DNA from: Aquabacterium sp.
Lineage (GTDB): Bacteria; Pseudomonadota; Gammaproteobacteria; Burkholderiales; Burkholderiaceae_C
DNA: 64,000 nucleotides
Direction of reading: 5' to 3'
Assembly (NCBI RefSeq): GCF_016234775.1
Contig: NZ_JACRAH010000003.1
Span: 62,001-126,000, forward strand
The notes under the pieces: model-generated
The model's database searches: none
What the model was told of the DNA's origin: nothing
What the model saw: only the letters and a program-made list of their open reading frames with translations
Shown: piece after piece, positions 1 to 64,000 of the stretch
How the letters are laid out: every line of letters begins with the position of its first letter
Numbering within the stretch: the stretch's first letter is position 1
Translations under genes and position numbers: made by a program

Positions 1-1
1 G

Positions 2-676
2 CGGCAGGGTCAGGAACGCCATGGGCAGCGACCGATTGGGCGAATCGTAGTCATGCAGGAAGGCGAACCAGGCGGCCACGCCGGCCAGCAAGGCCCAGAC
101 CAGGCACTCGCGCGCCCTGCCTCGCAAGGCCTTCCATGCCAAACGAGAGCTCAGCAGCAGCACCGGTGCAGCCAGGAACACGCCAACCGTGTCGCCCATC
201 CACCACGATGTCCAAGCCGAGGGCAGCGCCGTCACGGGCACCAGCCCTGCCAGATACAGACAAAGCACGCCACCGCTCGCAGAGACCAGCATGCCGGATG
301 CGGCTGCCAGCAAGAAGGTCAGCACATGTCGCCGTTGGGCGAACTGCCCGTCAAAATGCAGTCGGTTGAAGATCCAGGCAGCGCAGAGCGGTGCCAAGGT
401 GTTGCCAACCGCGATGCCGGCCGACAACCAGAAGGGTGAAGCCACGCTCCAGTTGACCAGGAAGGCCGCAACATAGACGGCCGGCCACATCTGCCATCCC
501 CAACGGAACAAGGCCGCCACGGCCATGCCTGAAGGCAGCCACACCAAGGTGATGTGGGACTCCGCATACGGCATTTGCAGCCCCAGCCACCCTGAGCACA
601 CATACGCCAGCAAGAGCACGAGGCCTTTCTGCCACATGCTCCACATCTCGCCCCGGTTCGGTGCTGTTACAGGCAT
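2..676 (-). CDS. MASE1-domain integral membrane sensor protein, N-terminal part (runs off window edge)
   Basis: Translating the minus strand from an ATG at 676 gives an open frame of 225 residues that reaches the left edge of the window without a stop. It is almost entirely hydrophobic with about six membrane segments. MASE1 hallmarks are visible: a WLPSG motif near residue 49, a GNTLAP stretch in the middle, and WWMGDTVGVFLAAP at about residue 170. MASE1 is a sensory membrane domain usually followed by GGDEF, EAL or histidine-kinase output domains, so the missing C-terminus probably carries one. An AGGAGG lies only two bases before this ATG, so the in-frame ATG at 646 is a possible alternative start. 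The gene is divergent from the RlmN-like gene. The family call is firm; the output domain cannot be known from this window. Confidence 0.8.
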   Translation of the reverse strand, partial: MPVTAPNRGEMWSMWQKGLVLLLAYVCSGWLGLQMPYAESHITLVWLPSGMAVAALFRWGWQMWPAVYVAAFLVNWSVASPFWLSAGIAVGNTLAPLCAAWIFNRLHFDGQFAQRRHVLTFLLAAASGMLVSASGGVLCLYLAGLVPVTALPSAWTSWWMGDTVGVFLAAPVLLLSSRLAWKALRGRARECLVWALLAGVAAWFAFLHDYDSPNRSLPMAFLTLP

Positions 677-839
677 TGCCTCCTCGGCATTTTTGTCACC
701 CCACAAGGGGTCGTACTGAGTTTGGCAGTCTACGTCTCTGGCCTGACGACAAAAGCCGGAAAAAGCCCACCCAGTCCGGCGCTGCAGCACAGACCGGCCT
801 CTACACTGTCGCCCTGCATTCGCGCCACCCCATTTCGCC

Positions 840-1901
840 ATGCGCATTGAAGACATCCGCCAGCGCCTGCACACGCTGGGCGCCAAACCCATCCACATCC
901 AGCGCGTGCTGCGCCTGTGGTCGCAAGCCTTGCCCCAGGAAGGCGGCAAGCGCCGCCCTGAAGACTTCCTGCCGCTCGAAGTGCGCGAAGGCCTGCCCGC
1001 CGTGCTGGCCGACATCGAGGGCCTGGCCCGCATCCGCTCGGAACACCCTGGCGAAGACGGCTCCGCGCGCCTGCTGGTGGCGCTGGCCGACGGGCAAACG
1101 GTCGAGAGCGTGCTGCTGCCCCGCGGCGGCCTGTGCGTGTCATCTCAAGTGGGTTGCGCCGTGGGCTGCGTGTTCTGCATGACGGGCAAGGAAGGCCTGC
1201 TGCGCCAACTGGGCAGCGCCGAAATCGTGGCCCAGGTGGCCCTGGCCCGCACGCGCCGCAAGGTCAACAAGGTCGTGTTCATGGGCATGGGGGAGCCTTC
1301 GCACAACCTGGACAACGTGCTCGAAGCGATCGACTTGCTGGGCACCATCGGCAACATCGGCCACAAGAGCCTGGTCTTCTCGACCGTGGGCGACCCGCGC
1401 GCCTTCGATCGCCTGCAAGGCCTGGAAATGGGCCGCGTCAGGCCAGCGCTAGCCCTGTCGCTGCACACCACCAAGGCCGAACTGCGCGCGCAGTTGCTGC
1501 CCCGCGCCCCGCGCATGACACCCGAAGAACTGGTGGAGCGCGCCGAGGTGTACGCCCGCCAGACCGACTACCCGATCCAGTACCAGTGGACGCTGATCGA
1601 AGGCGTGAACGACAACGAAGAAGAGATCGAAGGCATCGTGCGCCTGCTCAAGGGCAAGTACGCGCTGATGAACATGATCCCCTACAACACGGTGGACGAG
1701 CTCGACTTCAAGCGCCCCACATGGGAACGCGCCGCCGAGATCGCCCGCACCCTGCATCGCCGCGGCATCCTGACCAAACTGAGGCAATCAGCCGGGCAGG
1801 ATGTGGATGGGGGGTGTGGGCAGTTGCGGGCGCGAGATTTGAACGGTGCCAACCAACCGCGCCCTGTGCGTATCATCAGGCCTGCGGTGCCGCCAGCCTG
1901 A
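840..1901 (+). CDS. RlmN-family radical SAM RNA methyltransferase
   Basis: Predicted cytoplasmic enzyme of 353 residues that would methylate C2 of an adenine in 23S rRNA and/or tRNA. The radical SAM cluster motif is C106-x3-C110-x2-C113. Cys99 lies seven residues before the cluster, matching the spacing of catalytic Cys118 in E. coli RlmN, and the second mechanistic cysteine is present near the C-terminus in GGCGQL (C326). GMGEP and the SLHTT region of the barrel are also intact, so it should be active. It is shorter and more divergent than housekeeping RlmN (about 380 residues), and resembles the second RlmN-like copy seen in many Burkholderiales, so I do not assign the symbol. Its last 26 bases overlap the end of the convergent acetoacetate-CoA ligase gene. 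No Shine-Dalgarno is obvious before the ATG. Confidence 0.85.
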   Translation: MRIEDIRQRLHTLGAKPIHIQRVLRLWSQALPQEGGKRRPEDFLPLEVREGLPAVLADIEGLARIRSEHPGEDGSARLLVALADGQTVESVLLPRGGLCVSSQVGCAVGCVFCMTGKEGLLRQLGSAEIVAQVALARTRRKVNKVVFMGMGEPSHNLDNVLEAIDLLGTIGNIGHKSLVFSTVGDPRAFDRLQGLEMGRVRPALALSLHTTKAELRAQLLPRAPRMTPEELVERAEVYARQTDYPIQYQWTLIEGVNDNEEEIEGIVRLLKGKYALMNMIPYNTVDELDFKRPTWERAAEIARTLHRRGILTKLRQSAGQDVDGGCGQLRARDLNGANQPRPVRIIRPAVPPA

Positions 1902-3873
1902 ACTGCGCCACATACCAATCCAGGCACCCCGGATTGGCCATCGCATCCTTGTTGACCACCTTGGCCAGCGGCTGCCCCAGGAACACCTTCTTGATCGGCA
2001 CCTCCTGCTTCTTGCCCGACAAGGTGCGCGGGATCTCGGGCGCCTGCAAGGTCAGATCCGGAATGAAGCGCGGCGACACCGCCGTCTTGATGGCCTCGTT
2101 GATGCGCGCCTGCATGGTGGCATCCAGCGCATGGCCCGCACGCAGCACCACGAACAGGATCATGCGGCTCTCACGCCCCAGGTATTCCAGGTCGATCACC
2201 ATCGAATCCAGCACTTCCGGCAAGGCCTCGACGGCCGCATACAGCTCGCTGGTGCCCATGCGCAAGCCGTGGCGGTTGATGGTCGCATCACTGCGGCCAT
2301 AGATGACGCAACTGCTGTCGGCATCGATCTTGAGCCAGTCGCCATGGCGCCAGACACCGGGGTACACATCAAAGTAGCTCGACAGGTAACGGGCGTTGCC
2401 CTCGTCGCCCCAGAAGAACAAGGGCATCGACGGAATAGGTTTGGTGCAGACCAGCTCACCCACCTCGCCCATCACCGGCTGCCCCTGCTCGTTCCAGGCC
2501 TCGACCGAGGCCCCCAGATAGCGGCATTGCAGGCGGCCCGGCACCAGCGGCAGCTCGCGATGGCCGCCGATGAAGACGCCGCAGAAGTCGGTACCTCCCG
2601 AGATGTTGCTCCACCAGATGTCGGGCGTGCCGATGCGGGCGAATTGATCCGTGCCCCAGCGCTGCGTTTCTTCTGACAAGGGCGAACCGGTTGAGCCCAG
2701 GGCGCGGATGCGCGACAGATCGCCGCACTGGCTGATGTCCACACCGGCCTTCATGCAGCCCGCATAGAAGGCGGCACCCGCGCCAAAGTAAGTCACCTTG
2801 TGGCGCGCGGCAAAGCGCCACAGCACCGTCCAGTCGGGCGACTCCTTGCTGCCGCCCGGGCTGCCATCGAACAGGCAGATGGTGGCCCCACCAAGCAGCC
2901 CGCCGATCTGGCTGTTCCACATCACCCAACCTGTGGAGCTGTACCAATGAAAGCGCTCACCCAGGCTGTTGGGCGCGTAACTGCAGCCCACATCACCATG
3001 CTTGTTGCCGGCCGCATTCACCATCAGGATGCCGCCATGCCCGTGCACCAGCGGCTTGGGCAGGCCCGTGGTGCCACTCGAATACACGATCCACAAAGGA
3101 TGATCGAAGTCCAGCCACTCAGGCTCGAACTCGCGCACGGCCGCGTCATCACGGGCGATGGCCTGGGCAAAGCTCAGATCGGCTTTCACGGGCTGTGCTG
3201 CAAAAGCGCTTTCCAGCACGATGACCTTCTCAACAGTGGGCAAGGCGGCACGCAAGCCCTCGACCACCGTGCTGCGGTCCAGGCCCTTGCCGGCATAGTG
3301 CACACCATCGGCCGCGATCAACACGCGCGGTGTGATCTGCTGGAAGCGATCGGTCACGGCTTGTGTGCCCATGTCTGGCGCACACACGCTCCAGATGGCA
3401 CCCACGCTGGCACAGGCCAGGAAGGCCACCACCGTCTCGGGCACATTGGGCAGGTAGGCGGCCACACGGTCGCCCTTTTGCACGCCCAGGTCCTTCAAGG
3501 CCAGCGCCATGGATGCGACCTGGCGGCGCAGCTCGGGCCAGCTCAACTCACGCGCCTGCCCCAGTTCGTTGTCACTGACGATGGCCGGCACGCCTGCCGC
3601 CTGCGCGGCATCGACATGACGCAAGACGCGCTGCGCGTAATTGACCTGGGCGCCCGGAAACCACCTGGCGCCCGGCATGCGCGCCTCACTCAGCACCGCC
3701 GAATACGGCGTGGGCGATTGCATGCCCTCGTAGTCCCAGATGCTTTGCCAGAAGGCCTGCTGGTCATTCACGGACCACTGCCACAAGGCATCGTAGTCAT
3801 CGAAGCTCAGGCCATGCTGCGTGCGCAGCCAGTCTTGATACAAGCGGATCTGGGGGGTGTAGGGAGGGCGCAT
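1876..3873 (-). CDS. acetoacetate-CoA ligase
   Basis: 665-residue member of the ANL (AMP-forming) superfamily that activates acetoacetate to acetoacetyl-CoA, linking ketone bodies or PHB turnover to central metabolism. The P-loop-like motif YSSGTTGLPK starts at residue 264. The N-terminus (YTPQIRLYQDWL) and the PTPYSAVL/MPGARWFPGAQVNYA region are typical of acetoacetyl-CoA synthetases rather than acetyl-CoA synthetases. The C-terminal SGKKQEVPIKKVFLG carries the conserved lysine of ANL enzymes. I chose the ATG at 3873 because homologous proteins begin just before PYTPQ; an in-frame ATG at 3906 is possible. The gene is divergent from the beta-lactamase-fold hydrolase, with a short shared promoter region, and overlaps the RlmN-like gene at its 3' end. 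Confidence 0.9.
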   Translation of the reverse strand: MRPPYTPQIRLYQDWLRTQHGLSFDDYDALWQWSVNDQQAFWQSIWDYEGMQSPTPYSAVLSEARMPGARWFPGAQVNYAQRVLRHVDAAQAAGVPAIVSDNELGQARELSWPELRRQVASMALALKDLGVQKGDRVAAYLPNVPETVVAFLACASVGAIWSVCAPDMGTQAVTDRFQQITPRVLIAADGVHYAGKGLDRSTVVEGLRAALPTVEKVIVLESAFAAQPVKADLSFAQAIARDDAAVREFEPEWLDFDHPLWIVYSSGTTGLPKPLVHGHGGILMVNAAGNKHGDVGCSYAPNSLGERFHWYSSTGWVMWNSQIGGLLGGATICLFDGSPGGSKESPDWTVLWRFAARHKVTYFGAGAAFYAGCMKAGVDISQCGDLSRIRALGSTGSPLSEETQRWGTDQFARIGTPDIWWSNISGGTDFCGVFIGGHRELPLVPGRLQCRYLGASVEAWNEQGQPVMGEVGELVCTKPIPSMPLFFWGDEGNARYLSSYFDVYPGVWRHGDWLKIDADSSCVIYGRSDATINRHGLRMGTSELYAAVEALPEVLDSMVIDLEYLGRESRMILFVVLRAGHALDATMQARINEAIKTAVSPRFIPDLTLQAPEIPRTLSGKKQEVPIKKVFLGQPLAKVVNKDAMANPGCLDWYVAQFRLAAPQA

Positions 3874-3972
3874 GCTGAAAACGAACCGTGTCGAGATGAA
3901 GTTCATTATGTCCGCACGCCTTGCGGAACATCCCCCACAATTTACCCACCTCGACAACAGCAAGGCATACAC

Positions 3973-5178
3973 ATGAGCGGTATGACGGTGACGCCCACAG
4001 GCTACGATTTCAGCTCGGTTCATGCTGCCTTGCAGCGGTATGTCGATGGCGACATCCTGGCTGGCGTGTCCTCCGCCGTGCTGGTCGGGCAGGATCTGGT
4101 GGACCTCCATTGCGCAGGCTGGGCCGACAAGGAAAGCCAGATCCCGATGCGGGCGGATCACATCTTCCGCGTGTACTCGAACTCCAAGCTGATCACCAGC
4201 TGCGCCGTGCTGCTGCTGTGGGAAGAAGGCCGCTTCGAGCTCGATGAGCCGGTCGAGCGCTTCATCCCCCAACTGGGCAAGCGCCTGGTGCTCAAGCCCG
4301 GCGCGACGGAACTGGATGATGTCGAGCCTGCAGAGAGCCCCATCACCATCCGCCACCTGCTGACACACCAGTCGGGCCTCAGCTATGGCCTGCTCGACCC
4401 GGGCACCTTGATCTACAAGGCTTACAGCGCACGCAAGCTACTGAGCCCCAACACGACACTGGCCGAGAAGATGGACGCCCTGGCCGACCTGCCCCTGCTG
4501 TTCCATCCAGGCAAGGGTTGGGAATACTCCTTTGCCACCGATGTCTTGACCCACCTGATCGAGGTCGTCAGCGGGCAGCGCTTCGATGCCTTCATCCAGG
4601 CTCGCATCCTCGGGCCGCTGGGCATGGTCGACACCGGCCTCGTCATCCCACCCGAGAACCAGCACCGGCTGGCCACCTTCTACATGGGCGCGGATCTGAC
4701 CAAGCCCATGCTGCCTGGCCTCACCCGCAATGACAACGCGCCCTACCCTCAAGCGAATCTGAAACCCTTCGCCTGGCAGTCCGGCGGAGGCGGCCTGGTC
4801 TCGACCTTGCCAGACACGCTGGCCTTGCTGCGCAGCCTCATGCCCGGCGGCCCGGCCCTGCTCAAGCCCGACACCATCGCCATGATGATGCGCAACCAAC
4901 TGCCCGATCAGCGCTGGATCAAGTTCCCACGCTTTGGCGAACTGCCGGGCAAAGGCTTCGGGTTGGGGGGCGCCGTGACCCTCGCCCCGCTGCCCTTCGA
5001 CCCACCCGAATCCATCGACGAGTTCCAGTGGGGTGGGCTGGGTGGCACCCATTGGTGGATCTCACCTCGGCACAACATGGCCGGCGTACTGATGGCCCAG
5101 CGTCACATGGCCTTCTGGCACCCCTTCTCGTTCGAGATCAAGCAAGGGATCTATCAGGCCGTACTGAAGGGCCGCTGA
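3973..5178 (+). CDS. serine hydrolase of the beta-lactamase (class C)/esterase family
   Basis: 401-residue protein with the class C beta-lactamase/PBP fold. The nucleophile motif is S69-N-S-K72 in VYSNSKL, and the second-motif tyrosine is most likely in the WEYSFATD segment. A late [12 protein letters not shown] segment occupies the third-motif position. No signal peptide is visible, so it is probably a cytoplasmic esterase of the EstB type rather than a drug-resistance beta-lactamase. The start at 3973 is preceded by AAGG; the ATG three codons later is equally possible. It is divergently transcribed from the acetoacetate-CoA ligase. The substrate cannot be predicted. Confidence 0.8.
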
Positions 5179-5257
5179 GGCCCCGGTGCCAGCGGAAAGT
5201 GCCACGAACCCGGTACATCCAGTACAGTTCAGCTCCAGACACATTTTCGCGGCAACC

Positions 5258-5533
5258 ATGACCGATCACTACGCCGCCCTCGGCCTGGGCAGCGCGGCCA
5301 CGCTGGCCGACATCAAGAAGGCCTTCCGCCAGAAGGCCTCGCTCTATCACCCGGACCGCAACACGGCGCCGGAAGCCCCTGCACGTTTTCGCGCTGTGCA
5401 AGAGGCGTACGATGTGCTTTCTGACCCCGACAAGCGCCAGGCCTACGACGACAACCGCCGTCGCAACCTGCTCGACAGCCCCATCGATACCGCGCGCGAC
5501 ATCTGGCTGAACTACTTCAGCGCCCTGCTCTGA
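5258..5533 (+). CDS. small J-domain (DnaJ-like) protein
   Basis: 91-residue protein consisting almost only of a J-domain: helix I, basic helix II (KKAFRQKA), the HPD motif in YHPDRN at about residues 33-36, and helix III with the [14 protein letters not shown] signature. Such proteins stimulate the ATPase of a DnaK-type Hsp70 and recruit it to a target. There is no G/F region or zinc finger, only a short tail ending in [10 protein letters not shown], which may hold the target-binding surface. It is followed on the same strand by three genes of unknown function, so it may act on one of their products; this is inference from position. Confidence 0.85.
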
Positions 5534-5632
5534 GCCTGGTCGCCCGGCTTGCAGGCCACGCCAAGGCCCCAGCCCCCAAGCCCCCCCGCTTCAAAGCCCC
5601 ATCGACCCACTTTCGCGCCCGCCTGCCACACC

Positions 5633-6205
5633 ATGATCCTCTCCCCCGCCTTCCACGACCTGCGCGCTGCTTACCAGTCCGAGATGGACGACCTCACTTC
5701 CGACACGGAAGGCCGCGACGTGCTGCGCAAACGCCTGGCCGACAAGCGCAAATCGCTGGACTTCCTGCTGCAGATGACCGAAGCCGCGCCTGAAATGGTG
5801 GCCGTGGTCTTCCACCAGGGCTTTCGCTTCACTGAACCCGCCGTGATGGACCAGGTCGTGAGCCTGGAGATCGACGATGTGCCCGACTGGGACGAGCTGG
5901 GCGGCGCCGTGCAGGTCCTGCCTTCGGCCCAGTCGCTGGCCGAGACCTTTCTGCAGCAGGCCGATGGCCAGCGCTTCATGACCATCGCCGCCGCCCTGGT
6001 CTACCTCTACGAGAAGCCCGATGGCCGCATGCAAGCCGCCGCTGACGATGCCGATGAGGACGACGCCGACAAGGACGAAGACCGCGAAGACCACGACGAC
6101 GAAAGCCGCGAATACGTGGAGAGCGACGACGAGGCCGATGCCCGCGCCCGTGAAGAGGCCGGCGCCGACTGGATGGTCGAACAAGGCTTTGACCGCAAAG
6201 ACTGA
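5633..6205 (+). CDS. hypothetical protein with acidic C-terminal tail
   Basis: 190-residue protein that I do not recognise. The first 140 residues look globular and mainly helical (DLRAAYQSEMDDL, RKRLADKRKSLDFLLQMTE). The next 35 residues are extremely acidic, with runs of D and E broken by a few K/R, and the protein ends in GADWMVEQGFDRKD. There is no signal peptide or membrane segment. The ATG at 5633 is chosen because the upstream part of the frame is proline-rich and unlike coding sequence. It is followed after 14 bases by the next gene, so the two are probably co-transcribed. Acidic tails of this kind often serve as protein- or nucleic-acid-mimicking contacts, but no function can be assigned. 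Confidence 0.65.
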   Translation: MILSPAFHDLRAAYQSEMDDLTSDTEGRDVLRKRLADKRKSLDFLLQMTEAAPEMVAVVFHQGFRFTEPAVMDQVVSLEIDDVPDWDELGGAVQVLPSAQSLAETFLQQADGQRFMTIAAALVYLYEKPDGRMQAAADDADEDDADKDEDREDHDDESREYVESDDEADARAREEAGADWMVEQGFDRKD

Positions 6206-6219
6206 AGCGAACCCATACC

Positions 6220-6969
6220 ATGAACGAGATTGCACTCATCCAGCAGACCCAGAGCCTCATTGCCGCGGGAGACATCGTTGGCGCCGAAGCCATCCTCGTG
6301 GACCTGGCCGACAAGGAGGGCGACAAGGCCCTGATGGTCGTCCTGGAACAACTGCCCCCCAAGGACATCCTGGCCGTGATCCGCGAGTACGACCCCTCCA
6401 AGGACTCGGTCATCAACATGCTGATCTCGCCCGAGCAGTTCGCCCGCGCCGTCGTGATCGAAAAGCGCTACAAGGACCTCAAGCACGTCCACCTGCGCGG
6501 CATGGTCAACTCCATCATCTTCCGAGAAGATGCCGACCCGATCGAGTTCCTGCAGGCGCTCGGCGATCTGGAAGGTGGCAGCGAAGCGCTGGCCAACTAC
6601 TTCGCCGACAAGTGGAGCCGCGTGGAAGCCTTTGCGCGCACCGGCAACTTCGACACGATGGAAGACGACGGTCAGATGATGTCCGAGCAGGCCCTGCTGG
6701 CATCGGCTCACGTGCGCCCTGTGCTGCAACACGACGAAGTGGCCGACAACGACTGGATGGAACTGGCCTGGCTGCTGCGCTACCAGTGCCCTGACCTGTT
6801 CTGCGAGATGCTGCTGGTGCTGCGTGCCAAGGCCCTGCGTGGCGAAGATGCGCCCGGCGACGATGAAGACGAAGCCGAAGAGAGCGACGGCAAGGTGGAA
6901 ACCGGCGACACCGACCGTGGCCGCATCACCCAGGCCGCCATCGACCCGGACGAAGAATCCGCGATCTGA
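6220..6969 (+). CDS. hypothetical helical protein (249 aa), middle gene of an unknown trio
   Basis: Soluble, largely helical protein with no recognised family. Its N-terminal half consists of short helical hairpins (GDIVGAEAILVDLADKEG, PPKDILAVIREYDP, INMLISPEQFARAVV) with a faint resemblance to the helical repeats of MgtE N-terminal/FliG-like domains; I do not consider this a reliable assignment. The C-terminal 40 residues are acidic (DDEDEAEESDG), echoing the acidic tail of the preceding gene product. It lies 14 bases after that gene and 18 bases before the next, all on the same strand, which implies one operon and possibly one complex. Confidence 0.7.
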   Translation: MNEIALIQQTQSLIAAGDIVGAEAILVDLADKEGDKALMVVLEQLPPKDILAVIREYDPSKDSVINMLISPEQFARAVVIEKRYKDLKHVHLRGMVNSIIFREDADPIEFLQALGDLEGGSEALANYFADKWSRVEAFARTGNFDTMEDDGQMMSEQALLASAHVRPVLQHDEVADNDWMELAWLLRYQCPDLFCEMLLVLRAKALRGEDAPGDDEDEAEESDGKVETGDTDRGRITQAAIDPDEESAI

Positions 6970-6987
6970 TCTGCACAGCGCCCCGCC

Positions 6988-8238
6988 ATGAACGAGCCTT
7001 CAACCGACACCGCACAGCCCACGGCCGCCCCCGCTGCGATCTCGCTCTACGACGCACGGCCCTTCTTTGAAAAGGCCTTGCAGTACGGCGTGGCCAATGG
7101 CCTGATCAACCAGGCCAAGCTGGACGCCATCTGCGTGGAAGCGCCCAAAGGCATGGTGCAGATCGCTGGCTACTTTGGCAGCGAGTTCCTGCGCCCCGAA
7201 CTCGAAAAAGCCCGCGAGCGCATGATCAACCTGGTCAGCCTCTTTCTGGAAGAGTCCTGCCAGGGCGATGTGCACCGCGCCGCCGAGGCCTTGCGCGACA
7301 ACTCCCTGCTGTCGCGCTCCAAAGGCGGCTCGGACATGCTCAAGAAGCTGATCGCCATGCCGCAAAGCTCGCACTTCGGCATGAGCGAGCGCAAGGGTTT
7401 CACCGACGACATGATCCCGCATCTGGCCAAGTGGACCTTGCGCCCGCTGGCCGACTACCGCGCCGAGCTGGCCACCCGCCGCCATGCCGCCGACCTGATC
7501 GAAGCCGCTACCTGGATGGCCGCCCAGCTCGATGCCAGCGACGACGAGCTGGAAGAGTTCGGCGCCGAAGCCGAAGCCGTGATCCGCACCGCCTTGCTGA
7601 TCGAAGCCGTGGGCCGCGATGCCCTGCCCGACTGGATCGGCTTCGAAAAGACCATTGGCGTGCTGCGGCGCCAACCCATGCTGGCCAGCGATGAAGGCAT
7701 CGTGGTGCCCGATGAGCTGCCCGCCCACCTGCACGGTGCGGTTGAAACGGTGCGCCAATCCCTGCTGGCCGACATGCCGCGCATCCTGGATGCGAACCTC
7801 TCGCCACGCAAGCTCTTCATGCAGACCACGGCCTTCATGGGCCGCTACTTCTGGATCGAAGACGCGCTGGCCGAGATCGACCACCACGAGCGCAGTGCCT
7901 CCAACGAATGGCGCAAGGCCACACAAGGCCAGACCGACGAAGACGCCCTGTTGACCGTGTTCCTGCACATCGCAGCAGGTAGCGCGCCCAAGATCAGCAT
8001 GACCGACAAGAGCGCCGCCACGCTGATCCGCAAGATCCGCAAGTCAGGGCTGCACCCGGAGCGCGCGAAGGCCTTCATCCAGGCTCACGCGCCCGCCGCC
8101 TTGCGCGAAGGCTATGTCGAGCTGTGGCGCCTGTTCCTGCAGGAAGCGCAACCCCTGCTGCTCAGCGACGCCGTGACCTCGCACAACGACGCCCTGGCGC
8201 TGCTGCGGCGCGAATGCGTGGTGCTGGCCGCCAGCTGA
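6988..8238 (+). CDS. hypothetical protein (416 aa), last gene of an unknown trio
   Basis: 416-residue soluble protein of unknown function, mostly alpha-helical, with no signal peptide or membrane segment and no motif that I can tie to a catalytic family. A short A/P/T-rich N-terminal leader is followed by a helical body starting at about residue 20 (YDARPFFEKALQYG). It lies 18 bases after the preceding gene and ends 5 bases from the convergent persulfide dioxygenase gene, so it closes the operon. The even codon bias across the three genes argues for real, long-resident genes. Confidence 0.75.
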   Translation: MNEPSTDTAQPTAAPAAISLYDARPFFEKALQYGVANGLINQAKLDAICVEAPKGMVQIAGYFGSEFLRPELEKARERMINLVSLFLEESCQGDVHRAAEALRDNSLLSRSKGGSDMLKKLIAMPQSSHFGMSERKGFTDDMIPHLAKWTLRPLADYRAELATRRHAADLIEAATWMAAQLDASDDELEEFGAEAEAVIRTALLIEAVGRDALPDWIGFEKTIGVLRRQPMLASDEGIVVPDELPAHLHGAVETVRQSLLADMPRILDANLSPRKLFMQTTAFMGRYFWIEDALAEIDHHERSASNEWRKATQGQTDEDALLTVFLHIAAGSAPKISMTDKSAATLIRKIRKSGLHPERAKAFIQAHAPAALREGYVELWRLFLQEAQPLLLSDAVTSHNDALALLRRECVVLAAS

Positions 8239-8243
8239 ACCAC

Positions 8244-9332
8244 TCAGGCTGAAGGCGATGAGCTGACCGGCAGCCCCAGTTGCTGCCAGGTCAGCATGCC
8301 GCCGCGCATATTGGCGACACGCGTGAAGCCCCCTTGGCGCAGGATGACCGTGGCCTGACCGGAGCGCATGCCGGCATGGCACACGGTGACAACGGGCTTG
8401 TCCTGCGGGATCTGAGCCAGCGCTGCTTTCAGTTCGCTCAAAGGCAGGATCCGCGCCCCCTGGATGCGGCCCAGGCGCTCGTCCACCTCTTGCGGCTGAC
8501 GCACATCCAGCACCAGCACCTCATCGAGGTGCTCGGACACCCACTCCGGCTCGATCTCCAGCAAACCCGCATACGTTTGCCGCACGGGGCCCCAATCCGC
8601 CAGTTGCGGCACCTTGCCATCGGCCGGCTGCCCCGAGCGCATATTGGCCGGCAGCGCCACCGCCAGCTGCTTGGGATGCGGCAGATGCAGGTTCTGCATG
8701 AAGCCGACGAAATCGCGCTCGTCCGCCTGCCCGCCGATGCGGGGGTTGTGCGCACGCTCTTCGGCCACGGATGACATGGTCCGGCCCGCGTAGTCGTGCC
8801 CGGGGAAGATCAGGCAATCCTCGGGCAGGCTGAACAGCTGCTGCGTGATCGATCGATACAAGGTGCCCGCGTGCCCTTGCTGGAAGTCACAACGGCCCGC
8901 ACCGCGGATCAACAGGCTGTCACCCGTGAAGGCCATCTGCTGATCGTCCAGCACATAAGAGACGCAACCATCGGTGTGCCCCGGCGTGGCCCGCACCGCG
9001 AGGTGGCGCTCGCCGAACACGACCTTGTCGCCATGATCGAGCAGCCAATCCGCGCCTCGCATGGCCTCGCCATAGCGCTTCGAGATCCCGATGCGGCACG
9101 CGGTGGCCTGCTGCATCAACCAGGCGCCGGTCACGTGATCGGCGTGGCAATGCGTATCAAGCGCCGCCTGCAACGTGAGGCCCAACTCTTCGATCAAGGC
9201 GCGATCACGCAGGTGCTGCTCGAACACGGTGTCGATGATCACGGCCTGCCGGGTCACCGGGCATCCCAGAAGATAGGTATAGGTTGATGAAGCGGCATCA
9301 AACAGTTGCCGGAAGATCAGCTTGCCGAACAT
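8244..9332 (-). CDS. persulfide dioxygenase-rhodanese fusion (ETHE1-like MBL domain plus sulfurtransferase)
   Basis: 362-residue fusion. Residues 1-240 are a metallo-beta-lactamase-fold persulfide dioxygenase with H61-x-H63-x-D65-H66 and later PGHTDG and FPGHDYAG metal/structural motifs; it oxidises glutathione persulfide to sulfite. Residues about 265-362 are a rhodanese domain with catalytic Cys318 in the loop CHAGMR. Such fusions are known from Burkholderia (PRF) and couple persulfide oxidation with sulfur transfer in sulfide detoxification. The start at 9332 is supported by GGAGG five bases upstream; the in-frame ATG at 9344 would overlap that site. The gene begins 20 bases after the stop of the CDF transporter gene, so it is probably the third gene of the riboswitch-led operon. 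Confidence 0.9.
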   Translation of the reverse strand: MFGKLIFRQLFDAASSTYTYLLGCPVTRQAVIIDTVFEQHLRDRALIEELGLTLQAALDTHCHADHVTGAWLMQQATACRIGISKRYGEAMRGADWLLDHGDKVVFGERHLAVRATPGHTDGCVSYVLDDQQMAFTGDSLLIRGAGRCDFQQGHAGTLYRSITQQLFSLPEDCLIFPGHDYAGRTMSSVAEERAHNPRIGGQADERDFVGFMQNLHLPHPKQLAVALPANMRSGQPADGKVPQLADWGPVRQTYAGLLEIEPEWVSEHLDEVLVLDVRQPQEVDERLGRIQGARILPLSELKAALAQIPQDKPVVTVCHAGMRSGQATVILRQGGFTRVANMRGGMLTWQQLGLPVSSSPSA

Positions 9333-9352
9333 GGTTGCCTCCATGAATCACG

Positions 9353-10348
9353 TCATCGAATGTAGTGCACCTCGATCGTGGCGTGCACGATCTCTTCATG
9401 CACCTTCAAGGCCTCGCGGATCAAGGCAGGCGTCAGGGCCTCATCGCGCGTGACCACCGTCAGGGCGCATGAGTACACGGCCTTGCCCACCCGCCACACG
9501 TGCAGATCGGTCAGGTGGCTGTCCTCATGGGCAGCCAGCTCGGCGATCACCTCGCGGATCTCTTCCACCACCGGATGGTCCATCTCCCGGTCCAGCAGCA
9601 CCTTGCCTGTCTCGATCACCAGGCCCTTGGCCCACACCGCCACCAGCACGGCGCCCACCAGCCCCATCACCGGGTCCAGCCAGGACCAGCCGTACATCCA
9701 GCCGCCGATCAGCGCCAGGATGGCCAGCACGGAGGTGGCCGCATCGGCCAGCACGTGCACATAGGCCGACTTCAGGTTCAGGTCATGCTGATGCCCATGA
9801 TCGGCGTGGTGATGGTGGTCGTGACCGTGTTGGTGCCCATGCCCGTGATCATGCCCATGATGGTGATGCCCATGCCCCGCGTGATCGTGGTCGTGCACGC
9901 CACCCAGGATAAAGGCGCAGATCAGGTTCACGCCCAGCCCCAGTGCGGCCACGATCAAGGCCTCGCGGTAATGAATGGGCTCCGGCGTCAGCAAGCGCTC
10001 GACCGAGCCGAAGATCATCAGGCCTGCCACCCCGACCAGGAACACCCCACTGGCAAAGCCCGCCAGCACCTCGATCTTCCAGGTGCCAAAGGCAAAGCGC
10101 GGGTCCTTCGCATAGCGGCGCGCGGCCGCATAGGCAAAGGCGCTCAAGCCGATGGCCACGGCGTGCGAGCTCATGTGCCAGCCATCGGCCAGCAAGGCCA
10201 TGGAGTTGAACCACCAACCCGCCGTGATCTCGATGACCATGGTGGCCAGCGTGATCCACATCACCAACCTCGTGCGGGTCTCGGCCTGCTGGCTGCCCTC
10301 ATCGAAGACGTGGTCGTGGATCCATTCAGACAATTCCGTGTCTCTCAT
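9353..10348 (-). CDS. DmeF-like cation diffusion facilitator (divalent metal exporter)
   Basis: 331-residue CDF family transporter of the inner membrane. Six membrane segments are visible, with the TM2 metal-site motif DGWHMSSH, the TM5 motif HVLAD, and a long cytoplasmic loop between TM4 and TM5 containing about 21 histidines in an HDH/HGH pattern. DGWHM plus the long His-rich loop matches the DmeF (Co2+/Ni2+) subgroup, although CDF selectivity cannot be read safely from sequence. A soluble C-terminal domain follows. The start at 10348 is preferred over 10378, which lacks a ribosome-binding site. The gene is 33 bases downstream of the GDT1-like Mn exporter and therefore probably under the same Mn2+ riboswitch, suggesting that Mn2+ may be a physiological substrate or signal. 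Confidence 0.88.
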   Translation of the reverse strand: MRDTELSEWIHDHVFDEGSQQAETRTRLVMWITLATMVIEITAGWWFNSMALLADGWHMSSHAVAIGLSAFAYAAARRYAKDPRFAFGTWKIEVLAGFASGVFLVGVAGLMIFGSVERLLTPEPIHYREALIVAALGLGVNLICAFILGGVHDHDHAGHGHHHHGHDHGHGHQHGHDHHHHADHGHQHDLNLKSAYVHVLADAATSVLAILALIGGWMYGWSWLDPVMGLVGAVLVAVWAKGLVIETGKVLLDREMDHPVVEEIREVIAELAAHEDSHLTDLHVWRVGKAVYSCALTVVTRDEALTPALIREALKVHEEIVHATIEVHYIR

Positions 10349-10381
10349 ACCTGGGCCTTTTTTTGTGCCGATCGACATCGA

Positions 10382-10957
10382 TCAGGCGAACAACTTGTCG
10401 ATCTGGAGCAGCGTGAGCACACCCATCACGGCAAAGATGGCGGCGGCAATACCGTGCACCAGCTTCATCGGGATTTTCTCGGCAAACCGGTTGCCGACAA
10501 ACACTGCGGGCACATCGGCAATCAGCATACCCAGGGTCGTGCCCGCCACCACCATGAAGGGCGAGACATAGTGCGCGGCCAAGGCCACCGTGGCCAGTTG
10601 CGTCTTGTCCCCCATCTCAGCAAGGAAGAAGGTCACCAGCGTGGCGCCGAACACGCCCAGCTTATGGGCCACTTTGGTTTCTTCCTCTTCGATTTCATCG
10701 GGGATCAGGGTCCAAATGGCCATGCCGATGAAGCTCAAGCCCAGCACCCAGCGCATGGCTTGGGGTGACACCACCGAGGTGATCCAGGTGCCCAGGGCGC
10801 CCGCAAGACCATGGTTGACCAGGGTGGCAGCCAGGATGCCCAGGATGATGGGCACGGGGCGCTTGAAACGCGCGGCCAGGATGAAGGCCAGCAATTGGGT
10901 CTTGTCGCCAATTTCTGCCAGGGCGACCACGCCGGTCGATATGAGAAGGGATTCCAT
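10382..10957 (-). CDS. GDT1/TMEM165 (UPF0016) family Mn2+ exporter
   Basis: 191-residue inner-membrane protein with six predicted membrane segments and two copies of the family signature E-x-G-D-K-T: EIGDKTQLLAF near residue 15 and EMGDKTQLATV near residue 115. The two inverted-repeat halves are typical of the GDT1 family, whose bacterial members (MneA/MneP type) export manganese. The start at 10957 is chosen because the protein then begins directly with the first membrane segment, and AAGGA lies eight bases upstream. An upstream extension of the frame runs through the riboswitch and is not coding. It is the first gene of a minus-strand operon with the CDF transporter and the persulfide dioxygenase fusion. 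Confidence 0.9.
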   Translation of the reverse strand: MESLLISTGVVALAEIGDKTQLLAFILAARFKRPVPIILGILAATLVNHGLAGALGTWITSVVSPQAMRWVLGLSFIGMAIWTLIPDEIEEEETKVAHKLGVFGATLVTFFLAEMGDKTQLATVALAAHYVSPFMVVAGTTLGMLIADVPAVFVGNRFAEKIPMKLVHGIAAAIFAVMGVLTLLQIDKLFA

Positions 10958-11023
10958 CTGGAGGGTCCTTGGCTGGTGTGTACGCGTGACCATATACCGC
11001 CCACCAGCCGTGAAGCAGCACAT

Positions 11024-11165
11024 GGTCAGACGTCTTGCCAAGAAAAGGCCTGGGCCGATGATCAATGTGACCAGCCCGGGGCCGTAACCGCCGGCGCCAT
11101 GGCCCTATGGGGCCAATTGTGTTGACGCGGGCCGCCTCGTGACGAGGCGCAGCTACTCCCGAATG
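11024..11165 (-). ncRNA. yybP-ykoY Mn2+ riboswitch
   Basis: The minus-strand leader of the GDT1-like gene carries the recognisable elements of this riboswitch class: GGGAGTAGC at 11160-11152, a G/C-rich hairpin, the CGTCAACA motif around 11120-11127, a second helical arm, and the closing CTTGGCAAGACGTCTGACC segment ending near 11024. It lies 67 bases before the start codon of a UPF0016 exporter, the classic target of this element. In proteobacteria Mn2+ binding raises expression of the exporter by exposing the ribosome-binding site or blocking termination. I see no convincing intrinsic terminator between the element and the start codon, so translational control is more likely. Boundaries are approximate. 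Confidence 0.82.
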
Positions 11166-11440
11166 ACAGGCGACAGTGTACCAAAGCCACCACGCCGCCC
11201 CCCCCCGAGGGCAGGCATGCGTGGCCTGAAACCTGGCGGAAAACGGGCCGCACACGCAATCGCGCAGCGACATCCGCCACAGCCCCTCTCGATGGTGGAA
11301 ACCCACCTTGGGGGGATGCGAGCAGGCTGCCGGACGCATTCAATGGCGACCTGTCAGCACGGACCGGCGCCCTGACAGCACGCCACACCAACCCACCGCG
11401 CTGCCCCGTGCAACCCGATTTTCTTTTCCTGGAGATTCAC

Positions 11441-13222
11441 ATGAAAGTTTCAACCCGCCAACGCCTCCGCTACGGCGCCTTCACCCTGGCCAGCTTTGCC
11501 GCAGGCTTCGCGGCCACCTTCGTGCCACTGCACGCGATGGCCGCCAGCGGCACGCCCGTCATCGGCACCACCTCGCCCACCATCAACACCACACCGGCCA
11601 CCACGGTCAACACCCCGACCATCGTGTTTGGGCCCAGCGCCAACTTCCCCAAGGTCGAGATCCTCACCTATGAGGAAAAGATCGGCGTGGTGCCCTACAC
11701 GCAGATTCACTATGCTGGCGCAGATGTCACCCTGAAGCTGACCAACACCAGCAAGGTGGTGACCGATCCGGCCTGGCTGTCGGTGAAGGATGGCAACCAG
11801 TTGATGAAGCAGAACACCTACGGTGTGAGCATCCCCACGCTGCAACCGGGCGCGTCAACCACCGTGAACGTGCACCTGGACGCCGTGCTGCCCGCCGCGC
11901 AATCCCAGTTGCCCGAAGAGCAGCAGTACAGCCAGTGGAGCGCGCAATACCGCAATGTGTGCGGACCGCAGTTCAGCAGCGTGCTGGACTGGCGCGGCCC
12001 CCAGGCCCAGACGCCGATGGACCCGCATCGCGAATCGCTGCTGATCAAGGAAGGCTGGAGCGACTACGCCAAGGTGCCGCCCAGCGTGCCCATCTGCTCG
12101 GGCAACCAGTGCGTGAAGGTGTGCGACATCGAAAAGAAGGTCCGCGCCCAACTGGACGGCAAGGTCACAGGCTACAGCTTCTTCGTGGGCCAGTACCCCA
12201 AGTTCAGCAGCTACGGTGACGCCCGCACCTCGGCCGATGCGCCCGAAACCGACTTCAAGTCCAACACCAAGATCACCGTGGCCAGCGTCAGCAAGCTGGT
12301 GACCACCATCGCCGCGGTGCGCCTGCTCGATCAGAAGGGCATCAGCCTGGACACCGCCATTGGCGCCTACCTGCCTTCTGACTGGAGTGTTCAAAGCAAC
12401 TACGTCAAGAACATCACCTTTGCCCAACTGCTGGGCCAACGCAGCGGCATCAAGGACTACGGCAATGTCTCGATGGACTACGCCAAGCTCAAGTCCTTCT
12501 TCTCGCAAGCGGTCAGCGCCAACGCCAACACCATGTGCCAGGGCTCCGGTGTGGTCAACCCGGCCAACCCGATCAACGTGAACAACCAGGGCTGGTGCTA
12601 CAGCAACTACAACTTTGCCATCATGCGTGTGCTGATGCCCAAGGTGGCCGGCTTTGCCGAAGATGCCAACCAGGCGACCCGCCCGCAAACATTGGCCAAT
12701 CAATACACGCAACTGGTCCAGCAAAACGTGTTCAACCTGGTCGGCCAAAATGGCGTGAGCTGCAAGCCCCCCGTCAACAACACGAACTTTGCCTACGCCT
12801 ACAAGGGCCCGGCCGACAACACCGGCGGCATGAACTGGGGCGACGTTTCGCTGATCTGTGGCGCCGCCGGCTGGTACCTGTCTGTTGAAGACATGGCCAA
12901 GGTGATGCTGAGCCTCAACGCCAAGGACGGCAAGATCCTTGCTGCATCCAATGGCAAAGACCTGTTCGAGACCATGCGTCAACGTGGCCTGGGTTGGGAT
13001 GTGGACACCAACACCGAGCTGGAAAAGAACGGCGGCTGGGGCGCCAACTGTGATGGCAACGGCGTGTGCGACAACATCAGCACATCGGTGGCCATGTTCG
13101 GCCCCGTGACTGGCCCCCGCGTGCTCGGCGTGCTGTTCATCAACTCCAACATCACCGGGGGTGGTGGTGCCAAGGGTGTGCTGGAGAGTGCTTACAACAA
13201 CTCGCTCTACATCAAACCTTGA
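11441..13222 (+). CDS. secreted beta-lactamase-fold serine hydrolase with N-terminal extension
   Basis: 593-residue protein with a signal peptide (KVSTRQRLR, then a hydrophobic stretch, cleavage expected after HAMAAS). About 170 residues of extension, rich in T/N and looking beta-structured, precede a class C beta-lactamase/PBP-type domain with S282-V-S-K285 and Y387-S-N389, the latter an intact second motif. Cysteine pairs (CSGNQCVKVC, CKPP, CGAAG, CDGNGVC) suggest disulfides in the periplasm or outside the cell. GGAGA lies six bases before the ATG. It could be a D,D-peptidase, esterase or amide hydrolase. A strong terminator follows, so it is a single-gene unit. Confidence 0.8.
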   Translation: MKVSTRQRLRYGAFTLASFAAGFAATFVPLHAMAASGTPVIGTTSPTINTTPATTVNTPTIVFGPSANFPKVEILTYEEKIGVVPYTQIHYAGADVTLKLTNTSKVVTDPAWLSVKDGNQLMKQNTYGVSIPTLQPGASTTVNVHLDAVLPAAQSQLPEEQQYSQWSAQYRNVCGPQFSSVLDWRGPQAQTPMDPHRESLLIKEGWSDYAKVPPSVPICSGNQCVKVCDIEKKVRAQLDGKVTGYSFFVGQYPKFSSYGDARTSADAPETDFKSNTKITVASVSKLVTTIAAVRLLDQKGISLDTAIGAYLPSDWSVQSNYVKNITFAQLLGQRSGIKDYGNVSMDYAKLKSFFSQAVSANANTMCQGSGVVNPANPINVNNQGWCYSNYNFAIMRVLMPKVAGFAEDANQATRPQTLANQYTQLVQQNVFNLVGQNGVSCKPPVNNTNFAYAYKGPADNTGGMNWGDVSLICGAAGWYLSVEDMAKVMLSLNAKDGKILAASNGKDLFETMRQRGLGWDVDTNTELEKNGGWGANCDGNGVCDNISTSVAMFGPVTGPRVLGVLFINSNITGGGGAKGVLESAYNNSLYIKP

Positions 13223-13248
13223 TCACAAATCACCGGAGCAACCAATCA

Positions 13249-13280
13249 ATGGGCGGAGCAATGTCTCCGCCCATTTTTTT
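13249..13280 (+). terminator. rho-independent terminator
   Basis: Perfect ten-base inverted repeat ATGGGCGGAG/CTCCGCCCAT with a six-base loop, followed by seven T. It lies 26 bases after the stop of the secreted serine hydrolase gene and ends that transcript. Confidence 0.92.
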
Positions 13281-13473
13281 GGCATGAGACAACCCGTTGA
13301 TCACCCGGGCGAGGCGGCAATTCATCACATTGCCCCGCGAATGAAACGGGCCCACCCCCTCCACGACGCGATAGAGCGCCGATATCCTGAACCAATGGCC
13401 GCGCATCCAAAGCCGGCGAGCACTTCGGGAGGAGGACCCGAAGTCCACGATATCCAGATGGGTAAGGGCCTTC

Positions 13474-16455
13474 ATGCCTACCGAAAGACCTCCGCCGGCT
13501 CTGGCAGCGTCAAACCAGGACGAATGGGACTGGCATGCCCTGCTGAGCGATCTGCCTGCCGGCGCCTTTGTGGCACGCGATGGCCGCTTCCTGTATGCCA
13601 ATCAGGCACTGCTGGATCTGTTCGGCTACGCCAACCAGGATCTGGTCGCCTTAAGCAGCCTGTCGTTGACCGCGCCGGAGGACAGGGACACCGTGATGGT
13701 GCATGTGCGACGAAGACGACGCATGGTTCCGGAGCTTCCCTATGAAGTGCAATGCCTGCGCAAGGACGGCTCGCGCTTTGACGCCAAGATGTGCGGCTTG
13801 CGTGTGCTTGTGGCGGGCGAAGATGCCGACCTGGTCACGATCACAGACATCACGGAATCACGCCAGACCCTGCGACGAGCGCAACGCCAACAAGAAGCGC
13901 AACAGCAGCAATTGCAGGCACTGTGGCTGCACGGCCTGATCCTGGATCGTCTGCCAACACCCGTGATGGCCGTGGATCAGCACGCCCGCATTCACTATGC
14001 CAATGATGCCGTCTGCAAACTCCTGGGCTATCAACGCGAACACCTGCTGACCTTGCCGATCTTTGCCATCGCGCCCCACCGCAGGCCCGATAGCTGGCAG
14101 GAGTCTCTGCAATCTCTCAAGCAGGTCGGCCACAGAAACCTGGCGAGCGATTGGTGCACGGCCAATGGCCGAACACTACAGGTGCAACTGAGCGTGCAGC
14201 ATGCGCAAGATGGGGAGCTCGAACTGGCCTTGATTGCCCTGCAGGACAGTGGCCATGGCGCCGCAGCACCACCGCCATCGGGCCCGCGCGTGCTCCAGTT
14301 TTGCGAGATAACGGGGCTGCCGAACCAGCAATTTTTTCGCGAACGGCTGCGCAGCGAAGCCCTTCTGGCCATCATGGATCACCGCAACATCGCCATCCTG
14401 GTGATGGGGGTCAATGAACTGCAGCACATCAACGAGATCGAGGGTTTTGCGACGGGCGATCAGGTGATGCAGATCCTGACGCGTCGCCTGTCCGGCATCC
14501 CCAAGGGCACGGACCTCCTGGCCCACCTGAGTGGCGGCGAGTTTGCCTTGATGGTCAGCCATGCGCCCCACATCGGCGATGACGCGGTGCTGCAGTTGAG
14601 CCGTGCACTGCAAGAGGCCGCAACCACGCCCATTCAACTCAACAACAAAAGCCTGCAGCTGAGTTGCAACGTCGGCGCCGTGGTTTTTCCTCGCGACACC
14701 GGCGAGCCCGAACACGTGCTCAGGCAGGCGCAAGCGGCCATGCGCATGGCCATCTCGCAAGGCCCCAACAAGGTCTACAGCTACACACCACAAGCCAACG
14801 CCCGCATAAGCGCCCGCATTGCCATCGAGACGGCTCTGAGGGGCGCCCTGGAGCGCCAGGAGTTCCAACTCGCCTTTCAGCCACAGGTAGACCTCACGCA
14901 CGGACAGATCGTAGGCGCCGAAGCCCTGCTCAGGTGGCGCCACCCCGAGCTGGGGCAAGTGTCACCCGCCGAATTCATCCCCATTGCGGAGGACACGAGC
15001 CTGATCCTGCCTCTTGGCGAATGGGTTCTGACAAAGGCCTGCGAGGCTGCCGCGCAGTGGCAGAAGATCGCGTCCCGCCCCATTCACGTGGCCGTCAACC
15101 TATCTCCCAAACAACTGCAGCAGCCCAATATTGCCGCCGTGATCGAAGCGACCTTGATTCACAGTGGCTTGCCGCCTCACCTGCTGACCGTGGAGCTGAC
15201 AGAGCGCATGTTGCACGACCAGCAAGACGCCGTGGCAGACACCTTGCAGCATCTCAAGGCCATCGGCACGTCCATCGCCCTGGACGATTTCGGCACCGGC
15301 TACGCCAGCTTACAGAGCCTTCGGCGCCTGCCTATTGATGTGGTCAAGATCGACCGCTCGCTCGTGCCGGATGTCACCACCGAGACGCAGGATGTGTCTA
15401 TCACCCGCGCCATCATCAACATGGCCCATGGCCTGCAAAAGAAGGTCTTGGCGGTGGGCGTCGAGAACGTGGGCGAGCTGGCCCTGCTATGCGCCAATCA
15501 GTGTGACCAGATGCAGGGTTTCCTGTTCAGCCCGCCAATGGATGACCGCGAGTTCACGGCCATGCTCTTGGAGGGCCGCGCCCTGCCCGATCACATGCTG
15601 GGCAGAAAAAAGCGCACGCGCACCCTGCTGGTGGTCGACGATGACCAGAACATCGTGAGCGCGCTCAAGCGCCTGCTGCGCAAGGACGGCTACCACATCG
15701 TGACGGCTGAAAGCGGCACCGAGGGCCTTCAGAAGCTGGCTGAAAACGAGGTGGACGTCATCGTGTCAGACCAGCGCATGCCCGGCATGACCGGAGTGGA
15801 GTTTCTACGCAGGACCAAGGAGCTGTATCCCGAAACCATCCGCATGGTGCTCTCTGGCTTCACGGAGCTGCGCACCATCACCGATGCCATCAATGAAGGA
15901 GCCATCTACAAGTTCCTGACCAAGCCCTGGGACGACGAGCATGTGCGCACGCACATTCAGGAGGCTTTCCATCAAAAGGAAATGGCCGACGACAACAAGC
16001 GCCTTGACCGTGAAGTGCAGGAAGCCAACCGAGAGCTGGCCGAAGTCAACGGGCGACTCAAGCACCTGCTCGAATCACAGCGCGAACACATCCACCGAGA
16101 AGAAACCAGCCTCGTGGTCGCACGCGAGATGCTGGAAAACATGCCCACGCCCGTGATCGGCCTGGATCAAGGCGGCATGGTCGCCTTCATGAACTCCGAC
16201 GCCGAACGCGTGTTCGCCGGATCGGCCGGCATGCTCGGCCTGCACGTGACCGACGTACCCGAGAGCGCGCTGGCCGACGTGTGGCGGCTCAGCGATGGCC
16301 GCTATCACGACATCACCTTGTGTGGCCAGGCCTTCCGCGCTGTATGCAGACCCATGACGGGCAACACGCGCTCGCGCGGCTCACTCATGGTGCTGATCCC
16401 CAGTCAGAGCGCCCTTGGCCTGCCTGACACATCTGACCTCCCGGCGACAGGATGA
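13474..16455 (+). CDS. PAS-PAS-GGDEF(degenerate)-EAL-REC-PAS signalling protein
   Basis: 993-residue cytoplasmic protein. Order: PAS about 20-130, coiled coil with a Q-rich stretch, PAS about 150-255, GGDEF-like domain about 270-430, EAL domain about 445-690, receiver domain about 714-835 (VVDDD acidic pocket, SDQRMPGM, terminal KPW), coiled coil, and a third PAS about 880-970. The GGDEF signature is replaced by SGGEF, so cyclase activity is unlikely. The EAL domain keeps GAEALLRW (E483), NLSP, ELTE, DDFGTG and KIDRS, but the first glutamate of the usual AEGVE motif is valine (V661), so phosphodiesterase activity is doubtful. Probably a c-di-GMP sensor or weak phosphodiesterase controlled by phosphorylation. 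First gene of the signalling operon. Confidence 0.88.
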   Translation: MPTERPPPALAASNQDEWDWHALLSDLPAGAFVARDGRFLYANQALLDLFGYANQDLVALSSLSLTAPEDRDTVMVHVRRRRRMVPELPYEVQCLRKDGSRFDAKMCGLRVLVAGEDADLVTITDITESRQTLRRAQRQQEAQQQQLQALWLHGLILDRLPTPVMAVDQHARIHYANDAVCKLLGYQREHLLTLPIFAIAPHRRPDSWQESLQSLKQVGHRNLASDWCTANGRTLQVQLSVQHAQDGELELALIALQDSGHGAAAPPPSGPRVLQFCEITGLPNQQFFRERLRSEALLAIMDHRNIAILVMGVNELQHINEIEGFATGDQVMQILTRRLSGIPKGTDLLAHLSGGEFALMVSHAPHIGDDAVLQLSRALQEAATTPIQLNNKSLQLSCNVGAVVFPRDTGEPEHVLRQAQAAMRMAISQGPNKVYSYTPQANARISARIAIETALRGALERQEFQLAFQPQVDLTHGQIVGAEALLRWRHPELGQVSPAEFIPIAEDTSLILPLGEWVLTKACEAAAQWQKIASRPIHVAVNLSPKQLQQPNIAAVIEATLIHSGLPPHLLTVELTERMLHDQQDAVADTLQHLKAIGTSIALDDFGTGYASLQSLRRLPIDVVKIDRSLVPDVTTETQDVSITRAIINMAHGLQKKVLAVGVENVGELALLCANQCDQMQGFLFSPPMDDREFTAMLLEGRALPDHMLGRKKRTRTLLVVDDDQNIVSALKRLLRKDGYHIVTAESGTEGLQKLAENEVDVIVSDQRMPGMTGVEFLRRTKELYPETIRMVLSGFTELRTITDAINEGAIYKFLTKPWDDEHVRTHIQEAFHQKEMADDNKRLDREVQEANRELAEVNGRLKHLLESQREHIHREETSLVVAREMLENMPTPVIGLDQGGMVAFMNSDAERVFAGSAGMLGLHVTDVPESALADVWRLSDGRYHDITLCGQAFRAVCRPMTGNTRSRGSLMVLIPSQSALGLPDTSDLPATG

Positions 16456-16459
16456 CACC

Positions 16460-16651
16460 ATGCCCCCGACAGAACATCCCCTTAAGCCCACGCCGCAGCC
16501 CCGAGCCGGCGCAAACCTGGAGCGAGGCGCACTGCAACCTTTGCTGGAGCACCGATTCCGCCACACCTTGCGCTCCGGGCAAGTCAGCCCCTTGCTGCAC
16601 CTGATCTTGCGCTACAGGCAGGAGGCATCCGCATGTATACCCAACACCTGA
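16460..16651 (+). CDS. possible small protein (63 aa) bridging two operon genes
   Basis: An ATG four bases after the stop of the 993-residue signalling gene opens a 63-codon frame that ends 19 bases inside the HDOD gene. Third codon positions are strongly G/C and the leucine codons are mainly CTG and TTG, as in neighbouring genes, which suggests real coding. The product is Arg/Leu/His-rich with no recognised domain (segment QPLLEHRFRHTLRSG). The ribosome-binding site of the HDOD gene lies inside its last codons, so translational coupling is plausible. No homologue is known to me, so existence is uncertain. Confidence 0.4.
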   Translation: MPPTEHPLKPTPQPRAGANLERGALQPLLEHRFRHTLRSGQVSPLLHLILRYRQEASACIPNT

Positions 16652-17481
16652 GTGCCGAGCACATCACGTCACAGGTCAAGGCGTTGCCGGCCTTGCCAGA
16701 GATCGTGACCGAGCTCGTGCGGCTGATGAACGATGAGGGCGTCAGCGGCGACTACCTGGCAGACAAGCTGGCCAAGGACCCCGGCTTGAGCGCCAAGGCC
16801 TTGCGGCTGGCCAACTCCTCCTTTTATGGCCTGAGCCGCCAGATTCAGTCCATTCCAGAGGCCCTGCAGATGCTGGGGCGCCGCACGGTGGGCCTCATGG
16901 TGCTGGCTGCGGCGGCCTCGGACGCCATCAAGGTCAGGCCTCGCCCCGGATTCCACCCTCGCATCTTCTGGCGCCACGCCTTGGGTGCAGCGCTGGCGGG
17001 GCAGGCCTTGGCCCGCAGCCAGCACCTCAACCCCGACCTGGGTTTCACCGTCGGCTTGCTGCATGACATCGGTCAACTCGCCCTGGCCTGCATCGTGCCG
17101 GAAAGGCTGGCCACCGTTGCCGACTTCAAACACCAGCACGACTGCATCAACATCGACGCCGAACAAGCCGTGCTGGGGACCGACCACACGGTCGTTGGCG
17201 CCTTGCTGGCCGAGCGCTGGCAGTTTGCCCCCCAGATCGTGGAGGCCATCGCACACCACCATGCCCCCGGCATGCGCCCGGGCCCTGGCCTGGCTGGCGT
17301 GGCGCATCTGGCGGACGCCATCTCTCATGCGCTGGGCCTGTCAGGCGACGACAACGAGACCGTCCCTCCCACGCCGCCGGAAGTCTGGGCTGCCATGGCC
17401 CCGGGCAATGAAGCCTGCCTCCAGCTGTTTGCGGATGTGGAACACCAGTTCGAAGGCGTGTGCAGCGCCCTGCACTTCTGA
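16633..17481 (+). CDS. HDOD domain signalling protein
   Basis: 282-residue protein with an HDOD domain over most of its length: the LPALPEIVTELVRLMNDE opening, KDPGLSAKALRLANSSFYG, the GRRTVGLMVLA helix, and the later GLLHDIGQLAL and HHH regions. HDOD domains are non-catalytic relatives of HD phosphohydrolases found with c-di-GMP and two-component proteins. The start at 16633 has AGGAGG at an ideal distance. It is followed 24 bases later by a histidine kinase gene. Probably a protein-protein adaptor in the same circuit. Confidence 0.88.
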   Translation: MYTQHLSAEHITSQVKALPALPEIVTELVRLMNDEGVSGDYLADKLAKDPGLSAKALRLANSSFYGLSRQIQSIPEALQMLGRRTVGLMVLAAAASDAIKVRPRPGFHPRIFWRHALGAALAGQALARSQHLNPDLGFTVGLLHDIGQLALACIVPERLATVADFKHQHDCINIDAEQAVLGTDHTVVGALLAERWQFAPQIVEAIAHHHAPGMRPGPGLAGVAHLADAISHALGLSGDDNETVPPTPPEVWAAMAPGNEACLQLFADVEHQFEGVCSALHF

Positions 17482-17505
17482 CTTGATGCCACAAGGAGTC
17501 ATGCC

Positions 17506-18468
17506 ATGCCCACCACCGATCCAGCCCTGAACAGCGCGCAAGCCAAATCCTGCCAGCCATGCAGCGGCCCGCATCAGGTGCACGAACTCCTGCGCGCCAA
17601 CGAAGAGCTCAAGATCCTCAATGCGAAGTTGTCCGCCACGCAGGACAAGCTCGTGCAATCAGAAAAGCTGGCTTCGATCGGCCAACTGGCTGCAGGCGTG
17701 GCGCACGAGATCAACAACCCGATCGGCTACATCTTCTCGAACTTTGGCACGCTGGAGCGTTACCTCGTTCACCTGTTTCAGATGCTGTCGGCCTATGAAG
17801 AAGCAGAACGACACCTGAGCGACACCCCCCAAGGCCTGCAACTCAAGAAGCTGCGCGAACAAATCGAACTGGACTACCTCAAAGAGGACATCCCAAACCT
17901 GATGCAGGAGTCCCGTGAGGGCATTTCAAGAGTCCGCAAGATCGTCAGTGATCTCAAGGACTTCTCACGCGTTGGCGCCAGTCAGGAATGGGTCTGGGCC
18001 AACCTGCACAGAGGGATCGAGTCCACACTCAACATCGTCAACAACGAGATCAAGTACAAGGCCGATGTCGCCAAGGTATTCGGCGACATCCCTGATGTGC
18101 AATGCCTGCCATCCGAGATCAACCAGGTCATCATGAACCTGCTGATCAACGCCACACACGCCATTACCGCCGAGCGCGGCACCATCACCATCCGCACGGG
18201 TCGAACGGGAGAAGGCGACAGCGAGCAGGTATGGATCGAGGTGGAAGACAACGGCTGCGGCATCGCCAAAGAACATATCAGCAAGGTGTTCGACCCCTTC
18301 TTCACGACCAAGCCAGTGGGCAAGGGCACGGGACTGGGTTTGTCACTCTCCTATGGCATCGTGCAAAAGCACAACGGTCACATCGATGTGAGAAGCGAAC
18401 CCGGCCAAGGCACCTGCTTTCGTATCAGCCTGCCCGTTCGACACCACAGCACGGAGGCCCAGGAATGA
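17506..18468 (+). CDS. soluble sensor histidine kinase
   Basis: 320-residue histidine kinase without membrane segments. A short N-terminal region leads into a coiled coil (ELLRANEELKILNAKLSATQ), then the H-box with His67 in GVAHEINNPIGYI, an inserted helical region, and a HATPase domain with N-box NLLINATHAI, G1 DNGCGI, F-box FDPFFTTK and G2 GKGTGLGLS. The H-box type resembles kinases such as ZraS/NtrB relatives. Its stop overlaps the start of the REC-HD-GYP gene (ATGA), so the two are translationally coupled and probably cognate partners. The input is unknown; it may be regulated through the HDOD protein. Confidence 0.92.
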   Translation: MPTTDPALNSAQAKSCQPCSGPHQVHELLRANEELKILNAKLSATQDKLVQSEKLASIGQLAAGVAHEINNPIGYIFSNFGTLERYLVHLFQMLSAYEEAERHLSDTPQGLQLKKLREQIELDYLKEDIPNLMQESREGISRVRKIVSDLKDFSRVGASQEWVWANLHRGIESTLNIVNNEIKYKADVAKVFGDIPDVQCLPSEINQVIMNLLINATHAITAERGTITIRTGRTGEGDSEQVWIEVEDNGCGIAKEHISKVFDPFFTTKPVGKGTGLGLSLSYGIVQKHNGHIDVRSEPGQGTCFRISLPVRHHSTEAQE

Positions 18469-19955
18469 GCGCACAACCGAGCCAGACGCTGAGCAGCAAA
18501 CCCGTGATGTTCGACATCGACGCCGTCCTCAATGAACCGCTGAGCGAGCATCCCGAGCGGGATGCCGCCCATGGCTTCCCCATGCCCGAACTGCATGCGA
18601 TCGGCTCGCCTGCGGCCTTTGTACCTGCGCCCGATACCGATGCCCATGCCGACACCACGCGCACAATCCTGTGCGTGGACGACGAGCCCAACGTCCTGGC
18701 CGCGCTGGTTCGCCTGCTGAGGGGAACCGGCCACCGTGTGCTCACCGCGTCAGGCGGCCCCGATGCCCTGGCCTTGATGGCGCGCGAGCAGGTCGATCTG
18801 CTGATCTCCGACATGCGCATGCCTGGCATGAGTGGCACCGACCTGATGCTGAAGGTGCGCAGCGGCTGGCCCCACGTCACGCGCCTGCTCCTGACCGGCC
18901 ACTCGGACGTGAGTGCCACCATTGCTGCCATCAATGAAGGCCAGGTACACCGTTACCTGACCAAGCCTTGGGGCGACGCCGAATTGGTGCTGACCATCAA
19001 GGAGTCCTTCGAGCACAAGTTCCTGGAAGAAGAAAAGCAAAGACTGGAAGCCCTGACGCGCAGCCAAAACGAGGAACTCAAGCACCTCAACACCCACCTG
19101 GAAGCCCTGGTGGCAGACAGAACGCAGGAGCTGGAGCAAGCCAACGAGCGCGTCAAGAAAAATTACTTCAACTCCATCAAGACGTTTTCCAACCTGATTG
19201 AACTGCGCGGAGGGCAGTTGATGGGCCACGCTCGCCGTGTGGCCGACCTCAGCCTGCGGACGGCCAAGGTGCTGGGGCTCAACGAGTCCCAGACCAACGA
19301 TGTGCTGATCGCGGCCCTGCTGCACGACATCGGCCAGATCGGCCTGCCCGACGCCTTGCTGAACAAGGCTGCCAGCGAGCTGACACCACGGGAAGCCGCA
19401 CCATACCGCATGCACCCTGTCTTTGGCGAACAGGCCTTGCTGGGCCAGGATGACATGCAGAACGTGGCCGCTGTGATCCGGGCCCACCATGAACGCTTCG
19501 ATGGCCAGGGCTACCCGGACGGCCTGGCCGGCAACGACATCCCACTGGAGGCACGCATCCTCGCCGTGGCCGATGCCTACGAGGATCTCGTTAACGGCCG
19601 CCTGGTCAGCGAACACATGAAGCCGGCCGACGCCTGCGCCCTGCTCTTTCGCGGGCGAGGTTCGCAATTCGACCCCGAAGTGCTGGATGCCTTCATGAGC
19701 CTGTTCGCCCATCTGGCCAACAACCACGACACACCGGCTCAGACCACCAGCGAGGCACAAGCGGTACTGCTGCGGCCGGACGAGCTGCAGGCCGGCATGA
19801 TCATGGCCCGCGACCTTCTGTCACCGCAAGGCGTGTTGCTGCTGGCCAGTGAGCATGTGCTCACCACGGACCTGATCAAGCGCATCCGCGTATTCGAGCG
19901 CCGCAACGGGCGCCCCATCTTGCTGGCCACCCGGCCGGCGAAGGAAGCACCATGA
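18465..19955 (+). CDS. response regulator REC-HD-GYP (RpfG-like c-di-GMP phosphodiesterase)
   Basis: 496 residues: an unusual 65-residue N-terminal leader, a receiver domain at about 67-185 (CVDDEPN pocket, phosphoacceptor Asp in SDMRMPGM, KPW end), a coiled coil of about 50 residues (LEEEKQRLEALTRSQNEELK), and an HD-GYP domain from about residue 230. HD (LLHDIGQIGLPD near 287) and HHERFDGQGYPDG (near 343) are present, so c-di-GMP hydrolysis to pGpG/GMP is expected. The usual HDIGK lysine is glutamine. A C-terminal tail of about 90 residues (LRPDELQAGMIMARDLLS) is typical for the family. ATGA overlap with the kinase upstream and with the REC gene downstream. Confidence 0.92.
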   Translation: MSAQPSQTLSSKPVMFDIDAVLNEPLSEHPERDAAHGFPMPELHAIGSPAAFVPAPDTDAHADTTRTILCVDDEPNVLAALVRLLRGTGHRVLTASGGPDALALMAREQVDLLISDMRMPGMSGTDLMLKVRSGWPHVTRLLLTGHSDVSATIAAINEGQVHRYLTKPWGDAELVLTIKESFEHKFLEEEKQRLEALTRSQNEELKHLNTHLEALVADRTQELEQANERVKKNYFNSIKTFSNLIELRGGQLMGHARRVADLSLRTAKVLGLNESQTNDVLIAALLHDIGQIGLPDALLNKAASELTPREAAPYRMHPVFGEQALLGQDDMQNVAAVIRAHHERFDGQGYPDGLAGNDIPLEARILAVADAYEDLVNGRLVSEHMKPADACALLFRGRGSQFDPEVLDAFMSLFAHLANNHDTPAQTTSEAQAVLLRPDELQAGMIMARDLLSPQGVLLLASEHVLTTDLIKRIRVFERRNGRPILLATRPAKEAP

Positions 19956-20494
19956 GCAAACTGATGATCGTGGACGACGAGGCCAATGTGACCAACGCCT
20001 TGTTGCGCGTGCTACGTCGGCGCCTGCCGCTCAACGTCCGCATGGAGGCGTTCGTAGACCCTCTCAAGGCGCTGGAGCGAGCTCAAGAAGCAACGTTCGA
20101 GATCATTCTCAGCGACTACCGCATGCCGCAGATGGACGGCATCACTTTCCTGCAAGCTGCCAAGACGATCCAGCCACATGCGGTGTGCATGATCCTGTCG
20201 GCGTCCACCGAGGTCGACACCATCATGAAAGCCATCAACAACGTGGAGGCCTTTCGATACTTGACCAAACCATGGGACGAAGCCGATCTGGTCGATCAGA
20301 TCGAGCAAGCACTGCACCGCAGCGAGCAGGCGCGTGAGACACGGCATCTCGCCGATGACATGCGCGCACTTCGGGGCGACATCTCGCCACAGGTGCGAGA
20401 AGCCCGGCTGCTGGAAGAACTGGAGCCAGGCATCACCCAAGTGGAATGGGGCCCCAACGGCGAGGTGCTGATGCCGCCGCTGAACAAAAGTTGA
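19952..20494 (+). CDS. response regulator (REC) with short C-terminal tail
   Basis: 180-residue protein: receiver domain at residues 1-125 with the VDDE acidic pocket, phosphoacceptor Asp in LSDYRMPQMDG and the C-terminal TKPWDEADL, then a 55-residue tail without a DNA-binding domain. It starts within the stop region of the HD-GYP gene (ATGA overlap). The receiver is the same KPW subtype as those in the HD-GYP protein and the 993-residue protein, so all three may compete for the same kinase. Likely a phosphate sink, shuttle or protein-interaction output. Confidence 0.88.
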   Translation: MSKLMIVDDEANVTNALLRVLRRRLPLNVRMEAFVDPLKALERAQEATFEIILSDYRMPQMDGITFLQAAKTIQPHAVCMILSASTEVDTIMKAINNVEAFRYLTKPWDEADLVDQIEQALHRSEQARETRHLADDMRALRGDISPQVREARLLEELEPGITQVEWGPNGEVLMPPLNKS

Positions 20495-20540
20495 ATTCAA
20501 CTCAAGCATGCCGATATTGTTAACATATGGTTCATGCTTG
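20491..20540 (+). promoter_or_regulatory. dyad-rich region at the metR start
   Basis: A perfect palindrome TTGAATTCAA (20491-20500) overlaps the stop of the upstream gene. CAAGCATG (20503-20510) and its complement CATGCTTG (20533-20540) form an 8-base inverted repeat with a 22-base spacer that includes the start codon. LysR regulators commonly bind such dyads near their own promoter, so autoregulation is a reasonable inference. The site does not match the TGAA-N5-TTCA MetR box exactly. Confidence 0.4.
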
Positions 20541-21445
20541 AAGTTCGCCACCTTCGCTCACTGATCGCCATCGCCGACACCGGCAAACTGGCCACAGCGG
20601 CCGAGCGTGTTCACCTGACGCAATCCGCCCTGTCGCACCAGGTTCGGGCTGTGGAAGCGCACTACGCCACGCCGTTGTTCGAGCGCACGCGCCAGGGCCT
20701 GCGCTTCACGCCAGCGGGGGATCGATTGCTGGCACTGGCACGCACCGTGCTCAATGACGTGAGTGCCGCCGAGCGCGATCTGCAACGCATGAAGGGTGAA
20801 ACCACAGGCGAGCTGCGCATCGCGCTGGAATGCCACACCTGCTTCGACTGGCTGATGCCGGTGATGCACGCGTTCCGCCAGCGCTGGCCTGAGGTGGAGC
20901 TGGATCTGGTGGCTGGCTTTCATGCCGATCCGCTCGCCTTGCTCAAGGAAGGGCGCGCCGACCTCGTCATCGGCTCACGCCCCAAGTCGCAACGGGCCTG
21001 GTCTGTACGCCCCCTGTTCCGCTTTGAGATCCTGTCCGTGCTGGCCAATGATCACCCGCTGCGTCACAAGCGCTTCCTCACCGCCAGGGACATGGCCGAC
21101 CAGACGCTGATCACCTACCCCGTGCCCGAGCAGCGCATCGACCTGATCCGCGAGGTGCTCAAACCGGCGGGTGTAGAACCAACGCGCCGCACAGCTGAGC
21201 TGACGGTCGCCATCGTGCAACTGGTGGCCAGCCGACGCGGCATCGCCGCCCTGCCCAACTGGGGCCTGCAAAGCTATCTGGAGCACGACTATGTCAAGGC
21301 CGTGCCCATCGGCCCCAAAGGGCTATGGAGCGAACTGCACGCCATTTGCCCGAAAGCGCTCGCCAGCCGCCCGTATATGCAGGACATGGCCGACATCATT
21401 GGCCAGGAATGCGCGAGACTGCCTGGCATCGAGTGGCTAGCCTGA
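20534..21445 (+). CDS. metR: MetR-type LysR family transcriptional regulator
   Basis: 303-residue LysR regulator. The N-terminal winged helix (EVRHLRSLIAIADTGKLATAAERVH, QSALSHQVRAVE) and the effector domain opening (ALECHTCFDWLMPVM) match MetR, the homocysteine-responsive activator of metE and other methionine and one-carbon genes. Length is as expected for the family. No methionine biosynthesis gene is adjacent in this window, so its targets lie elsewhere. A dyad spans the start codon and may be an autoregulatory site. Confidence 0.85.
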   Translation: MLEVRHLRSLIAIADTGKLATAAERVHLTQSALSHQVRAVEAHYATPLFERTRQGLRFTPAGDRLLALARTVLNDVSAAERDLQRMKGETTGELRIALECHTCFDWLMPVMHAFRQRWPEVELDLVAGFHADPLALLKEGRADLVIGSRPKSQRAWSVRPLFRFEILSVLANDHPLRHKRFLTARDMADQTLITYPVPEQRIDLIREVLKPAGVEPTRRTAELTVAIVQLVASRRGIAALPNWGLQSYLEHDYVKAVPIGPKGLWSELHAICPKALASRPYMQDMADIIGQECARLPGIEWLA

Positions 21446-21500
21446 TGCTCAAGACACCCTCATCGCACGATACGGCACGCCGCAACACATAGGTCTTGAC

Positions 21501-22163
21501 ATGCAACTGGACACCGTCGAAATCGAAACAGGCCCCACCCCGCAGACCAGCATCATCATCCTGCATGGTCTGGGCGCCGATGGCAGTGACTTCGCACCCT
21601 TCTGCGATGAACTGAACCTCTCGGCCATCGGCCCCGTTCGCTTCGTGATGCCCAGCGCCCCTGTGATGCCGGTGAGCATCAATGGTGGCTACGAGATGCG
21701 CGCCTGGTACGACATCCTGCCCACCAATGACCCTACGCGTCGTGAAGACGAGGCCAGTCTGCGCCGCTCGCACCTCGCCATCAACACCTTGATCGAACGC
21801 GAGGCGCAACGCGGCGTCGCGCCCGAGCGCATCGTGCTGATGGGCTTTTCGCAAGGCTGCGCCATGGCTCTGATGGCCGGCTTGCGCTATCCGCAGGCGC
21901 TGGGCGGCATCATCGCGCTGTCGGGCTACCTGCCCTTGCCGCAGTTCACGCAGGCGGAGCGCCATGCGGCCAACCAGCGCACGCCCATCTTCATGGCGCA
22001 CGGCCAGCACGATGACGTGGTGCTGATGAGCCGAGGCGCCGCAGCCCGCGATCAACTTCGGCAATGGGGATACCGTGTCGACTGGCACGACTACCCCATG
22101 ACCCACAGCCTGTGCCTGGACGAAGTGCAGGACATCAACCAGTGGTTGCTGGGCCAGTGGTGA
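21501..22163 (+). CDS. carboxylesterase / phospholipase (alpha/beta hydrolase)
   Basis: 220-residue alpha/beta hydrolase of the carboxylesterase II/acyl-protein thioesterase family. It has the oxyanion HGLGADGSDF segment, the nucleophile elbow GFSQG near residue 115, Asp in GQHDDVV and His in YPMTHSL, so the triad is complete. No signal peptide. Typical substrates are short-chain esters or lysophospholipids. Its last 29 bases overlap the convergent YiiX-like gene. Confidence 0.9.
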   Translation: MQLDTVEIETGPTPQTSIIILHGLGADGSDFAPFCDELNLSAIGPVRFVMPSAPVMPVSINGGYEMRAWYDILPTNDPTRREDEASLRRSHLAINTLIEREAQRGVAPERIVLMGFSQGCAMALMAGLRYPQALGGIIALSGYLPLPQFTQAERHAANQRTPIFMAHGQHDDVVLMSRGAAARDQLRQWGYRVDWHDYPMTHSLCLDEVQDINQWLLGQW

Positions 22164-22755
22164 CCACCCCGTCAAACACGGTCTGAAGCCGGGGGCTTTG
22201 CAGCAAGCTGGCCGGCGAGACCGTTTCTCGCTGCCACGGAATACGCCCGAAGTACCAGACCTGCCAGAAGCGCAGGTTGACGTTAGGGTTGTGCGCGAGC
22301 AGCGTCGAGAAGTTTTCCACCTCGCCCAGTTGCTGGCCTGTGGCCTGCGCCACCACCTCGCGCACGTATTTGGAGCAGAACTGCCGCCCCGAACGCAGGT
22401 TGAAGCCGGTGTCATACAAGACGCCCGTGCGCTCGCGGGCCGCCACATACAAGGCCTGACGCTGGACCGGCGTGAGCGGTGCCGTCAAACGCGCGACAGC
22501 GAGGCGGTGACCCTCCGAGCGTGCGACGAACTGGGACAGGGTTGTGAACCGCGAGAAAGGAAACGTGCTTTCGGCCACCACCGGATCCGCCCCACCTTGG
22601 GCAACCACCACGCCAACGTGATTGGTCCATGACAGGGTGGCATCGGCCACCTCTCTGAAGGGTCTGGCCGGCACGCGGATGAAGACCACATCACCCACCT
22701 GAACCTGTTGAGACAACTGCGCCACAGGCTGTGGCGGCGGCAAGAAAAAGGGCAT
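22135..22755 (-). CDS. YiiX/YebB-like permuted NlpC/P60 papain-fold hydrolase
   Basis: 206-residue protein of the YiiX family (permuted NlpC/P60). After a proline-rich start comes GDVVFIRVPARPFREVADAT, then the conserved His46 in TNHVGVVV, a Glu at about 62 (VAES) and Cys127 in GRQFCSKYV, giving a plausible Cys-His dyad. These proteins are amidases or acyltransferases acting on cell-wall peptides or lipids; the substrate is unknown. The start at 22755 is supported by GGGAG; the longer open frame upstream is antisense to the neighbouring gene. No signal peptide is evident. Confidence 0.82.
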   Translation of the reverse strand: MPFFLPPPQPVAQLSQQVQVGDVVFIRVPARPFREVADATLSWTNHVGVVVAQGGADPVVAESTFPFSRFTTLSQFVARSEGHRLAVARLTAPLTPVQRQALYVAARERTGVLYDTGFNLRSGRQFCSKYVREVVAQATGQQLGEVENFSTLLAHNPNVNLRFWQVWYFGRIPWQRETVSPASLLQSPRLQTVFDGVVTTGPATTG

Positions 22756-22896
22756 GAAGGACTCCCGTTGACAAGCAGGCATGCAGCTTGATCTCGGGCG
22801 CCCCTCAGCACCAGTGATTTCGCCGGGGTGCCAGTTTGTGCAACATCCAGTATCACCACGCGATACCGCCCTGGCTTGAGGCAAGATACGCCCCCA

Positions 22897-23613
22897 ATGA
22901 GCAATGAAACCCTGGTGCTGGAAGCGAGTGAGGCGCTGCCGCACGTTCCCCTGGCCCCCGCCCCCTGGCGCATCACCGGCAATGGCTACATCGTCGCGGT
23001 CTGGTTGCCGCGCGATGTGATCAACAACGCCTTTCTCCCCCCCTCGCTGGCGCCGTCTCATCGTGGCCGGCTGGCCTTCATGATGTTCGTCGATTACCAC
23101 GAGACACCGTGCGGCCAGTATCACGAACTGCTCTACATCCCCGGGCCCATGCAGTTCAACGAGCACCGACACCGCTCCATCACGCGCATCTTCGTGTCCA
23201 GCTACGACTCGGTGGTCAATGGCCGGCGCAACTGGGGCATCCCCAAGGACCGAGCGGATTTCAGCGTGAGCTATGACGACCAGGGCATCGACCATGTGCG
23301 CGTGCAGCGCGATGGCCATACCTTCGTTGAACTAGCGTTCAAACCCAAGGGCCCGTCGATCCATTTCAACGCGGCCGTGATACCGAGGTTCCTGCGCACG
23401 CTGGCACAGCATTGGGAAGGCAACGAGTACATCTACACGCCAGACGCTGACGGTTTCGTGCAAATGGCCTCGCTGCAATCGGCCCGCTTTGATGCGGCGC
23501 TGTTTCCAGATCTGGCGCGAGGGAGGGTACTGGGCGTCGTCAAGGCCAAACACTTCAACATGCGGTTCATCCAATCCATCATCCGGCCCATGAAGCATCG
23601 CACCTGGGCTTAA
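22897..23613 (+). CDS. acetoacetate decarboxylase-like protein
   Basis: 238-residue member of the acetoacetate decarboxylase (ADC)-like superfamily. Family features are WLPRDVINNAFLPPSLAP, a YHELLYIPG segment and RNWGIPKDRADF, where the lysine is in the expected Schiff-base neighbourhood. Many members of this group are not true decarboxylases and instead act as hydratase or aldolase-like enzymes in secondary metabolism, so the substrate is not assigned. The frame could start further upstream, but the ATG at 22897 gives the usual N-terminus. It stands alone between the YiiX-like gene and a decayed lipoprotein gene. Confidence 0.72.
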   Translation: MSNETLVLEASEALPHVPLAPAPWRITGNGYIVAVWLPRDVINNAFLPPSLAPSHRGRLAFMMFVDYHETPCGQYHELLYIPGPMQFNEHRHRSITRIFVSSYDSVVNGRRNWGIPKDRADFSVSYDDQGIDHVRVQRDGHTFVELAFKPKGPSIHFNAAVIPRFLRTLAQHWEGNEYIYTPDADGFVQMASLQSARFDAALFPDLARGRVLGVVKAKHFNMRFIQSIIRPMKHRTWA

Positions 23614-23669
23614 TTCATCGCGGGTGTCACTGATTGACGCGCACCATTTGCGATCGCACCAGAAAAAAC

Positions 23670-23909
23670 CGCATACACGGGTAACTGCGTTTACCGATGC
23701 CAGGCCAACCAGCTCGACAGGCTGGCATGCACCTGATCGGCCTGACTCGGCGAAAGATGCAGCTTGTCATCCAGCCACCAGCAGGCCAGGCTTTCGGCCC
23801 GGTTGTACGCCATCTGAACCACGCTGCAACCCAACACGATCAGCATCAAACAGATCAGCAGGCATCTACCGATAGCGTGACGCATGGGGCGCACCACGTT
23901 GTCATCCAT
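23670..23909 (-). pseudogene. decayed DUF6279-type lipoprotein gene
   Basis: The minus strand encodes a 72-residue product with a signal peptide and lipobox (LIVLGC), then SVVQMAYNRAESLACWWLDD and WLAWHR, the N-terminal hallmark of DUF6279 lipoproteins, which normally run to about 250-290 residues. Here a TAA (23691-23693) interrupts the frame directly after WHR. Reading through it gives TQLPVYA, the expected family continuation (W-H-R-x-T-Q-L-P-x-Y-A), after which similarity stops. This looks like a nonsense mutation followed by loss of the 3' part. The rest of the 23614-23968 stretch holds no gene. Family recognition is from memory of the motif. Confidence 0.6.
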
Positions 23910-23968
23910 CGCCCCTCACACCCGTGGCGTGCAAGTGGCGAGCACATGGCGGCTTGATGGCAAGCCGA

Positions 23969-24862
23969 TCAGATCACGGTGCGAGCCCGCTCCAGCATGA
24001 AGTCGATGAAGGTGGAAGCGGCTCGTGTGTGATGCCGATTGGGCATGTAGAGCATGTACATCTGCGTGCCGAAGATGCTGAGCTTCCAGTCATTGAGCGC
24101 GGTCTGCACGCGCCCGGCCTGCACCTCGTCTTGCACCACGTAGTCAGGCACCAGGCCCACACCCAGGCCGGCCAGAATGGCTTCGCGCAGAAAGCCGAAG
24201 TTCTCCGACATCAAGGTGGGTGACAGCGGCACCTCATGGCGCTCGCCGTGCAGATAGGCCGACAGGCGCAACTGCCGCCCCACCACACCCGACGTGATCA
24301 CGGGCAGTTGATCCAGATCTTCCAGTTGGCGGGGCATGCCATGGGCCTTGGCATAGTCTGCGGACGCACAGGCCACATAGCGCACAGGCCCCATGTCCCG
24401 CGCCACGAGGTGATCAGGTGGGTCGGACATCACGCGTACGGCGATGTCCACCTCGTCACGCAACAGGTCGACCACGCGGTTTTCGAACGCCACGTCCATC
24501 ACGATGCCCGGGTAGGCACGCTTGAAATCGATCAGCCAGGGCAACATCACCATCTGCCCGTAACCGCTGGGCACACTCAGGCGCACACGGCCCTGCAGGC
24601 TCTGCCCCAGCGTGGCCACCGACTCGCGCGCCGCATCCAGCTCATTGCGGATCTTGCGGCCGTGTTCGTACAACTGCAGGCCGATTTCAGTCGGTTCGAT
24701 GCGGCGGGTGGTACGCCGCACCAGTTGCTGGCCCACGCTGCGCTCGAAGGTGCCCAGGTGATAGCTCACATTGGCGCGGCTCATCTTGAGTCGGCGTGCC
24801 GCCTCGCTGAGGTTGCCGGCGTCCAGAATCTCGACCAGCAGGGTCAGTGATTGCAGATCCAT
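23969..24862 (-). CDS. LysR family transcriptional regulator (CrgA-like group)
   Basis: 297-residue LysR regulator with a standard N-terminal helix-turn-helix (EAARRLKMSRANVSYHLGTFERSVG) and a two-subdomain effector region. The PSGYGQMVMLPWL and VDIAVRV segments fit the CrgA/PecT-like subfamily. I use the ATG at 24862; a GTG at 24874 is an alternative. It lies upstream of, and divergent to, the pim-like dicarboxylate operon, with one small gene between, so it is a candidate regulator of that operon. That is inference from position only. Confidence 0.85.
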   Translation of the reverse strand: MDLQSLTLLVEILDAGNLSEAARRLKMSRANVSYHLGTFERSVGQQLVRRTTRRIEPTEIGLQLYEHGRKIRNELDAARESVATLGQSLQGRVRLSVPSGYGQMVMLPWLIDFKRAYPGIVMDVAFENRVVDLLRDEVDIAVRVMSDPPDHLVARDMGPVRYVACASADYAKAHGMPRQLEDLDQLPVITSGVVGRQLRLSAYLHGERHEVPLSPTLMSENFGFLREAILAGLGVGLVPDYVVQDEVQAGRVQTALNDWKLSIFGTQMYMLYMPNRHHTRAASTFIDFMLERARTVI

Positions 24863-24910
24863 CTCGAATGACACTCACTCGCCGTCATGGCGCGCCATCA
24901 AGGCGCCACC

Positions 24911-25045
24911 TTATTTCTTCTTGCTGCGCTCTGGCACCACCGTGACTTTGGTGGGGCTCACGGCGTCCGGCGACATGGGTTTGGAGGGCGAGCTGTCTTT
25001 CTTCGGCTTTTTCGCTTCTTTGCCGTTGCGTTGACCCTTGGGCAT
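24911..25045 (-). CDS. small basic conserved protein (44 aa)
   Basis: 44-residue, very basic protein starting MPKGQRNGKEAKKPKKD and ending ERSKKK. Short proteins with this Lys-rich M-x-K-G-Q... KKPKK pattern recur in proteobacteria without known function. AAGGA lies about seven bases before the ATG. The charge suggests binding to nucleic acid or ribosomes, but this is a guess. It starts beside the palindrome at 25075-25089, which also faces the pim-like operon. Confidence 0.65.
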   Translation of the reverse strand: MPKGQRNGKEAKKPKKDSSPSKPMSPDAVSPTKVTVVPERSKKK

Positions 25046-25074
25046 GATCTTGTCCTTTGATTGTTCAAATTGAT

Positions 25075-25089
25075 TTGACAGTCTGTCAA
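25075..25089. promoter_or_regulatory. 15-bp palindromic operator candidate between divergent genes
   Basis: Perfect palindrome TTGACAG-T-CTGTCAA in the region between the small basic gene (minus) and the fadB-like gene (plus). A further TGTCAA follows at 25103-25108. TTGACA within it also resembles a -35 element. Perfect odd-length palindromes of this size are typical operators for TetR- or GntR-type repressors of fatty-acid genes; no such regulator is encoded nearby, so the binding protein is unknown. Confidence 0.5.
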
Positions 25090-25196
25090 TAGATACAGGG
25101 ATTGTCAAGGCGCACTTGTTTTCGAACAATGTCCGATCCACGATGGGCCCTCAGCCTGCCGTGCAGCCGATCCGAACCGCAGAAAGCGCCCGCCCC

Positions 25197-27320
25197 ATGA
25201 GCCAAGCCCCCGCCGTCCACGTCAGCGTGCACAACCATGTCGCCCTGATCTGCATCGACAACCCGCCCGTCAACGCGCTGGGCGTGGCGGTACGCCGTGG
25301 CCTGCAGCAGGCCATCGCCCAGGCCGAGGCGGACGAGCACGTGCACGCCGTGCTGATCGTCGGCCAGGGCAAGGCCTTCATCGCTGGCGCCGATATCCGC
25401 GAGTTCGGTCAGCCGCCGCAAGCGCCCTCGCTGCCCGATGTGTGCAACGCCATCGAAGCCTGCAGCAAATCGGTGATCGCGGCCATCCATGGCCCGGCGC
25501 TGGGTGGTGGGCTGGAGGTGGCCATGTCGGCCCACTATCGCGTGGCCACCGACAGCGCCAGACTGGGCTTGCCGGAAGTGCAACTGGGCTTGCTGCCCGG
25601 CGCAGGCGGCACCCAGCGTGCGCCCCGCCTGGTTGGCGCACAAGCCGCGCTGGACCTGATGCTCAGCGGCCGCCATGTTGGCGCCCAGGAGGCCTTGCGC
25701 ATGGGCCTGATCGACCACATCGCCACCAGCGACGATGCGCAGACAGAAGGCCTGGCCTATGTGCGACACGTGCTGGCGCAAGGTGCCCCCGTGCGCCGCA
25801 CACGCGACCAGACCGAAGCCCTCGCAGACAAGGGCGCGCAACGCGTGGCCATCGATGCGGCACGCACCGAGGTGAGCAAGAAGCGCGGCCTGTTCTCGCC
25901 CGACAAGATCGTCGACTGTGTGCAGGCGGCCCTGGAGCTACCCTTCGAAGAGGGCCTGCGCACCGAGCGCGCCTTGTTCGAACAATGCCTGAGCAGCCCG
26001 CAACGCGCAGGCCTGATCCACGCCTTCTTTGCCGAACGCGAAGTGCTCAAGGCACCGGAAACCAAATCAGCCAAACCACGCGCGCTGAACAAGGTGGGTG
26101 TGATCGGCGGTGGCACCATGGGGGCAGGCATTGCCGTGGCCATGCTGGATGCGGGCCTGCACGTGACCATGATCGAGCGCGATGACCAGGCCCTGGCGCA
26201 AGGCCGATCGCGCGTGGAGAAGGTGTATGACGGCCTGATCGCCAAAGGGCGCATCAGCAGCGAAGGCAAGGCCATCGTGATGGCCCGCTTCGTGGGCGCG
26301 GTGGACTACGCGGCGCTGGCCGAGGCCGATCTCGTGGTCGAAGCCGTGTTCGAAGACATGGCCGTCAAGCACGCGGTGTTCGCGCAGCTCGACAAGGTCT
26401 GCAAGCCCGGCGCCGTGCTGGCCACCAACACCTCCTACCTGGACATCAACGAGATCGCCGCCGGCGTGTTCCGCCCGCAAGATGTGATCGGCCTGCACTT
26501 CTTCTCGCCAGCCAACATCATGAAGTTGCTGGAGATCGTGGTGCCGACCAAGGTCAGCGCCGATGTGGTCGCCACCGGCTTCGAGCTGGCCAAACGCCTG
26601 AAGAAAGTGCCGGTTCGTGCCGGCGTGTGCGATGGCTTCATCGGCAACCGCATCCTGGCCACCTACCGCACGGCTGCCGACCACATGATGGAAGACGGCG
26701 CCTCGCCCTACGAGATCGACCAGATGGCCCGTGCCTTCGGTTACCCCATGGGCCCGTATGAAGTGAGCGACCTGGCCGGTGGCGACATCGGCTGGGCCAC
26801 GCGCAAGCGCCGTGCAGCCACGCGCGATCCACGCGCTCGCTATGTGCACATCGCCGATCAGCTGTGCGAGCGTGGCTGGTTCGGCCAGAAGACCGGCCGC
26901 GGCTATTACCTCTACCCCAACGGTGCCCGCACAGGCACACCCGATCCCGAGGTGCTCGCCATCGTTGAAGAGGAACGCGCCAAAGCCGGGGTCAAGCCAA
27001 GGGCATTCACGCTTGAAGCGTTGCAGCGCCGCTATCTGGCGGCCATGATCAACGAAGGCGCCAAGGTCGTCGAAGAAGGCATCGCGCTGCGCCCGCTGGA
27101 TGTGGATGTGACCCTGGTGCATGGCTATGGCTTCCCTCGTTATCGCGGCGGCCCCATGAAGTACGCCGACATGGTCGGCCTGCCCACGGTCCTGGCCGAC
27201 ATCCGCGAATTCGCCAAAGCAGACCCGCTGTTCTGGCAGCCCGCCGCCTTGCTGATCAAGCTGGTGGAAGAAGGCCGCGATTTCGACAGCCTGAACAAAG
27301 GAGACAACAACCATGCGTGA
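25197..27320 (+). CDS. bifunctional enoyl-CoA hydratase/3-hydroxyacyl-CoA dehydrogenase (PimF/FadB-like)
   Basis: 707-residue multifunctional beta-oxidation enzyme. Residues 1-200 form the enoyl-CoA hydratase domain (oxyanion segment [49 protein letters not shown] with catalytic glutamates). From about residue 300 a Rossmann fold ([17 protein letters not shown]) and the two C-terminal 3-hydroxyacyl-CoA dehydrogenase domains follow. It hydrates the enoyl-CoA and oxidises the 3-hydroxyacyl-CoA with NAD+. First gene of an operon whose order (PimF-like, thiolase, two acyl-CoA dehydrogenase subunits) matches pimeloyl-CoA degradation clusters. Its 3' end overlaps the thiolase start by 8 bases. The start at 25197 is one of several candidates. 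Confidence 0.9.
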
Positions 27321-28509
27321 AGCCGTCATCGTATCCACCGCCCGTACCCCGCTGACCAAATCACACCGGGGCGAGCTCAATATCACGCCCGGGCCCACGC
27401 TGGCCTCGTTCGCCGTCAAGGCGGCCGTTGAACGGGCGGGCATCGACCCCGCACTGATCGAAGACGCGATCCTGGGCTGTGGCTATCCGGAAGGCACCAC
27501 GGGCCGCAACATCGCGCGCCAGGCCATCATCCGCAGCGGTTTGCCCATCAGCATCGCCGGCACCACGGTCAACCGCTTCTGCGCATCGGGCCTGCAAGCC
27601 ATCGCCATGGCCGCCAGCCGCATCATCGTGGATGGTGCGCCCGCCATGATCGCAGGCGGTGTGGAAAGCATCTCGGGCATCAAGACACGTGAAGACGGTG
27701 ACACGGGCATGGACCCCTGGATCGTTGAGCGCAAACCCGCCTTGTACATGGCCATGATCGAAACGGCCGACATCGTGGCCCGGCGCTACCAGATCAGCCG
27801 CGAGGCGCAAGACCGCTTCTCGGTTGAGAGCCAGCGCAAGACGGCCGAGGCGCAAGCGGCCGGCCGCTACCAGGACGAGATCGTGCCCATCACGACCACC
27901 ATGGCCGTGGTCAACAAGGACACGAAGGAAGTGAGCAAGCAGGAAGTCAGCATTGATCACGACACCTGCAACCGCGTCGGCACCACCTATGAATCACTGG
28001 CCAAGCTGCCCCCCGTGCGCGGCGCCGACCAGTTCATCACCGCAGGCAATGCCTCGCAACTGTCGGATGGCGCCTCGGCCTGCGTGCTGATGGAGCGCAA
28101 GGAAGCCGAGCGCCTGGGCCTGCAGCCTTTGGGCGCCTTCCGCGGCATGGCCGTGCATGGCTGTGAGCCCGACGAAATGGGCATCGGGCCGGTGTTTGCC
28201 GTGCCCAAGCTGCTGGCGCGTCATGGCCTGAAGGTCGATGACATCGACTTGTGGGAGCTCAATGAAGCCTTTGCCTCGCAGTCCATCTACTGCCAGCAGC
28301 AACTCGGCATCCCCGATGAGCGGCTCAACGTCAACGGTGGCGCCATCTCGATCGGGCACCCCTTCGGCATGACGGGTGCACGCCTGGTCGGCCATGTGCT
28401 GCTGGAAGGCACACGCCGCAAAGCCACCAACCCGAACGCGAAGTGGGCGGTGGTGACCATGTGCATCGCAGGTGGCATGGGCGCCGCAGGCCTCTTCGAA
28501 ATCTTCTGA
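27313..28509 (+). CDS. acetyl-CoA C-acyltransferase (thiolase, PimB-like)
   Basis: 398-residue thiolase that cleaves 3-oxoacyl-CoA to acetyl-CoA and a chain shortened by two carbons. The nucleophilic Cys90 is in [16 protein letters not shown], the [10 protein letters not shown] histidine motif and the [10 protein letters not shown] second cysteine motif are all present. The start has GGAG and overlaps the end of the hydratase/dehydrogenase gene by 8 bases, indicating translational coupling. Within this cluster its likely substrate is 3-oxopimeloyl-CoA or a similar dicarboxylyl-CoA, giving glutaryl-CoA. Confidence 0.93.
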
Positions 28510-28524
28510 TCAAGGCACCGCATC

Positions 28525-29700
28525 ATGGACTTGAGCTTTACCCCCGCTGAACAGGCCTTCCGCGACGAGGTTCGCACCTTTCTGGCCAACAAGGTGCCGG
28601 CACGCCTGACGGACAAGGTGCGTCACGGCCAACACCTGAGCAAGGCCGATCACGAAGAATGGCACGCCCTCCTCCATGCACAAGGCTGGCTGGCCAACCA
28701 CTGGCCCCAGGCCTGGGGCGGCCCGGGCTGGAACGCCGTGCAGAAGTTCATCTTCGACAACGAATGCGCGCTGGCCTATTGCCCACGCACGGTGCCCTTT
28801 GGCGTGAACATGCTGGGCCCGGTGCTCATCAAGTACGGCAGCGAGGCGCAAAAGCAATACTGGTTGCCGCGCATCCTCAGCGGTGCGGACTGGTGGTGCC
28901 AGGGCTATTCCGAGCCAGGTGCGGGCTCTGATCTCGCATCGGTCAAGACCACCGCTGTTCGGGAAGGTGCTCACTACATCGTCAATGGCCAGAAGACCTG
29001 GACCACGCTGGGCCACCACGCCAACATGATCTTCTGCCTGGTGCGCACCAACCGCGAAGCCAAGAAGCAGGAAGGGATCAGCTTCCTCCTGATCGACATG
29101 GCCACACCCGGTGTGGAGGTGCGGCCCATCATCACGCTGGATGGCGAGCATGAGGTCAACGAAGTGTTCTTCACCGATGTGAAGGTGCCCGTTGAGAACC
29201 TGGTGGGCGAAGAGAACAAAGGCTGGACCTGCGCCAAGTTCCTGCTCACGTACGAACGCACCAACATCGCGGGCGTCGGCTTCTCGGTGGCGGCGCTGGA
29301 GCGGCTCAAGCTGGTGGCCGATCGGGTGATGAAGAATGGCCAGCCCTTGTCGCGAGACCCCCTGTTCGCGGCCCGCATGGCGCGGGTCGAGATCGACCTG
29401 GAGAACATGAAGACCACGAACCTGCGCGTGATCGCGGCCGTGGCCGGCGGCGGGGCACCTGGGGCCGAAAGCTCCATGCTGAAGATCAAGGGCACCGAGA
29501 TCCGCCAGGAACTCAACAGCCTGCTGCGCCGTGCGATGGGCCCGTATGCCCGGCCTTTTGTAGAAGAGGGTGAAGCGCCAGGCCAGCCCGAGGCCAGCTT
29601 CGCCGCTGCCCAGTACTTCAACAACCGCAAGCTGTCGATCTTTGGCGGCTCCAACGAAATCCAGAAAAACATCATCTCCAAGATGATCCTGGGGCTCTGA
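28525..29700 (+). CDS. acyl-CoA dehydrogenase, pimeloyl-CoA dehydrogenase large subunit-like
   Basis: 391-residue FAD-dependent acyl-CoA dehydrogenase. The opening MDLSFTPAEQAFRDEVRTFL, GWLANHWPQAWGGPGWNAVQ and the FAD-contact GYSEPGAGSDLASVKT are close to PimC-type large subunits as I remember them. The C-terminal GGSNEIQKNIISK motif is conserved. It is separated by one base from the gene for a second, dissimilar acyl-CoA dehydrogenase, as in pimC-pimD pairs that form a heteromeric enzyme. Role: alpha,beta-dehydrogenation of the dicarboxylyl-CoA. Confidence 0.9.
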   Translation: MDLSFTPAEQAFRDEVRTFLANKVPARLTDKVRHGQHLSKADHEEWHALLHAQGWLANHWPQAWGGPGWNAVQKFIFDNECALAYCPRTVPFGVNMLGPVLIKYGSEAQKQYWLPRILSGADWWCQGYSEPGAGSDLASVKTTAVREGAHYIVNGQKTWTTLGHHANMIFCLVRTNREAKKQEGISFLLIDMATPGVEVRPIITLDGEHEVNEVFFTDVKVPVENLVGEENKGWTCAKFLLTYERTNIAGVGFSVAALERLKLVADRVMKNGQPLSRDPLFAARMARVEIDLENMKTTNLRVIAAVAGGGAPGAESSMLKIKGTEIRQELNSLLRRAMGPYARPFVEEGEAPGQPEASFAAAQYFNNRKLSIFGGSNEIQKNIISKMILGL

Positions 29701-29701
29701 C

Positions 29702-30844
29702 ATGAACTTTGAACACACCGAAGACCGCCGCATGCTGGCGGACACGCTCAACCACTACGTGGCCGAGCAATACGGCTTTGAAGCGCGCATGGCCATTGCG
29801 CAATCGCCCGAAGGCTACAGCGCGGCGCAATGGCGCCAGTTTGCCGAACTGGGCGTGATCGGTGCCTTGTTCAGCGAGGCCGACGGCGGCTTTGGCGGCA
29901 CAGGCTTCGACATCGCCGTGGTGTTCGAGGCATTGGGGCGCGGCCTGGTGGTCGAGCCCTTCCTGGCCTGTGCTGTGCTGGCGGGCAGCGCCCTGGCACA
30001 AGCCGGCAACGCCAGCCAGAAGGCGCTGGTAGGCGGCATCATCAGTGGTGAGGTGCTGGCCACACTGGCGCACGACGAACCCACATCGCATTACGAGCTT
30101 CAACGCGTACAGACCACCGCCACACGCCAGCATGAAGGCTGGGTGCTCGATGGACACAAGGCCGTGGTGGCTGGGGGCGATCAGGCTCAGTTCCTGATCG
30201 TCTCGGCACGCACATCAGGCCAGATCGATGATGAACAAGGCATCTCGCTGTTCATCGTGCCCACCGACACGCCCGGCGTGACAGTGCGCGGCTACCAGGC
30301 CATCGACGGCGGCCGGGCTGCCGAGGTGCTGCTCCATCAGGTGGCCCTGCCCCCTGAAAACCTGCTGGGCGTCGAAGGCCAGGGCCTGCCCACGCTGGAA
30401 CACGCCATCGGCCGTGGCTTGCTGGCGCTGTGTGCCGAATCACTCGGCGCGATGGAGGTGGCCAAACAAGCCACCATCGAGTACCTGCAGACACGCAAGC
30501 AGTTTGGCGTGCCCATTGGCAGCTTCCAGGCCCTGCAGCACCGCATGGCCGACCTGCTGCTGGAGATCGAACAGGCCCGCTCGGCCGTGATCAACGCGGC
30601 CGCCGCACTGAGCGCAGAAGACCGCCGCACCCGCGAACGCGCCTTGTCAGCTGCCAAATACAGCATCGGGCGCATCGGCACCCTGGTGGCCGAAGAATGC
30701 ATCCAGTTGCACGGCGGCATTGGCATGACCTGGGAGCTGCCTTTGTCGCACTACGCCAAACGCCTGATCATGATCGACCACCAACTGGGCGATGAAGATC
30801 ACCACCTGGCGCGTTTCATCGCGCTCGGCCATCACGCACAATGA
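29702..30844 (+). CDS. acyl-CoA dehydrogenase, pimeloyl-CoA dehydrogenase small subunit-like
   Basis: 380-residue acyl-CoA dehydrogenase-fold protein, more divergent than its neighbour. N-terminal helical domain (HTEDRRMLADTLNHYVAEQYGFEAR), beta-barrel region, and C-terminal four-helix domain with QTRKQFGVPIGSFQALQHRMADL and LHGGIGMTWELPLSHYAKRL. Its start follows the large-subunit stop by one base. PimD-type subunits pair with PimC; one of the two usually carries the active-site glutamate and FAD. I infer a heterotetramer with the preceding gene product. Confidence 0.88.
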   Translation: MNFEHTEDRRMLADTLNHYVAEQYGFEARMAIAQSPEGYSAAQWRQFAELGVIGALFSEADGGFGGTGFDIAVVFEALGRGLVVEPFLACAVLAGSALAQAGNASQKALVGGIISGEVLATLAHDEPTSHYELQRVQTTATRQHEGWVLDGHKAVVAGGDQAQFLIVSARTSGQIDDEQGISLFIVPTDTPGVTVRGYQAIDGGRAAEVLLHQVALPPENLLGVEGQGLPTLEHAIGRGLLALCAESLGAMEVAKQATIEYLQTRKQFGVPIGSFQALQHRMADLLLEIEQARSAVINAAAALSAEDRRTRERALSAAKYSIGRIGTLVAEECIQLHGGIGMTWELPLSHYAKRLIMIDHQLGDEDHHLARFIALGHHAQ

Positions 30845-30877
30845 CGCATCACGCTGCGCACTTCCCATGAGACACCC

Positions 30878-32074
30878 ATGAGCACCTCATCACAAGCCAC
30901 CTTCAACTGGGCCGACCCTCTGCTGCTGGACGACCAGCTCACGCAGGAAGAGCGCATGATCAAGGACGCGGCCCGCAGCTATGCGCAGGACAAGCTGCTG
31001 CCCCGCATCACCCAGGCCTTCCGCAACGAACAGACCGACCCGGCCATCTTCCGCGAGATGGGCGAGCTCGGCCTGCTGGGCGCCACCATCCCCACCGAGT
31101 ACGGCGGCGCCGGCCTCAACTACGTGAGCTACGGCCTGATCGCCCGTGAAGTGGAGCGCGTGGACTCAGGCTACCGCTCGATGATGAGCGTGCAATCCTC
31201 ATTGGTGATGGTGCCGATCAACGAGTTCGGCAACGAAGCCACCAAACGCAAGTACCTGCCCAAGCTGGCCAGCGGCGAGTACATCGGCTGCTTTGGCCTG
31301 ACCGAACCCAATCACGGCTCCGACCCTGCCGGCATGATCACGCGTGCCACCAAGGTCGATGGCGGCTACACGCTGCGCGGCAGCAAGATGTGGATCAGCA
31401 ACTCGCCGATCGCCGATGTGTTCGTGGTCTGGGCCAAGCTCAACGAGGATGGCAAGGACCACATCCGAGGCTTCGTGCTGGAAAAAGGCTTCAAAGGCCT
31501 GAGCGCACCCGCCATCCACGGCAAGGTGGGCCTGCGTGCCTCGATCACCGGCGAGATCGTGATGGACGATGTCTTCGTGCCGGAAGAAAACGCCTTCCCC
31601 GAAGTGCGCGGCCTCAAGGGGCCCTTCACCTGTCTGAACTCGGCGCGCTACGGTATCTCGTGGGGCGCCATGGGTGCAGCGGAAGACTGCTGGTTCCGCG
31701 CCCGCCAGTACACACTCGATCGTCAGCAGTTCGGCCGCCCGCTGGCTGCCAATCAATTGATCCAGAAAAAGCTGGCCGACATGCAAACCGAGATCGCCCT
31801 GGGCCTGCAAGGCAGCCTGCGCCTGGGCCGCTTGAAGGACGAAGGCAAGGCGTCGGTTGAGATCACCTCGATCATGAAGCGCAACAACTGCGGCAAGGCC
31901 CTGGACATCGCCCGCCTGGCGCGCGACATGATGGGCGGCAACGGCATCAGCGACGAATTCGGTGTGGCACGCCACCTGGTCAACCTCGAAGTGGTCAATA
32001 CCTATGAAGGCACGCATGATGTGCATGCCTTGATCCTGGGGCGTGCGCAAACGGGCATTCAAGCCTTCTTCTGA
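30878..32074 (+). CDS. gcdH: glutaryl-CoA dehydrogenase
   Basis: 398-residue acyl-CoA dehydrogenase that oxidises and decarboxylates glutaryl-CoA to crotonyl-CoA and CO2. Diagnostic segments are [18 protein letters not shown] at the start, [35 protein letters not shown], and [17 protein letters not shown] with the catalytic glutamate. It sits 33 bases after the small dehydrogenase subunit gene. Its presence here supports the reading of the cluster as odd-chain dicarboxylate degradation: pimeloyl-CoA to glutaryl-CoA, then to crotonyl-CoA and two acetyl-CoA. Confidence 0.94.
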
Positions 32075-32085
32075 GATCTCCGCAC

Positions 32086-32451
32086 ATGGCCCATACCGAA
32101 TCCCCCATCCAGTACCTCAACCCCGAACCTCGCTACTCGGATGCGGCCATCCACGGCCAGGTCGTGTACCTGGCTGGGCAGGTGCCCACCGACACCAGCG
32201 CCGACATGGCCGGCCAGACGCAGCAGGTGCTCGACCAGATCGACGTGCTGCTCAAGGCAGCAGGCAGCCACCGTGGCCGCATCCTGATGGCCCAGGTCAT
32301 CGTCAAGGATATCCGCGAGGTGCCCGAGATGAACACCGTGTGGGAAGCCTGGTTCCAGGGCGTCACGGCCCCACCGCGCGCCACCTTTCAGGCGCCGCTG
32401 GTCAACCCGGACTGGAAGATCGAGGTCATCGTCACAGCCGCCTTGGCCTGA
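32086..32451 (+). CDS. Rid family protein lacking the RidA catalytic arginine
   Basis: 121-residue YjgF/YER057c/UK114 (Rid) family protein with the expected fold segments (GQVVYLAGQVPTD, QTQQVLDQIDVLLKAAG, VWEAWFQG). The position that aligns with Arg105 of E. coli RidA, needed for imine deamination, is leucine in the segment QAPLVNPDWKIE, so it probably belongs to a non-deaminase Rid subgroup. It begins 11 bases after gcdH and is likely the last gene of that operon. Rid-like proteins of unknown role are common at the end of degradation operons. Confidence 0.82.
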   Translation: MAHTESPIQYLNPEPRYSDAAIHGQVVYLAGQVPTDTSADMAGQTQQVLDQIDVLLKAAGSHRGRILMAQVIVKDIREVPEMNTVWEAWFQGVTAPPRATFQAPLVNPDWKIEVIVTAALA

Positions 32452-32471
32452 TGGTCAAGGCTGAGTCGGTT

Positions 32472-32708
32472 TCAACAACGGCCTGAGCGGCGGCTGCGCG
32501 GGTTCAGCTTGTCGATCTCGGCGATCTGCTGCTTGAGCAGGATCAGCAGCGTGCGGGCGTCATCCACGGCCAGCGACAGGCAGCTGATCACGGCCTGCTC
32601 GTCCTTGGGGGAACGCGGCTGCACCAGCACATCCACGCCCAACTCGATCAAGCCGTGGTTATGCCGGGCCGATTTCAGGCGCTGAATTTCGATGTCGTAG
32701 GTCTTCAT
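32472..32708 (-). CDS. hypothetical protein (78 aa)
   Basis: 78-residue soluble protein, MKTYDIEIQRLKSARHNHGL at the start and an R-rich C-terminus. I do not recognise it. GGAGA precedes the ATG at 32708 at a good distance, which decides the start over an upstream ATG. Convergent with the Rid gene, 20 bases away. A helix covering DDARTLLILLKQQIAEIDKLN may form a small coiled coil. Confidence 0.6.
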   Translation of the reverse strand: MKTYDIEIQRLKSARHNHGLIELGVDVLVQPRSPKDEQAVISCLSLAVDDARTLLILLKQQIAEIDKLNPRSRRSGRC

Positions 32709-32792
32709 GGGCGCTCTCCGGCGAATTGGGCAAGGCTGAATTGTCGCCGCAGGGCAAGGCAACTCAACCCAAGCGCCCCAGAAAGACACAAA

Positions 32793-32825
32793 AGCCCGCA
32801 AGACACCAGGCCTTGCGGGCTCTTT
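32793..32825 (-). terminator. terminator downstream of the CocE-type hydrolase gene
   Basis: Ten-base inverted repeat AGCCCGCAAG/CTTGCGGGCT with a nine-base loop. On the minus strand it follows the hydrolase stop by 20 bases and is followed by TTTTGTG. It also separates that transcript from the small gene at 32472-32708. Confidence 0.75.
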
Positions 32826-32841
32826 CAATTCACCAACCAGA

Positions 32842-34896
32842 TCAGTTCAGGGCGCTGGTCGGCACCACCGGCAAGACCACGCTGGACGGGTAGCTGGCGC
32901 TGTTGAGGATGGTGCTGATGTTGCCACTGGCCTTCAGCTGCTGCGGCGCTGGCCACACACCTTGCGCCTGGTTGCTGGCGCTGATGGCGATGCGCAGCTT
33001 GTGCCCCTTGCGGATCACTGCCGCGGCAGGGAACACTTCAACGGGCACCAGCATGGGCTGACCAGGGATCACCGGCAACCTGGCTGCCTCGGTGAAGGGG
33101 TGCCATGGCTGGATCATCACGCCCTTGACATAGCGCGAACGGCTGGTGTCCACCGCGCGATGGCTCACCGCCATCAGCCCTGTCGAGATCGGTGTGGCAA
33201 TGCCGAAGGCATCCACATCGTCCACCCGCACGGCCACCGCCGCTTCGGTCTTCGTGGTGCTCATCCAGATGTCAGCCTGAATGGGGCCATTGATGTACAG
33301 GTCACTGGTCAGTGTCGGGGTCTGGAAGATCAAGGCCTTCTGATCCTTCTCGACCGTTGCGCTGTTCGAATAACAGGCCTTTGGCAGCAGGCCGGCCATG
33401 CCCAGAGACCACTGCACGAAGCTGCTGGAGCAGTCACTGCCGTCGTTGATGGTGACGCTGGCTTGCACCGTGTCGCCACTGCTGCTCTTGTTGTAGGTCA
33501 CCACGGCCGGAGCTGGTTCAGCCACGGTGTGCGAAAGCTCGGTTGTAGTGGGCTTTTGCGTGCTCAAGCTCATGTTGCCGCGCAGGTACATGCGCTGTGG
33601 GGTCATCTGGGGGTGAGGCCAATCGGTGGCGCGCGCAAACTTGCTGGCACCCAGGGTGCCGTAGCCTTCCACATACTGGGTCACGTTGGGCAGTTCAGCC
33701 GCCCCCGTGTTGATGCCCTTGAGGTACTGGTCAAACCATTGCAGCATCAGTGACGCTGAGCCTGGCGCACCCTTGGCCGTTGTCGTGTTGGCGCCGCTGG
33801 AGGCATTGAGAACAGCCTGAATGTGCGAGCCCTTGACGATCACCAGCTTGGTGTTGGCGTTCTTTTTGATCTGCTCGTACAGCAGCGGCTCGTCGCGCTG
33901 GAAGATGTCGTTGGTGCTGCCCACCAGGAAGGTCGGCACCTTGATCTTCGAAGCACCTTCCAGCGGAGAGCGAACGGCCCAGAAGTCGCCGTCGTCAGTT
34001 GCGTAACCGGCCTGGCCGGCCAGCGAGTTGGCCACAGTAGGCAGGTACCAGCTGTCCACGGCATCAATGTGCTGCTGGTTGGCTGCCTTGATCTGATCGG
34101 CATACGCCGGGTTGTTGTTGATGGCCAGGCTGTTGCCCACGCTCAAGGACTGCGTCAAAGGCAGCCACAGGCTGATGAACTTGGCGTTCAACAAGCCGCC
34201 CACACCCACCGTGCCGCGGTAGGAATCGCCCATGGGCACCTGCGCAAACACCGCCTTCACGGCCGGGTGGCCTTGCTTGGCCGTCAGCAAGCTCGTGATG
34301 CCCAGGTAGGACGTACCGGCCAGGCCCAACTGCCCATTGAACCAGGGCTGTTGCGTCACCCAGTTCACGGCTTCCGCGTAACCAGCCTGCTCGGCCGCGC
34401 CCAGCAACTGGGCTTCGTCGCTCGACATGCCGGAGCCCAGCACGTCCACGGCCACCGAGATGTAGCCGCGCTTGTTCATGAACTTGTCCTGCCCGCCCAC
34501 CAGCAAGGTGTTGCCCGTGCCGGACACAGTGCCCAGCAACTGGCCCACGTCGATGCGGTAGGCCGTTTGCGTCAGGATGACCGGGAACTTGCCCGCCACC
34601 GGGTTGCCCTTGGCATCGGCCGGCACCGACACCAGCACGGCGATCTTCTGGCCCTTGGCGGTGGTGATGAACTGCAGGGGCAGCGTGGTGGAGTCTGTGT
34701 AATCCTCGGCGCGGGTGTATTCCTTCCACGTGCTGCCGGCATTCGTGGTGATCGCGGTGTTGTACTGGCTGGTGGTGCCACGTGTGCCCAGGGTGGTGGT
34801 CTGAGCAGCCGCGCTGGCGGCCACGCCCATCGTCACCAGGGCGGCGACCAGGCCACGCAGTGCAAAGTCAGTCGCGCGTTTGGATGATGTCTGCAT
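32842..34896 (-). CDS. secreted CocE/NonD-type alpha/beta hydrolase
   Basis: 684-residue protein with a signal peptide (basic start, hydrophobic core, cleavage near AASAAAQ). It follows the X-Pro dipeptidyl-peptidase/CocE layout: catalytic alpha/beta hydrolase domain with nucleophile motif GTSYLG around residue 200 after PWFNGQLGLA, catalytic acid and His (VKGSHIQAV) later, then a C-terminal jelly-roll domain (DLYINGPIQADIWMSTT, HKLRIAISASN). Substrates of this family are esters or peptides; secretion suggests extracellular polymer or ester hydrolysis. GGAGA precedes the ATG. The AraC-type regulator gene upstream on the same strand may control it. Confidence 0.82.
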   Translation of the reverse strand: MQTSSKRATDFALRGLVAALVTMGVAASAAAQTTTLGTRGTTSQYNTAITTNAGSTWKEYTRAEDYTDSTTLPLQFITTAKGQKIAVLVSVPADAKGNPVAGKFPVILTQTAYRIDVGQLLGTVSGTGNTLLVGGQDKFMNKRGYISVAVDVLGSGMSSDEAQLLGAAEQAGYAEAVNWVTQQPWFNGQLGLAGTSYLGITSLLTAKQGHPAVKAVFAQVPMGDSYRGTVGVGGLLNAKFISLWLPLTQSLSVGNSLAINNNPAYADQIKAANQQHIDAVDSWYLPTVANSLAGQAGYATDDGDFWAVRSPLEGASKIKVPTFLVGSTNDIFQRDEPLLYEQIKKNANTKLVIVKGSHIQAVLNASSGANTTTAKGAPGSASLMLQWFDQYLKGINTGAAELPNVTQYVEGYGTLGASKFARATDWPHPQMTPQRMYLRGNMSLSTQKPTTTELSHTVAEPAPAVVTYNKSSSGDTVQASVTINDGSDCSSSFVQWSLGMAGLLPKACYSNSATVEKDQKALIFQTPTLTSDLYINGPIQADIWMSTTKTEAAVAVRVDDVDAFGIATPISTGLMAVSHRAVDTSRSRYVKGVMIQPWHPFTEAARLPVIPGQPMLVPVEVFPAAAVIRKGHKLRIAISASNQAQGVWPAPQQLKASGNISTILNSASYPSSVVLPVVPTSALN

Positions 34897-35088
34897 GTTG
34901 TCTCCGTTTGAAATGGCATTCGTCTCAGGTTTGCGGACCACTGGCACGCTGCAGCTCGGTAGCCAGGCAGCGGACACTCGATGAAATGGCGTCAAACCAG
35001 AAGCGCCATGCTAGAAACTTGACCAGACTGGACCAATAGCCGAATTGACCAACGTATTGGCCTTGGCATCAAAGACTTTCCCTGATGG

Positions 35089-36132
35089 TCACAAGGCCGC
35101 AGCCTGTGCCACGCCGGCCCTGACAGGTTTGGCCACGCGGAACGCCCTCCATGCCGAAGGCGTCAGGCCGGACCAGCGCCGGAAGGCTCGGTGAAAGCTG
35201 TGAACGGAGGAGAAGCCCAGTTCATCGGCGATCTGCTTGAGGGACAGTCGCCCCTCAACCAGCATGCGCTCCGCCACCAGGCGTTGGCACTCTTGTGTCA
35301 ACTCGGCGTGGCTGCACCCCAGCATGCCCAACTGGCGACGAAAGCTCCGCTCGTTCATGCCCAGATGGGCGGCGGTTTCTGCCACGGAGGGCAAGCGCGG
35401 AAAGGCGTTCAACAACCATTGCCGAACCTGATCGGCCATGTCCGATCCGGCCTGCATGGCCGCGAGCGCCGCATCTGCGCGGGTGCGTGCCGACGTGTAA
35501 GCCACAGGGTCATGCGTGGGCATGGGCTGATCCAGCAAGGCCGGGTTGAAGCTGATGGCGCTCTCGCGGCGCTCGAACTGGGTGCGCGGGCCAAAGGTCG
35601 ACAGGTAGCGATGCTCGTGCTCCGGCCGGGGCCGATGGGCCAGATCCACTTGATGGATATCCTGATTCGATGCGCCAGCAAACCGCAGCATCTGCACGGC
35701 CGACGTGGCCACCAGGTCATGCCGGAAGAAGCCACTCAGGCCATCGTTCACCACAGGACGGATCAACAGTCGGGCGGATTGCCAGGCCTCGACCAGCTCC
35801 ACCTCGGCATGCTCGACCGAGAGCACGGCAAAACGCCGGATGTCGTCGAGCATCTGCCGCAGGTTGGGGGTAGACAGCACCAAAGGCGTGATCACGCCAT
35901 AGCGCATCAAGGCCAGGCTTTTGCCCGCCACCAGACCGAAGGACGGGTCGCCGGTCACCTCGATGGCCGCGGCCATCATGCGGTCGAACACCGTCACCGG
36001 CATCCACTCGCCATCTTCCTGCAAGTCGTCATCCGAGCCGAGACCACATTGGCGCAATACCGCGCTGGAGTCGAAGCCTTCGACGTCCAGTGTGTAGGCC
36101 AGGATCTTCAGGTTGACGGGCGAAATGCGCAT
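35089..36132 (-). CDS. AraC family regulator (OruR/ArgR-like N-terminal domain)
   Basis: 347-residue regulator with an arabinose-binding-like N-terminal ligand domain of the OruR type (residues about 10-200) and a C-terminal pair of helix-turn-helix motifs (PSVAETAAHLGMNERSFRRQL; LSLKQIADELGFSSVHSFHRAFRRWSG), the usual AraC signature. It is encoded upstream of, and in the same direction as, the CocE-type hydrolase, with 192 bases between. That gap is long enough for a separate promoter, so it is a candidate activator of the hydrolase gene. Confidence 0.87.
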   Translation of the reverse strand: MRISPVNLKILAYTLDVEGFDSSAVLRQCGLGSDDDLQEDGEWMPVTVFDRMMAAAIEVTGDPSFGLVAGKSLALMRYGVITPLVLSTPNLRQMLDDIRRFAVLSVEHAEVELVEAWQSARLLIRPVVNDGLSGFFRHDLVATSAVQMLRFAGASNQDIHQVDLAHRPRPEHEHRYLSTFGPRTQFERRESAISFNPALLDQPMPTHDPVAYTSARTRADAALAAMQAGSDMADQVRQWLLNAFPRLPSVAETAAHLGMNERSFRRQLGMLGCSHAELTQECQRLVAERMLVEGRLSLKQIADELGFSSVHSFHRAFRRWSGLTPSAWRAFRVAKPVRAGVAQAAAL

Positions 36133-36207
36133 GGGCCCTAGTCTGATTGACTTGCGTCCACCGCTTCATGCGCAACGATCGGTGATTTCCCTAGAGACCC
36201 CCTAACC

Positions 36208-37098
36208 TTAAGGCCATGAGAGAGGGGCATCCGTCGAGATCGCCTCAGGCCGACGCCAGGGAATCTCCCATTGCCCCAAAGGCTCCTGCAAGGCCTTGAC
36301 CTGGATGCGCGGCGCGGGCGACTGCACCGAACCGAAGATGGTGGCGAACGACACATCGGCCGCATCCCGCCCGGTGCCGAAGCGCACAAAACCCATGGGG
36401 ATGGCCGTGTTGGACGGGTCAAAGATGTACCAGCGCCCCCCCAGGAAGACCTCGACATAGGCGTGGAAATCGGTCGGCCCGAGGATGGGGTCGGAGCCGA
36501 AGTCGATGCCGGTGGCAAAGCGCGCCGGGATGTTGAGCGCGCGGCACAACGCAATCATCAGGTGAGCAAAGTCTCGGCACACACCTCGCCCATCGTTGAG
36601 CGTATCCAGGGCCGAGGTGTTGCTGTTCGTCGTGTTGGACTCGAATCGCACGCGGCGGCGCACCCAGTCCTGAATGGCCACGACACGACCATAGCCTTGC
36701 GGCAGCGTGCCGAATTCGGCCATGACCAGGGGCCCCAACCGGTCAGACTGGCAATAGCGGCTGGGATAGATGTAGGACAGCACCTCGGGCGGCAAGCGCG
36801 ATACCGGCACTTCAGCAATCTGATCAGGCTGAGCCAGGTGGTGGTGCAGGTCAACCACCGCGCTGTAGCTCACGGTCAGCGGCCCGGCCCAGGCGCTCAA
36901 GCGCAGATAACGGTTGTGCGTGACGGGGTCCGTGAAGATCTGCGGCAGCACCTGCTGGCTGATCTGCAACTGCTCACGGTAAAGGATCTGGCTGCGCGTG
37001 TGGGCACAGTGAATGTTGAAGACGAAATCGGCGCCGGGAGGGGCCACCTCATATTGCAAATCGATAGACAGTTCAATGCGGACCAAGAAGTTCTCCAT
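36208..37098 (-). CDS. transglutaminase-like cysteine protease
   Basis: 296-residue cytoplasmic protein with an N-terminal beta-rich domain of about 90 residues and a transglutaminase-like core. The catalytic triad is visible: Cys174 in GVCRDFAHL, His212 in DFHAYVEV and Asp227 in IFDPSN. This architecture is common in bacterial proteins next to alpha-E/circularly permuted ATP-grasp pairs, but those genes are not here. Substrate unknown; probably peptidase or amidase rather than a cross-linking enzyme. Divergent from the REC-HPt gene. Confidence 0.87.
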   Translation of the reverse strand: MENFLVRIELSIDLQYEVAPPGADFVFNIHCAHTRSQILYREQLQISQQVLPQIFTDPVTHNRYLRLSAWAGPLTVSYSAVVDLHHHLAQPDQIAEVPVSRLPPEVLSYIYPSRYCQSDRLGPLVMAEFGTLPQGYGRVVAIQDWVRRRVRFESNTTNSNTSALDTLNDGRGVCRDFAHLMIALCRALNIPARFATGIDFGSDPILGPTDFHAYVEVFLGGRWYIFDPSNTAIPMGFVRFGTGRDAADVSFATIFGSVQSPAPRIQVKALQEPLGQWEIPWRRPEAISTDAPLSWP

Positions 37099-37343
37099 GG
37101 TCTCGAAACAAGACCATATCTACCTTCTAGCCCCATTACGGCCAAAGGGCAAGGCGAGTTTGCTGATACCCCCACAAATAGGCGAGCCGCTTATATATGT
37201 GCAGCCATTTATCAATGGTTTATCAAAGTTTGGCGCAAGCCGTCATCCCATACCCCCTGAAACCAGCGATCAAACTCAAGTCCGGCAAGCCCGTGCCGAA
37301 TACCACCACTCAGATTGATCACCAAGATGCGTGCGGGAGAGAT

Positions 37344-38159
37344 ATGCAGCAAGGAGCGCAGATTCGCGTGCTGGTCGTAGAAGACGAGGCCGTGAACCGC
37401 GATGTGGTGTGCCAGATGCTCAGGCATTTCGGACACCAGGTAGAGGCTGTCGACAATGGTCGCTCGGCCTTGAGTGCCGTGCAGGACGAGGTTTTTGACC
37501 TCGTGATGATGGACTGCCGCATGGACGACATGGACGGGCTGGAAACCACCCGTCGGCTGCGCGCTGGCGACGCAGGACCACGAGGTCTGGCCATCCCCGT
37601 CATCGCCCTGACGGCACAGGCCTTTGACTCCGACCGTGACGCCTGCCTGGCCGCAGGCATGAATGACTTCCTGCCCAAGCCTGTTGACATCCAGAAGTTG
37701 ATATCGGCAGTCAACCACTGGGGGCGTCAAAAGGCGCAGGCCGACGTCCACGAAGGCATCGAGCCCGCCGCCAGCTCAGCCCACACACCCGCTGCAGCGC
37801 CGCAGGTCTACGACCCCGAGGTGCTCGCAGCCCTGCCCATGGTGGCTGACGGCTCGCAACCAGGCTACGTCGACGTGGTCCTGAACATGTACTTTCAGAC
37901 CCTGCCTGAGTTGCTGGACGTGATCAGGCAGGCCGCCACCAGTGGCGACACCAGCCAGGCCCAACGCGCCGCCCACAGTTTGAAATCATCCAGCGCAGCC
38001 ATTGGCGCCTTTGCCATGGCTGCCTGCGCCGCCAACGCCGAAGCGCACTTGCGATTCGGCCACCAGGACATGTCGCACTTTCCGAGCCAGTTCGACATGG
38101 AATTCGAAAGGCTGTCCACCATGCTCGGCCGACAACCCGCCCCCGTTCAGAAAGCGTAG
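37344..38159 (+). CDS. receiver-HPt phosphotransfer protein
   Basis: 271 residues: receiver domain at 1-125 with EDE pocket, phosphoacceptor Asp57 in MMDCRMDDMDG and conserved LTAQ and KPVD; a linker of about 40 residues; and an HPt domain with phospho-accepting His211 in AAHSLKSSSAAIG. It resembles the C-terminal half of a hybrid kinase that has become separate. Start chosen at 37344 because GGGAGA precedes it; a longer frame from 37197 lacks support. The next gene (REC-PAS-GGDEF-EAL) starts six bases later and may receive the phosphate from the HPt. Confidence 0.88.
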   Translation: MQQGAQIRVLVVEDEAVNRDVVCQMLRHFGHQVEAVDNGRSALSAVQDEVFDLVMMDCRMDDMDGLETTRRLRAGDAGPRGLAIPVIALTAQAFDSDRDACLAAGMNDFLPKPVDIQKLISAVNHWGRQKAQADVHEGIEPAASSAHTPAAAPQVYDPEVLAALPMVADGSQPGYVDVVLNMYFQTLPELLDVIRQAATSGDTSQAQRAAHSLKSSSAAIGAFAMAACAANAEAHLRFGHQDMSHFPSQFDMEFERLSTMLGRQPAPVQKA

Positions 38160-38165
38160 TACCCC

Positions 38166-40313
38166 ATGCTGAACCTCGTTGACCATTCCCCTGCACGCCT
38201 GCTCATCATTGACGATGACCCTTTGTTGAGAGGCATGGCCGCCAACACGCTGCGCCATGCCGGCTTCGATGTGAGCGAAGCCGAAGACGGCATCCAGGGC
38301 CTCGAACAAGTCCGCCAAGCCAACTTTGACTTGCTGCTGCTCGATGTGATGATGCCCAAGCTGGATGGCTACGAGGTCTGCAAGCACGTTCGTCAATCAC
38401 CCCGGGGCGAGAGGGTGCCCATCCTGATGCTGACGGGGTTGCATGACAGCGACTCGATCGAACAGGCCTACGAGGCCGGCGCCACCGACTTCATCTCCAA
38501 GCCCATCAACTGGACCTTGCTGTCGCACCGCGTGCGTTACTCCTTGCGCGCAGGCCTGGCGATTGAATCGGCCATGCGCAGCCACGAGCGCCTGGAGCGT
38601 GCGCAGCACATCGCCAACATGGGTAGCTGGGAGCTGCGCGGCGATGGCCAACGCTTTGTCTGCTCACCTGAACTGGCGCGCGTGCTGGCGGCGCCTGAAG
38701 AAGTGGTGGCGCGTGGACGCCCAGACGACTTTCTCAACCGCATTGCCAGCGCCGATCGCGATGATGTGCGCGCCATGCGGCTGGCCGCCCTGAACGAGGG
38801 CAAGCCGTATCAGCGCACCTTCGTCATCCATCGCTTCGATGGTGCGGTTCGAACCGTGTTCGAGCAGGCAGGCATCGTCATCGACCACAGTGGACGGCGC
38901 GTGGCCATCGAGGGCATCACGCAAGACATCACCGATCGGGTCCAGGCCGAAGAACGCATCAAGCGCCTGGCGCACTACGATGCCCTGACCGGCCTGCCCA
39001 ATCGCCAGTTCTTCAGCGAGCTGGCGGGGCCCACGCTGGATCGCTCGGCCCGACTGGGCGCAGGCTGCGCCCTGGTGTACATCGACATGGACCGCTTCAA
39101 GAGCGTCAACGATGCCATCGGCTACGCGCAAGGCGATGCCCTGCTGCGGCTGATCTCCATGCGCTTGAAGGCCTCCATCCGCGCCGCCGATATCGCCACG
39201 GACGGCAAGGTCTCCAACCAGGAGTCCATGGTCTCGCGCGTGGGCGCCAACGCCTTCACCTTGCTGCTGGTCGACATCGCCGATGAGAAGCAGGCCACGC
39301 TGGTGGCAGACCGGCTGCTGAGCGCCATCGCCGAACCCATCACACTGGAGGCCCGCGATCTGGTGCTCACGGCCAGCATCGGCATTGCGCTGTTCCCGCG
39401 GGATGCCAATGACGTGGCCGGGCTGACACGCTGCGCCGAGCAAGCGGCCTATGCGGCCAAATCGGCCGGGCGGGCTCAGCATCGCTTCTTTGATGAGGCC
39501 ATGAACGTGCGGGCCAGCGCGCGTCTGGCCAGCGAGAGCGACTTGCGACAGGCCATCGCGGAAGGCCAGCTTCGCCTGCACTACCAGGCCAAGGTCGATG
39601 CGGGCACTGGGCGGATCACGGGTGCCGAGGCCCTGGTGCGATGGCAACATCCTGAGCGCGGCATGGTTTCTCCGGGCGAGTTCATCCCGCTGGCCGAAGA
39701 GTCTGGGCTGATCCTGCCCCTGACGGATTGGGTGCTGGAAAAAGCTTGCGAGGACTTGCGGCGCCGCGCTGACATGGGCCTGCAACGCGTACCTGTGTCG
39801 GTCAACCTGTCGAGCCCCAGCTTCGCTGATGATGGCCTGAAGACGCAGCTGGAGGCCCTGCTGAAAAGGCATCGACTGACGCCATCCTCGCTGGTGCTGG
39901 AGGTCACGGAAACCTTGCTGATGTCCGATGTGGAGCGTGCCGTCGCCCGCCTGCAGGAGTTGCGGGAAATGGGCTTCAAGGTGTCCCTTGACGACTTCGG
40001 CACAGGTTATTCATCTCTGGGCTATCTGAAACGCTTCCCTATTGATGAGCTCAAGATCGACCGATCCTTCGTGACCGATGCCTGGCGCGGTGGCCGCGAT
40101 GGCGCCATTGCCGTATCCGTGATCGCCTTGGGGCGCGTGTTCGGCTTGCAAGTGGTGGCAGAAGGCGTCGAGACCCGCGGGCAATCGACCTTCCTGCTGG
40201 CTCACGGCTGTGCACAACAGCAAGGCTATCTGTTTGCCAAACCCGTCCCCTCCGCGGACTTCGATGCGCTGCTGGGCCCTCCGCCAGGCGATTGGGAAAC
40301 CGACATCGTGTAA
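38166..40313 (+). CDS. REC-PAS-GGDEF(degenerate)-EAL c-di-GMP phosphodiesterase candidate
   Basis: 715 residues. Receiver at 1-125 with Asp60 in LLLLDVMMPKLDG; PAS at about 145-260; GGDEF-like domain at about 280-440 in which the signature is GANAF (360-364), so no cyclase activity is expected; EAL domain at about 455-700 with E488 in GAEALVRW, NLSSP, EVTET, DDFGTGYSS, KIDRS, AEGVET and QQGYLF, all intact. The likely role is a phosphorylation-controlled phosphodiesterase. The gene is six bases downstream of the REC-HPt gene, indicating a shared phosphorelay. Confidence 0.9.
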   Translation: MLNLVDHSPARLLIIDDDPLLRGMAANTLRHAGFDVSEAEDGIQGLEQVRQANFDLLLLDVMMPKLDGYEVCKHVRQSPRGERVPILMLTGLHDSDSIEQAYEAGATDFISKPINWTLLSHRVRYSLRAGLAIESAMRSHERLERAQHIANMGSWELRGDGQRFVCSPELARVLAAPEEVVARGRPDDFLNRIASADRDDVRAMRLAALNEGKPYQRTFVIHRFDGAVRTVFEQAGIVIDHSGRRVAIEGITQDITDRVQAEERIKRLAHYDALTGLPNRQFFSELAGPTLDRSARLGAGCALVYIDMDRFKSVNDAIGYAQGDALLRLISMRLKASIRAADIATDGKVSNQESMVSRVGANAFTLLLVDIADEKQATLVADRLLSAIAEPITLEARDLVLTASIGIALFPRDANDVAGLTRCAEQAAYAAKSAGRAQHRFFDEAMNVRASARLASESDLRQAIAEGQLRLHYQAKVDAGTGRITGAEALVRWQHPERGMVSPGEFIPLAEESGLILPLTDWVLEKACEDLRRRADMGLQRVPVSVNLSSPSFADDGLKTQLEALLKRHRLTPSSLVLEVTETLLMSDVERAVARLQELREMGFKVSLDDFGTGYSSLGYLKRFPIDELKIDRSFVTDAWRGGRDGAIAVSVIALGRVFGLQVVAEGVETRGQSTFLLAHGCAQQQGYLFAKPVPSADFDALLGPPPGDWETDIV

Positions 40314-40375
40314 CCGGCGTCTTAGTGGTCCTACACTGCGGATTGATTCCGCACTGAACCCGAACGGACCCGAGC

Positions 40376-40654
40376 ATGAGCATCGTCGTGTACTGGCTGA
40401 GCAATGGCCACCCTTTCGTCGAACATTTCAGCGACGACCAGTTGCTGCCCGCACTGGCCTTTGCGGAAGCCCGCCGCAAAGACAAGGACAGCGATGGCGC
40501 CCCGTTGAACGGCCATGTGGTCATGAACTCGGAACTGGGAGACAGCGTCGGCAAACCCGGCGTGAGTGACGAGTTACCGGCCGATTACAGCTGGACCAAG
40601 TCGCATCGCGGGGGCCCGCCGGAATCAGGCAACCCACCCAAGACCTTGGCTTGA
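40376..40654 (+). CDS. hypothetical protein (92 aa)
   Basis: Small soluble protein, start SIVVYWLSNGHPFVEHFSDD, ending in a P/G-rich tail. Sequence bias matches the neighbours. I do not recognise it. It lies 62 bases after the phosphodiesterase gene and 14 bases before the M20 peptidase gene, so it could be transcribed with the latter. Confidence 0.6.
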   Translation: MSIVVYWLSNGHPFVEHFSDDQLLPALAFAEARRKDKDSDGAPLNGHVVMNSELGDSVGKPGVSDELPADYSWTKSHRGGPPESGNPPKTLA

Positions 40655-40668
40655 AGCGGGCCCCCAAC

Positions 40669-42165
40669 ATGCTGCACCCTTTCAAGTCCGCGCAGATGGG
40701 CCGCGTCCTGCCCAAAGTGATATGGGCCATTCTGATCGCCTTGCTGGCACTGCTGGCCGTCATGGCCTGGCACACGTGGCGCCTGTCAACGCTGCAGCCG
40801 CCCGTTGCGGCCAGGCCGGGTGCCGCCGTAGATGCCCGCGCGGCAGCGGCCCGTCTGAGTGCGGCCGTTCAGTTGCACACCATATGGAGCGAGGACGATC
40901 GCAACGCCAAGGCATTTGAAGACCTGCACCAGCATCTCGCCAACAGCTTCCCCCAAGCCCATGCCGCGCTCACGGTGCAGCGCTTTGGCAAACATGCGTT
41001 GCTCTACACCTGGCCTGGCCGTGACACCAAGGCCCAGGCCATCGCCTTGCTGGCCCATCAGGACGTGGTGCCCATTGCGCCCGGCACGGAGAAAGACTGG
41101 CAGGAGCCACCCTTCTCCGGCGCAGTGAAGGACGGCTACGTATGGGGTCGTGGCGCCTGGGATGACAAGGGCAACCTCATGGCCATCATGGAAGCCGTGG
41201 AGATGCTGCTGCGCTCGGGCTTTCAGCCCCGGCAGACCATTTACCTGGCCTTTGGCGCCGATGAGGAAGTCGGCGGGGAGGATGGTGCACGCCGGATCGC
41301 CGATTGGCTCGAACAACAGCATGTCCGCCTGCGCTTTGCCGTCGACGAAGGTCTGCTGATCACCCACGGCATGGTGCCAGGCGTGCGCAAGCCGGTGGCC
41401 TTGATCGGCATGGCGGAAAAGGGCTACCTCACGATCAAGCTGACGGCGCATGGCCAGCCGGGGCATACCAGCATGCCGCCCATGCGCAGCGCCATCGGCA
41501 TGGTTGGCGAGGCCGTGGCCCGCCTGGAGTCGAATCAGATGCCACCCCATCTGACCGGGCTGCCTCGTGACATGTTCGAAGCCGTGGCACCCGAAGTCGA
41601 GGGGCCCACGCGCTGGCTCCTGAGCAATCTGTGGTTGACGGCACCCTTGGTCACCCGTCAGCTGGAAAAGGCGCCGTCGGCCAATGCCATGCTGCGCACC
41701 ACCACGGTGGCCACGGTCTTCAACGCGGGTGAACGCGAGAACGTGCTCCCCGGGGTGGCCACGGCCCTGGTCAACTTCAGGCTCTTGCCCGGCGACCGCA
41801 GCGAAGCCGTTGAGCAGCATGTCAGGCAAGTGCTCAACGGCCTGAACGTGGAAGTCAGCCACCAACCGCAGGTCACCGAAGCCTCACCGGTCTCGCGCAG
41901 CGACACGCCTGCCTATCAGTTGATGGCCCGCACCCTGCGTGAACTGCAGCCTGATGTCGTGGTGGCGCCAGGCCTGCTGGTCGGCGGCACCGATTCACGG
42001 CACTTTGCCAAGGTGAGCGACGCCACCTTCCGCTTTACGCCCATGCATGCCGCGCAGCCGGATCTGGCGCGCTTTCACGGCACCAACGAGCGCCTCAGCC
42101 TGGACAACTATGTGGGCATGATCCAGTTCTATGAACGGCTCATGCGCAACACCGACCAACTCTGA
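40669..42165 (+). CDS. membrane-anchored M20 family peptidase/N-acyl amino acid hydrolase
   Basis: 498 residues with a single N-terminal membrane segment (VIWAILIALLALLAVMAW), then an M20 metallopeptidase of the CPS1/PM20D1 type. Metal-binding and catalytic features are LAHQDVVP, WGRGAWDDKG, ADEEVGG and the late GGTDSRHF. A dimerisation insert (TIKLTAHGQPGHTSMPP) is present. It would act in the periplasm on dipeptides or N-acyl amino acids. Start chosen at 40669; a TTG at 40651 and an ATG at 40696 are alternatives. Confidence 0.88.
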   Translation: MLHPFKSAQMGRVLPKVIWAILIALLALLAVMAWHTWRLSTLQPPVAARPGAAVDARAAAARLSAAVQLHTIWSEDDRNAKAFEDLHQHLANSFPQAHAALTVQRFGKHALLYTWPGRDTKAQAIALLAHQDVVPIAPGTEKDWQEPPFSGAVKDGYVWGRGAWDDKGNLMAIMEAVEMLLRSGFQPRQTIYLAFGADEEVGGEDGARRIADWLEQQHVRLRFAVDEGLLITHGMVPGVRKPVALIGMAEKGYLTIKLTAHGQPGHTSMPPMRSAIGMVGEAVARLESNQMPPHLTGLPRDMFEAVAPEVEGPTRWLLSNLWLTAPLVTRQLEKAPSANAMLRTTTVATVFNAGERENVLPGVATALVNFRLLPGDRSEAVEQHVRQVLNGLNVEVSHQPQVTEASPVSRSDTPAYQLMARTLRELQPDVVVAPGLLVGGTDSRHFAKVSDATFRFTPMHAAQPDLARFHGTNERLSLDNYVGMIQFYERLMRNTDQL

Positions 42166-42244
42166 GCTCCGTCAAGCCCTGGCCGCCACCCGGTTTTGCG
42201 GGAAAATGCGCAACCATCCTGTACCCAACACACAGCCACACGCC

Positions 42245-42496
42245 ATGAGCGACACGCCACAACAAGCCCCCGCCCTGCCCGATCGCCTGTCCATCGACCC
42301 CCGCAGCCCCCACTTCAATGCATCCGTGTTCGAACGCGACGTCGGCATCCTGTTCAACGACAAGGAGCGCGTGGACGTCGAGGAATACTGCATCAGCGAA
42401 GGCTGGATCAAGGTGGCCGCAGGCAAGAAGGTCGACCGCAAGGGCAAGGCCTTGCTGATCAAACTCAAGGGCAAGGTCGCGGTTTTCTACAAGTAA
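42245..42496 (+). CDS. DUF3297 family protein
   Basis: 83-residue protein with the DUF3297 pattern: LPDRLSIDPRSPHFN, then VFERDVGILFNDKERVDVEEYCISEGWIKV and LLIKLKGKVAVFYK. This family is conserved across beta- and gammaproteobacteria but has no known function. The start at 42245 matches the family N-terminus. It ends three bases before the convergent DsbA-fold gene. Confidence 0.85.
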   Translation: MSDTPQQAPALPDRLSIDPRSPHFNASVFERDVGILFNDKERVDVEEYCISEGWIKVAAGKKVDRKGKALLIKLKGKVAVFYK

Positions 42497-42499
42497 TCA

Positions 42500-43159
42500 T
42501 CAGCCCGCAGCCCCTTCGGCCGCGATCTGACGCAAAGCCTGCTCGAACACCGCCACAGGCTGACCGCCTGAAATCAGATGGCGGTCGTTGATGATGACGG
42601 CCGGCACCGACTGGATCCCGCTGGACGTGTAGAGCTGCTCGGCCTCGCGAACCTCTTGCGAGAATTCAGCGCGCTCCAGCACCTCCCGTGCCCGCACCAC
42701 TTCCAGGCCCGCCAGGCGCACAGCCTCCAGCAAGACAGACGGCTGATCCATGGCCTGACGGTCCCGATGACAGGCCACCAGCAAAGCCCTCTTCAAAGGC
42801 AGTTGCAGGTCGGGTTGCTCGACACCCGCCCAGTGCAACAGGCGATGGGCATCGAAGGTGTTGTAGATGCGCCCGCGCCCATCTGCATTGAACTCGAAGC
42901 CCACATCGGCCCCACGCTGACGGATGGTGACGCGGATTTGCGCCTGCTGCTCGGCCGTCGAGCCGTACTTCTGTGACAGGTGCGCGGTGATGTCCTGACC
43001 GCCAGGCGCCATCGCCGGATTCAGCTCGAATGGCTGGCAGTGGAGGCTTGCCGCGATGTCGTCCTGCACACGGGCCAGCGCCTGCTCCAGCGCCGCCAGC
43101 CCGATGGCACACCATGGGCAGGACACATCCGAGACAAAGTCAATCTTGAACTGGTGCAT
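42500..43159 (-). CDS. DsbA family (FrnE-like) oxidoreductase
   Basis: 219-residue thioredoxin-fold protein with a CPWC active site (C14, C17) in DVSCPWCAIGLAALEQAL and the cis-Pro loop GIQSVPAVIIN. The inserted helical domain and PFELNP segment match FrnE/polyketide-isomerase-like DsbA relatives, which are cytoplasmic. No signal peptide. The probable role is thiol-disulfide or glutathione-dependent chemistry under oxidative stress. The start at 43159 is chosen for the family N-terminus. Confidence 0.88.
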   Translation of the reverse strand: MHQFKIDFVSDVSCPWCAIGLAALEQALARVQDDIAASLHCQPFELNPAMAPGGQDITAHLSQKYGSTAEQQAQIRVTIRQRGADVGFEFNADGRGRIYNTFDAHRLLHWAGVEQPDLQLPLKRALLVACHRDRQAMDQPSVLLEAVRLAGLEVVRAREVLERAEFSQEVREAEQLYTSSGIQSVPAVIINDRHLISGGQPVAVFEQALRQIAAEGAAG

Positions 43160-43301
43160 GAGCCTGGCCCACAAAAATCGGGCGCTCATCGTACACAGCG
43201 CCATCCAAAAACATTTACGTTTGAACACAAGCCTATGACATCCGCGGGGCATGCTCGCGCGTTGATAGCTTGTCCCCCCCTTTCTTTGTCAGGAGTAGTT
43301 C

Positions 43302-44030
43302 ATGTCCGAAACCCAAAACGATTCATCCGCTGTCACGCTCAAGATCCCCCGCACGGCACTGTTTGCGGTGGGCGGCGTCGCACTGGTTGGCGTGGGTCTG
43401 GCGGCCGGCATGTGGCTGCGCGCCCCATCTGCCAACACGGAACCGGTCGCCGCAGCCGATATCCCGGCCATCGAGCAGCAAGCGCTGGCCCCTACCGCCG
43501 CGGGTAGTGCGCCAGCAGAGGACTTGGTCACCGGCGTGTCGCCCGCCACAAAAGACAGCACCGAGAGCAACGCACCGGTCGCCCCACACAGCGCCTCCAA
43601 GCGCAGCAAGCATCAGTCGTCCAACGGCAGCAGCGCCAATCAGGCTGCTGACGCATCCACCGACAATGCGCCACCAGCCCTGGAAGCCAGCCCGGCCCCC
43701 ACTTGCACCAACTGCGGTGTGATTGAATCCGTGCGAGCGGTCCAGCAAAAGGGCCAAGGTTCGGGCGTCGGCGCCGTGGCCGGTGGCGTGATTGGCGGCC
43801 TGGTCGGCAACCAGATGGGCAAAGGCGATGGCAAAACAGCCATGACCGTGCTGGGTGCCATTGGTGGCGGCCTGGCCGGCAACGAAGTGGAAAAACATCA
43901 AAAAACTTCCACCGTGTATGAGGTACGCATCCGCATGGACGACGGCAGCACCCGCACCCTCACCCAGAGCACCCAACCCGCAGTTGGTGCACGCGTCGAA
44001 GTGGACGGCAAGACCTTGCGCCCGCTGTGA
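43302..44030 (+). CDS. glycine-zipper 2TM-domain envelope protein
   Basis: 242 residues: an N-terminal membrane anchor (LFAVGGVALVGVGLAAGMWL), a long A/S/P-rich linker of about 100 residues, then CTNCGVIESVRAVQQKGQGSG followed by a glycine zipper (AVAGGVIGGLVGNQMGKGDG and TVLGAIGGGLAGNEVEK) and a C-terminal YEVRIRMDDGS beta segment. The last part is the SlyB/17-kDa-antigen-type 2TM domain found in envelope-stress proteins. Unlike SlyB it has a membrane anchor rather than a lipobox. AGGAG precedes the ATG. Terminator at 44102-44131. Confidence 0.82.
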   Translation: MSETQNDSSAVTLKIPRTALFAVGGVALVGVGLAAGMWLRAPSANTEPVAAADIPAIEQQALAPTAAGSAPAEDLVTGVSPATKDSTESNAPVAPHSASKRSKHQSSNGSSANQAADASTDNAPPALEASPAPTCTNCGVIESVRAVQQKGQGSGVGAVAGGVIGGLVGNQMGKGDGKTAMTVLGAIGGGLAGNEVEKHQKTSTVYEVRIRMDDGSTRTLTQSTQPAVGARVEVDGKTLRPL

Positions 44031-44101
44031 GTGGCCGCCACTGAACCTTCCCGCGCGCCGCATCGCCAAGCCTCTACAGGCAGCCTATCGCCTGACCGCA
44101 G

Positions 44102-44131
44102 CGCCCCCGCCCAGGGGGCGTTGTCGTTTTT
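44102..44131 (+). terminator. rho-independent terminator
   Basis: CGCCCCC/GGGGGCG stem (44102-44108, 44114-44120) with a five-base loop, followed by TTGTCGTTTTT. It lies 71 bases after the glycine-zipper gene and ends its transcript. The remaining part of the 44031-44338 gap holds a promoter and operator candidate but no gene. Confidence 0.8.
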
Positions 44132-44184
44132 GCTGACAAAAGGGCATCCCGCGCGACAAAGCCAGATTCGCACAGGCACCCCAT

Positions 44185-44263
44185 TTGACAATGCCTCTTT
44201 CCAGATATACATTGCGACACCGTTTTGTCACTTGATCAAGGTCAACCGCGATCCAGTGACAAA
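44185..44263 (+). promoter_or_regulatory. promoter and inverted-repeat operator of the monooxygenase gene
   Basis: TTGACA at 44185-44190 is followed at 44206-44213 by a TATACATT-type -10 candidate. Just downstream, TTTGTCACT (44224-44232) and its exact complement AGTGACAAA (44255-44263) form a 9-base inverted repeat with centres 31 bases apart, about three helical turns. The position over the presumed transcription start suggests a repressor dimer or looping site. The binding protein is not identifiable. Confidence 0.45.
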
Positions 44264-44338
44264 GTGCCTTCGAGCCTAGAGGCCTCGTGGGCTACAAAAC
44301 AAGTCTTGCCTTCACTGGACCAGCAGGAGACAAATCGC

Positions 44339-45835
44339 ATGTCCGAACACTTAGACGTCTTGATCGTGGGCGCCGGCCTGTCTGGCATCGGCGCTGCCTG
44401 GCACCTGCGCAAAGCGTGTCCGGACAAGAGCTTCGCCATCCTGGAAGGGCGCGACACGATCGGCGGCACCTGGGACCTGTTCCGCTACCCCGGCATCCGC
44501 TCCGACTCGGACATGTACACCCTGGGCTACAACTTCAAGCCCTGGACCGAGCCCAAGGTCATCGCAGACGGCGACCGCATCCGCAACTACATCCAGGAAG
44601 TCGCCCGTGATGGTGGCATCCAGAAGCACATCCGCTTCGGCCACAATGTTTCCGCTGCATCGTGGGACAGTGAAACCGCCACCTGGACGCTGACTGTGCG
44701 CAAGAAGAACGGCGAGACCGCTCAGCTCACCTGCAACTGGCTGATGATGTGCTCGGGCTACTACAACTACGAAGAAGGCTTCACGCCCGAGTTCAAAGGC
44801 CGCGACGACTACAAGGGCCAGGTCATTCATCCCCAGTTCTGGCCTGAGAACCTCGACTACAGCGGCAAGCGCGTGACCGTGATCGGCTCGGGCGCCACCG
44901 CCATCACCCTGATCCCGTCGATGACGGACAAGGCCCAGCACGTGACCATGCTGCAGCGCACGCCCAGCTATGTGATCTCGGTGCCGCAGTTCGACCCGAT
45001 GGTGCGCTTCCTGTTGAAGTTCCTGCCGGACATGACGGTCTACAACATCAGCCGAGCCCGCAACAACTTCATCACGCAGCTGATCTTCAAGCTGTCGCGC
45101 AAGTACCCCAATGCCGTGCGCAAGTTCCTGCTCAAGCAGGTGAAGATGCAGGTGGGGCCGAACTTCGACATGAAGCACTTCACGCCGCCCTACAACCCCT
45201 GGGACCAGCGTCTGTGCGCCGTGCCCAATGGCGATCTGTTCAAGGTACTCAAGAAGGGCAAGGCCTCGGTGGTCACCGACCAGATCGATCGGTTCGTGGA
45301 CAAGGGCATCCTGCTGAAGTCCGGCCAGGTGCTGGAGTCCGACATCATCGTCACCGCCACCGGCCTGAACCTGCGCCTGTTCGGCGGCATGGCCATCTCG
45401 GTGGACGGCGCGCCTGTGGACATGAGCAAGCACATCTCCTACAAGGGCCTGATGTTCAGCGACCTGCCCAACTTCTCGAACACGCTGGGCTACACCAATG
45501 CCTCGTGGACGCTGAAGGCCGACCTGATTGCCGAATACGTGTGCCGCCTGATCAAGCACATGGACAAGACCGGCAACCGCATCGCCGTGGCGCGCCGCGA
45601 CCCCAATGTGAAGCCCACGCAACTGCTGGACATGACATCGGGCTATGTGGCCCGCGCTGAAGCCCACCTGCCCAAGGGCGCCGACCGCGCCCCATGGAAG
45701 CTCTATCAGAACTACGCCATGGACAAGGAACAGCTGCACAACGGCAAACTGGAAGATGGCGTGATGACCTTCTCCAAGCCCCAAAAGGTGGCGCGGCCTG
45801 CGCAGGTGGAGCCGCAAAAGCGCTACGCCAGCTGA
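44339..45835 (+). CDS. flavin-containing (Baeyer-Villiger-type) monooxygenase
   Basis: 498-residue FAD/NADPH-dependent monooxygenase. FAD-binding VGAGLSGIG at residues 9-17, the Baeyer-Villiger fingerprint YKGQVIHPQFW (consensus F-x-G-x3-H-x3-W, here with Tyr first), the NADP-binding GSGATA, and a VTATGLN near residue 340 are visible. Overall it resembles EthA-like enzymes, which oxidise ketones or thioamides with NADPH and O2. AGGAGA lies eight bases before the ATG. The transcript has its own promoter/operator region and terminator, so it is a single-gene unit. Natural substrate unknown. Confidence 0.88.
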   Translation: MSEHLDVLIVGAGLSGIGAAWHLRKACPDKSFAILEGRDTIGGTWDLFRYPGIRSDSDMYTLGYNFKPWTEPKVIADGDRIRNYIQEVARDGGIQKHIRFGHNVSAASWDSETATWTLTVRKKNGETAQLTCNWLMMCSGYYNYEEGFTPEFKGRDDYKGQVIHPQFWPENLDYSGKRVTVIGSGATAITLIPSMTDKAQHVTMLQRTPSYVISVPQFDPMVRFLLKFLPDMTVYNISRARNNFITQLIFKLSRKYPNAVRKFLLKQVKMQVGPNFDMKHFTPPYNPWDQRLCAVPNGDLFKVLKKGKASVVTDQIDRFVDKGILLKSGQVLESDIIVTATGLNLRLFGGMAISVDGAPVDMSKHISYKGLMFSDLPNFSNTLGYTNASWTLKADLIAEYVCRLIKHMDKTGNRIAVARRDPNVKPTQLLDMTSGYVARAEAHLPKGADRAPWKLYQNYAMDKEQLHNGKLEDGVMTFSKPQKVARPAQVEPQKRYAS

Positions 45836-45860
45836 TTCAGACTTCACCGTCCACAACAAG

Positions 45861-45885
45861 ACGCCCCTCGCAAAGGGGCGTTTTT
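45861..45885 (+). terminator. rho-independent terminator
   Basis: ACGCCCCT/AGGGGCGT stem with a five-base loop followed by TTTTT, 25 bases after the monooxygenase stop and just before the convergent gene end at 45906. Confidence 0.9.
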
Positions 45886-45905
45886 CTTGGGCGCTTCACA
45901 CGCGA

Positions 45906-46490
45906 TCAGAACGCATCAAACTTGGTCAGGTGGATCTTCTGAGCCGCGTCGATGCGCTGCATGTAGAACTGCCAGGCGCCGCCCTGGCGATGTCCCACCA
46001 CCACGGCGCATTCGCCGCCCGTCGCGTCGTACTGTTCGCCTGGTGACACCCTGATCAGCAAGCCGCCACGCTGCGCATTGGCCAGGCAGGCGCCGTAATC
46101 CACCGAGCCGTCCAGACTGTTGTTGTGCTCGACGGTGGGCCGATCCGGTGAGCCATAGATCAGGAACTGGCAGCCTGTGAGCAGGTCGGTAAAGAACCAG
46201 TCGACATCCGAAGGCAGGGTCTGCCGATTGACATCATTGGGTTTGGCCGAAAGGAAGAAGCAATCGAGCTGGTGACTGAGCTTGCCCCAGCGCGAACGCA
46301 CCTGCAGATACACCGCGGGGTGGGGCTCGTTCGGTGCGGGCACCAGGTCCACCGCATAGTCGCCACTCGACAGGGCATTCGTGTTGTCCTGCTGCTTCTT
46401 GTAGAAGTAGTGGCTTTGCGTCTTGATGGCGTAGCGACGCAGGAAATCGTCGGTGTTGTTGATCAGCTTCTTGTTCAAACCGCCAGACAT
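45906..46490 (-). CDS. hypothetical protein (194 aa) downstream of hisC
   Basis: 194-residue soluble protein of unknown family. The start at 46490 has GGAG and gives MSGGLNKKLINNTDDFLRRY. It contains beta-rich segments (AVYLQVRSRWGKLSHQLDCFF, GGLLIRVSPGEQYD) and ends QRIDAAQKIHLTKFDAF. No catalytic motif is recognised. It follows hisC by 70 bases on the same strand and could be co-transcribed, though a functional link is unproven. Confidence 0.65.
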   Translation of the reverse strand: MSGGLNKKLINNTDDFLRRYAIKTQSHYFYKKQQDNTNALSSGDYAVDLVPAPNEPHPAVYLQVRSRWGKLSHQLDCFFLSAKPNDVNRQTLPSDVDWFFTDLLTGCQFLIYGSPDRPTVEHNNSLDGSVDYGACLANAQRGGLLIRVSPGEQYDATGGECAVVVGHRQGGAWQFYMQRIDAAQKIHLTKFDAF

Positions 46491-46560
46491 ATCGGGCTCC
46501 ACAGTGGATGACGTGAGCCGCACTGTAGCGACAGCCAACCGCCATGCCACCCGACAAAAG

Positions 46561-47622
46561 TCACGCCACAGCCAGCGCGGCCAGCAATCGCGCACATTGC
46601 GTGTCCGTGCCCACCGTGATGCGCAGGAACTGCTCGATGCGAGGCAGCTTGAACTGCCGAACCAGAATGGCCTGGTCCTTCAAGGCTTGGGCCTGTTGGG
46701 CCGCGTCGCGATCAGGATGCCGCGCAAAGACAAAATTGGCCGCGCTCGGCAGCACCTCGAAGCCCAGCGCACGCAGCCCCTCGGTCAGGCGCACCCGGCT
46801 TTGCACCACGCGCGAGCACGTCGCCCTGAAGTACGCATCCGCTTCAAAAGAGGCCTGCGCACCAGCCTGCGCCAGGCGATCCAATGGGTAGGAATTAAAG
46901 CAGCCCTTGATGCGCTCCAGGCCTTCGATCAACTCACCCGAACCCATGGCGTAGCCCACACGCAAACCCGCCAGGCCACGCGACTTGGACAGCGTCTGCA
47001 CCACCAGCAGATTGGGATGGTGCGCCAGCAGGCTCACGGCACTCTCGCCGCCAAAGTCCACATAGGCCTCGTCGATCAGCACGACGCGATCGGGCCACAA
47101 GTTCAGCAGACGCTCGATCTGTTCAAGCGGCAAGGCCATGCCGGTCGGCGCATTGGGATTGGCGATCACCACGCCGCCCACATCACCGCCAGGGCGGGCA
47201 TAGGCCTGCACATCGATGCTGAAATCCGCGTTCACCGGCACGACCTCGACAGCAATGCCGTAGAGCTGGGCATACACCGGATAGAAGCTGTAGCTCACAT
47301 CGGGCATCAGCAGCGGCAAGCCCTGGCGAAAGTAGGCCGCAAAAGCATGAGCCAGCACCTCGTCCGAACCATTGCCCACGAAGACCTGCTCGGCTTGCAC
47401 ACCATGGTGCGCCGCGATGGTGTCGCGCAGCGCCACCGCACCGGGATCCGGGTACCGGCACAAGCTGTCGGCATTGGCCTGGGCGATGGCGGCCAGCACC
47501 TCGGGTGCCGGGCCATAGGGGTTCTCGTTGGTGTTGAGCTTGATGAGCTCGGGCAGATCGAGCTGCTCGCCCGCCACATAAGGCTTCAACTGTGGGACCA
47601 GGGGGCTCCAGAATCGACTCAT
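46561..47622 (-). CDS. hisC: histidinol-phosphate aminotransferase
   Basis: 353-residue class I/II PLP-dependent aminotransferase that converts imidazole-acetol phosphate and glutamate to histidinol phosphate. It has [18 protein letters not shown] (155-161), the PLP-contacting Asp in LIDEAYVDF and Lys213 in [16 protein letters not shown]. In betaproteobacteria hisC is usually inside the large his operon; here it stands alone, preceded by a histidine-rich leader peptide and an attenuator terminator (47639-47663). This strongly supports a true histidine-biosynthetic function rather than an aromatic aminotransferase role. Confidence 0.93.
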
Positions 47623-47638
47623 GAAAAGGCCTCGCCAA

Positions 47639-47663
47639 TGAAAAAGGCGCCTTGCGGCGCCTT
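47639..47663 (-). terminator. his attenuator terminator upstream of hisC
   Basis: AAGGCGCC (47644-47651) and GGCGCCTT (47656-47663) form a perfect eight-base stem with a TTGC (GCAA on the minus strand) loop, followed on the minus strand by TTTTT. It lies between the histidine leader peptide stop (47701) and the hisC start (47622). In his attenuation this hairpin ends transcription when histidyl-tRNA is plentiful and is prevented when the ribosome stalls on the His codons. Confidence 0.82.
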
Positions 47664-47700
47664 CGGGTGTTGTCTGAGCTTGACTTGCTGCTTGATGTTC

Positions 47701-47802
47701 TCAAGGTCGTTGCAAGAAGAGCGTGCAGGCATGACCACGGCGCCATGGCAAAGCATGGTGATGGTGGTGATGCGACAAAGCGATCAAGGCCTGCACGTTC
47801 AT
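47701..47802 (-). CDS. hisL: his operon leader peptide with six consecutive histidines
   Basis: A 33-codon minus-strand frame starting at ATG 47802 encodes MNVQALIALSHHHHHHALP, then W, RRGHACTLFLQRP and TGA. The run of six His codons (CAT/CAC mixed) and one more His, placed about 40 bases before a terminator hairpin and 79 bases before hisC, is the classic layout of a histidine attenuator (compare E. coli hisL with seven His). The reading frame is too short for standard gene calling. A ribosome stalled at the His codons would favour an anti-terminator pairing and hisC transcription. The ribosome-binding site is weak (TGAGCCC). Confidence 0.85.
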   Translation of the reverse strand: MNVQALIALSHHHHHHALPWRRGHACTLFLQRP

Positions 47803-47828
47803 GGGCTCAGTATGGCACGGGTGGCAGC

Positions 47829-48149
47829 TCAGTAAGAGCTGCGGCCACCACGGTAGCCGCCGCCACCGTTGCCGCCACCGAAGCCGCCCGAAGGACGATC
47901 TTCCTTAGGACGGGCCAGGTTCACGACCAGGGCGCGACCGTCAACGGTCTTGCCATGCAGGCCGCGGATGGCGGCTTGGGCTTCTTCAGCCGAACCCATT
48001 TCGACGAAGCCGAAGCCCTTCGAACGACCGGTGTCACGGTCCATCATGACCTTGGCGGACATGACGCTGCCGTAGGCAGACATTTCTTGTTGCAGGCTGT
48101 CGTCGCGGACAGAGTAGGCCAGGTTGCCGACGTAGAGTTTGTTTTCCAT
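47829..48149 (-). CDS. RRM-domain glycine-rich RNA-binding protein
   Basis: 106-residue protein with one RNA recognition motif: RNP2 KLYVGNLAY at the start and RNP1 SKGFGFVEM at about residues 44-52, followed by a Gly/Arg/Tyr-rich tail (SGGFGGGNGGGGYRGG). Such proteins in beta- and cyanobacteria are cold- or stress-induced RNA chaperones. It lies 48 bases downstream of an IF-1 gene on the same strand. The start at 48149 is the usual family N-terminus MENKLYVGNL. The hisC leader begins just 26 bases after its stop. Confidence 0.92.
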   Translation of the reverse strand: MENKLYVGNLAYSVRDDSLQQEMSAYGSVMSAKVMMDRDTGRSKGFGFVEMGSAEEAQAAIRGLHGKTVDGRALVVNLARPKEDRPSGGFGGGNGGGGYRGGRSSY

Positions 48150-48197
48150 GATGGAATCTTTCAAGAGAGAAATGAGTGAGAGAAAAACCTGTGCGGA

Positions 48198-48464
48198 TCA
48201 GCGGTAAGGCCGTCGCGCAGGAATGGGCCCGCCACCCGTGCGGGGCTCCAAATGACGGAAAGTGATACGACCCTTGGACAGGTCGTAGGGAGAGAGTTCG
48301 AGCGAAACCTTGTCACCCGCCAGGATGCGGATGCGGTTCTTGCGCATCTTGCCGCCCGAGTAGGCGATGAGCTGGTGACCGTTTTCAAGCGTCACACGGA
48401 AACGGGCATCAGGCAGGACTTCGTCAACCTGGCCGCGCATTTCAATCAGATCTTCTTTGGACAC
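48198..48464 (-). CDS. infA: translation initiation factor IF-1
   Basis: 88-residue IF-1, slightly longer than the usual 72, with an S1/OB fold: [41 protein letters not shown], and [15 protein letters not shown]. The start is GTG at 48464, supported by AAGGA six to seven bases upstream. The extra residues are a C-terminal tail ([14 protein letters not shown]). Because a housekeeping infA usually sits near ribosomal protein genes in this group, this copy next to an RRM cold-shock-like protein is probably a second, stress-related infA. Confidence 0.9.
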
Positions 48465-48478
48465 GTATTTCCTTGTGT

Positions 48479-48700
48479 TCAGGCGGGGATGAGGCTGCGG
48501 CCTTGGGACAGGGCGTAGCGGGTGGCTTCTTCGCAAGTGGCGAAGGACGGCACGAACCGGAAGATCCGGTCATGGGTGCCACAGCCACGGCCACTGCGCA
48601 CCGAAACGGACGCAGCGTACCGACCGGAGTCGGTGAGTTTGACGAGCGGCGACAAGAGGTACTTGCCGATGGAGAGTGCGTTAGCTTGAGAAATGTTCAC
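48479..48700 (-). CDS. small conserved hypothetical protein (73 aa) upstream of infA
   Basis: 73-residue protein with GTG start at 48700: [20 protein letters not shown], then [21 protein letters not shown] and [19 protein letters not shown]. Short proteins of this type recur in Burkholderiales near cold-shock and translation genes; function unknown. Its stop is 14 bases before the IF-1 start, so the three genes (this, infA, RRM) look like one transcript. The 48701-48988 region upstream contains no gene that I can see. Confidence 0.7.
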
Positions 48701-48988
48701 TTCGATGGCACGCGTCGCTCATGCGACCGTGCAAGGTCAATACAGACAAGCAACCGGCGTGGATTCAGCCCGTGAAGGCTCGACATCCCGATCGCCAGAT
48801 TGCAGAAAAAGGGGTGGGGGTTTGATCTGGTCTAAAAGAAGGTCAAGACCAGAGTGAAGCTCGCCGATTGAGTGCGCGACCGCGAAGACATCTCGGGTCG
48901 ACAGTCTGATCGAGCTATGAGGGCGCTGTGCGCGTCGAATCGTGGATCAGACGATGAAGGCTGCAAAGGTAAGCAGATCGCAGCTCTA

Positions 48989-49600
48989 TTAGCGCAATAT
49001 ATCAGGCCTTGGGCAATCGCGCTTGCATTTTTTTTCCACACTGAGCAATCGCACCAATCTGACGGGCAGGCGCGTGGTGCGTTTGAGGACATCACCTCTT
49101 GCCTCGCCGGTGTCCATGTCCACGGCCCATCCGTGGAGGAAGGCCATGCGGTTGGTGTTCTCGCTGGTGCGCCCCTGGCTCAGGTTGCCATAGTTGTACT
49201 GGTTGACCACGGGCGCCGAGCTGTCCACATTGGCCGAGCCCGCCCAGTACCAGCCTTCTGGCGCACGGGGAAAGCGTGAGCGGCCGCCATCACGCAAGGC
49301 CTGCATGTCCGACACCAACTGCCGCAAGGCGGTGACGCGCGGCACGCGCCAGTCCTCGCCATCGGCTTTGCGCCTGTCGGCCGCGAGGTTCATGGCTTCC
49401 TTGTGCGTAGCCAGCACCGCCTCGCCTTCACAGGTCTTGCCGTTCCAATACATGCCTTCGACGCAACGCGACCAGGCCATGCCGGCCTGCGCATCGATCA
49501 CGGTCTCACCATCGGTCGATACCGTCAGATGCGCAGCGGGTCCTTGCGCCACGGCGCTCAGCGCAAGCAGTGACAAGACAAGGCTGGCCAGAATTTTCAT
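48989..49600 (-). CDS. secreted DUF1566 (Lcl) family protein
   Basis: 203 residues with a signal peptide (MKILASLVLSLLALSAVAQ). The mature part contains the DUF1566/Lcl_C pattern: LTVSTDGETVIDAQAGMAWSRC, ADGEDWRVPRVTALRQLV, then GWYWAGSANVD and a beta-rich end. Domains of this type occur in cell-surface and sensory proteins. The start codon ATG at 49600 overlaps the stop of the upstream hybrid kinase (ATGA), so it is translationally coupled and may be a periplasmic partner of that kinase. The C-terminus KKCKRDCPRPDILR is unusual. Confidence 0.75.
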   Translation of the reverse strand: MKILASLVLSLLALSAVAQGPAAHLTVSTDGETVIDAQAGMAWSRCVEGMYWNGKTCEGEAVLATHKEAMNLAADRRKADGEDWRVPRVTALRQLVSDMQALRDGGRSRFPRAPEGWYWAGSANVDSSAPVVNQYNYGNLSQGRTSENTNRMAFLHGWAVDMDTGEARGDVLKRTTRLPVRLVRLLSVEKKCKRDCPRPDILR

Positions 49601-51450
49601 GTTCGCACCGGCCGCAATGGCTGCCTGCGCAAACGCAAGTGCCGTTTGAGTGCGCGAGCCAGATCGATGGGCCTGAAAGGCTTGGCCAGGTGGTCGTTCA
49701 TACCCGCCTTGCGGCAACGCTCGCCATACACATCCTTGCCATTGGCCGTCAGCGCGATGATGCTCACGGGCGGTTTGCGCAACTGGCTTTCTTGCTCGCG
49801 GATAAGGCGCGTGGCCTCGAAGCCATCCATCTCGGGCATCTCGCAGTCCATCAGCACCAGATCCGCCTGTTTGCGTGCCAGCCAGTCCACCGCAGCCTGC
49901 CCACTGTCGATCACCGTCACGTCAACACCCAGGGTCTTCAACTCCGCCTCGGCGATCATGGCGTTGACGGGGTTGTCTTCCACCAGCAGGACATGGGGTG
50001 CAGCGTCCTTGAACAGATGCTGCGTCTCAACCAGTTCCTCGGCCTGCGCCGCTTCGGCACTCGCATCCTGAAGGCCGTGCGCTTCCTGGTGAACCGGCAA
50101 GGGCAGCGCAAAGCTGAACACGGAGCCTTTTCCCACCTCGCTGACGCAACGCAGCTCCCCGCCCATGGCCTGACACAGATCACGCGAAATGGTCAGGCCC
50201 AGGCCCGTGCCACCAAAGCGACGCTGGTAGGTGCCTTCAGCCTGATGAAACGCCTCGAACACACGGGCCACATCCGCAGGGGGAATGCCCACCCCGGAAT
50301 CCTGCACCTGCACATGCAACTGGCCGCTCAGGGCATCGTGCTGTGCGCTGATCTTCACGAAGCCTTGCTGCGTGAACTTGATGGCGTTGCCCAGCAGGTT
50401 GTGCAGGACCTGGCGCAAACGCACCGGGTCACCGAACACATCGAACTCATGGCCGATGTCCAGCGTGGCATACAGGCTCAGGCCGCGCTCCTGCGCATTG
50501 ACGCGCGAGGTCTCGACCATCTCCTGCAGCAGTGTGCGCAGATTGAAAGGCGAAGCATGAATAGGCAACTTGCCCGCCTCGATGCTGGAGAAATCCAGGA
50601 TGTCGTTGATGACGTTGACCAGGTGCTCGCCCGAGCCCTTGATGAGATCGAGCTGCCGCAGGCTTTGCATGTCACGCTCGCGGGCACGCAGTTGACGCGT
50701 CAGGCCCAGGATGCCGTGCAAGGGGGTGCGCATTTCGTGGCTCATGGTGGCCACAAAGCGGCTCTTGGCTTCACTCAGCGCCTTGGCTTGCTGAAGGGCT
50801 TCTTCGCGAATCTGGGCCACCTGCTCGCTTTGAAAGCGCAAAGCCAGCAACTCCTTGATGCGCCGATTCGATCTGCGCCCCTCAGACAGCAGAATCACCC
50901 AGGTCCCGAACAGCGCCACCGAGCAATACACGCCCAGATCATCATGGCGGGCCAGCGCGAAGAACAGATTGGGCACCATCATGGCGGACACGAACCCCGC
51001 CACGGAAGGCCAGTCCACATGCAGGATGAAGGTGCCCAGGGTTGCCACGCCGATGATCACGCTGATGGTGACCACGGCCACATCCAGTTGATCCAGCGGG
51101 GTCAGGCCCCAGCCCAGGAAGCTCCACGACAGGCCATCAAGCGCGGTCAGCAAACGGTAGATCGCCAGCGTCCGCCCGGGTCGCGTATTGCCTTTAAGCA
51201 AGAACCAGAACGAATAGGCATAACGCGCACTGCCCAACAGCATGCGCGCCGCCATCCAGTACTCCAGCCCGGGATGGTGCACCCGGCTTTGCAGCACCAG
51301 GGATGTGCCCAATGTGCAGATCATGCTGAAGAGCATGGCGTTGGGCAGCAACTCGTGCATGGCCTGCTCGCGCGCCTTGTCGATACGCGCGATCATTTCC
51401 GGCGAGGCCGGATTGCTGGCAGAGTTGAACGACGAGGACAGGACGGGCAT
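49597..51450 (-). CDS. membrane hybrid histidine kinase-response regulator
   Basis: 617 residues. The first 190 form a membrane sensor domain of about six segments, followed by a coiled coil (ELLALRFQSEQVAQIREEA), a HisKA domain with His in ATMSHEMRTPLHG near residue 240, a HATPase domain (N-box LLGNAIKFT, G1 DSGVGI, G2 GGTGLGL), and a C-terminal receiver with MDCEMPEMDG phosphoacceptor and KPFRPID. The type is the common ArcB/BarA-like hybrid kinase without HPt. AAGGAAAGG precedes the ATG. Downstream partner is the DUF1566 protein (ATGA overlap). An HPt protein such as the REC-HPt at 37344 could complete the relay, but this is only a guess. Confidence 0.9.
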   Translation of the reverse strand: MPVLSSSFNSASNPASPEMIARIDKAREQAMHELLPNAMLFSMICTLGTSLVLQSRVHHPGLEYWMAARMLLGSARYAYSFWFLLKGNTRPGRTLAIYRLLTALDGLSWSFLGWGLTPLDQLDVAVVTISVIIGVATLGTFILHVDWPSVAGFVSAMMVPNLFFALARHDDLGVYCSVALFGTWVILLSEGRRSNRRIKELLALRFQSEQVAQIREEALQQAKALSEAKSRFVATMSHEMRTPLHGILGLTRQLRARERDMQSLRQLDLIKGSGEHLVNVINDILDFSSIEAGKLPIHASPFNLRTLLQEMVETSRVNAQERGLSLYATLDIGHEFDVFGDPVRLRQVLHNLLGNAIKFTQQGFVKISAQHDALSGQLHVQVQDSGVGIPPADVARVFEAFHQAEGTYQRRFGGTGLGLTISRDLCQAMGGELRCVSEVGKGSVFSFALPLPVHQEAHGLQDASAEAAQAEELVETQHLFKDAAPHVLLVEDNPVNAMIAEAELKTLGVDVTVIDSGQAAVDWLARKQADLVLMDCEMPEMDGFEATRLIREQESQLRKPPVSIIALTANGKDVYGERCRKAGMNDHLAKPFRPIDLARALKRHLRLRRQPLRPVRT

Positions 51451-51699
51451 ATCCTTTCCTTCATCGGCACCCCATCCTCATCCCGAACGGGGGATTACAC
51501 GCCAGCGTGCATTGCTGACGTGAAGTACTGCACAAGGTGCGCCAGCGCAAGACGGCATTGCGCCAGACGAAACACCGCGTCCGATCGCCCGATGCCTGCA
51601 CGCCCGTTCAAAGTCGCGGAAGGCCCATCGGCACGACGGCCACACGCTTCGCCTTGTCCGATAATCCGCGCACCACAACATGAAATCGGAAGGTGCATC

Positions 51700-52212
51700 A
51701 TGACGGCAGAAGAACTCAACGACGTGGTCATGACGGTCTTTGGCCCCCGAGGCGACAAGGCCTACACGTCCGCGCTGGGCACGCTGACCAAGCACGGGGA
51801 AGTGCTGATTGGCGCCATCCAGGGCAGCCCGTTCAAACCGGCCGCAGTCATCGAGGGCTTCACGGACGTTCGCGATGGCCGCGCGGATGCCGACACCAAG
51901 ACCAAACTGAGCGAGCGCACCGGCTTTCATGCCGAGATGTTGATCCTGTCAGCGCTGATCAACTACCTGGAGATCAATCCCGCACAGCCTCTGCCCAATC
52001 TTCGCGCAGAACTGGCCAGTGGTGCGGGCAGCATCACGATCACGGCAGACGCCCCATGCTGCAAGCACTGCGGCAACATGTTGGATGCGTTGGGCATCAG
52101 CTACTTCGGAGCCAAAGCCGCAGCAGGACTCACGGGCTGGTGGAACCCGTTGACCGATGTTGTCACACCCAACGGCTCTGCAGAATTCCAGAAAGCCATC
52201 CCTGGCATGTGA
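51700..52212 (+). CDS. deaminase-fold (cytidine deaminase-like) zinc protein
   Basis: 170-residue protein with the zinc/catalytic pattern of the cytidine deaminase superfamily: H77-A-E79 in TGFHAEMLIL and P119-C-C-K-H-C124 in ADAPCCKHCG, with the expected spacing of about 40 residues. C121 and C124 fit the CxxC pair. GGAAGG precedes the ATG. There is no signal peptide, secretion or Rhs/CDI module, so it is not an obvious polymorphic toxin. It is divergent from the hybrid kinase gene and convergent with a small conserved gene. The substrate (free nucleoside, guanine-like base or nucleic acid) cannot be predicted. Confidence 0.6.
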   Translation: MTAEELNDVVMTVFGPRGDKAYTSALGTLTKHGEVLIGAIQGSPFKPAAVIEGFTDVRDGRADADTKTKLSERTGFHAEMLILSALINYLEINPAQPLPNLRAELASGAGSITITADAPCCKHCGNMLDALGISYFGAKAAAGLTGWWNPLTDVVTPNGSAEFQKAIPGM

Positions 52213-52214
52213 CC

Positions 52215-52403
52215 TCAGTGCCGCATCGACTGCGGCACGTCGAAGTCCATCAGCACGCTGGCCATCTCCAGTGCCCGCCACAGATGCGCGGGCATCTGCA
52301 TGATCTTGTCAGGCGTCTTCGAGCGGCTGACCCAGGCGCCGATCTCGTGGTGTTGCTCAGGTGTCAGCAGGTTCAGAGAGAGCATCTCGTCCAGTAACTG
52401 CAT
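52215..52403 (-). CDS. small conserved hypothetical protein (62 aa)
   Basis: 62-residue protein, MQLLDEMLSLNLLTPEQHHE, then WVSRSKTPDKIMQMPAHLWRALEMASVLMD. Helical, soluble, unknown function; similar short proteins occur in Burkholderiales. It converges with the deaminase-fold gene, two bases apart. Upstream lies the 52404-52722 gap, which holds promoters for this gene and for the cyclase gene but no further ORF or riboswitch I can recognise. Confidence 0.62.
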   Translation of the reverse strand: MQLLDEMLSLNLLTPEQHHEIGAWVSRSKTPDKIMQMPAHLWRALEMASVLMDFDVPQSMRH

Positions 52404-52722
52404 GGGGTCCCCCTTTCAACGGCAAGCAGCGGCGAACAAAAAACGTTCGGTGCACCAGATCACTATCGCATGGCGTGTTGCACCCTGTGTAGAGGAGTAC
52501 ACGCCCCACAGCGTATTAATTCAGGACTTGACCAGAAAAACACACCCCTATTCGGGGGAGCGTTGACCGGATACATCGGCTCGGTTAGCCTGACCGGATC
52601 AGAAAAATAACTATGGGGCCGATTCAGGCCAGACTCGGGAAGTACCACGCCATGGCCTACCGCACAGCCGATGCAGGTCTTCGCGGCCTCAGTTTTGACC
52701 GGTTTCGTGCCGATAACGGGCT

Positions 52723-55296
52723 GTGAACCAGATCGTACGTCTTCATCGTGACGACAACTTGCGTCGTGACACGGTTGAACCCGTGCGCTCGGCTGCGCCT
52801 GACTCTGCTGAAGCCACACTCGCTCGCGGCCATCTGTGGCTGCGTTTTCCCAAGACACTGGAAGCCGAGTTCGCCGCCGATACGCTGGAGCCTCGTCGCA
52901 GATTGCTGGTGTCCTGCGCACTGCTGGGTTGCCTGGGCGTGGTGCTGGGATCGGGCAACGTCAACGACGCCACACCGGAGATCGCAGCCCTTGTCTGGCA
53001 ACTGGTCTGGGTATGGATGGCACTGGCCATGGCCGGGCTGTTGGCCACCTGGCTGAGCCCCACGCGCGTTCGCCAGGGCTGGCACGCCGAGTTCATCACC
53101 ACCCTGCTGGGTACGGCCATGAGCCTGCTGGTGATCTGGATGGCCACGGCCAGTCGTGCCGATACGGCCATCACGCACTCGGCCATGGCGGCCATCCCGG
53201 TGATGTACAGCTGCATCGCAGCGCGGCTGCGCTTTTACTGGTCACTCACATCGGCACTGATCACCTTTGGTGCCTATGTGCTGTTCGTGAAAGGCTTCAC
53301 GCCCGACCAGGCCCAGATGGCCACGGGGCTGAGGCACCTGATGGCCATGAGCTTCGCCTTTGGTTTGCTGGCCAACTATGCGTTCGAACACCGCGAGCGC
53401 CGCAACTGGTTGCTGCGCCGTGTTGAACAACATCAACGCGATGCCTTGCTGCAGACCTCGGCCCAGTTGCAATTGCTGTCGATTCAGGACCCCCTGACCG
53501 GACTGAACAACCGCAGGCAGTTCGACGTCACCTTGCAGGAGGCCATCGACCAGGCCACCTGGGAACAAACACCTCTGGCGCTGCTGGCCATTGATGTGGA
53601 CTTTTTCAAGCGCTACAACGACAGCCATGGTCATCCGGCCGGAGACACCTGCCTGATCGAGATCGCCCGCGTGCTGGCAATACAGGCCAAGATCCACGGC
53701 GGCAGCGCCGCCCGGCTAGGTGGAGAAGAATTCGCCATCATCCTGCCGGATCACGCCCCTGATCAGGCTCAGCATGCTGGTGAAAGCGTTTGCAACGCGG
53801 TCGCGGCCTTGCGCATGCCTCACCGTGACTCCACGGTGGCCGATCACGTGACGATCAGTGCCGGGCTGGCAAACTGGCAGGCGGAACCGCGCGACACACC
53901 ACAGTGCTTGCAAGATCGGGCCGACCGCGCGCTGTATCGAGCCAAGGCCGAGGGACGCAACAAAGTTTGCGCAGAGCAAGCCTGCAATCAGGCAGACAAC
54001 GCGCCAGTTCACCTGGCCAGCCCCATGCCCACCGAGCGCCTGGCGGGCCCCGTCGATGACCAGGCCGAGGCCGACGAAGAGCGCTGCCAGGAAACGCTGG
54101 AGGGGCACTTCCTGAGCCTGCGCTTTCCCGAGCCGCTTGAATCAGCCTACATCGAACACAACGCCGAGCCCAGGCGCAAGCAACTGGCTCTGACCGCACT
54201 GCTAGGCCTCTTGATCTTCAATATCTCGGCCATCCTCAACCGCGCCATGTTCGGCGACATTCAGGATTCGGTGCTGGACTTCCAGGTCTGGGTGAGTGCC
54301 TGGATCCTGCTGCTGACAACCTTCATCTGGTTCACGCCACGGCCCTTGTGGCGCGAGGCGCTCTACAGCCTGAGCACCGCCACCGTGGCACTGGTATCGA
54401 CCTGGGTCTTCTCCAAGAGCCAGCTCACCTCCACGCTGAGCTACTCCGTGTGCCTGATGCTGATCCCGATGTTCTCCGGGGTGGCGGCCCGTCAGCCGTT
54501 CTGGTTCACCTGTGTGCCCTCCGTGATCACCTCCCTGGCGGTGGCACTGATGCTCAAACCAGTCGGGCCGGTGCAGGAAATCGTGTACGGCGACAACCTG
54601 TTCATGATCGTCAACAACATGGTCTACACGCTGATCCTGGCCTATACGCTGGAGCACGGTCTGCGCAAGGAGTGGCTGCTGGCGCGCATCGATGGCATCC
54701 AGCGCGACGCCCTGCTGGCAGCCAGCCAGCGCCTGAAGGCCCTGTCGGTGGTGGACCCGCTCACTGGCATCTGCAACCGCCGTCAGTTCGAAGACGATCT
54801 GGACCGCATCTGGGGTGAGTGCCTGGATGACCAACGCCCGCTGGGCATGCTCATCATTGATGTGGACCACTTCAAGCTCTACAACGACAAGCTGGGCCAC
54901 CTGGCCGGTGATGAATGCCTCAAACTGGTGGCCGCGCTCATCAGCAAGACGGCGCAGGCAGACAAAGGCATCGCTGCGCGCCTGGGTGGCGAAGAGTTCG
55001 GAGTGTTGCTGCCAGGCGGCTCATTGAACGAAGCGCTGAAACTGGCCGAGCGCATTCGCCTGACGATCAGCCAGGCCTGCATCGCCCATGACTACGCCCC
55101 CTCACGCCATGTGACGGTGAGCATCGGCGTGGCCAGCCTGATCCCGCAAGACGGGATGGACCGCATCTCGCTGTTCGCCACGGCGGACAAGGCCTTGTAT
55201 GAGGCCAAGCGCACGGGCCGCAACAAGGTGCTGGGCCCCAGCCTGTCTGAAGCAGGCCACCACCGGCGGGTCAACCGCTCGGCAGACGTGGCCTGA
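52723..55296 (+). CDS. tandem-duplicated membrane diguanylate cyclase (TM-GGDEF-TM-GGDEF)
   Basis: 857-residue protein made of two homologous units in one reading frame. Unit 1 (about 36-425) and unit 2 (about 445-857) each have a LRFPxxLE...EPRR leader, a six-segment membrane sensor domain, a RRxxL-rich linker (RNWLLRRVEQHQRDALL and KEWLLARIDGIQRDALL) and a GGDEF domain. Both signatures are GGEEF (333-337 and 755-759) and both keep DPLTG.NRRQF and the metal-binding D in IDVDxFKxYND, so both should make c-di-GMP. Neither has the RxxD inhibitory site. Start is GTG at 52723 without a strong ribosome site. The two units are similar but clearly diverged, so the duplication is old. Confidence 0.9.
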   Translation: MNQIVRLHRDDNLRRDTVEPVRSAAPDSAEATLARGHLWLRFPKTLEAEFAADTLEPRRRLLVSCALLGCLGVVLGSGNVNDATPEIAALVWQLVWVWMALAMAGLLATWLSPTRVRQGWHAEFITTLLGTAMSLLVIWMATASRADTAITHSAMAAIPVMYSCIAARLRFYWSLTSALITFGAYVLFVKGFTPDQAQMATGLRHLMAMSFAFGLLANYAFEHRERRNWLLRRVEQHQRDALLQTSAQLQLLSIQDPLTGLNNRRQFDVTLQEAIDQATWEQTPLALLAIDVDFFKRYNDSHGHPAGDTCLIEIARVLAIQAKIHGGSAARLGGEEFAIILPDHAPDQAQHAGESVCNAVAALRMPHRDSTVADHVTISAGLANWQAEPRDTPQCLQDRADRALYRAKAEGRNKVCAEQACNQADNAPVHLASPMPTERLAGPVDDQAEADEERCQETLEGHFLSLRFPEPLESAYIEHNAEPRRKQLALTALLGLLIFNISAILNRAMFGDIQDSVLDFQVWVSAWILLLTTFIWFTPRPLWREALYSLSTATVALVSTWVFSKSQLTSTLSYSVCLMLIPMFSGVAARQPFWFTCVPSVITSLAVALMLKPVGPVQEIVYGDNLFMIVNNMVYTLILAYTLEHGLRKEWLLARIDGIQRDALLAASQRLKALSVVDPLTGICNRRQFEDDLDRIWGECLDDQRPLGMLIIDVDHFKLYNDKLGHLAGDECLKLVAALISKTAQADKGIAARLGGEEFGVLLPGGSLNEALKLAERIRLTISQACIAHDYAPSRHVTVSIGVASLIPQDGMDRISLFATADKALYEAKRTGRNKVLGPSLSEAGHHRRVNRSADVA

Positions 55297-55299
55297 GGC

Positions 55300-55707
55300 T
55301 TACTTGGCGCTCTTGCCGCCCTTGCCGGCCTTGGCTTCGGCGCTGGCCAGCATGTCCTGTGCCGACAGACCGGCAAACAGCGCCGCAGCGCGCGTCTTGA
55401 TCTCCAGCAGTTCATCGGCGGTCACCGAGTATTGGCCGGTGGTCTTGTTGACCTTGATGCCGAACTCGACGTCCTTGCCGTTGTTGGACAAGATGCCGCT
55501 GGTGAACTCGTAGTCTTCGCTGTCCACCGGCAGGCCTTCGACGTCCACGTCGTAGTCCTGGTAGGTCACGCGGTGGATTTCGCCACTGGCCAAGTCCAGC
55601 AAGCCGGTCCCGTTGATCACCTCGTCGGACAGTTCATCGGCAATCTTGATCGGTACTTTCAAATCCACGGCAGGCATCCCTTCTGGCAAAGGGCTCGATT
55701 CTGGCAT
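55300..55707 (-). CDS. hypothetical protein (about 135 aa) convergent with the tandem cyclase gene
   Basis: Soluble, acidic protein of unknown family: VDLKVPIKIADELSDEVING near the start, then beta-rich DLASGEIHRVTYQDYDVDVE and SGILSNNGKDVEFGIKV, ending in a helical, Lys/Ala-rich tail. Alternative start at 55677. It ends four bases after the cyclase stop (convergent) and its start region is divergent from the condensin operon. No link to the condensin is established. Confidence 0.6.
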   Translation of the reverse strand: MPESSPLPEGMPAVDLKVPIKIADELSDEVINGTGLLDLASGEIHRVTYQDYDVDVEGLPVDSEDYEFTSGILSNNGKDVEFGIKVNKTTGQYSVTADELLEIKTRAAALFAGLSAQDMLASAEAKAGKGGKSAK

Positions 55708-55776
55708 GCCCCCGGTGCTGCAACAGGGTGAAACCGGTAAAAACCCGGCCCCGGGCTTCCGGCACAATCTCCCCCC

Positions 55777-57381
55777 ATGACCGAGGCGCCCCAGATAGAA
55801 CAACACGAGAGCACCAGCTTCGAGGGCTACTTCCGAGATGCGGACTTTGCCCCTGCCCAGCCCCTGGCCTGGGCCCTGAGCCAGCGCCAGGCCTTGCTGG
55901 AAGCACTACGCGGCCTGTTCAATGGCCCGCAAGCCATGGTGCAACTGCGCCTGTGGTGCTTCATGGAGCTGGCGGCCCAGCCCCAGGCCCGCCTGTCACG
56001 CGAGGACGTAAACCGTTTGTTCCACGCCGTGCTGCCCGATGCGCTGGACACCGTGCTCAAGCGCCTGCGCGACATCAACCTGCTCGTGTGGGATGCCACC
56101 CCGCAGGACTACCACCTGTCACCCCTGGCGCAACAGGTGCATGGCCTGCTGGCCCCGATGACCACGCCCCCGGCGGCTGAATACGACGACATGGCCGCGT
56201 TGCTGTCGCAAGTGGCGGGCGCCCAGCAACTGGGCCTGGTCAGCACCAACCAGCTCAAGCACCTGCATGCGCAACTGGCTCGCCTGCACGATGAGTTCTC
56301 GGACGCGATTGCCAGCGGCTCGGAATCGCGCCTGCGCGTGGCCCAGCCGCGCTTTGACCGGGCGCTGGAGCTGGTCGACCGCGCCGGCCAGGCCCTGACC
56401 GCGCTGATCCGCGCCGAGCACGAAGACCCGCGCCTGGAGCGCGAAGCCCGCGCCATCGGCCAGGAACAGGCCCGCCTGCTGTCCATGGCCAGCCAGTTCA
56501 CCCGCGCCCTGCAACAGGCCGACCGCCAGCGCGTGACGCTGGGCTCCACCGGCCTGACCACCTCCGATGTGCGCGCCTGGCTGCAACGCCACCCGGCCCT
56601 GTGGGAGATCATGGGCGAGGCCTTGTCGGTGCCCGTGCGGCCTGTGATGGTCAGCCAGCATGACCTGATCGACGTGGCCGAAGGCGAGTTCGAGCGTGAT
56701 CGCCCCGTGGCACAAGGTCTGGCCGGTTTGCCGCCGCCAGCAGAGGCCGCCAGCGGCACGCTCGACACGCTCAGCCTGCCGCCCGAACTGGGCAACCTGA
56801 TCAGCCTGCTGGACCGCTGGTCTGAAATGGCCACGGAAGAGGCCGCACAGCGCGTGGCGGCGGAGGCAGCCGGCGAAGCGTTGAGCCCCGATGCCCCCGC
56901 CCCTGGCACGCGCCCCTTGTCGGACGCCATCCTGGGTGGCCGCTTTGCCCAAGCTGCCTACCGGATGCAGCTGATGCCTCTGGTGGGCGATGCGCAGGCC
57001 CAGACCCTCAAGGGCCTCACGGGCGACCTGGCCCGGGCGCCCTGGCAATGGCAGTTCAAGCCGAACCACGTGGGCACCACCGATGAAGCCGTGTCCCTGG
57101 TCAGCGACGGCTTCGTCCAGCCGATCCAGTTTGATGCGCAAGGCCAGCCCATCGCGCTGCCGGTGGATGACCGCGAGCCCATTGTGCTGAGCCCCAGGCC
57201 TGCGCCCGAAGCCAAGCCCAAAGGTCGCCCGCCCGGCCGAGCCAAAGGTGGCAAAGCGCCTGGCACCCCCGAATCTGGACCAGCCGGTGCTTCAGACCCG
57301 TCCTCGTCAGCCCCATCCAGCGAACCCGCAGCCCCTGACGCATCCAGCGCCCCACAAGATTCCAACGAAGCCCAAGCATGA
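55777..57381 (+). CDS. MksF-like kleisin subunit of a bacterial condensin
   Basis: 534 residues, largely helical with coiled-coil segments (QLARLHDEFSDAIASGSESRLR, REARAIGQEQARLLSMASQ), matching the MksF/MukF kleisin in position and architecture but too divergent to match by motif. It is followed by a KITE-like gene (ATGA overlap) and an SMC gene, the mksF-mksE-mksB order of Pseudomonas. The C-terminal 60 residues are P/A/S-rich and contain an AT-hook-like KPKGRPPGRAKGGK, which could contact DNA. Role inferred: bridging SMC heads and loading the complex on the chromosome. Confidence 0.72.
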   Translation: MTEAPQIEQHESTSFEGYFRDADFAPAQPLAWALSQRQALLEALRGLFNGPQAMVQLRLWCFMELAAQPQARLSREDVNRLFHAVLPDALDTVLKRLRDINLLVWDATPQDYHLSPLAQQVHGLLAPMTTPPAAEYDDMAALLSQVAGAQQLGLVSTNQLKHLHAQLARLHDEFSDAIASGSESRLRVAQPRFDRALELVDRAGQALTALIRAEHEDPRLEREARAIGQEQARLLSMASQFTRALQQADRQRVTLGSTGLTTSDVRAWLQRHPALWEIMGEALSVPVRPVMVSQHDLIDVAEGEFERDRPVAQGLAGLPPPAEAASGTLDTLSLPPELGNLISLLDRWSEMATEEAAQRVAAEAAGEALSPDAPAPGTRPLSDAILGGRFAQAAYRMQLMPLVGDAQAQTLKGLTGDLARAPWQWQFKPNHVGTTDEAVSLVSDGFVQPIQFDAQGQPIALPVDDREPIVLSPRPAPEAKPKGRPPGRAKGGKAPGTPESGPAGASDPSSSAPSSEPAAPDASSAPQDSNEAQA

Positions 57382-58253
57382 GTTCCCATCTCGACGACGC
57401 GGCCCTGCTGGCCGCCGAACTGCTCGCGCGCCGCTGGCTGCCGCGCCAACACACCAAGGTCAAGCGCGCCCTGATTGACGCCGACCTGTGGCAAGCGACA
57501 CAGGATCGCCTGGCCCAGGTTGGCCTGCGCCTGATCGACAACATCTACGCCGACCATGTCAGCGTGGCCCTGCTGCGCCCGGCCGAAACCGCCGTGTTTG
57601 GCGAGACGGGCCTGAACAGCCACAACAACATCGACCTGCCGCGTGACGCCGTCTCGCTGCTGGTGATCCTGTGGGCGTTGATCATCCTGCCCAAGCGCGA
57701 ACGCCAGGCCGCCCGCGCCAACCAGGCCGAAGGTGACGATCAGAACGACATGTTCGGCAAGGACAAGCCCATCCCCACGGCGGCCAGCGTGAGCCCCCTG
57801 GTGTCGTACAAGGCCTTGCTGGCCGACTTCGGCATCCAGTTGGGCAAAAAGACGCGCCTGGACACCAACCTCAAGCGCCTCGAAAACCACGGCTTCATCA
57901 TCCGCAAGGGCGAAGACGTGGCCGAAGGCCCGCTGCTGGACCTGCTGCTCGACTACGACGCCCTGGCGCCGCGCATCCTGCAAGGCGCACTGGGTGATGT
58001 GCTGGCGCAAGCCAAGGAACTGGTGGGCAACCTGCCCCTGGCGATCACGCAGCCGCCGCTCGAAGAGTTTGAAGAGATCCCGGAAGACGACATCGAGATG
58101 GAGGCGAATACCGCTGTGGATGACGCGGCCTCAGCATCCGTTGACGCAAATGCATCGACCGAAGCTCATGTCGCGGCCGAGCCAGCGCTTGCTGATACCG
58201 GCGCCGACACGCCAGTTGCCCCTGCCTCTCCAGACACCCCCGACCAGGCCTGA
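57378..58253 (+). CDS. MksE-like KITE subunit of a bacterial condensin
   Basis: 291 residues. Winged-helix-type helical segments cover about 1-220 (KVKRALIDADLWQATQDRL, RDAVSLLVILWALIILPKRE, LDTNLKRLENHGFIIRKGED), typical of MksE/MukE (DUF4194-like) proteins; the last 60 residues are acidic and A/D/T-rich. It starts within the stop of the kleisin gene (ATGA) and ends six bases before the SMC gene, so the three are one transcript with coupled translation. Assignment rests on gene order, size and winged-helix look. Confidence 0.7.
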   Translation: MSSHLDDAALLAAELLARRWLPRQHTKVKRALIDADLWQATQDRLAQVGLRLIDNIYADHVSVALLRPAETAVFGETGLNSHNNIDLPRDAVSLLVILWALIILPKRERQAARANQAEGDDQNDMFGKDKPIPTAASVSPLVSYKALLADFGIQLGKKTRLDTNLKRLENHGFIIRKGEDVAEGPLLDLLLDYDALAPRILQGALGDVLAQAKELVGNLPLAITQPPLEEFEEIPEDDIEMEANTAVDDAASASVDANASTEAHVAAEPALADTGADTPVAPASPDTPDQA

Positions 58254-58259
58254 TCCCCG

Positions 58260-61076
58260 ATGTTTCACCTGCAAAGCCTCGAACTGCTGCACTGGGACTA
58301 TTGCCAGCGCCTGACCCTGCCGCTGGACGGCGCCATCATCACGGTGGCCGGCCCCAATGGCTCGGGCAAGACCACCCTGCTGGACGCCATGCGCACCCTG
58401 CTGGGCCTGGATTGCTCGGGCGGCCGCAACTACAAGACCTACGCCCGCCACGCCAATGCCGACAGCGCCTGGCTGCGCGCCACGGTGGACAACCGCCCCC
58501 GCAACCGCCAGTCATCGAACCGGCCCTTTGCCCGCTGCCTGTTGTACAGCGATGTGGTGACGCTGGCCTGCCGCATCGACCGCAATGGCGGCGACTGGAC
58601 GCGCCGCTACATCATGGTCGAAGGCGACATCAGCGTGGAAGAGCTGATCGAGCGTGGCGACCGCGACTGGCTGGGCATCGACAACTGGCGCCGCCGCCTG
58701 GAAGGTGCGGGCCTGAGCCGCGCCATTGCCAAGGTGCTGGCGCTGGAGCAAGGCCAGACCGACCGCCTGTGCGAATACAGCCCCAAGGAACTGCTGCGCC
58801 TGGTGTTCGACGTGTTCGGCGACCAGGACGTGCTCGACCGCTACGACGAAGCCCGCAACCACCAGCGCCAACTGCTGCAGGAAGTGGAAGCCGCCGAGCG
58901 CGAGCTGTCGCACGGCAAGGCCCAGCGCGCCGAGCTTGAATCGCGCGTCAACAACTACCGCCAGTGGGAACTCAAGTGCCAGGAGCGCGAAACCCTGGCC
59001 ACCGAAGTCGTGCCTGTGCTGAGCAACTTCGAGACCCGCAAGAGCCTGGCCGGCAAACTGCGCGATCTGCACAAGCAACGCCTGCAATCATCGGACGACC
59101 GCCGTCAGCATGGCCAGGTCAAGGCTGACTTGCTGCAACGCCTGCAGGACCAGACCGACACCGCCACCCGCGTGGAAGAGCTGGAAGCGCAAGTGCGCAG
59201 CGCCCGCCGGGTGCAGGAAGAAGCCCGCGACGCCGAGCGCCCGATCGAGCTGCTGGTCAAGCGTGCCGACGAGCTGCAAGGCCTGGCCAGCGTGGAAGGT
59301 GACGCGCAACAGCTCACCCAACGCATCCAGGAACTCAGCGACCACAAGCAGCAGCTGTCCACCCAATGGCAGCGCCTCAAAGACCAGCGCGACGAGGCCC
59401 AGCGCGCCCTGAACGGCCTGCAAGGCCAGCGCCTGGCCCCGCCGCCACCTGAAGTGCAACGCTTCCGACGCACGCTGGATGAGGCTGGCATTGCTCACCA
59501 TGTGGTGAGCGACATCATCGAGATCACCGACGAGAAGTGGCGTGCCGCCGCAGAAGGCGTACTGCGCGGCAGCCGCTGGGTGGTGGTGCTGGATCGCCCC
59601 TCGCAAGAGGCCCAGGCCATGGCCCTGGCCGAGAAGGAGCGCTTTCGCCACTACATCGTGGCCGAGGCCGAAGACGCGCCCGCCAAGCCCGATGCCGACA
59701 GCCTGCTGGCCGTGCTCAAGATCAGCGCCCCTGCCCCGCACTGGTTGCTGCGCCAGTTGGAAAACATCCAGCGCGTGGCCAACACGGAAGCCGGCGTCAA
59801 GATCCGAGGAGAGTGGATCACGCCCGACGCCTATCACCGCGATGGCCGTGGCGGCCGCTCGGTGTGGGTGGACCCGAGCCAGTACCAGTTCGGCGCCAGC
59901 GCCGTGGCCTCACGCCGCACCTCGATCGACAACCGCCTGGCCCAGCTCGATGAAGAGATGACCCGCATCGTGCGCGATCAGGCCTTCTTCGATCGCCAGT
60001 TGCAGGACGCCCGCAAGGCCGCGCAAGGCTTCACCGCTGCCGCCGAACTGGCCGAGCGCGAAGCCGAGTTCAGCGAGGCCCGTCGGCAACTGCCCATGCT
60101 CAAGCAGGCGCGCGCCGAAGCCGGCGAGCGCTGGCAACAAACCGAGGCGCAACTCAAGCGCGCCGTGGTCGAACAGACCAATGCCCAGCACGCCTACAAG
60201 CAGGCACAGGAACGCCTGGCCCACATCGAACAACGCAGTGCCCAGCACGAACGCGAATGGCAGCAACGCTTTGATGACGTGATGGCGCAGGCCGTGATGT
60301 CACGCGAGGTGAAGCTGCAGATGCCACGCCACTGGCGCACGCCCGAGCGCGTCAAGGACATGCAGGGCCATTACGGCAACGCGACACAGGCTCGCCTGCG
60401 TGCCGAAGCCGTGGAGCGCGAACTCAACGAAGGCAAGTGGGAAACCGATCCCACCGTGCTCGAACAGCTCACGCTGATGAACGCCAACGTGCTGCGCCAG
60501 GAAGACGAGCTCAACCAGCGCAAATCCAGCAATGCAGCCGCCGCCATCGCGGTGGACAACGCCCGCGAGCGCTACACCGACGTGCTCAAGGTCACGGTGC
60601 GCCGCTACCGCAAGAACATCATCGAACTGGGCCAACTGGCCGGCGTGGAAGTCAACGCCGAGTTGCCTCACCTCGATGGTGACGATGCCTTGCTGCGCCA
60701 GGCCGAACTGCGCGTGCACTTCAACTTCGATGGCAAGGGCAGCATTGGCCTGAACGACGGCGAAGCCTCGGGCGGCCAGCAGGTGATCAAGTCGCTCATC
60801 CTGCTGGTGGGCCTGATGAAGGACGACGAAACCCCGGGCGGCTTCGTGTTCATCGACGAACCCTTCGCCCACCTGGACGTGCGCAACATCCAGCTGGTCG
60901 GCCACTTCCTGCGCTCCACGCGTGCGCAGTACGTGCTGACCACACCGATCACGCACAACGTCGAGGTGTTCGAACCGGCGGACGTCACGCTGGTCACGTC
61001 AAAGAAGCCCAAGGGCGCGCGCTGGGCACCGCCGATTGGCGTGCTGCAGCGCCGTGTGGCGCCTGAGGTGTACTGA
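58260..61076 (+). CDS. MksB-like SMC ATPase of a bacterial condensin
   Basis: 938-residue SMC-like protein. Walker A GPNGSGKTT at residues 31-39, then two long coiled coils (residues about 190-420 and 565-760) around a central hinge-like region near 420-540 (VVSDIIEITDEKWRAAAEGVLRG), the ABC signature GEASGGQQV near 835-843 and Walker B FVFIDEPFAHLD near 862-873. This fits the MksB/MukB-type condensin, smaller than canonical SMC. The role is ATP-driven DNA loop organisation. No MksG/JetD nuclease gene follows, so it is not a complete Wadjet system; a chromosome-structure role is more likely. Confidence 0.82.
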   Translation: MFHLQSLELLHWDYCQRLTLPLDGAIITVAGPNGSGKTTLLDAMRTLLGLDCSGGRNYKTYARHANADSAWLRATVDNRPRNRQSSNRPFARCLLYSDVVTLACRIDRNGGDWTRRYIMVEGDISVEELIERGDRDWLGIDNWRRRLEGAGLSRAIAKVLALEQGQTDRLCEYSPKELLRLVFDVFGDQDVLDRYDEARNHQRQLLQEVEAAERELSHGKAQRAELESRVNNYRQWELKCQERETLATEVVPVLSNFETRKSLAGKLRDLHKQRLQSSDDRRQHGQVKADLLQRLQDQTDTATRVEELEAQVRSARRVQEEARDAERPIELLVKRADELQGLASVEGDAQQLTQRIQELSDHKQQLSTQWQRLKDQRDEAQRALNGLQGQRLAPPPPEVQRFRRTLDEAGIAHHVVSDIIEITDEKWRAAAEGVLRGSRWVVVLDRPSQEAQAMALAEKERFRHYIVAEAEDAPAKPDADSLLAVLKISAPAPHWLLRQLENIQRVANTEAGVKIRGEWITPDAYHRDGRGGRSVWVDPSQYQFGASAVASRRTSIDNRLAQLDEEMTRIVRDQAFFDRQLQDARKAAQGFTAAAELAEREAEFSEARRQLPMLKQARAEAGERWQQTEAQLKRAVVEQTNAQHAYKQAQERLAHIEQRSAQHEREWQQRFDDVMAQAVMSREVKLQMPRHWRTPERVKDMQGHYGNATQARLRAEAVERELNEGKWETDPTVLEQLTLMNANVLRQEDELNQRKSSNAAAAIAVDNARERYTDVLKVTVRRYRKNIIELGQLAGVEVNAELPHLDGDDALLRQAELRVHFNFDGKGSIGLNDGEASGGQQVIKSLILLVGLMKDDETPGGFVFIDEPFAHLDVRNIQLVGHFLRSTRAQYVLTTPITHNVEVFEPADVTLVTSKKPKGARWAPPIGVLQRRVAPEVY

Positions 61077-61082
61077 GTCAGC

Positions 61083-61106
61083 AAGAGGCCCTGCAAAGGG
61101 CCTCTT
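61083..61106. terminator. bidirectional stem-loop between convergent genes
   Basis: Perfect ten-base stem AAGAGGCCCT/AGGGCCTCTT with a GCAA loop directly after the SMC stop and 13 bases before the end of the PEP-CTERM gene. The U-run is poor on both strands, so it may act with Rho or as a stability hairpin. Confidence 0.6.
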
Positions 61107-61118
61107 GTCATGGGCGCA

Positions 61119-61670
61119 TCACGCCTGCTGGGCGCGCTGGCGACGAACAGCCGCCACACCCGCCAGGCCCAGGCCCATCAGCGCCAGGCTGGTGGGCTCA
61201 GGCACGGCCGGACTAACAGACAGCGTGAAGCCAGCGCCAGTCAGCCTGGCGGCATCCGAGAGCGTGCCACTCAAACTGATCCTGTACATGCTGGGCGAAA
61301 TACTGATCACACCTGCCGTGCCTGGCTGCGTACCCAGGTCAAACGGCTGCCCATCGAACACGATGGACCGGGCCAAGGTGCGCGACTCGATCTGCCCACG
61401 CAGCTCGCTGAACCAGGTTTCCGTCAAGGTGACCGCGCCCGAACTGATGCCGGTCAACACGCCCGTCAACACGCTGTCATGTTCCAGATGGAACCGCGTG
61501 TCGAAGACGAAGGCCCCGCTTGAAGCACTCAGCGCTGGGATCGACACCACCTGATCGCCAAAGTCAAAGCTACCCCAATACGGAACTGTCGAATCGGCGG
61601 CCTGCGCCGAAGTCGAAAAGGATGCGCTGGCCACCATGGCGGCCAGCATCACTGAAGTGATGCGTTTCAT
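61119..61670 (-). CDS. PEP-CTERM surface/exported protein
   Basis: 183 residues with an N-terminal signal peptide (cleaved near SAQAADS) and a C-terminal PEP-CTERM sorting signal: VPEPTSLALMGLGLAGVAAV followed by RRQRAQQA. PEP-CTERM proteins are processed by an exosortase and linked to exopolysaccharide or envelope biogenesis. The mature middle is beta-rich (GSFDFGDQVVSIPALS). No exosortase is in this window, so processing depends on one elsewhere in the genome. Confidence 0.9.
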   Translation of the reverse strand: MKRITSVMLAAMVASASFSTSAQAADSTVPYWGSFDFGDQVVSIPALSASSGAFVFDTRFHLEHDSVLTGVLTGISSGAVTLTETWFSELRGQIESRTLARSIVFDGQPFDLGTQPGTAGVISISPSMYRISLSGTLSDAARLTGAGFTLSVSPAVPEPTSLALMGLGLAGVAAVRRQRAQQA

Positions 61671-61771
61671 GTCGTTCCCTGTAGATTACAGTTGATTGTG
61701 GTGCGACCGATTTAAACGGCCGCACGGCACCAATGTAGCAACAAAACAGTCCGGTGGACAAGGGCAGCCAA

Positions 61772-62701
61772 TCAGCCTCTTGCGCGGGCGTTCGGGCCCA
61801 GGTTGTCCAGCAAGAAGTCAGCGAGCAGGCGCGCACGCTTGTGCAAGTGGCGTGCGCTGGGGTACACGATGGAAAACGGCCGCGAGCGCCCGCCGAACGG
61901 CGCCAGCACCTCGACCAGCTCACCACTGAGCAACTCGCGCTCAACCAGGAAGCGGCTGGTCTGATACAGCCCCCCGCCATGGCGCGCCAGGTGCACGCCG
62001 CCATCGAGCTCCTCCGAGCAGGTGATGCTGCCGCGTGTGCTCACCTCGACATCCTGCCCGTCGACGATGAAGGACCAGTCCACACAACGCCCTGTGCGCG
62101 GCAACACGAACTGGATGCACTCGTGGCCACGCAGGTCGTCGATGGTCTTGGGCTCGCCGGCGCGCGCCAGATACCCGGGTGAGGCCACCACCACCAGTTC
62201 CGAGTCTTCGATCTTGCGCGCCACCAGGCTGGAGTCGGCCTGATGGCGCGCACGCACCGCCAGATCGAAGCGGTCCTTGGCGAAGTCCACGTTGCGGTTG
62301 CTGAGCTGGATCTCCAGGCTGATCTCGGGGTGCCGTTGCCGAAAGCGGGGCAAGAGCGGCAGCACCCGATGGCGCCCATAACCTGTCGCCAGGCTCAGCC
62401 TCACCACACCCGATGGCTGCGATTGCTGGCGACTCAACTGGCGCTCCACCTCGGTGAGCTGCGACAAGGTCAGGCGGCATTGCGCCAGGTACAGCCGCCC
62501 CGGATCGCTCAGGCGGATCTGGCGCGTGGTGCGCATGAACAGGCGCACGCCCAACCGCGCCTCCAGCCGGGCTACGCTGCGGCTCACCGCGCTGGGCGTC
62601 ATGCCGGTGCGTTCGGCTGCGGCGGTGAAGCTGGCGGCATCGGCTGCCAGCACGAACAGCTCCATGTCGCCCAGTTGCGCGTCTTCAAACTGTCGGCTCA
62701 T
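61772..62701 (-). CDS. LysR family transcriptional regulator
   Basis: 309-residue LysR regulator. The N-terminal helix-turn-helix (DMELFVLAADAASFTAAAERTG, MTPSAVSRSVARLEARLGVRL) and the effector domain (GVVRLSLATGYGRHRVLPLLP, HECIQFVLPRTGR) are typical of the DsdC/PecT-like group. It is divergent from the GST gene with 155 bases between, so GST and the following nitronate monooxygenase are plausible targets. Confidence 0.87.
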   Translation of the reverse strand: MSRQFEDAQLGDMELFVLAADAASFTAAAERTGMTPSAVSRSVARLEARLGVRLFMRTTRQIRLSDPGRLYLAQCRLTLSQLTEVERQLSRQQSQPSGVVRLSLATGYGRHRVLPLLPRFRQRHPEISLEIQLSNRNVDFAKDRFDLAVRARHQADSSLVARKIEDSELVVVASPGYLARAGEPKTIDDLRGHECIQFVLPRTGRCVDWSFIVDGQDVEVSTRGSITCSEELDGGVHLARHGGGLYQTSRFLVERELLSGELVEVLAPFGGRSRPFSIVYPSARHLHKRARLLADFLLDNLGPNARARG

Positions 62702-62856
62702 GCGAGGCCCTCCGCTTTGATCAGGTTCATCTTCCCACGCCTATTTTTGCGCCATACGCATCAGTCATGTGAACCATAGCCCATTCACATGCACTGCAAG
62801 CATCAATAAGCTGAAAGCCCTGATCAACACAAGGGCCCACGGCCCCTCCACGCATC

Positions 62857-63465
62857 ATGAAGCTCTACTACAGCCCCGGCGCCTGCTCGCTCGCCCCACA
62901 TGCCCTGCTGATCGACATCGCCCTGCCGTTCGAACTGGTCAAGGTCGACACCGGCAAAGGTCTGACCGAACATGGCCTGCGCTTCAGCGACATCACACCC
63001 AAGGGCGCCGTGCCCCTGCCCGAACTCGACAACGGCGAGCGCCTCAGTGAAGGCGTGGTGATCTGCCAGTACTTGTGCGACCAGGCCGGCCGCACCGACC
63101 TCATGCCCGCAGCAGGCACCATGGCGCGCTACCGGGTGATGGAGTGGCAGAACTACATCACCTCCGAACTGCACAAGTCGTTTGCGCCCTTGTTCAACGC
63201 GCAGGCCTCCAAGGACACCAAGGCCTTGTTCACCGAGCAACTGCAGCGCAAGTTCGCCTGGGTGTCATCGCAACTGGCCGACCGCCTCTACCTGACGGGC
63301 GAGACCTACACCGCCGCCGATGCCTATCTGTTCGTGGTCGCGTCCTGGGCGGCGTATGTGCAGCTGGATCTGTCGGCGCACACGCATTTGCAGGCCTTCC
63401 TGGGCCGAGTGAAGGCTCGCCCCGCCATGCTCGCCGCCATGAAGGCGGAAGGGCTGCTGCAGTAA
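62857..63465 (+). CDS. glutathione S-transferase (beta class)
   Basis: 202-residue GST: N-terminal thioredoxin-like domain with YYSPGACSLAPH, including the beta-class catalytic Ser/Cys region, PKGAVPLPEL with cis-Pro, and L-S-E-G at the GSH-binding site; C-terminal helical domain from about residue 90. It conjugates or reduces substrates with glutathione in the cytoplasm. Expected partners: the divergent LysR regulator and the downstream nitronate monooxygenase, which begins 21 bases after the GST stop. Confidence 0.92.
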   Translation: MKLYYSPGACSLAPHALLIDIALPFELVKVDTGKGLTEHGLRFSDITPKGAVPLPELDNGERLSEGVVICQYLCDQAGRTDLMPAAGTMARYRVMEWQNYITSELHKSFAPLFNAQASKDTKALFTEQLQRKFAWVSSQLADRLYLTGETYTAADAYLFVVASWAAYVQLDLSAHTHLQAFLGRVKARPAMLAAMKAEGLLQ

Positions 63466-63486
63466 ACGCAAGAAGGCCGCACGATC

Positions 63487-64000
63487 ATGCACACCGATAC
63501 CGCTTTCACCCGCAGGCTGGGGCTGCCTTGGCCCCTTGTCCAAGGCCCTTTTGGCGGCGGGCTGTCGTCCGTCTCGCTCGTGTCGGCCGTCAACGAGGCG
63601 GGCGGGCTGGGCTCGTTCGGTGTGCATCACCTGCATGCGGATCAGATCATGCAGGTCGCCCGTGATTTGCGAGTGGCGACGAACAGGCCCTTTGCACTCA
63701 ATCTGTGGATCCCCTTGCACGATGAGCCGGAGCACCCCGTCGTGTCCGATGCGCAATGGGATCGGGCCGTGCGCCGCCTGCAGCCCTTCTTCGACGAACT
63801 CGGGCTGGATGCGCCCTCACGGCCCACGCCGTCTGCCGTCTGGCCGGCCTACGATCAGCAAATCGAGGCCTTGCTGGAAGCCCGGCCCGCCGTGTTCAGC
63901 TTCGTGTTTGGCATCCCCTCGCCAGCGATCCTGTCTCGCTGTCAGCAACTCGGCATCGTGACGATCGGCGCGGCCACCACGCCGCATGAGGCCCGCCTGC
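63487..64000 (+). CDS. nitronate monooxygenase family protein, N-terminal part (runs off window edge)
   Basis: 171 residues of a TIM-barrel FMN enzyme of the 2-nitropropane dioxygenase/nitronate monooxygenase family: RLGLPWPLVQGPFGGGLSS at the FMN-binding start, then VNEAGGLGSFG and PFALNLWIPLHDEP, and later FSFVFGIPSP. The catalytic histidine region is beyond the window edge. Oxidises nitronates or related propionate-3-nitronate-type toxins using FMN and O2. Likely co-transcribed with the GST gene upstream. Confidence 0.87.
   Translation, partial: MHTDTAFTRRLGLPWPLVQGPFGGGLSSVSLVSAVNEAGGLGSFGVHHLHADQIMQVARDLRVATNRPFALNLWIPLHDEPEHPVVSDAQWDRAVRRLQPFFDELGLDAPSRPTPSAVWPAYDQQIEALLEARPAVFSFVFGIPSPAILSRCQQLGIVTIGAATTPHEARL

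Follow-up and report, generated by a model that had tools for sequence, protein, structure and literature searches.

A candidate histidine leader-peptide attenuator upstream of a second, operon-independent hisC gene in Aquabacterium

We analysed a window of 64,000 nucleotides from Aquabacterium sp. (the whole stretch of DNA presented above) that contains a hisC gene apart from the his operon. Gene order and relatives suggest a member of the Burkholderiales. On the minus strand the features follow one another in the order IF-1 gene, gene of an RRM RNA-binding protein, short reading frame with six consecutive histidine codons, hairpin with five T residues, hisC. The ATG of the short frame lies 26 bases from the end of the RRM gene (position 47829). 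An earlier note on this DNA had described a 33-codon HHHHHH leader, a hairpin and T5 in front of hisC; its coordinates and description proved right. For the positions of all features see Table 1.

Table 1. Features of the hisC locus and of the proposed attenuator; positions refer to the window.
Feature	Position	Strand	Sequence or remark
IF-1 gene, upstream of the RRM gene	48198-48464	(-)	PF01176
RRM RNA-binding protein gene, upstream neighbour	47829-48152	(-)	PF00076, 76.8 bits; glycine-rich tail
Putative extended -10 element	47817-47809	(-)	TG-C-CATACT; tentative promoter assignment
Leader peptide ORF	47802-47701	(-)	MNVQALIALSHHHHHHALPWRRGHACTLFLQRP, 33 codons + TGA
Segment 1	47796-47789	(-)	GTGCAGGC; paired with segment 2 in the MFE structure without a stalled ribosome
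Regulatory His codons, six consecutive	47772-47755	(-)	CAT CAC CAC CAT CAC CAT
Segment 2	47744-47723	(-)	GGCGCCGTGGTCATGCCTGCAC; from folding and alignment
Inner GGCGCC, antiterminator strand	47744-47739	(-)	within segment 2
Terminator hairpin with T5 (segments 3 and 4)	47661-47641	(-)	GGCGCC-GCAA-GGCGCC + T5
Terminator, 5' arm	47661-47656	(-)	GGCGCC; followed by the loop GCAA
Terminator, 3' arm	47651-47646	(-)	GGCGCC
Terminator, T run	47645-47641	(-)	T5
Possible hisC ribosome binding site	47633-47630	(-)	GAGG; suggested by sequence
hisC paralogue (histidinol-phosphate transaminase), gene under the proposed attenuator	47622-46561	(-)	

Five CAY codons in a row were matched 14 times in the 4.27-Mb genome, corresponding to 10 distinct sites (L181 and L182 are one site), and the reversed control pattern gave no match. 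Each of the 10 was translated in the reading frame of its His codons. Six of the other nine lie in frames of 22-214 residues without a Met before the run and three in long frames of 261, 425 and 543 residues; no second leader-like site was found among the 10, considering ATG starts. Of these other sites, two overlap genes that we take to be accA-like and rpsK-like. The pattern GGCGCC-N3..5-GGCGCC-TTT occurs once in the window, which contains 96 copies of GGCGCC alone. The predicted fold of the 208-nt region is more stable than that of 198 out of 200 shuffled versions (z = -2.55). A consensus scan of positions 46400-48300 did not list the leader's terminator, probably because A-T pairs prolong the stem into the run of T residues. 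The Rfam model RF00514 (His_leader) gave no match at its gathering score in the window, nor at E ≤ 10 in positions 47560-47920.

Another regulatory element was observed elsewhere in the window. A manganese riboswitch of the yybP-ykoY type (11040-11173, minus strand, 63.6 bits against a gathering score of 45) precedes the gene of a GDT1-family cation antiporter (about 10382-10966, minus strand, PF01169). A His-rich reading frame (9353-10378), which we take to be cation-efflux-like, adjoins the latter gene.

Six leaders, from the window and from related genomes, were folded from the AUG with the ribosome-covered bases removed. When the A site was placed on any of the first His codons modelled and the RNA ended before the 3' arm of the terminator, pairing of the inner GGCGCC to the terminator's 5' arm reached 0.91-1.0 in all six. 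Without a ribosome this antiterminator pairing amounts to 0-0.38, and the terminator of the full-length RNA reaches 0.99-1.0. At equilibrium, with a ribosome stalled at the first His codon and the whole terminator present, the antiterminator is favoured in G002, G021 and G025; the window leader (G000) is nearly even (antiterminator 0.546), and the terminator is favoured in G003 and G218 (0.99-1.0). In these last three leaders the equilibrium is not clearly on the side of the antiterminator, so that an attenuation model needs kinetic trapping there. Shuffling the stretch from the last His codon to the stop codon reproduced the stall pairing in 15-23 of 200 sequences and both states in 2-14 of 200, which makes the switch only moderately unusual for any single sequence. 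Covariation is weak, with 3 of 43 consensus pairs changing on both sides and an unfavourable term (+3.09); the GGCGCC arms are identical in all aligned leaders and thus give no covariation test.

The hisC type found in the window is carried by 13 of 42 genomes of the genus (E ≤ 1e-100). A leader lies directly before the gene in six of them (G000 and five further genomes), and the other seven (G028, G012, G360, G006, G357, G036, G011) contain no frame with three near histidines in the 450 bases upstream. A covariance model built from the six leaders (R1) detected a seventh with 191 bits in G027, a genome absent from the training set; this leader is located at a contig end, and the contig stops before hisC. 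Across the 42 genus genomes R1 gave these seven leaders with 124-205 bits, followed by a match of 34.3 bits. Nine R1 match loci in the genus were read, L219 among them; no leader was seen in the other eight, although L202 and L208 contain His-rich frames overlapping with other genes. In 399 genomes of the family, with six candidates scored per genome, R1 returned G000 (199.1 bits) and G218 (204.7 bits), and the others among the matches listed scored 38.9 bits or less. A search with the leader DNA in 299 family genomes gave G000 and one near-full match, G218. All seven leaders come from one genus, and within the limits of the R1 search the element seems to be restricted to a single part of that genus.

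We also inspected the regions upstream of 129 hisC relatives (450 bases, less at contig ends), a filter that would pass over leaders with fewer histidines. Frames with three near histidines were present in 13, and six of these are the leaders. The seven others (L041, L100, L112, L153, L160, L170, L173) were read as antisense frames of neighbouring genes or as frames lacking a fitting ATG. For the 110 family genomes with this hisC type the survey covered 31 upstream regions (30 loci and L019 of G011) and left out 79. Matches on plasmids (20 records) were all below 60% identity.

The seven leaders fall into two subgroups. Five (G000, G002, G003, G218, G027) have HHHHHH, 33 codons and an RRM gene upstream; the 18 bases of the window leader's His codons recur unchanged in the other four. 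The other two (G021, G025) have only HRHH, 30 codons and a lumazine synthase gene upstream (PF00885, 138.4 bits, in L010). These neighbours were judged by eye, with Pfam scans for G000 and G021. Since the upstream neighbour changes and leader and hairpin remain, the unit keeps with hisC. GGCGCC-N4-GGCGCC-TTTT follows the leader on its downstream side in 7/7, and hisC comes after it in the six genomes whose contig goes on. The columns that do not vary among the six aligned leaders include the inner GGCGCC, the two arms of the terminator together with T5, and the block GTGCCAYACTGRGSCCATG, in which three columns have two letters. The earlier note had asked whether the His run or the hairpin is lost in close relatives: the hairpin is kept in all seven, and the six-His run is present in five and represented by HRHH in two.

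These comparisons bear on the alternative in which the hairpin does no more than terminate the upstream RRM-protein gene in the usual way, the His frame being a coincidence. The RRM gene does end 26 bases before the leader ATG with no other terminator seen between, and similar GGCGCC hairpins are common in the family, as 28 of the 31 further partial DNA matches listed comprise the terminator only (query bases 157-209). However, leader and hairpin persist behind the lumazine synthase gene in G021 (where Pfam was used) and G025, and in every case the hairpin has a run of six His codons, or HRHH, ahead of it. We regard this explanation as very improbable. Transcription of the RRM gene may itself stop at the leader's terminator, and both terminator roles could hold together.

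The leader peptide itself seems, from its codon changes, to be free apart from the His codons. Its length is constant within each subgroup, the gaps of the alignment coming after the stop codon. The ten pairs of H6-type leaders differ at 89 codons, 12 of them synonymously and 77 non-synonymously; for G000 and G002 one of 11 changed codons is synonymous. This is what would be expected if the His codons and the RNA matter and the peptide does not. The inner GGCGCC lies within the reading frame in all seven leaders, in codon frame 1 in five and in codon frame 0 in two, and therefore its constraint looks like one on the RNA and not on the peptide. A histidine-rich functional small protein, for example a metal-binding one, would agree with the richness in histidine and with the 33 codons kept in five genomes. 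Against it stand the mostly non-synonymous changes, the two genomes with only HRHH, the lack of an NCBIfam match of the peptide at E 0.001, and the constant succession of leader, terminator and, where the contig continues, hisC. We consider such a protein extremely unlikely.

The HisC encoded in the window scores 300.9 bits with TIGR01141 (cut-off 276.55) and matched 19 solved sequences, of which the best is 3hdo, a histidinol-phosphate aminotransferase. The genome (4.27 Mb, 68 contigs) contains another hisC, 33% identical, beside hisG on contig C38, where the reading frames scanned are ordered murA, hisG, hisD, hisC, hisB, hisH, hisA, hisF. This cluster copy scores 310.5 bits and thus lies above the same cut-off. 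Its orthologue (79-100% identical) is present in all seven leader-bearing genomes, the neighbouring genes having been checked in G000. The his cluster of the own genome showed no His leader among the short frames of a 19-kb stretch (L147): three near histidines occur in nine frames below 90 residues, eight of them without a Met before the His part and the ninth on the other strand. By sequence comparison, the gene that the putative attenuator governs is a second, non-orthologous hisC copy and not the sole transaminase. Of the earlier note's interpretation, the his-type attenuator before a single hisC is well backed by the conserved leader, the terminator and the alternative fold predicted in the six leaders folded, but its suggestion that transamination becomes a separately histidine-controlled step is not supported, the hisGDCBHAF cluster, which the note had missed, having its own hisC with an orthologue in 7/7 genomes.

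The two copies differ in their rate of change. The cluster HisC is 97% identical to that of G000 in G002, 93% in G218, 92% in G003, 80% in G021 and 79% in G025; the corresponding values for the lone HisC are 80, 77, 78, 71 and 69%. As the lone copy is less identical in the same five genomes, it changes faster, which would suit an accessory role. In a HisC tree of 70 rows the six leader-bearing sequences form one clade with support 93/89, just below the star mark of 95/80; the tree contains a flagged long-branch join of L023 and L024, and the cluster row is a very long branch. A separate clade of the same hisC type from the same genus (L015, L149, L017, L150, L018; 100/100) has no His-rich frame upstream.

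Attenuation could be real and the paralogue nevertheless serve mainly outside histidine synthesis, as an aromatic or broad aminotransferase under histidine control. The relatives of the lone HisC in L019, L020, L022 and L023, however, come after a gene which we take to be hisD, the lone HisC passes the TIGR01141 equivalog cut-off, and a histidine signal fits a histidine enzyme. In favour of a broader enzyme are the operon hisC orthologue in 7/7 genomes, the faster divergence of the second copy (69-80% vs 79-97% identity to G000), and the lone hisC2 of M. tuberculosis, which resembles an aromatic aminotransferase (PMC3896937). On balance we think this unlikely.

The block GTGCCAYACTGRGSCCATG occurs at a fixed distance from the ATG in 6/6 aligned leaders and in the seventh. 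It includes a -10-like box, TG-C-CATACT, and the seventh base past its last T is the A of the AUG. This fixed spacing predicts a leaderless start: the sequence suggests that transcription begins at the leader ATG or only a few bases away from it. No sigma-70 promoter came out of a consensus scan of positions 46400-48300. In the RNAalifold structure, part of the box is paired with downstream columns, one pair being changed on both sides. Because of these two results a longer RNA is also conceivable, such as one that comes from the RRM gene.

The locus thus combines several codons for the end product in a short leader ORF, an intrinsic terminator between leader and structural gene, an antiterminator that a stalled ribosome is predicted to favour, and a structural gene of the same amino-acid pathway (hisC by TIGR01141). 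Based on the alignments and the folding results we hold it very probable that the element is a ribosome-mediated transcription attenuator which senses charged histidyl-tRNA and controls the second, operon-independent hisC, and we propose the following mechanism. When histidyl-tRNA is short, the ribosome would stall on the His codons of the 33-codon leader and cover segment 1 together with the 5' part of the leader. The inner GGCGCC would then capture the terminator's 5' arm ahead of the synthesis of the 3' arm, and RNA polymerase would read into hisC. When histidine is plentiful, the ribosome would reach the stop codon and segments 1 and 2 would pair. In that case the GGCGCC-GCAA-GGCGCC-T5 terminator would form and transcription would stop before hisC. 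The gene product would most likely be a histidinol-phosphate transaminase, serving as a starvation-induced isozyme beside the operon enzyme.

A more far-reaching version is speculative, and we give it a slim chance: a leaderless attenuator could make the non-orthologous HisC a starvation-only isozyme, the his operon being without such a leader, and the RNA of about 160 nt that termination leaves, with the AUG as its beginning, could persist and act in trans as a small mRNA or sRNA. Action in trans has been reported for rnTrpL.

The element would offer a naturally occurring example of one reaction catalysed by two differently controlled isozymes, by means of a simple one-pairing attenuator. As this type of leader is unrecognised by the Rfam His leader model, the annotation of such elements is probably incomplete. 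The usual picture of a histidine attenuator is that of a switch for the entire his operon, and proteobacterial attenuators were reportedly surveyed by Vitreschak and colleagues in 2004. A literature search, with subscription papers mostly outside its scope, yielded neither a leader before hisC in Burkholderiales nor an attenuator with a leader peptide that controls a second hisC where a his cluster already has one.

The arrangement resembles the enterobacterial his attenuator (hisL) in the run of His codons in a short leader, the terminator, the alternative fold and the histidine gene downstream. It differs in that one extra hisC and not the his operon would be controlled, in the longer peptide (33 or 30 codons, compared with seven His codons in an 18-residue peptide; PMC3896937), and in a single direct antiterminator pairing via GGCGCC, without a match to RF00514. 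Firmicutes His leaders, described before his operons of the Bacillus cereus group, Peptostreptococcaceae, Lutispora and Erysipelotrichales (PMC9413887), share the His-rich peptide, terminator and antiterminator and likewise do not match RF00514, whereas here the downstream gene is a lone hisC paralogue in a proteobacterium. The same paper reports a T-box before hisC in Natranaerobius, so that hisC has its own histidine-responsive RNA element there too; the T-box, however, senses tRNA directly without a leader peptide. In bacilli a His leader precedes hisZ and a hisS paralogue (PMC2965389), which is similar in placing a His attenuator on single paralogous genes, of the hisS family there and hisC here. 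Finally, in Sinorhizobium meliloti trpL (rnTrpL/peTrpL) the attenuator RNA begins at the AUG of the leader peptide (PMC7298713); such a start is known for that tryptophan system and predicted for the histidine element described here.
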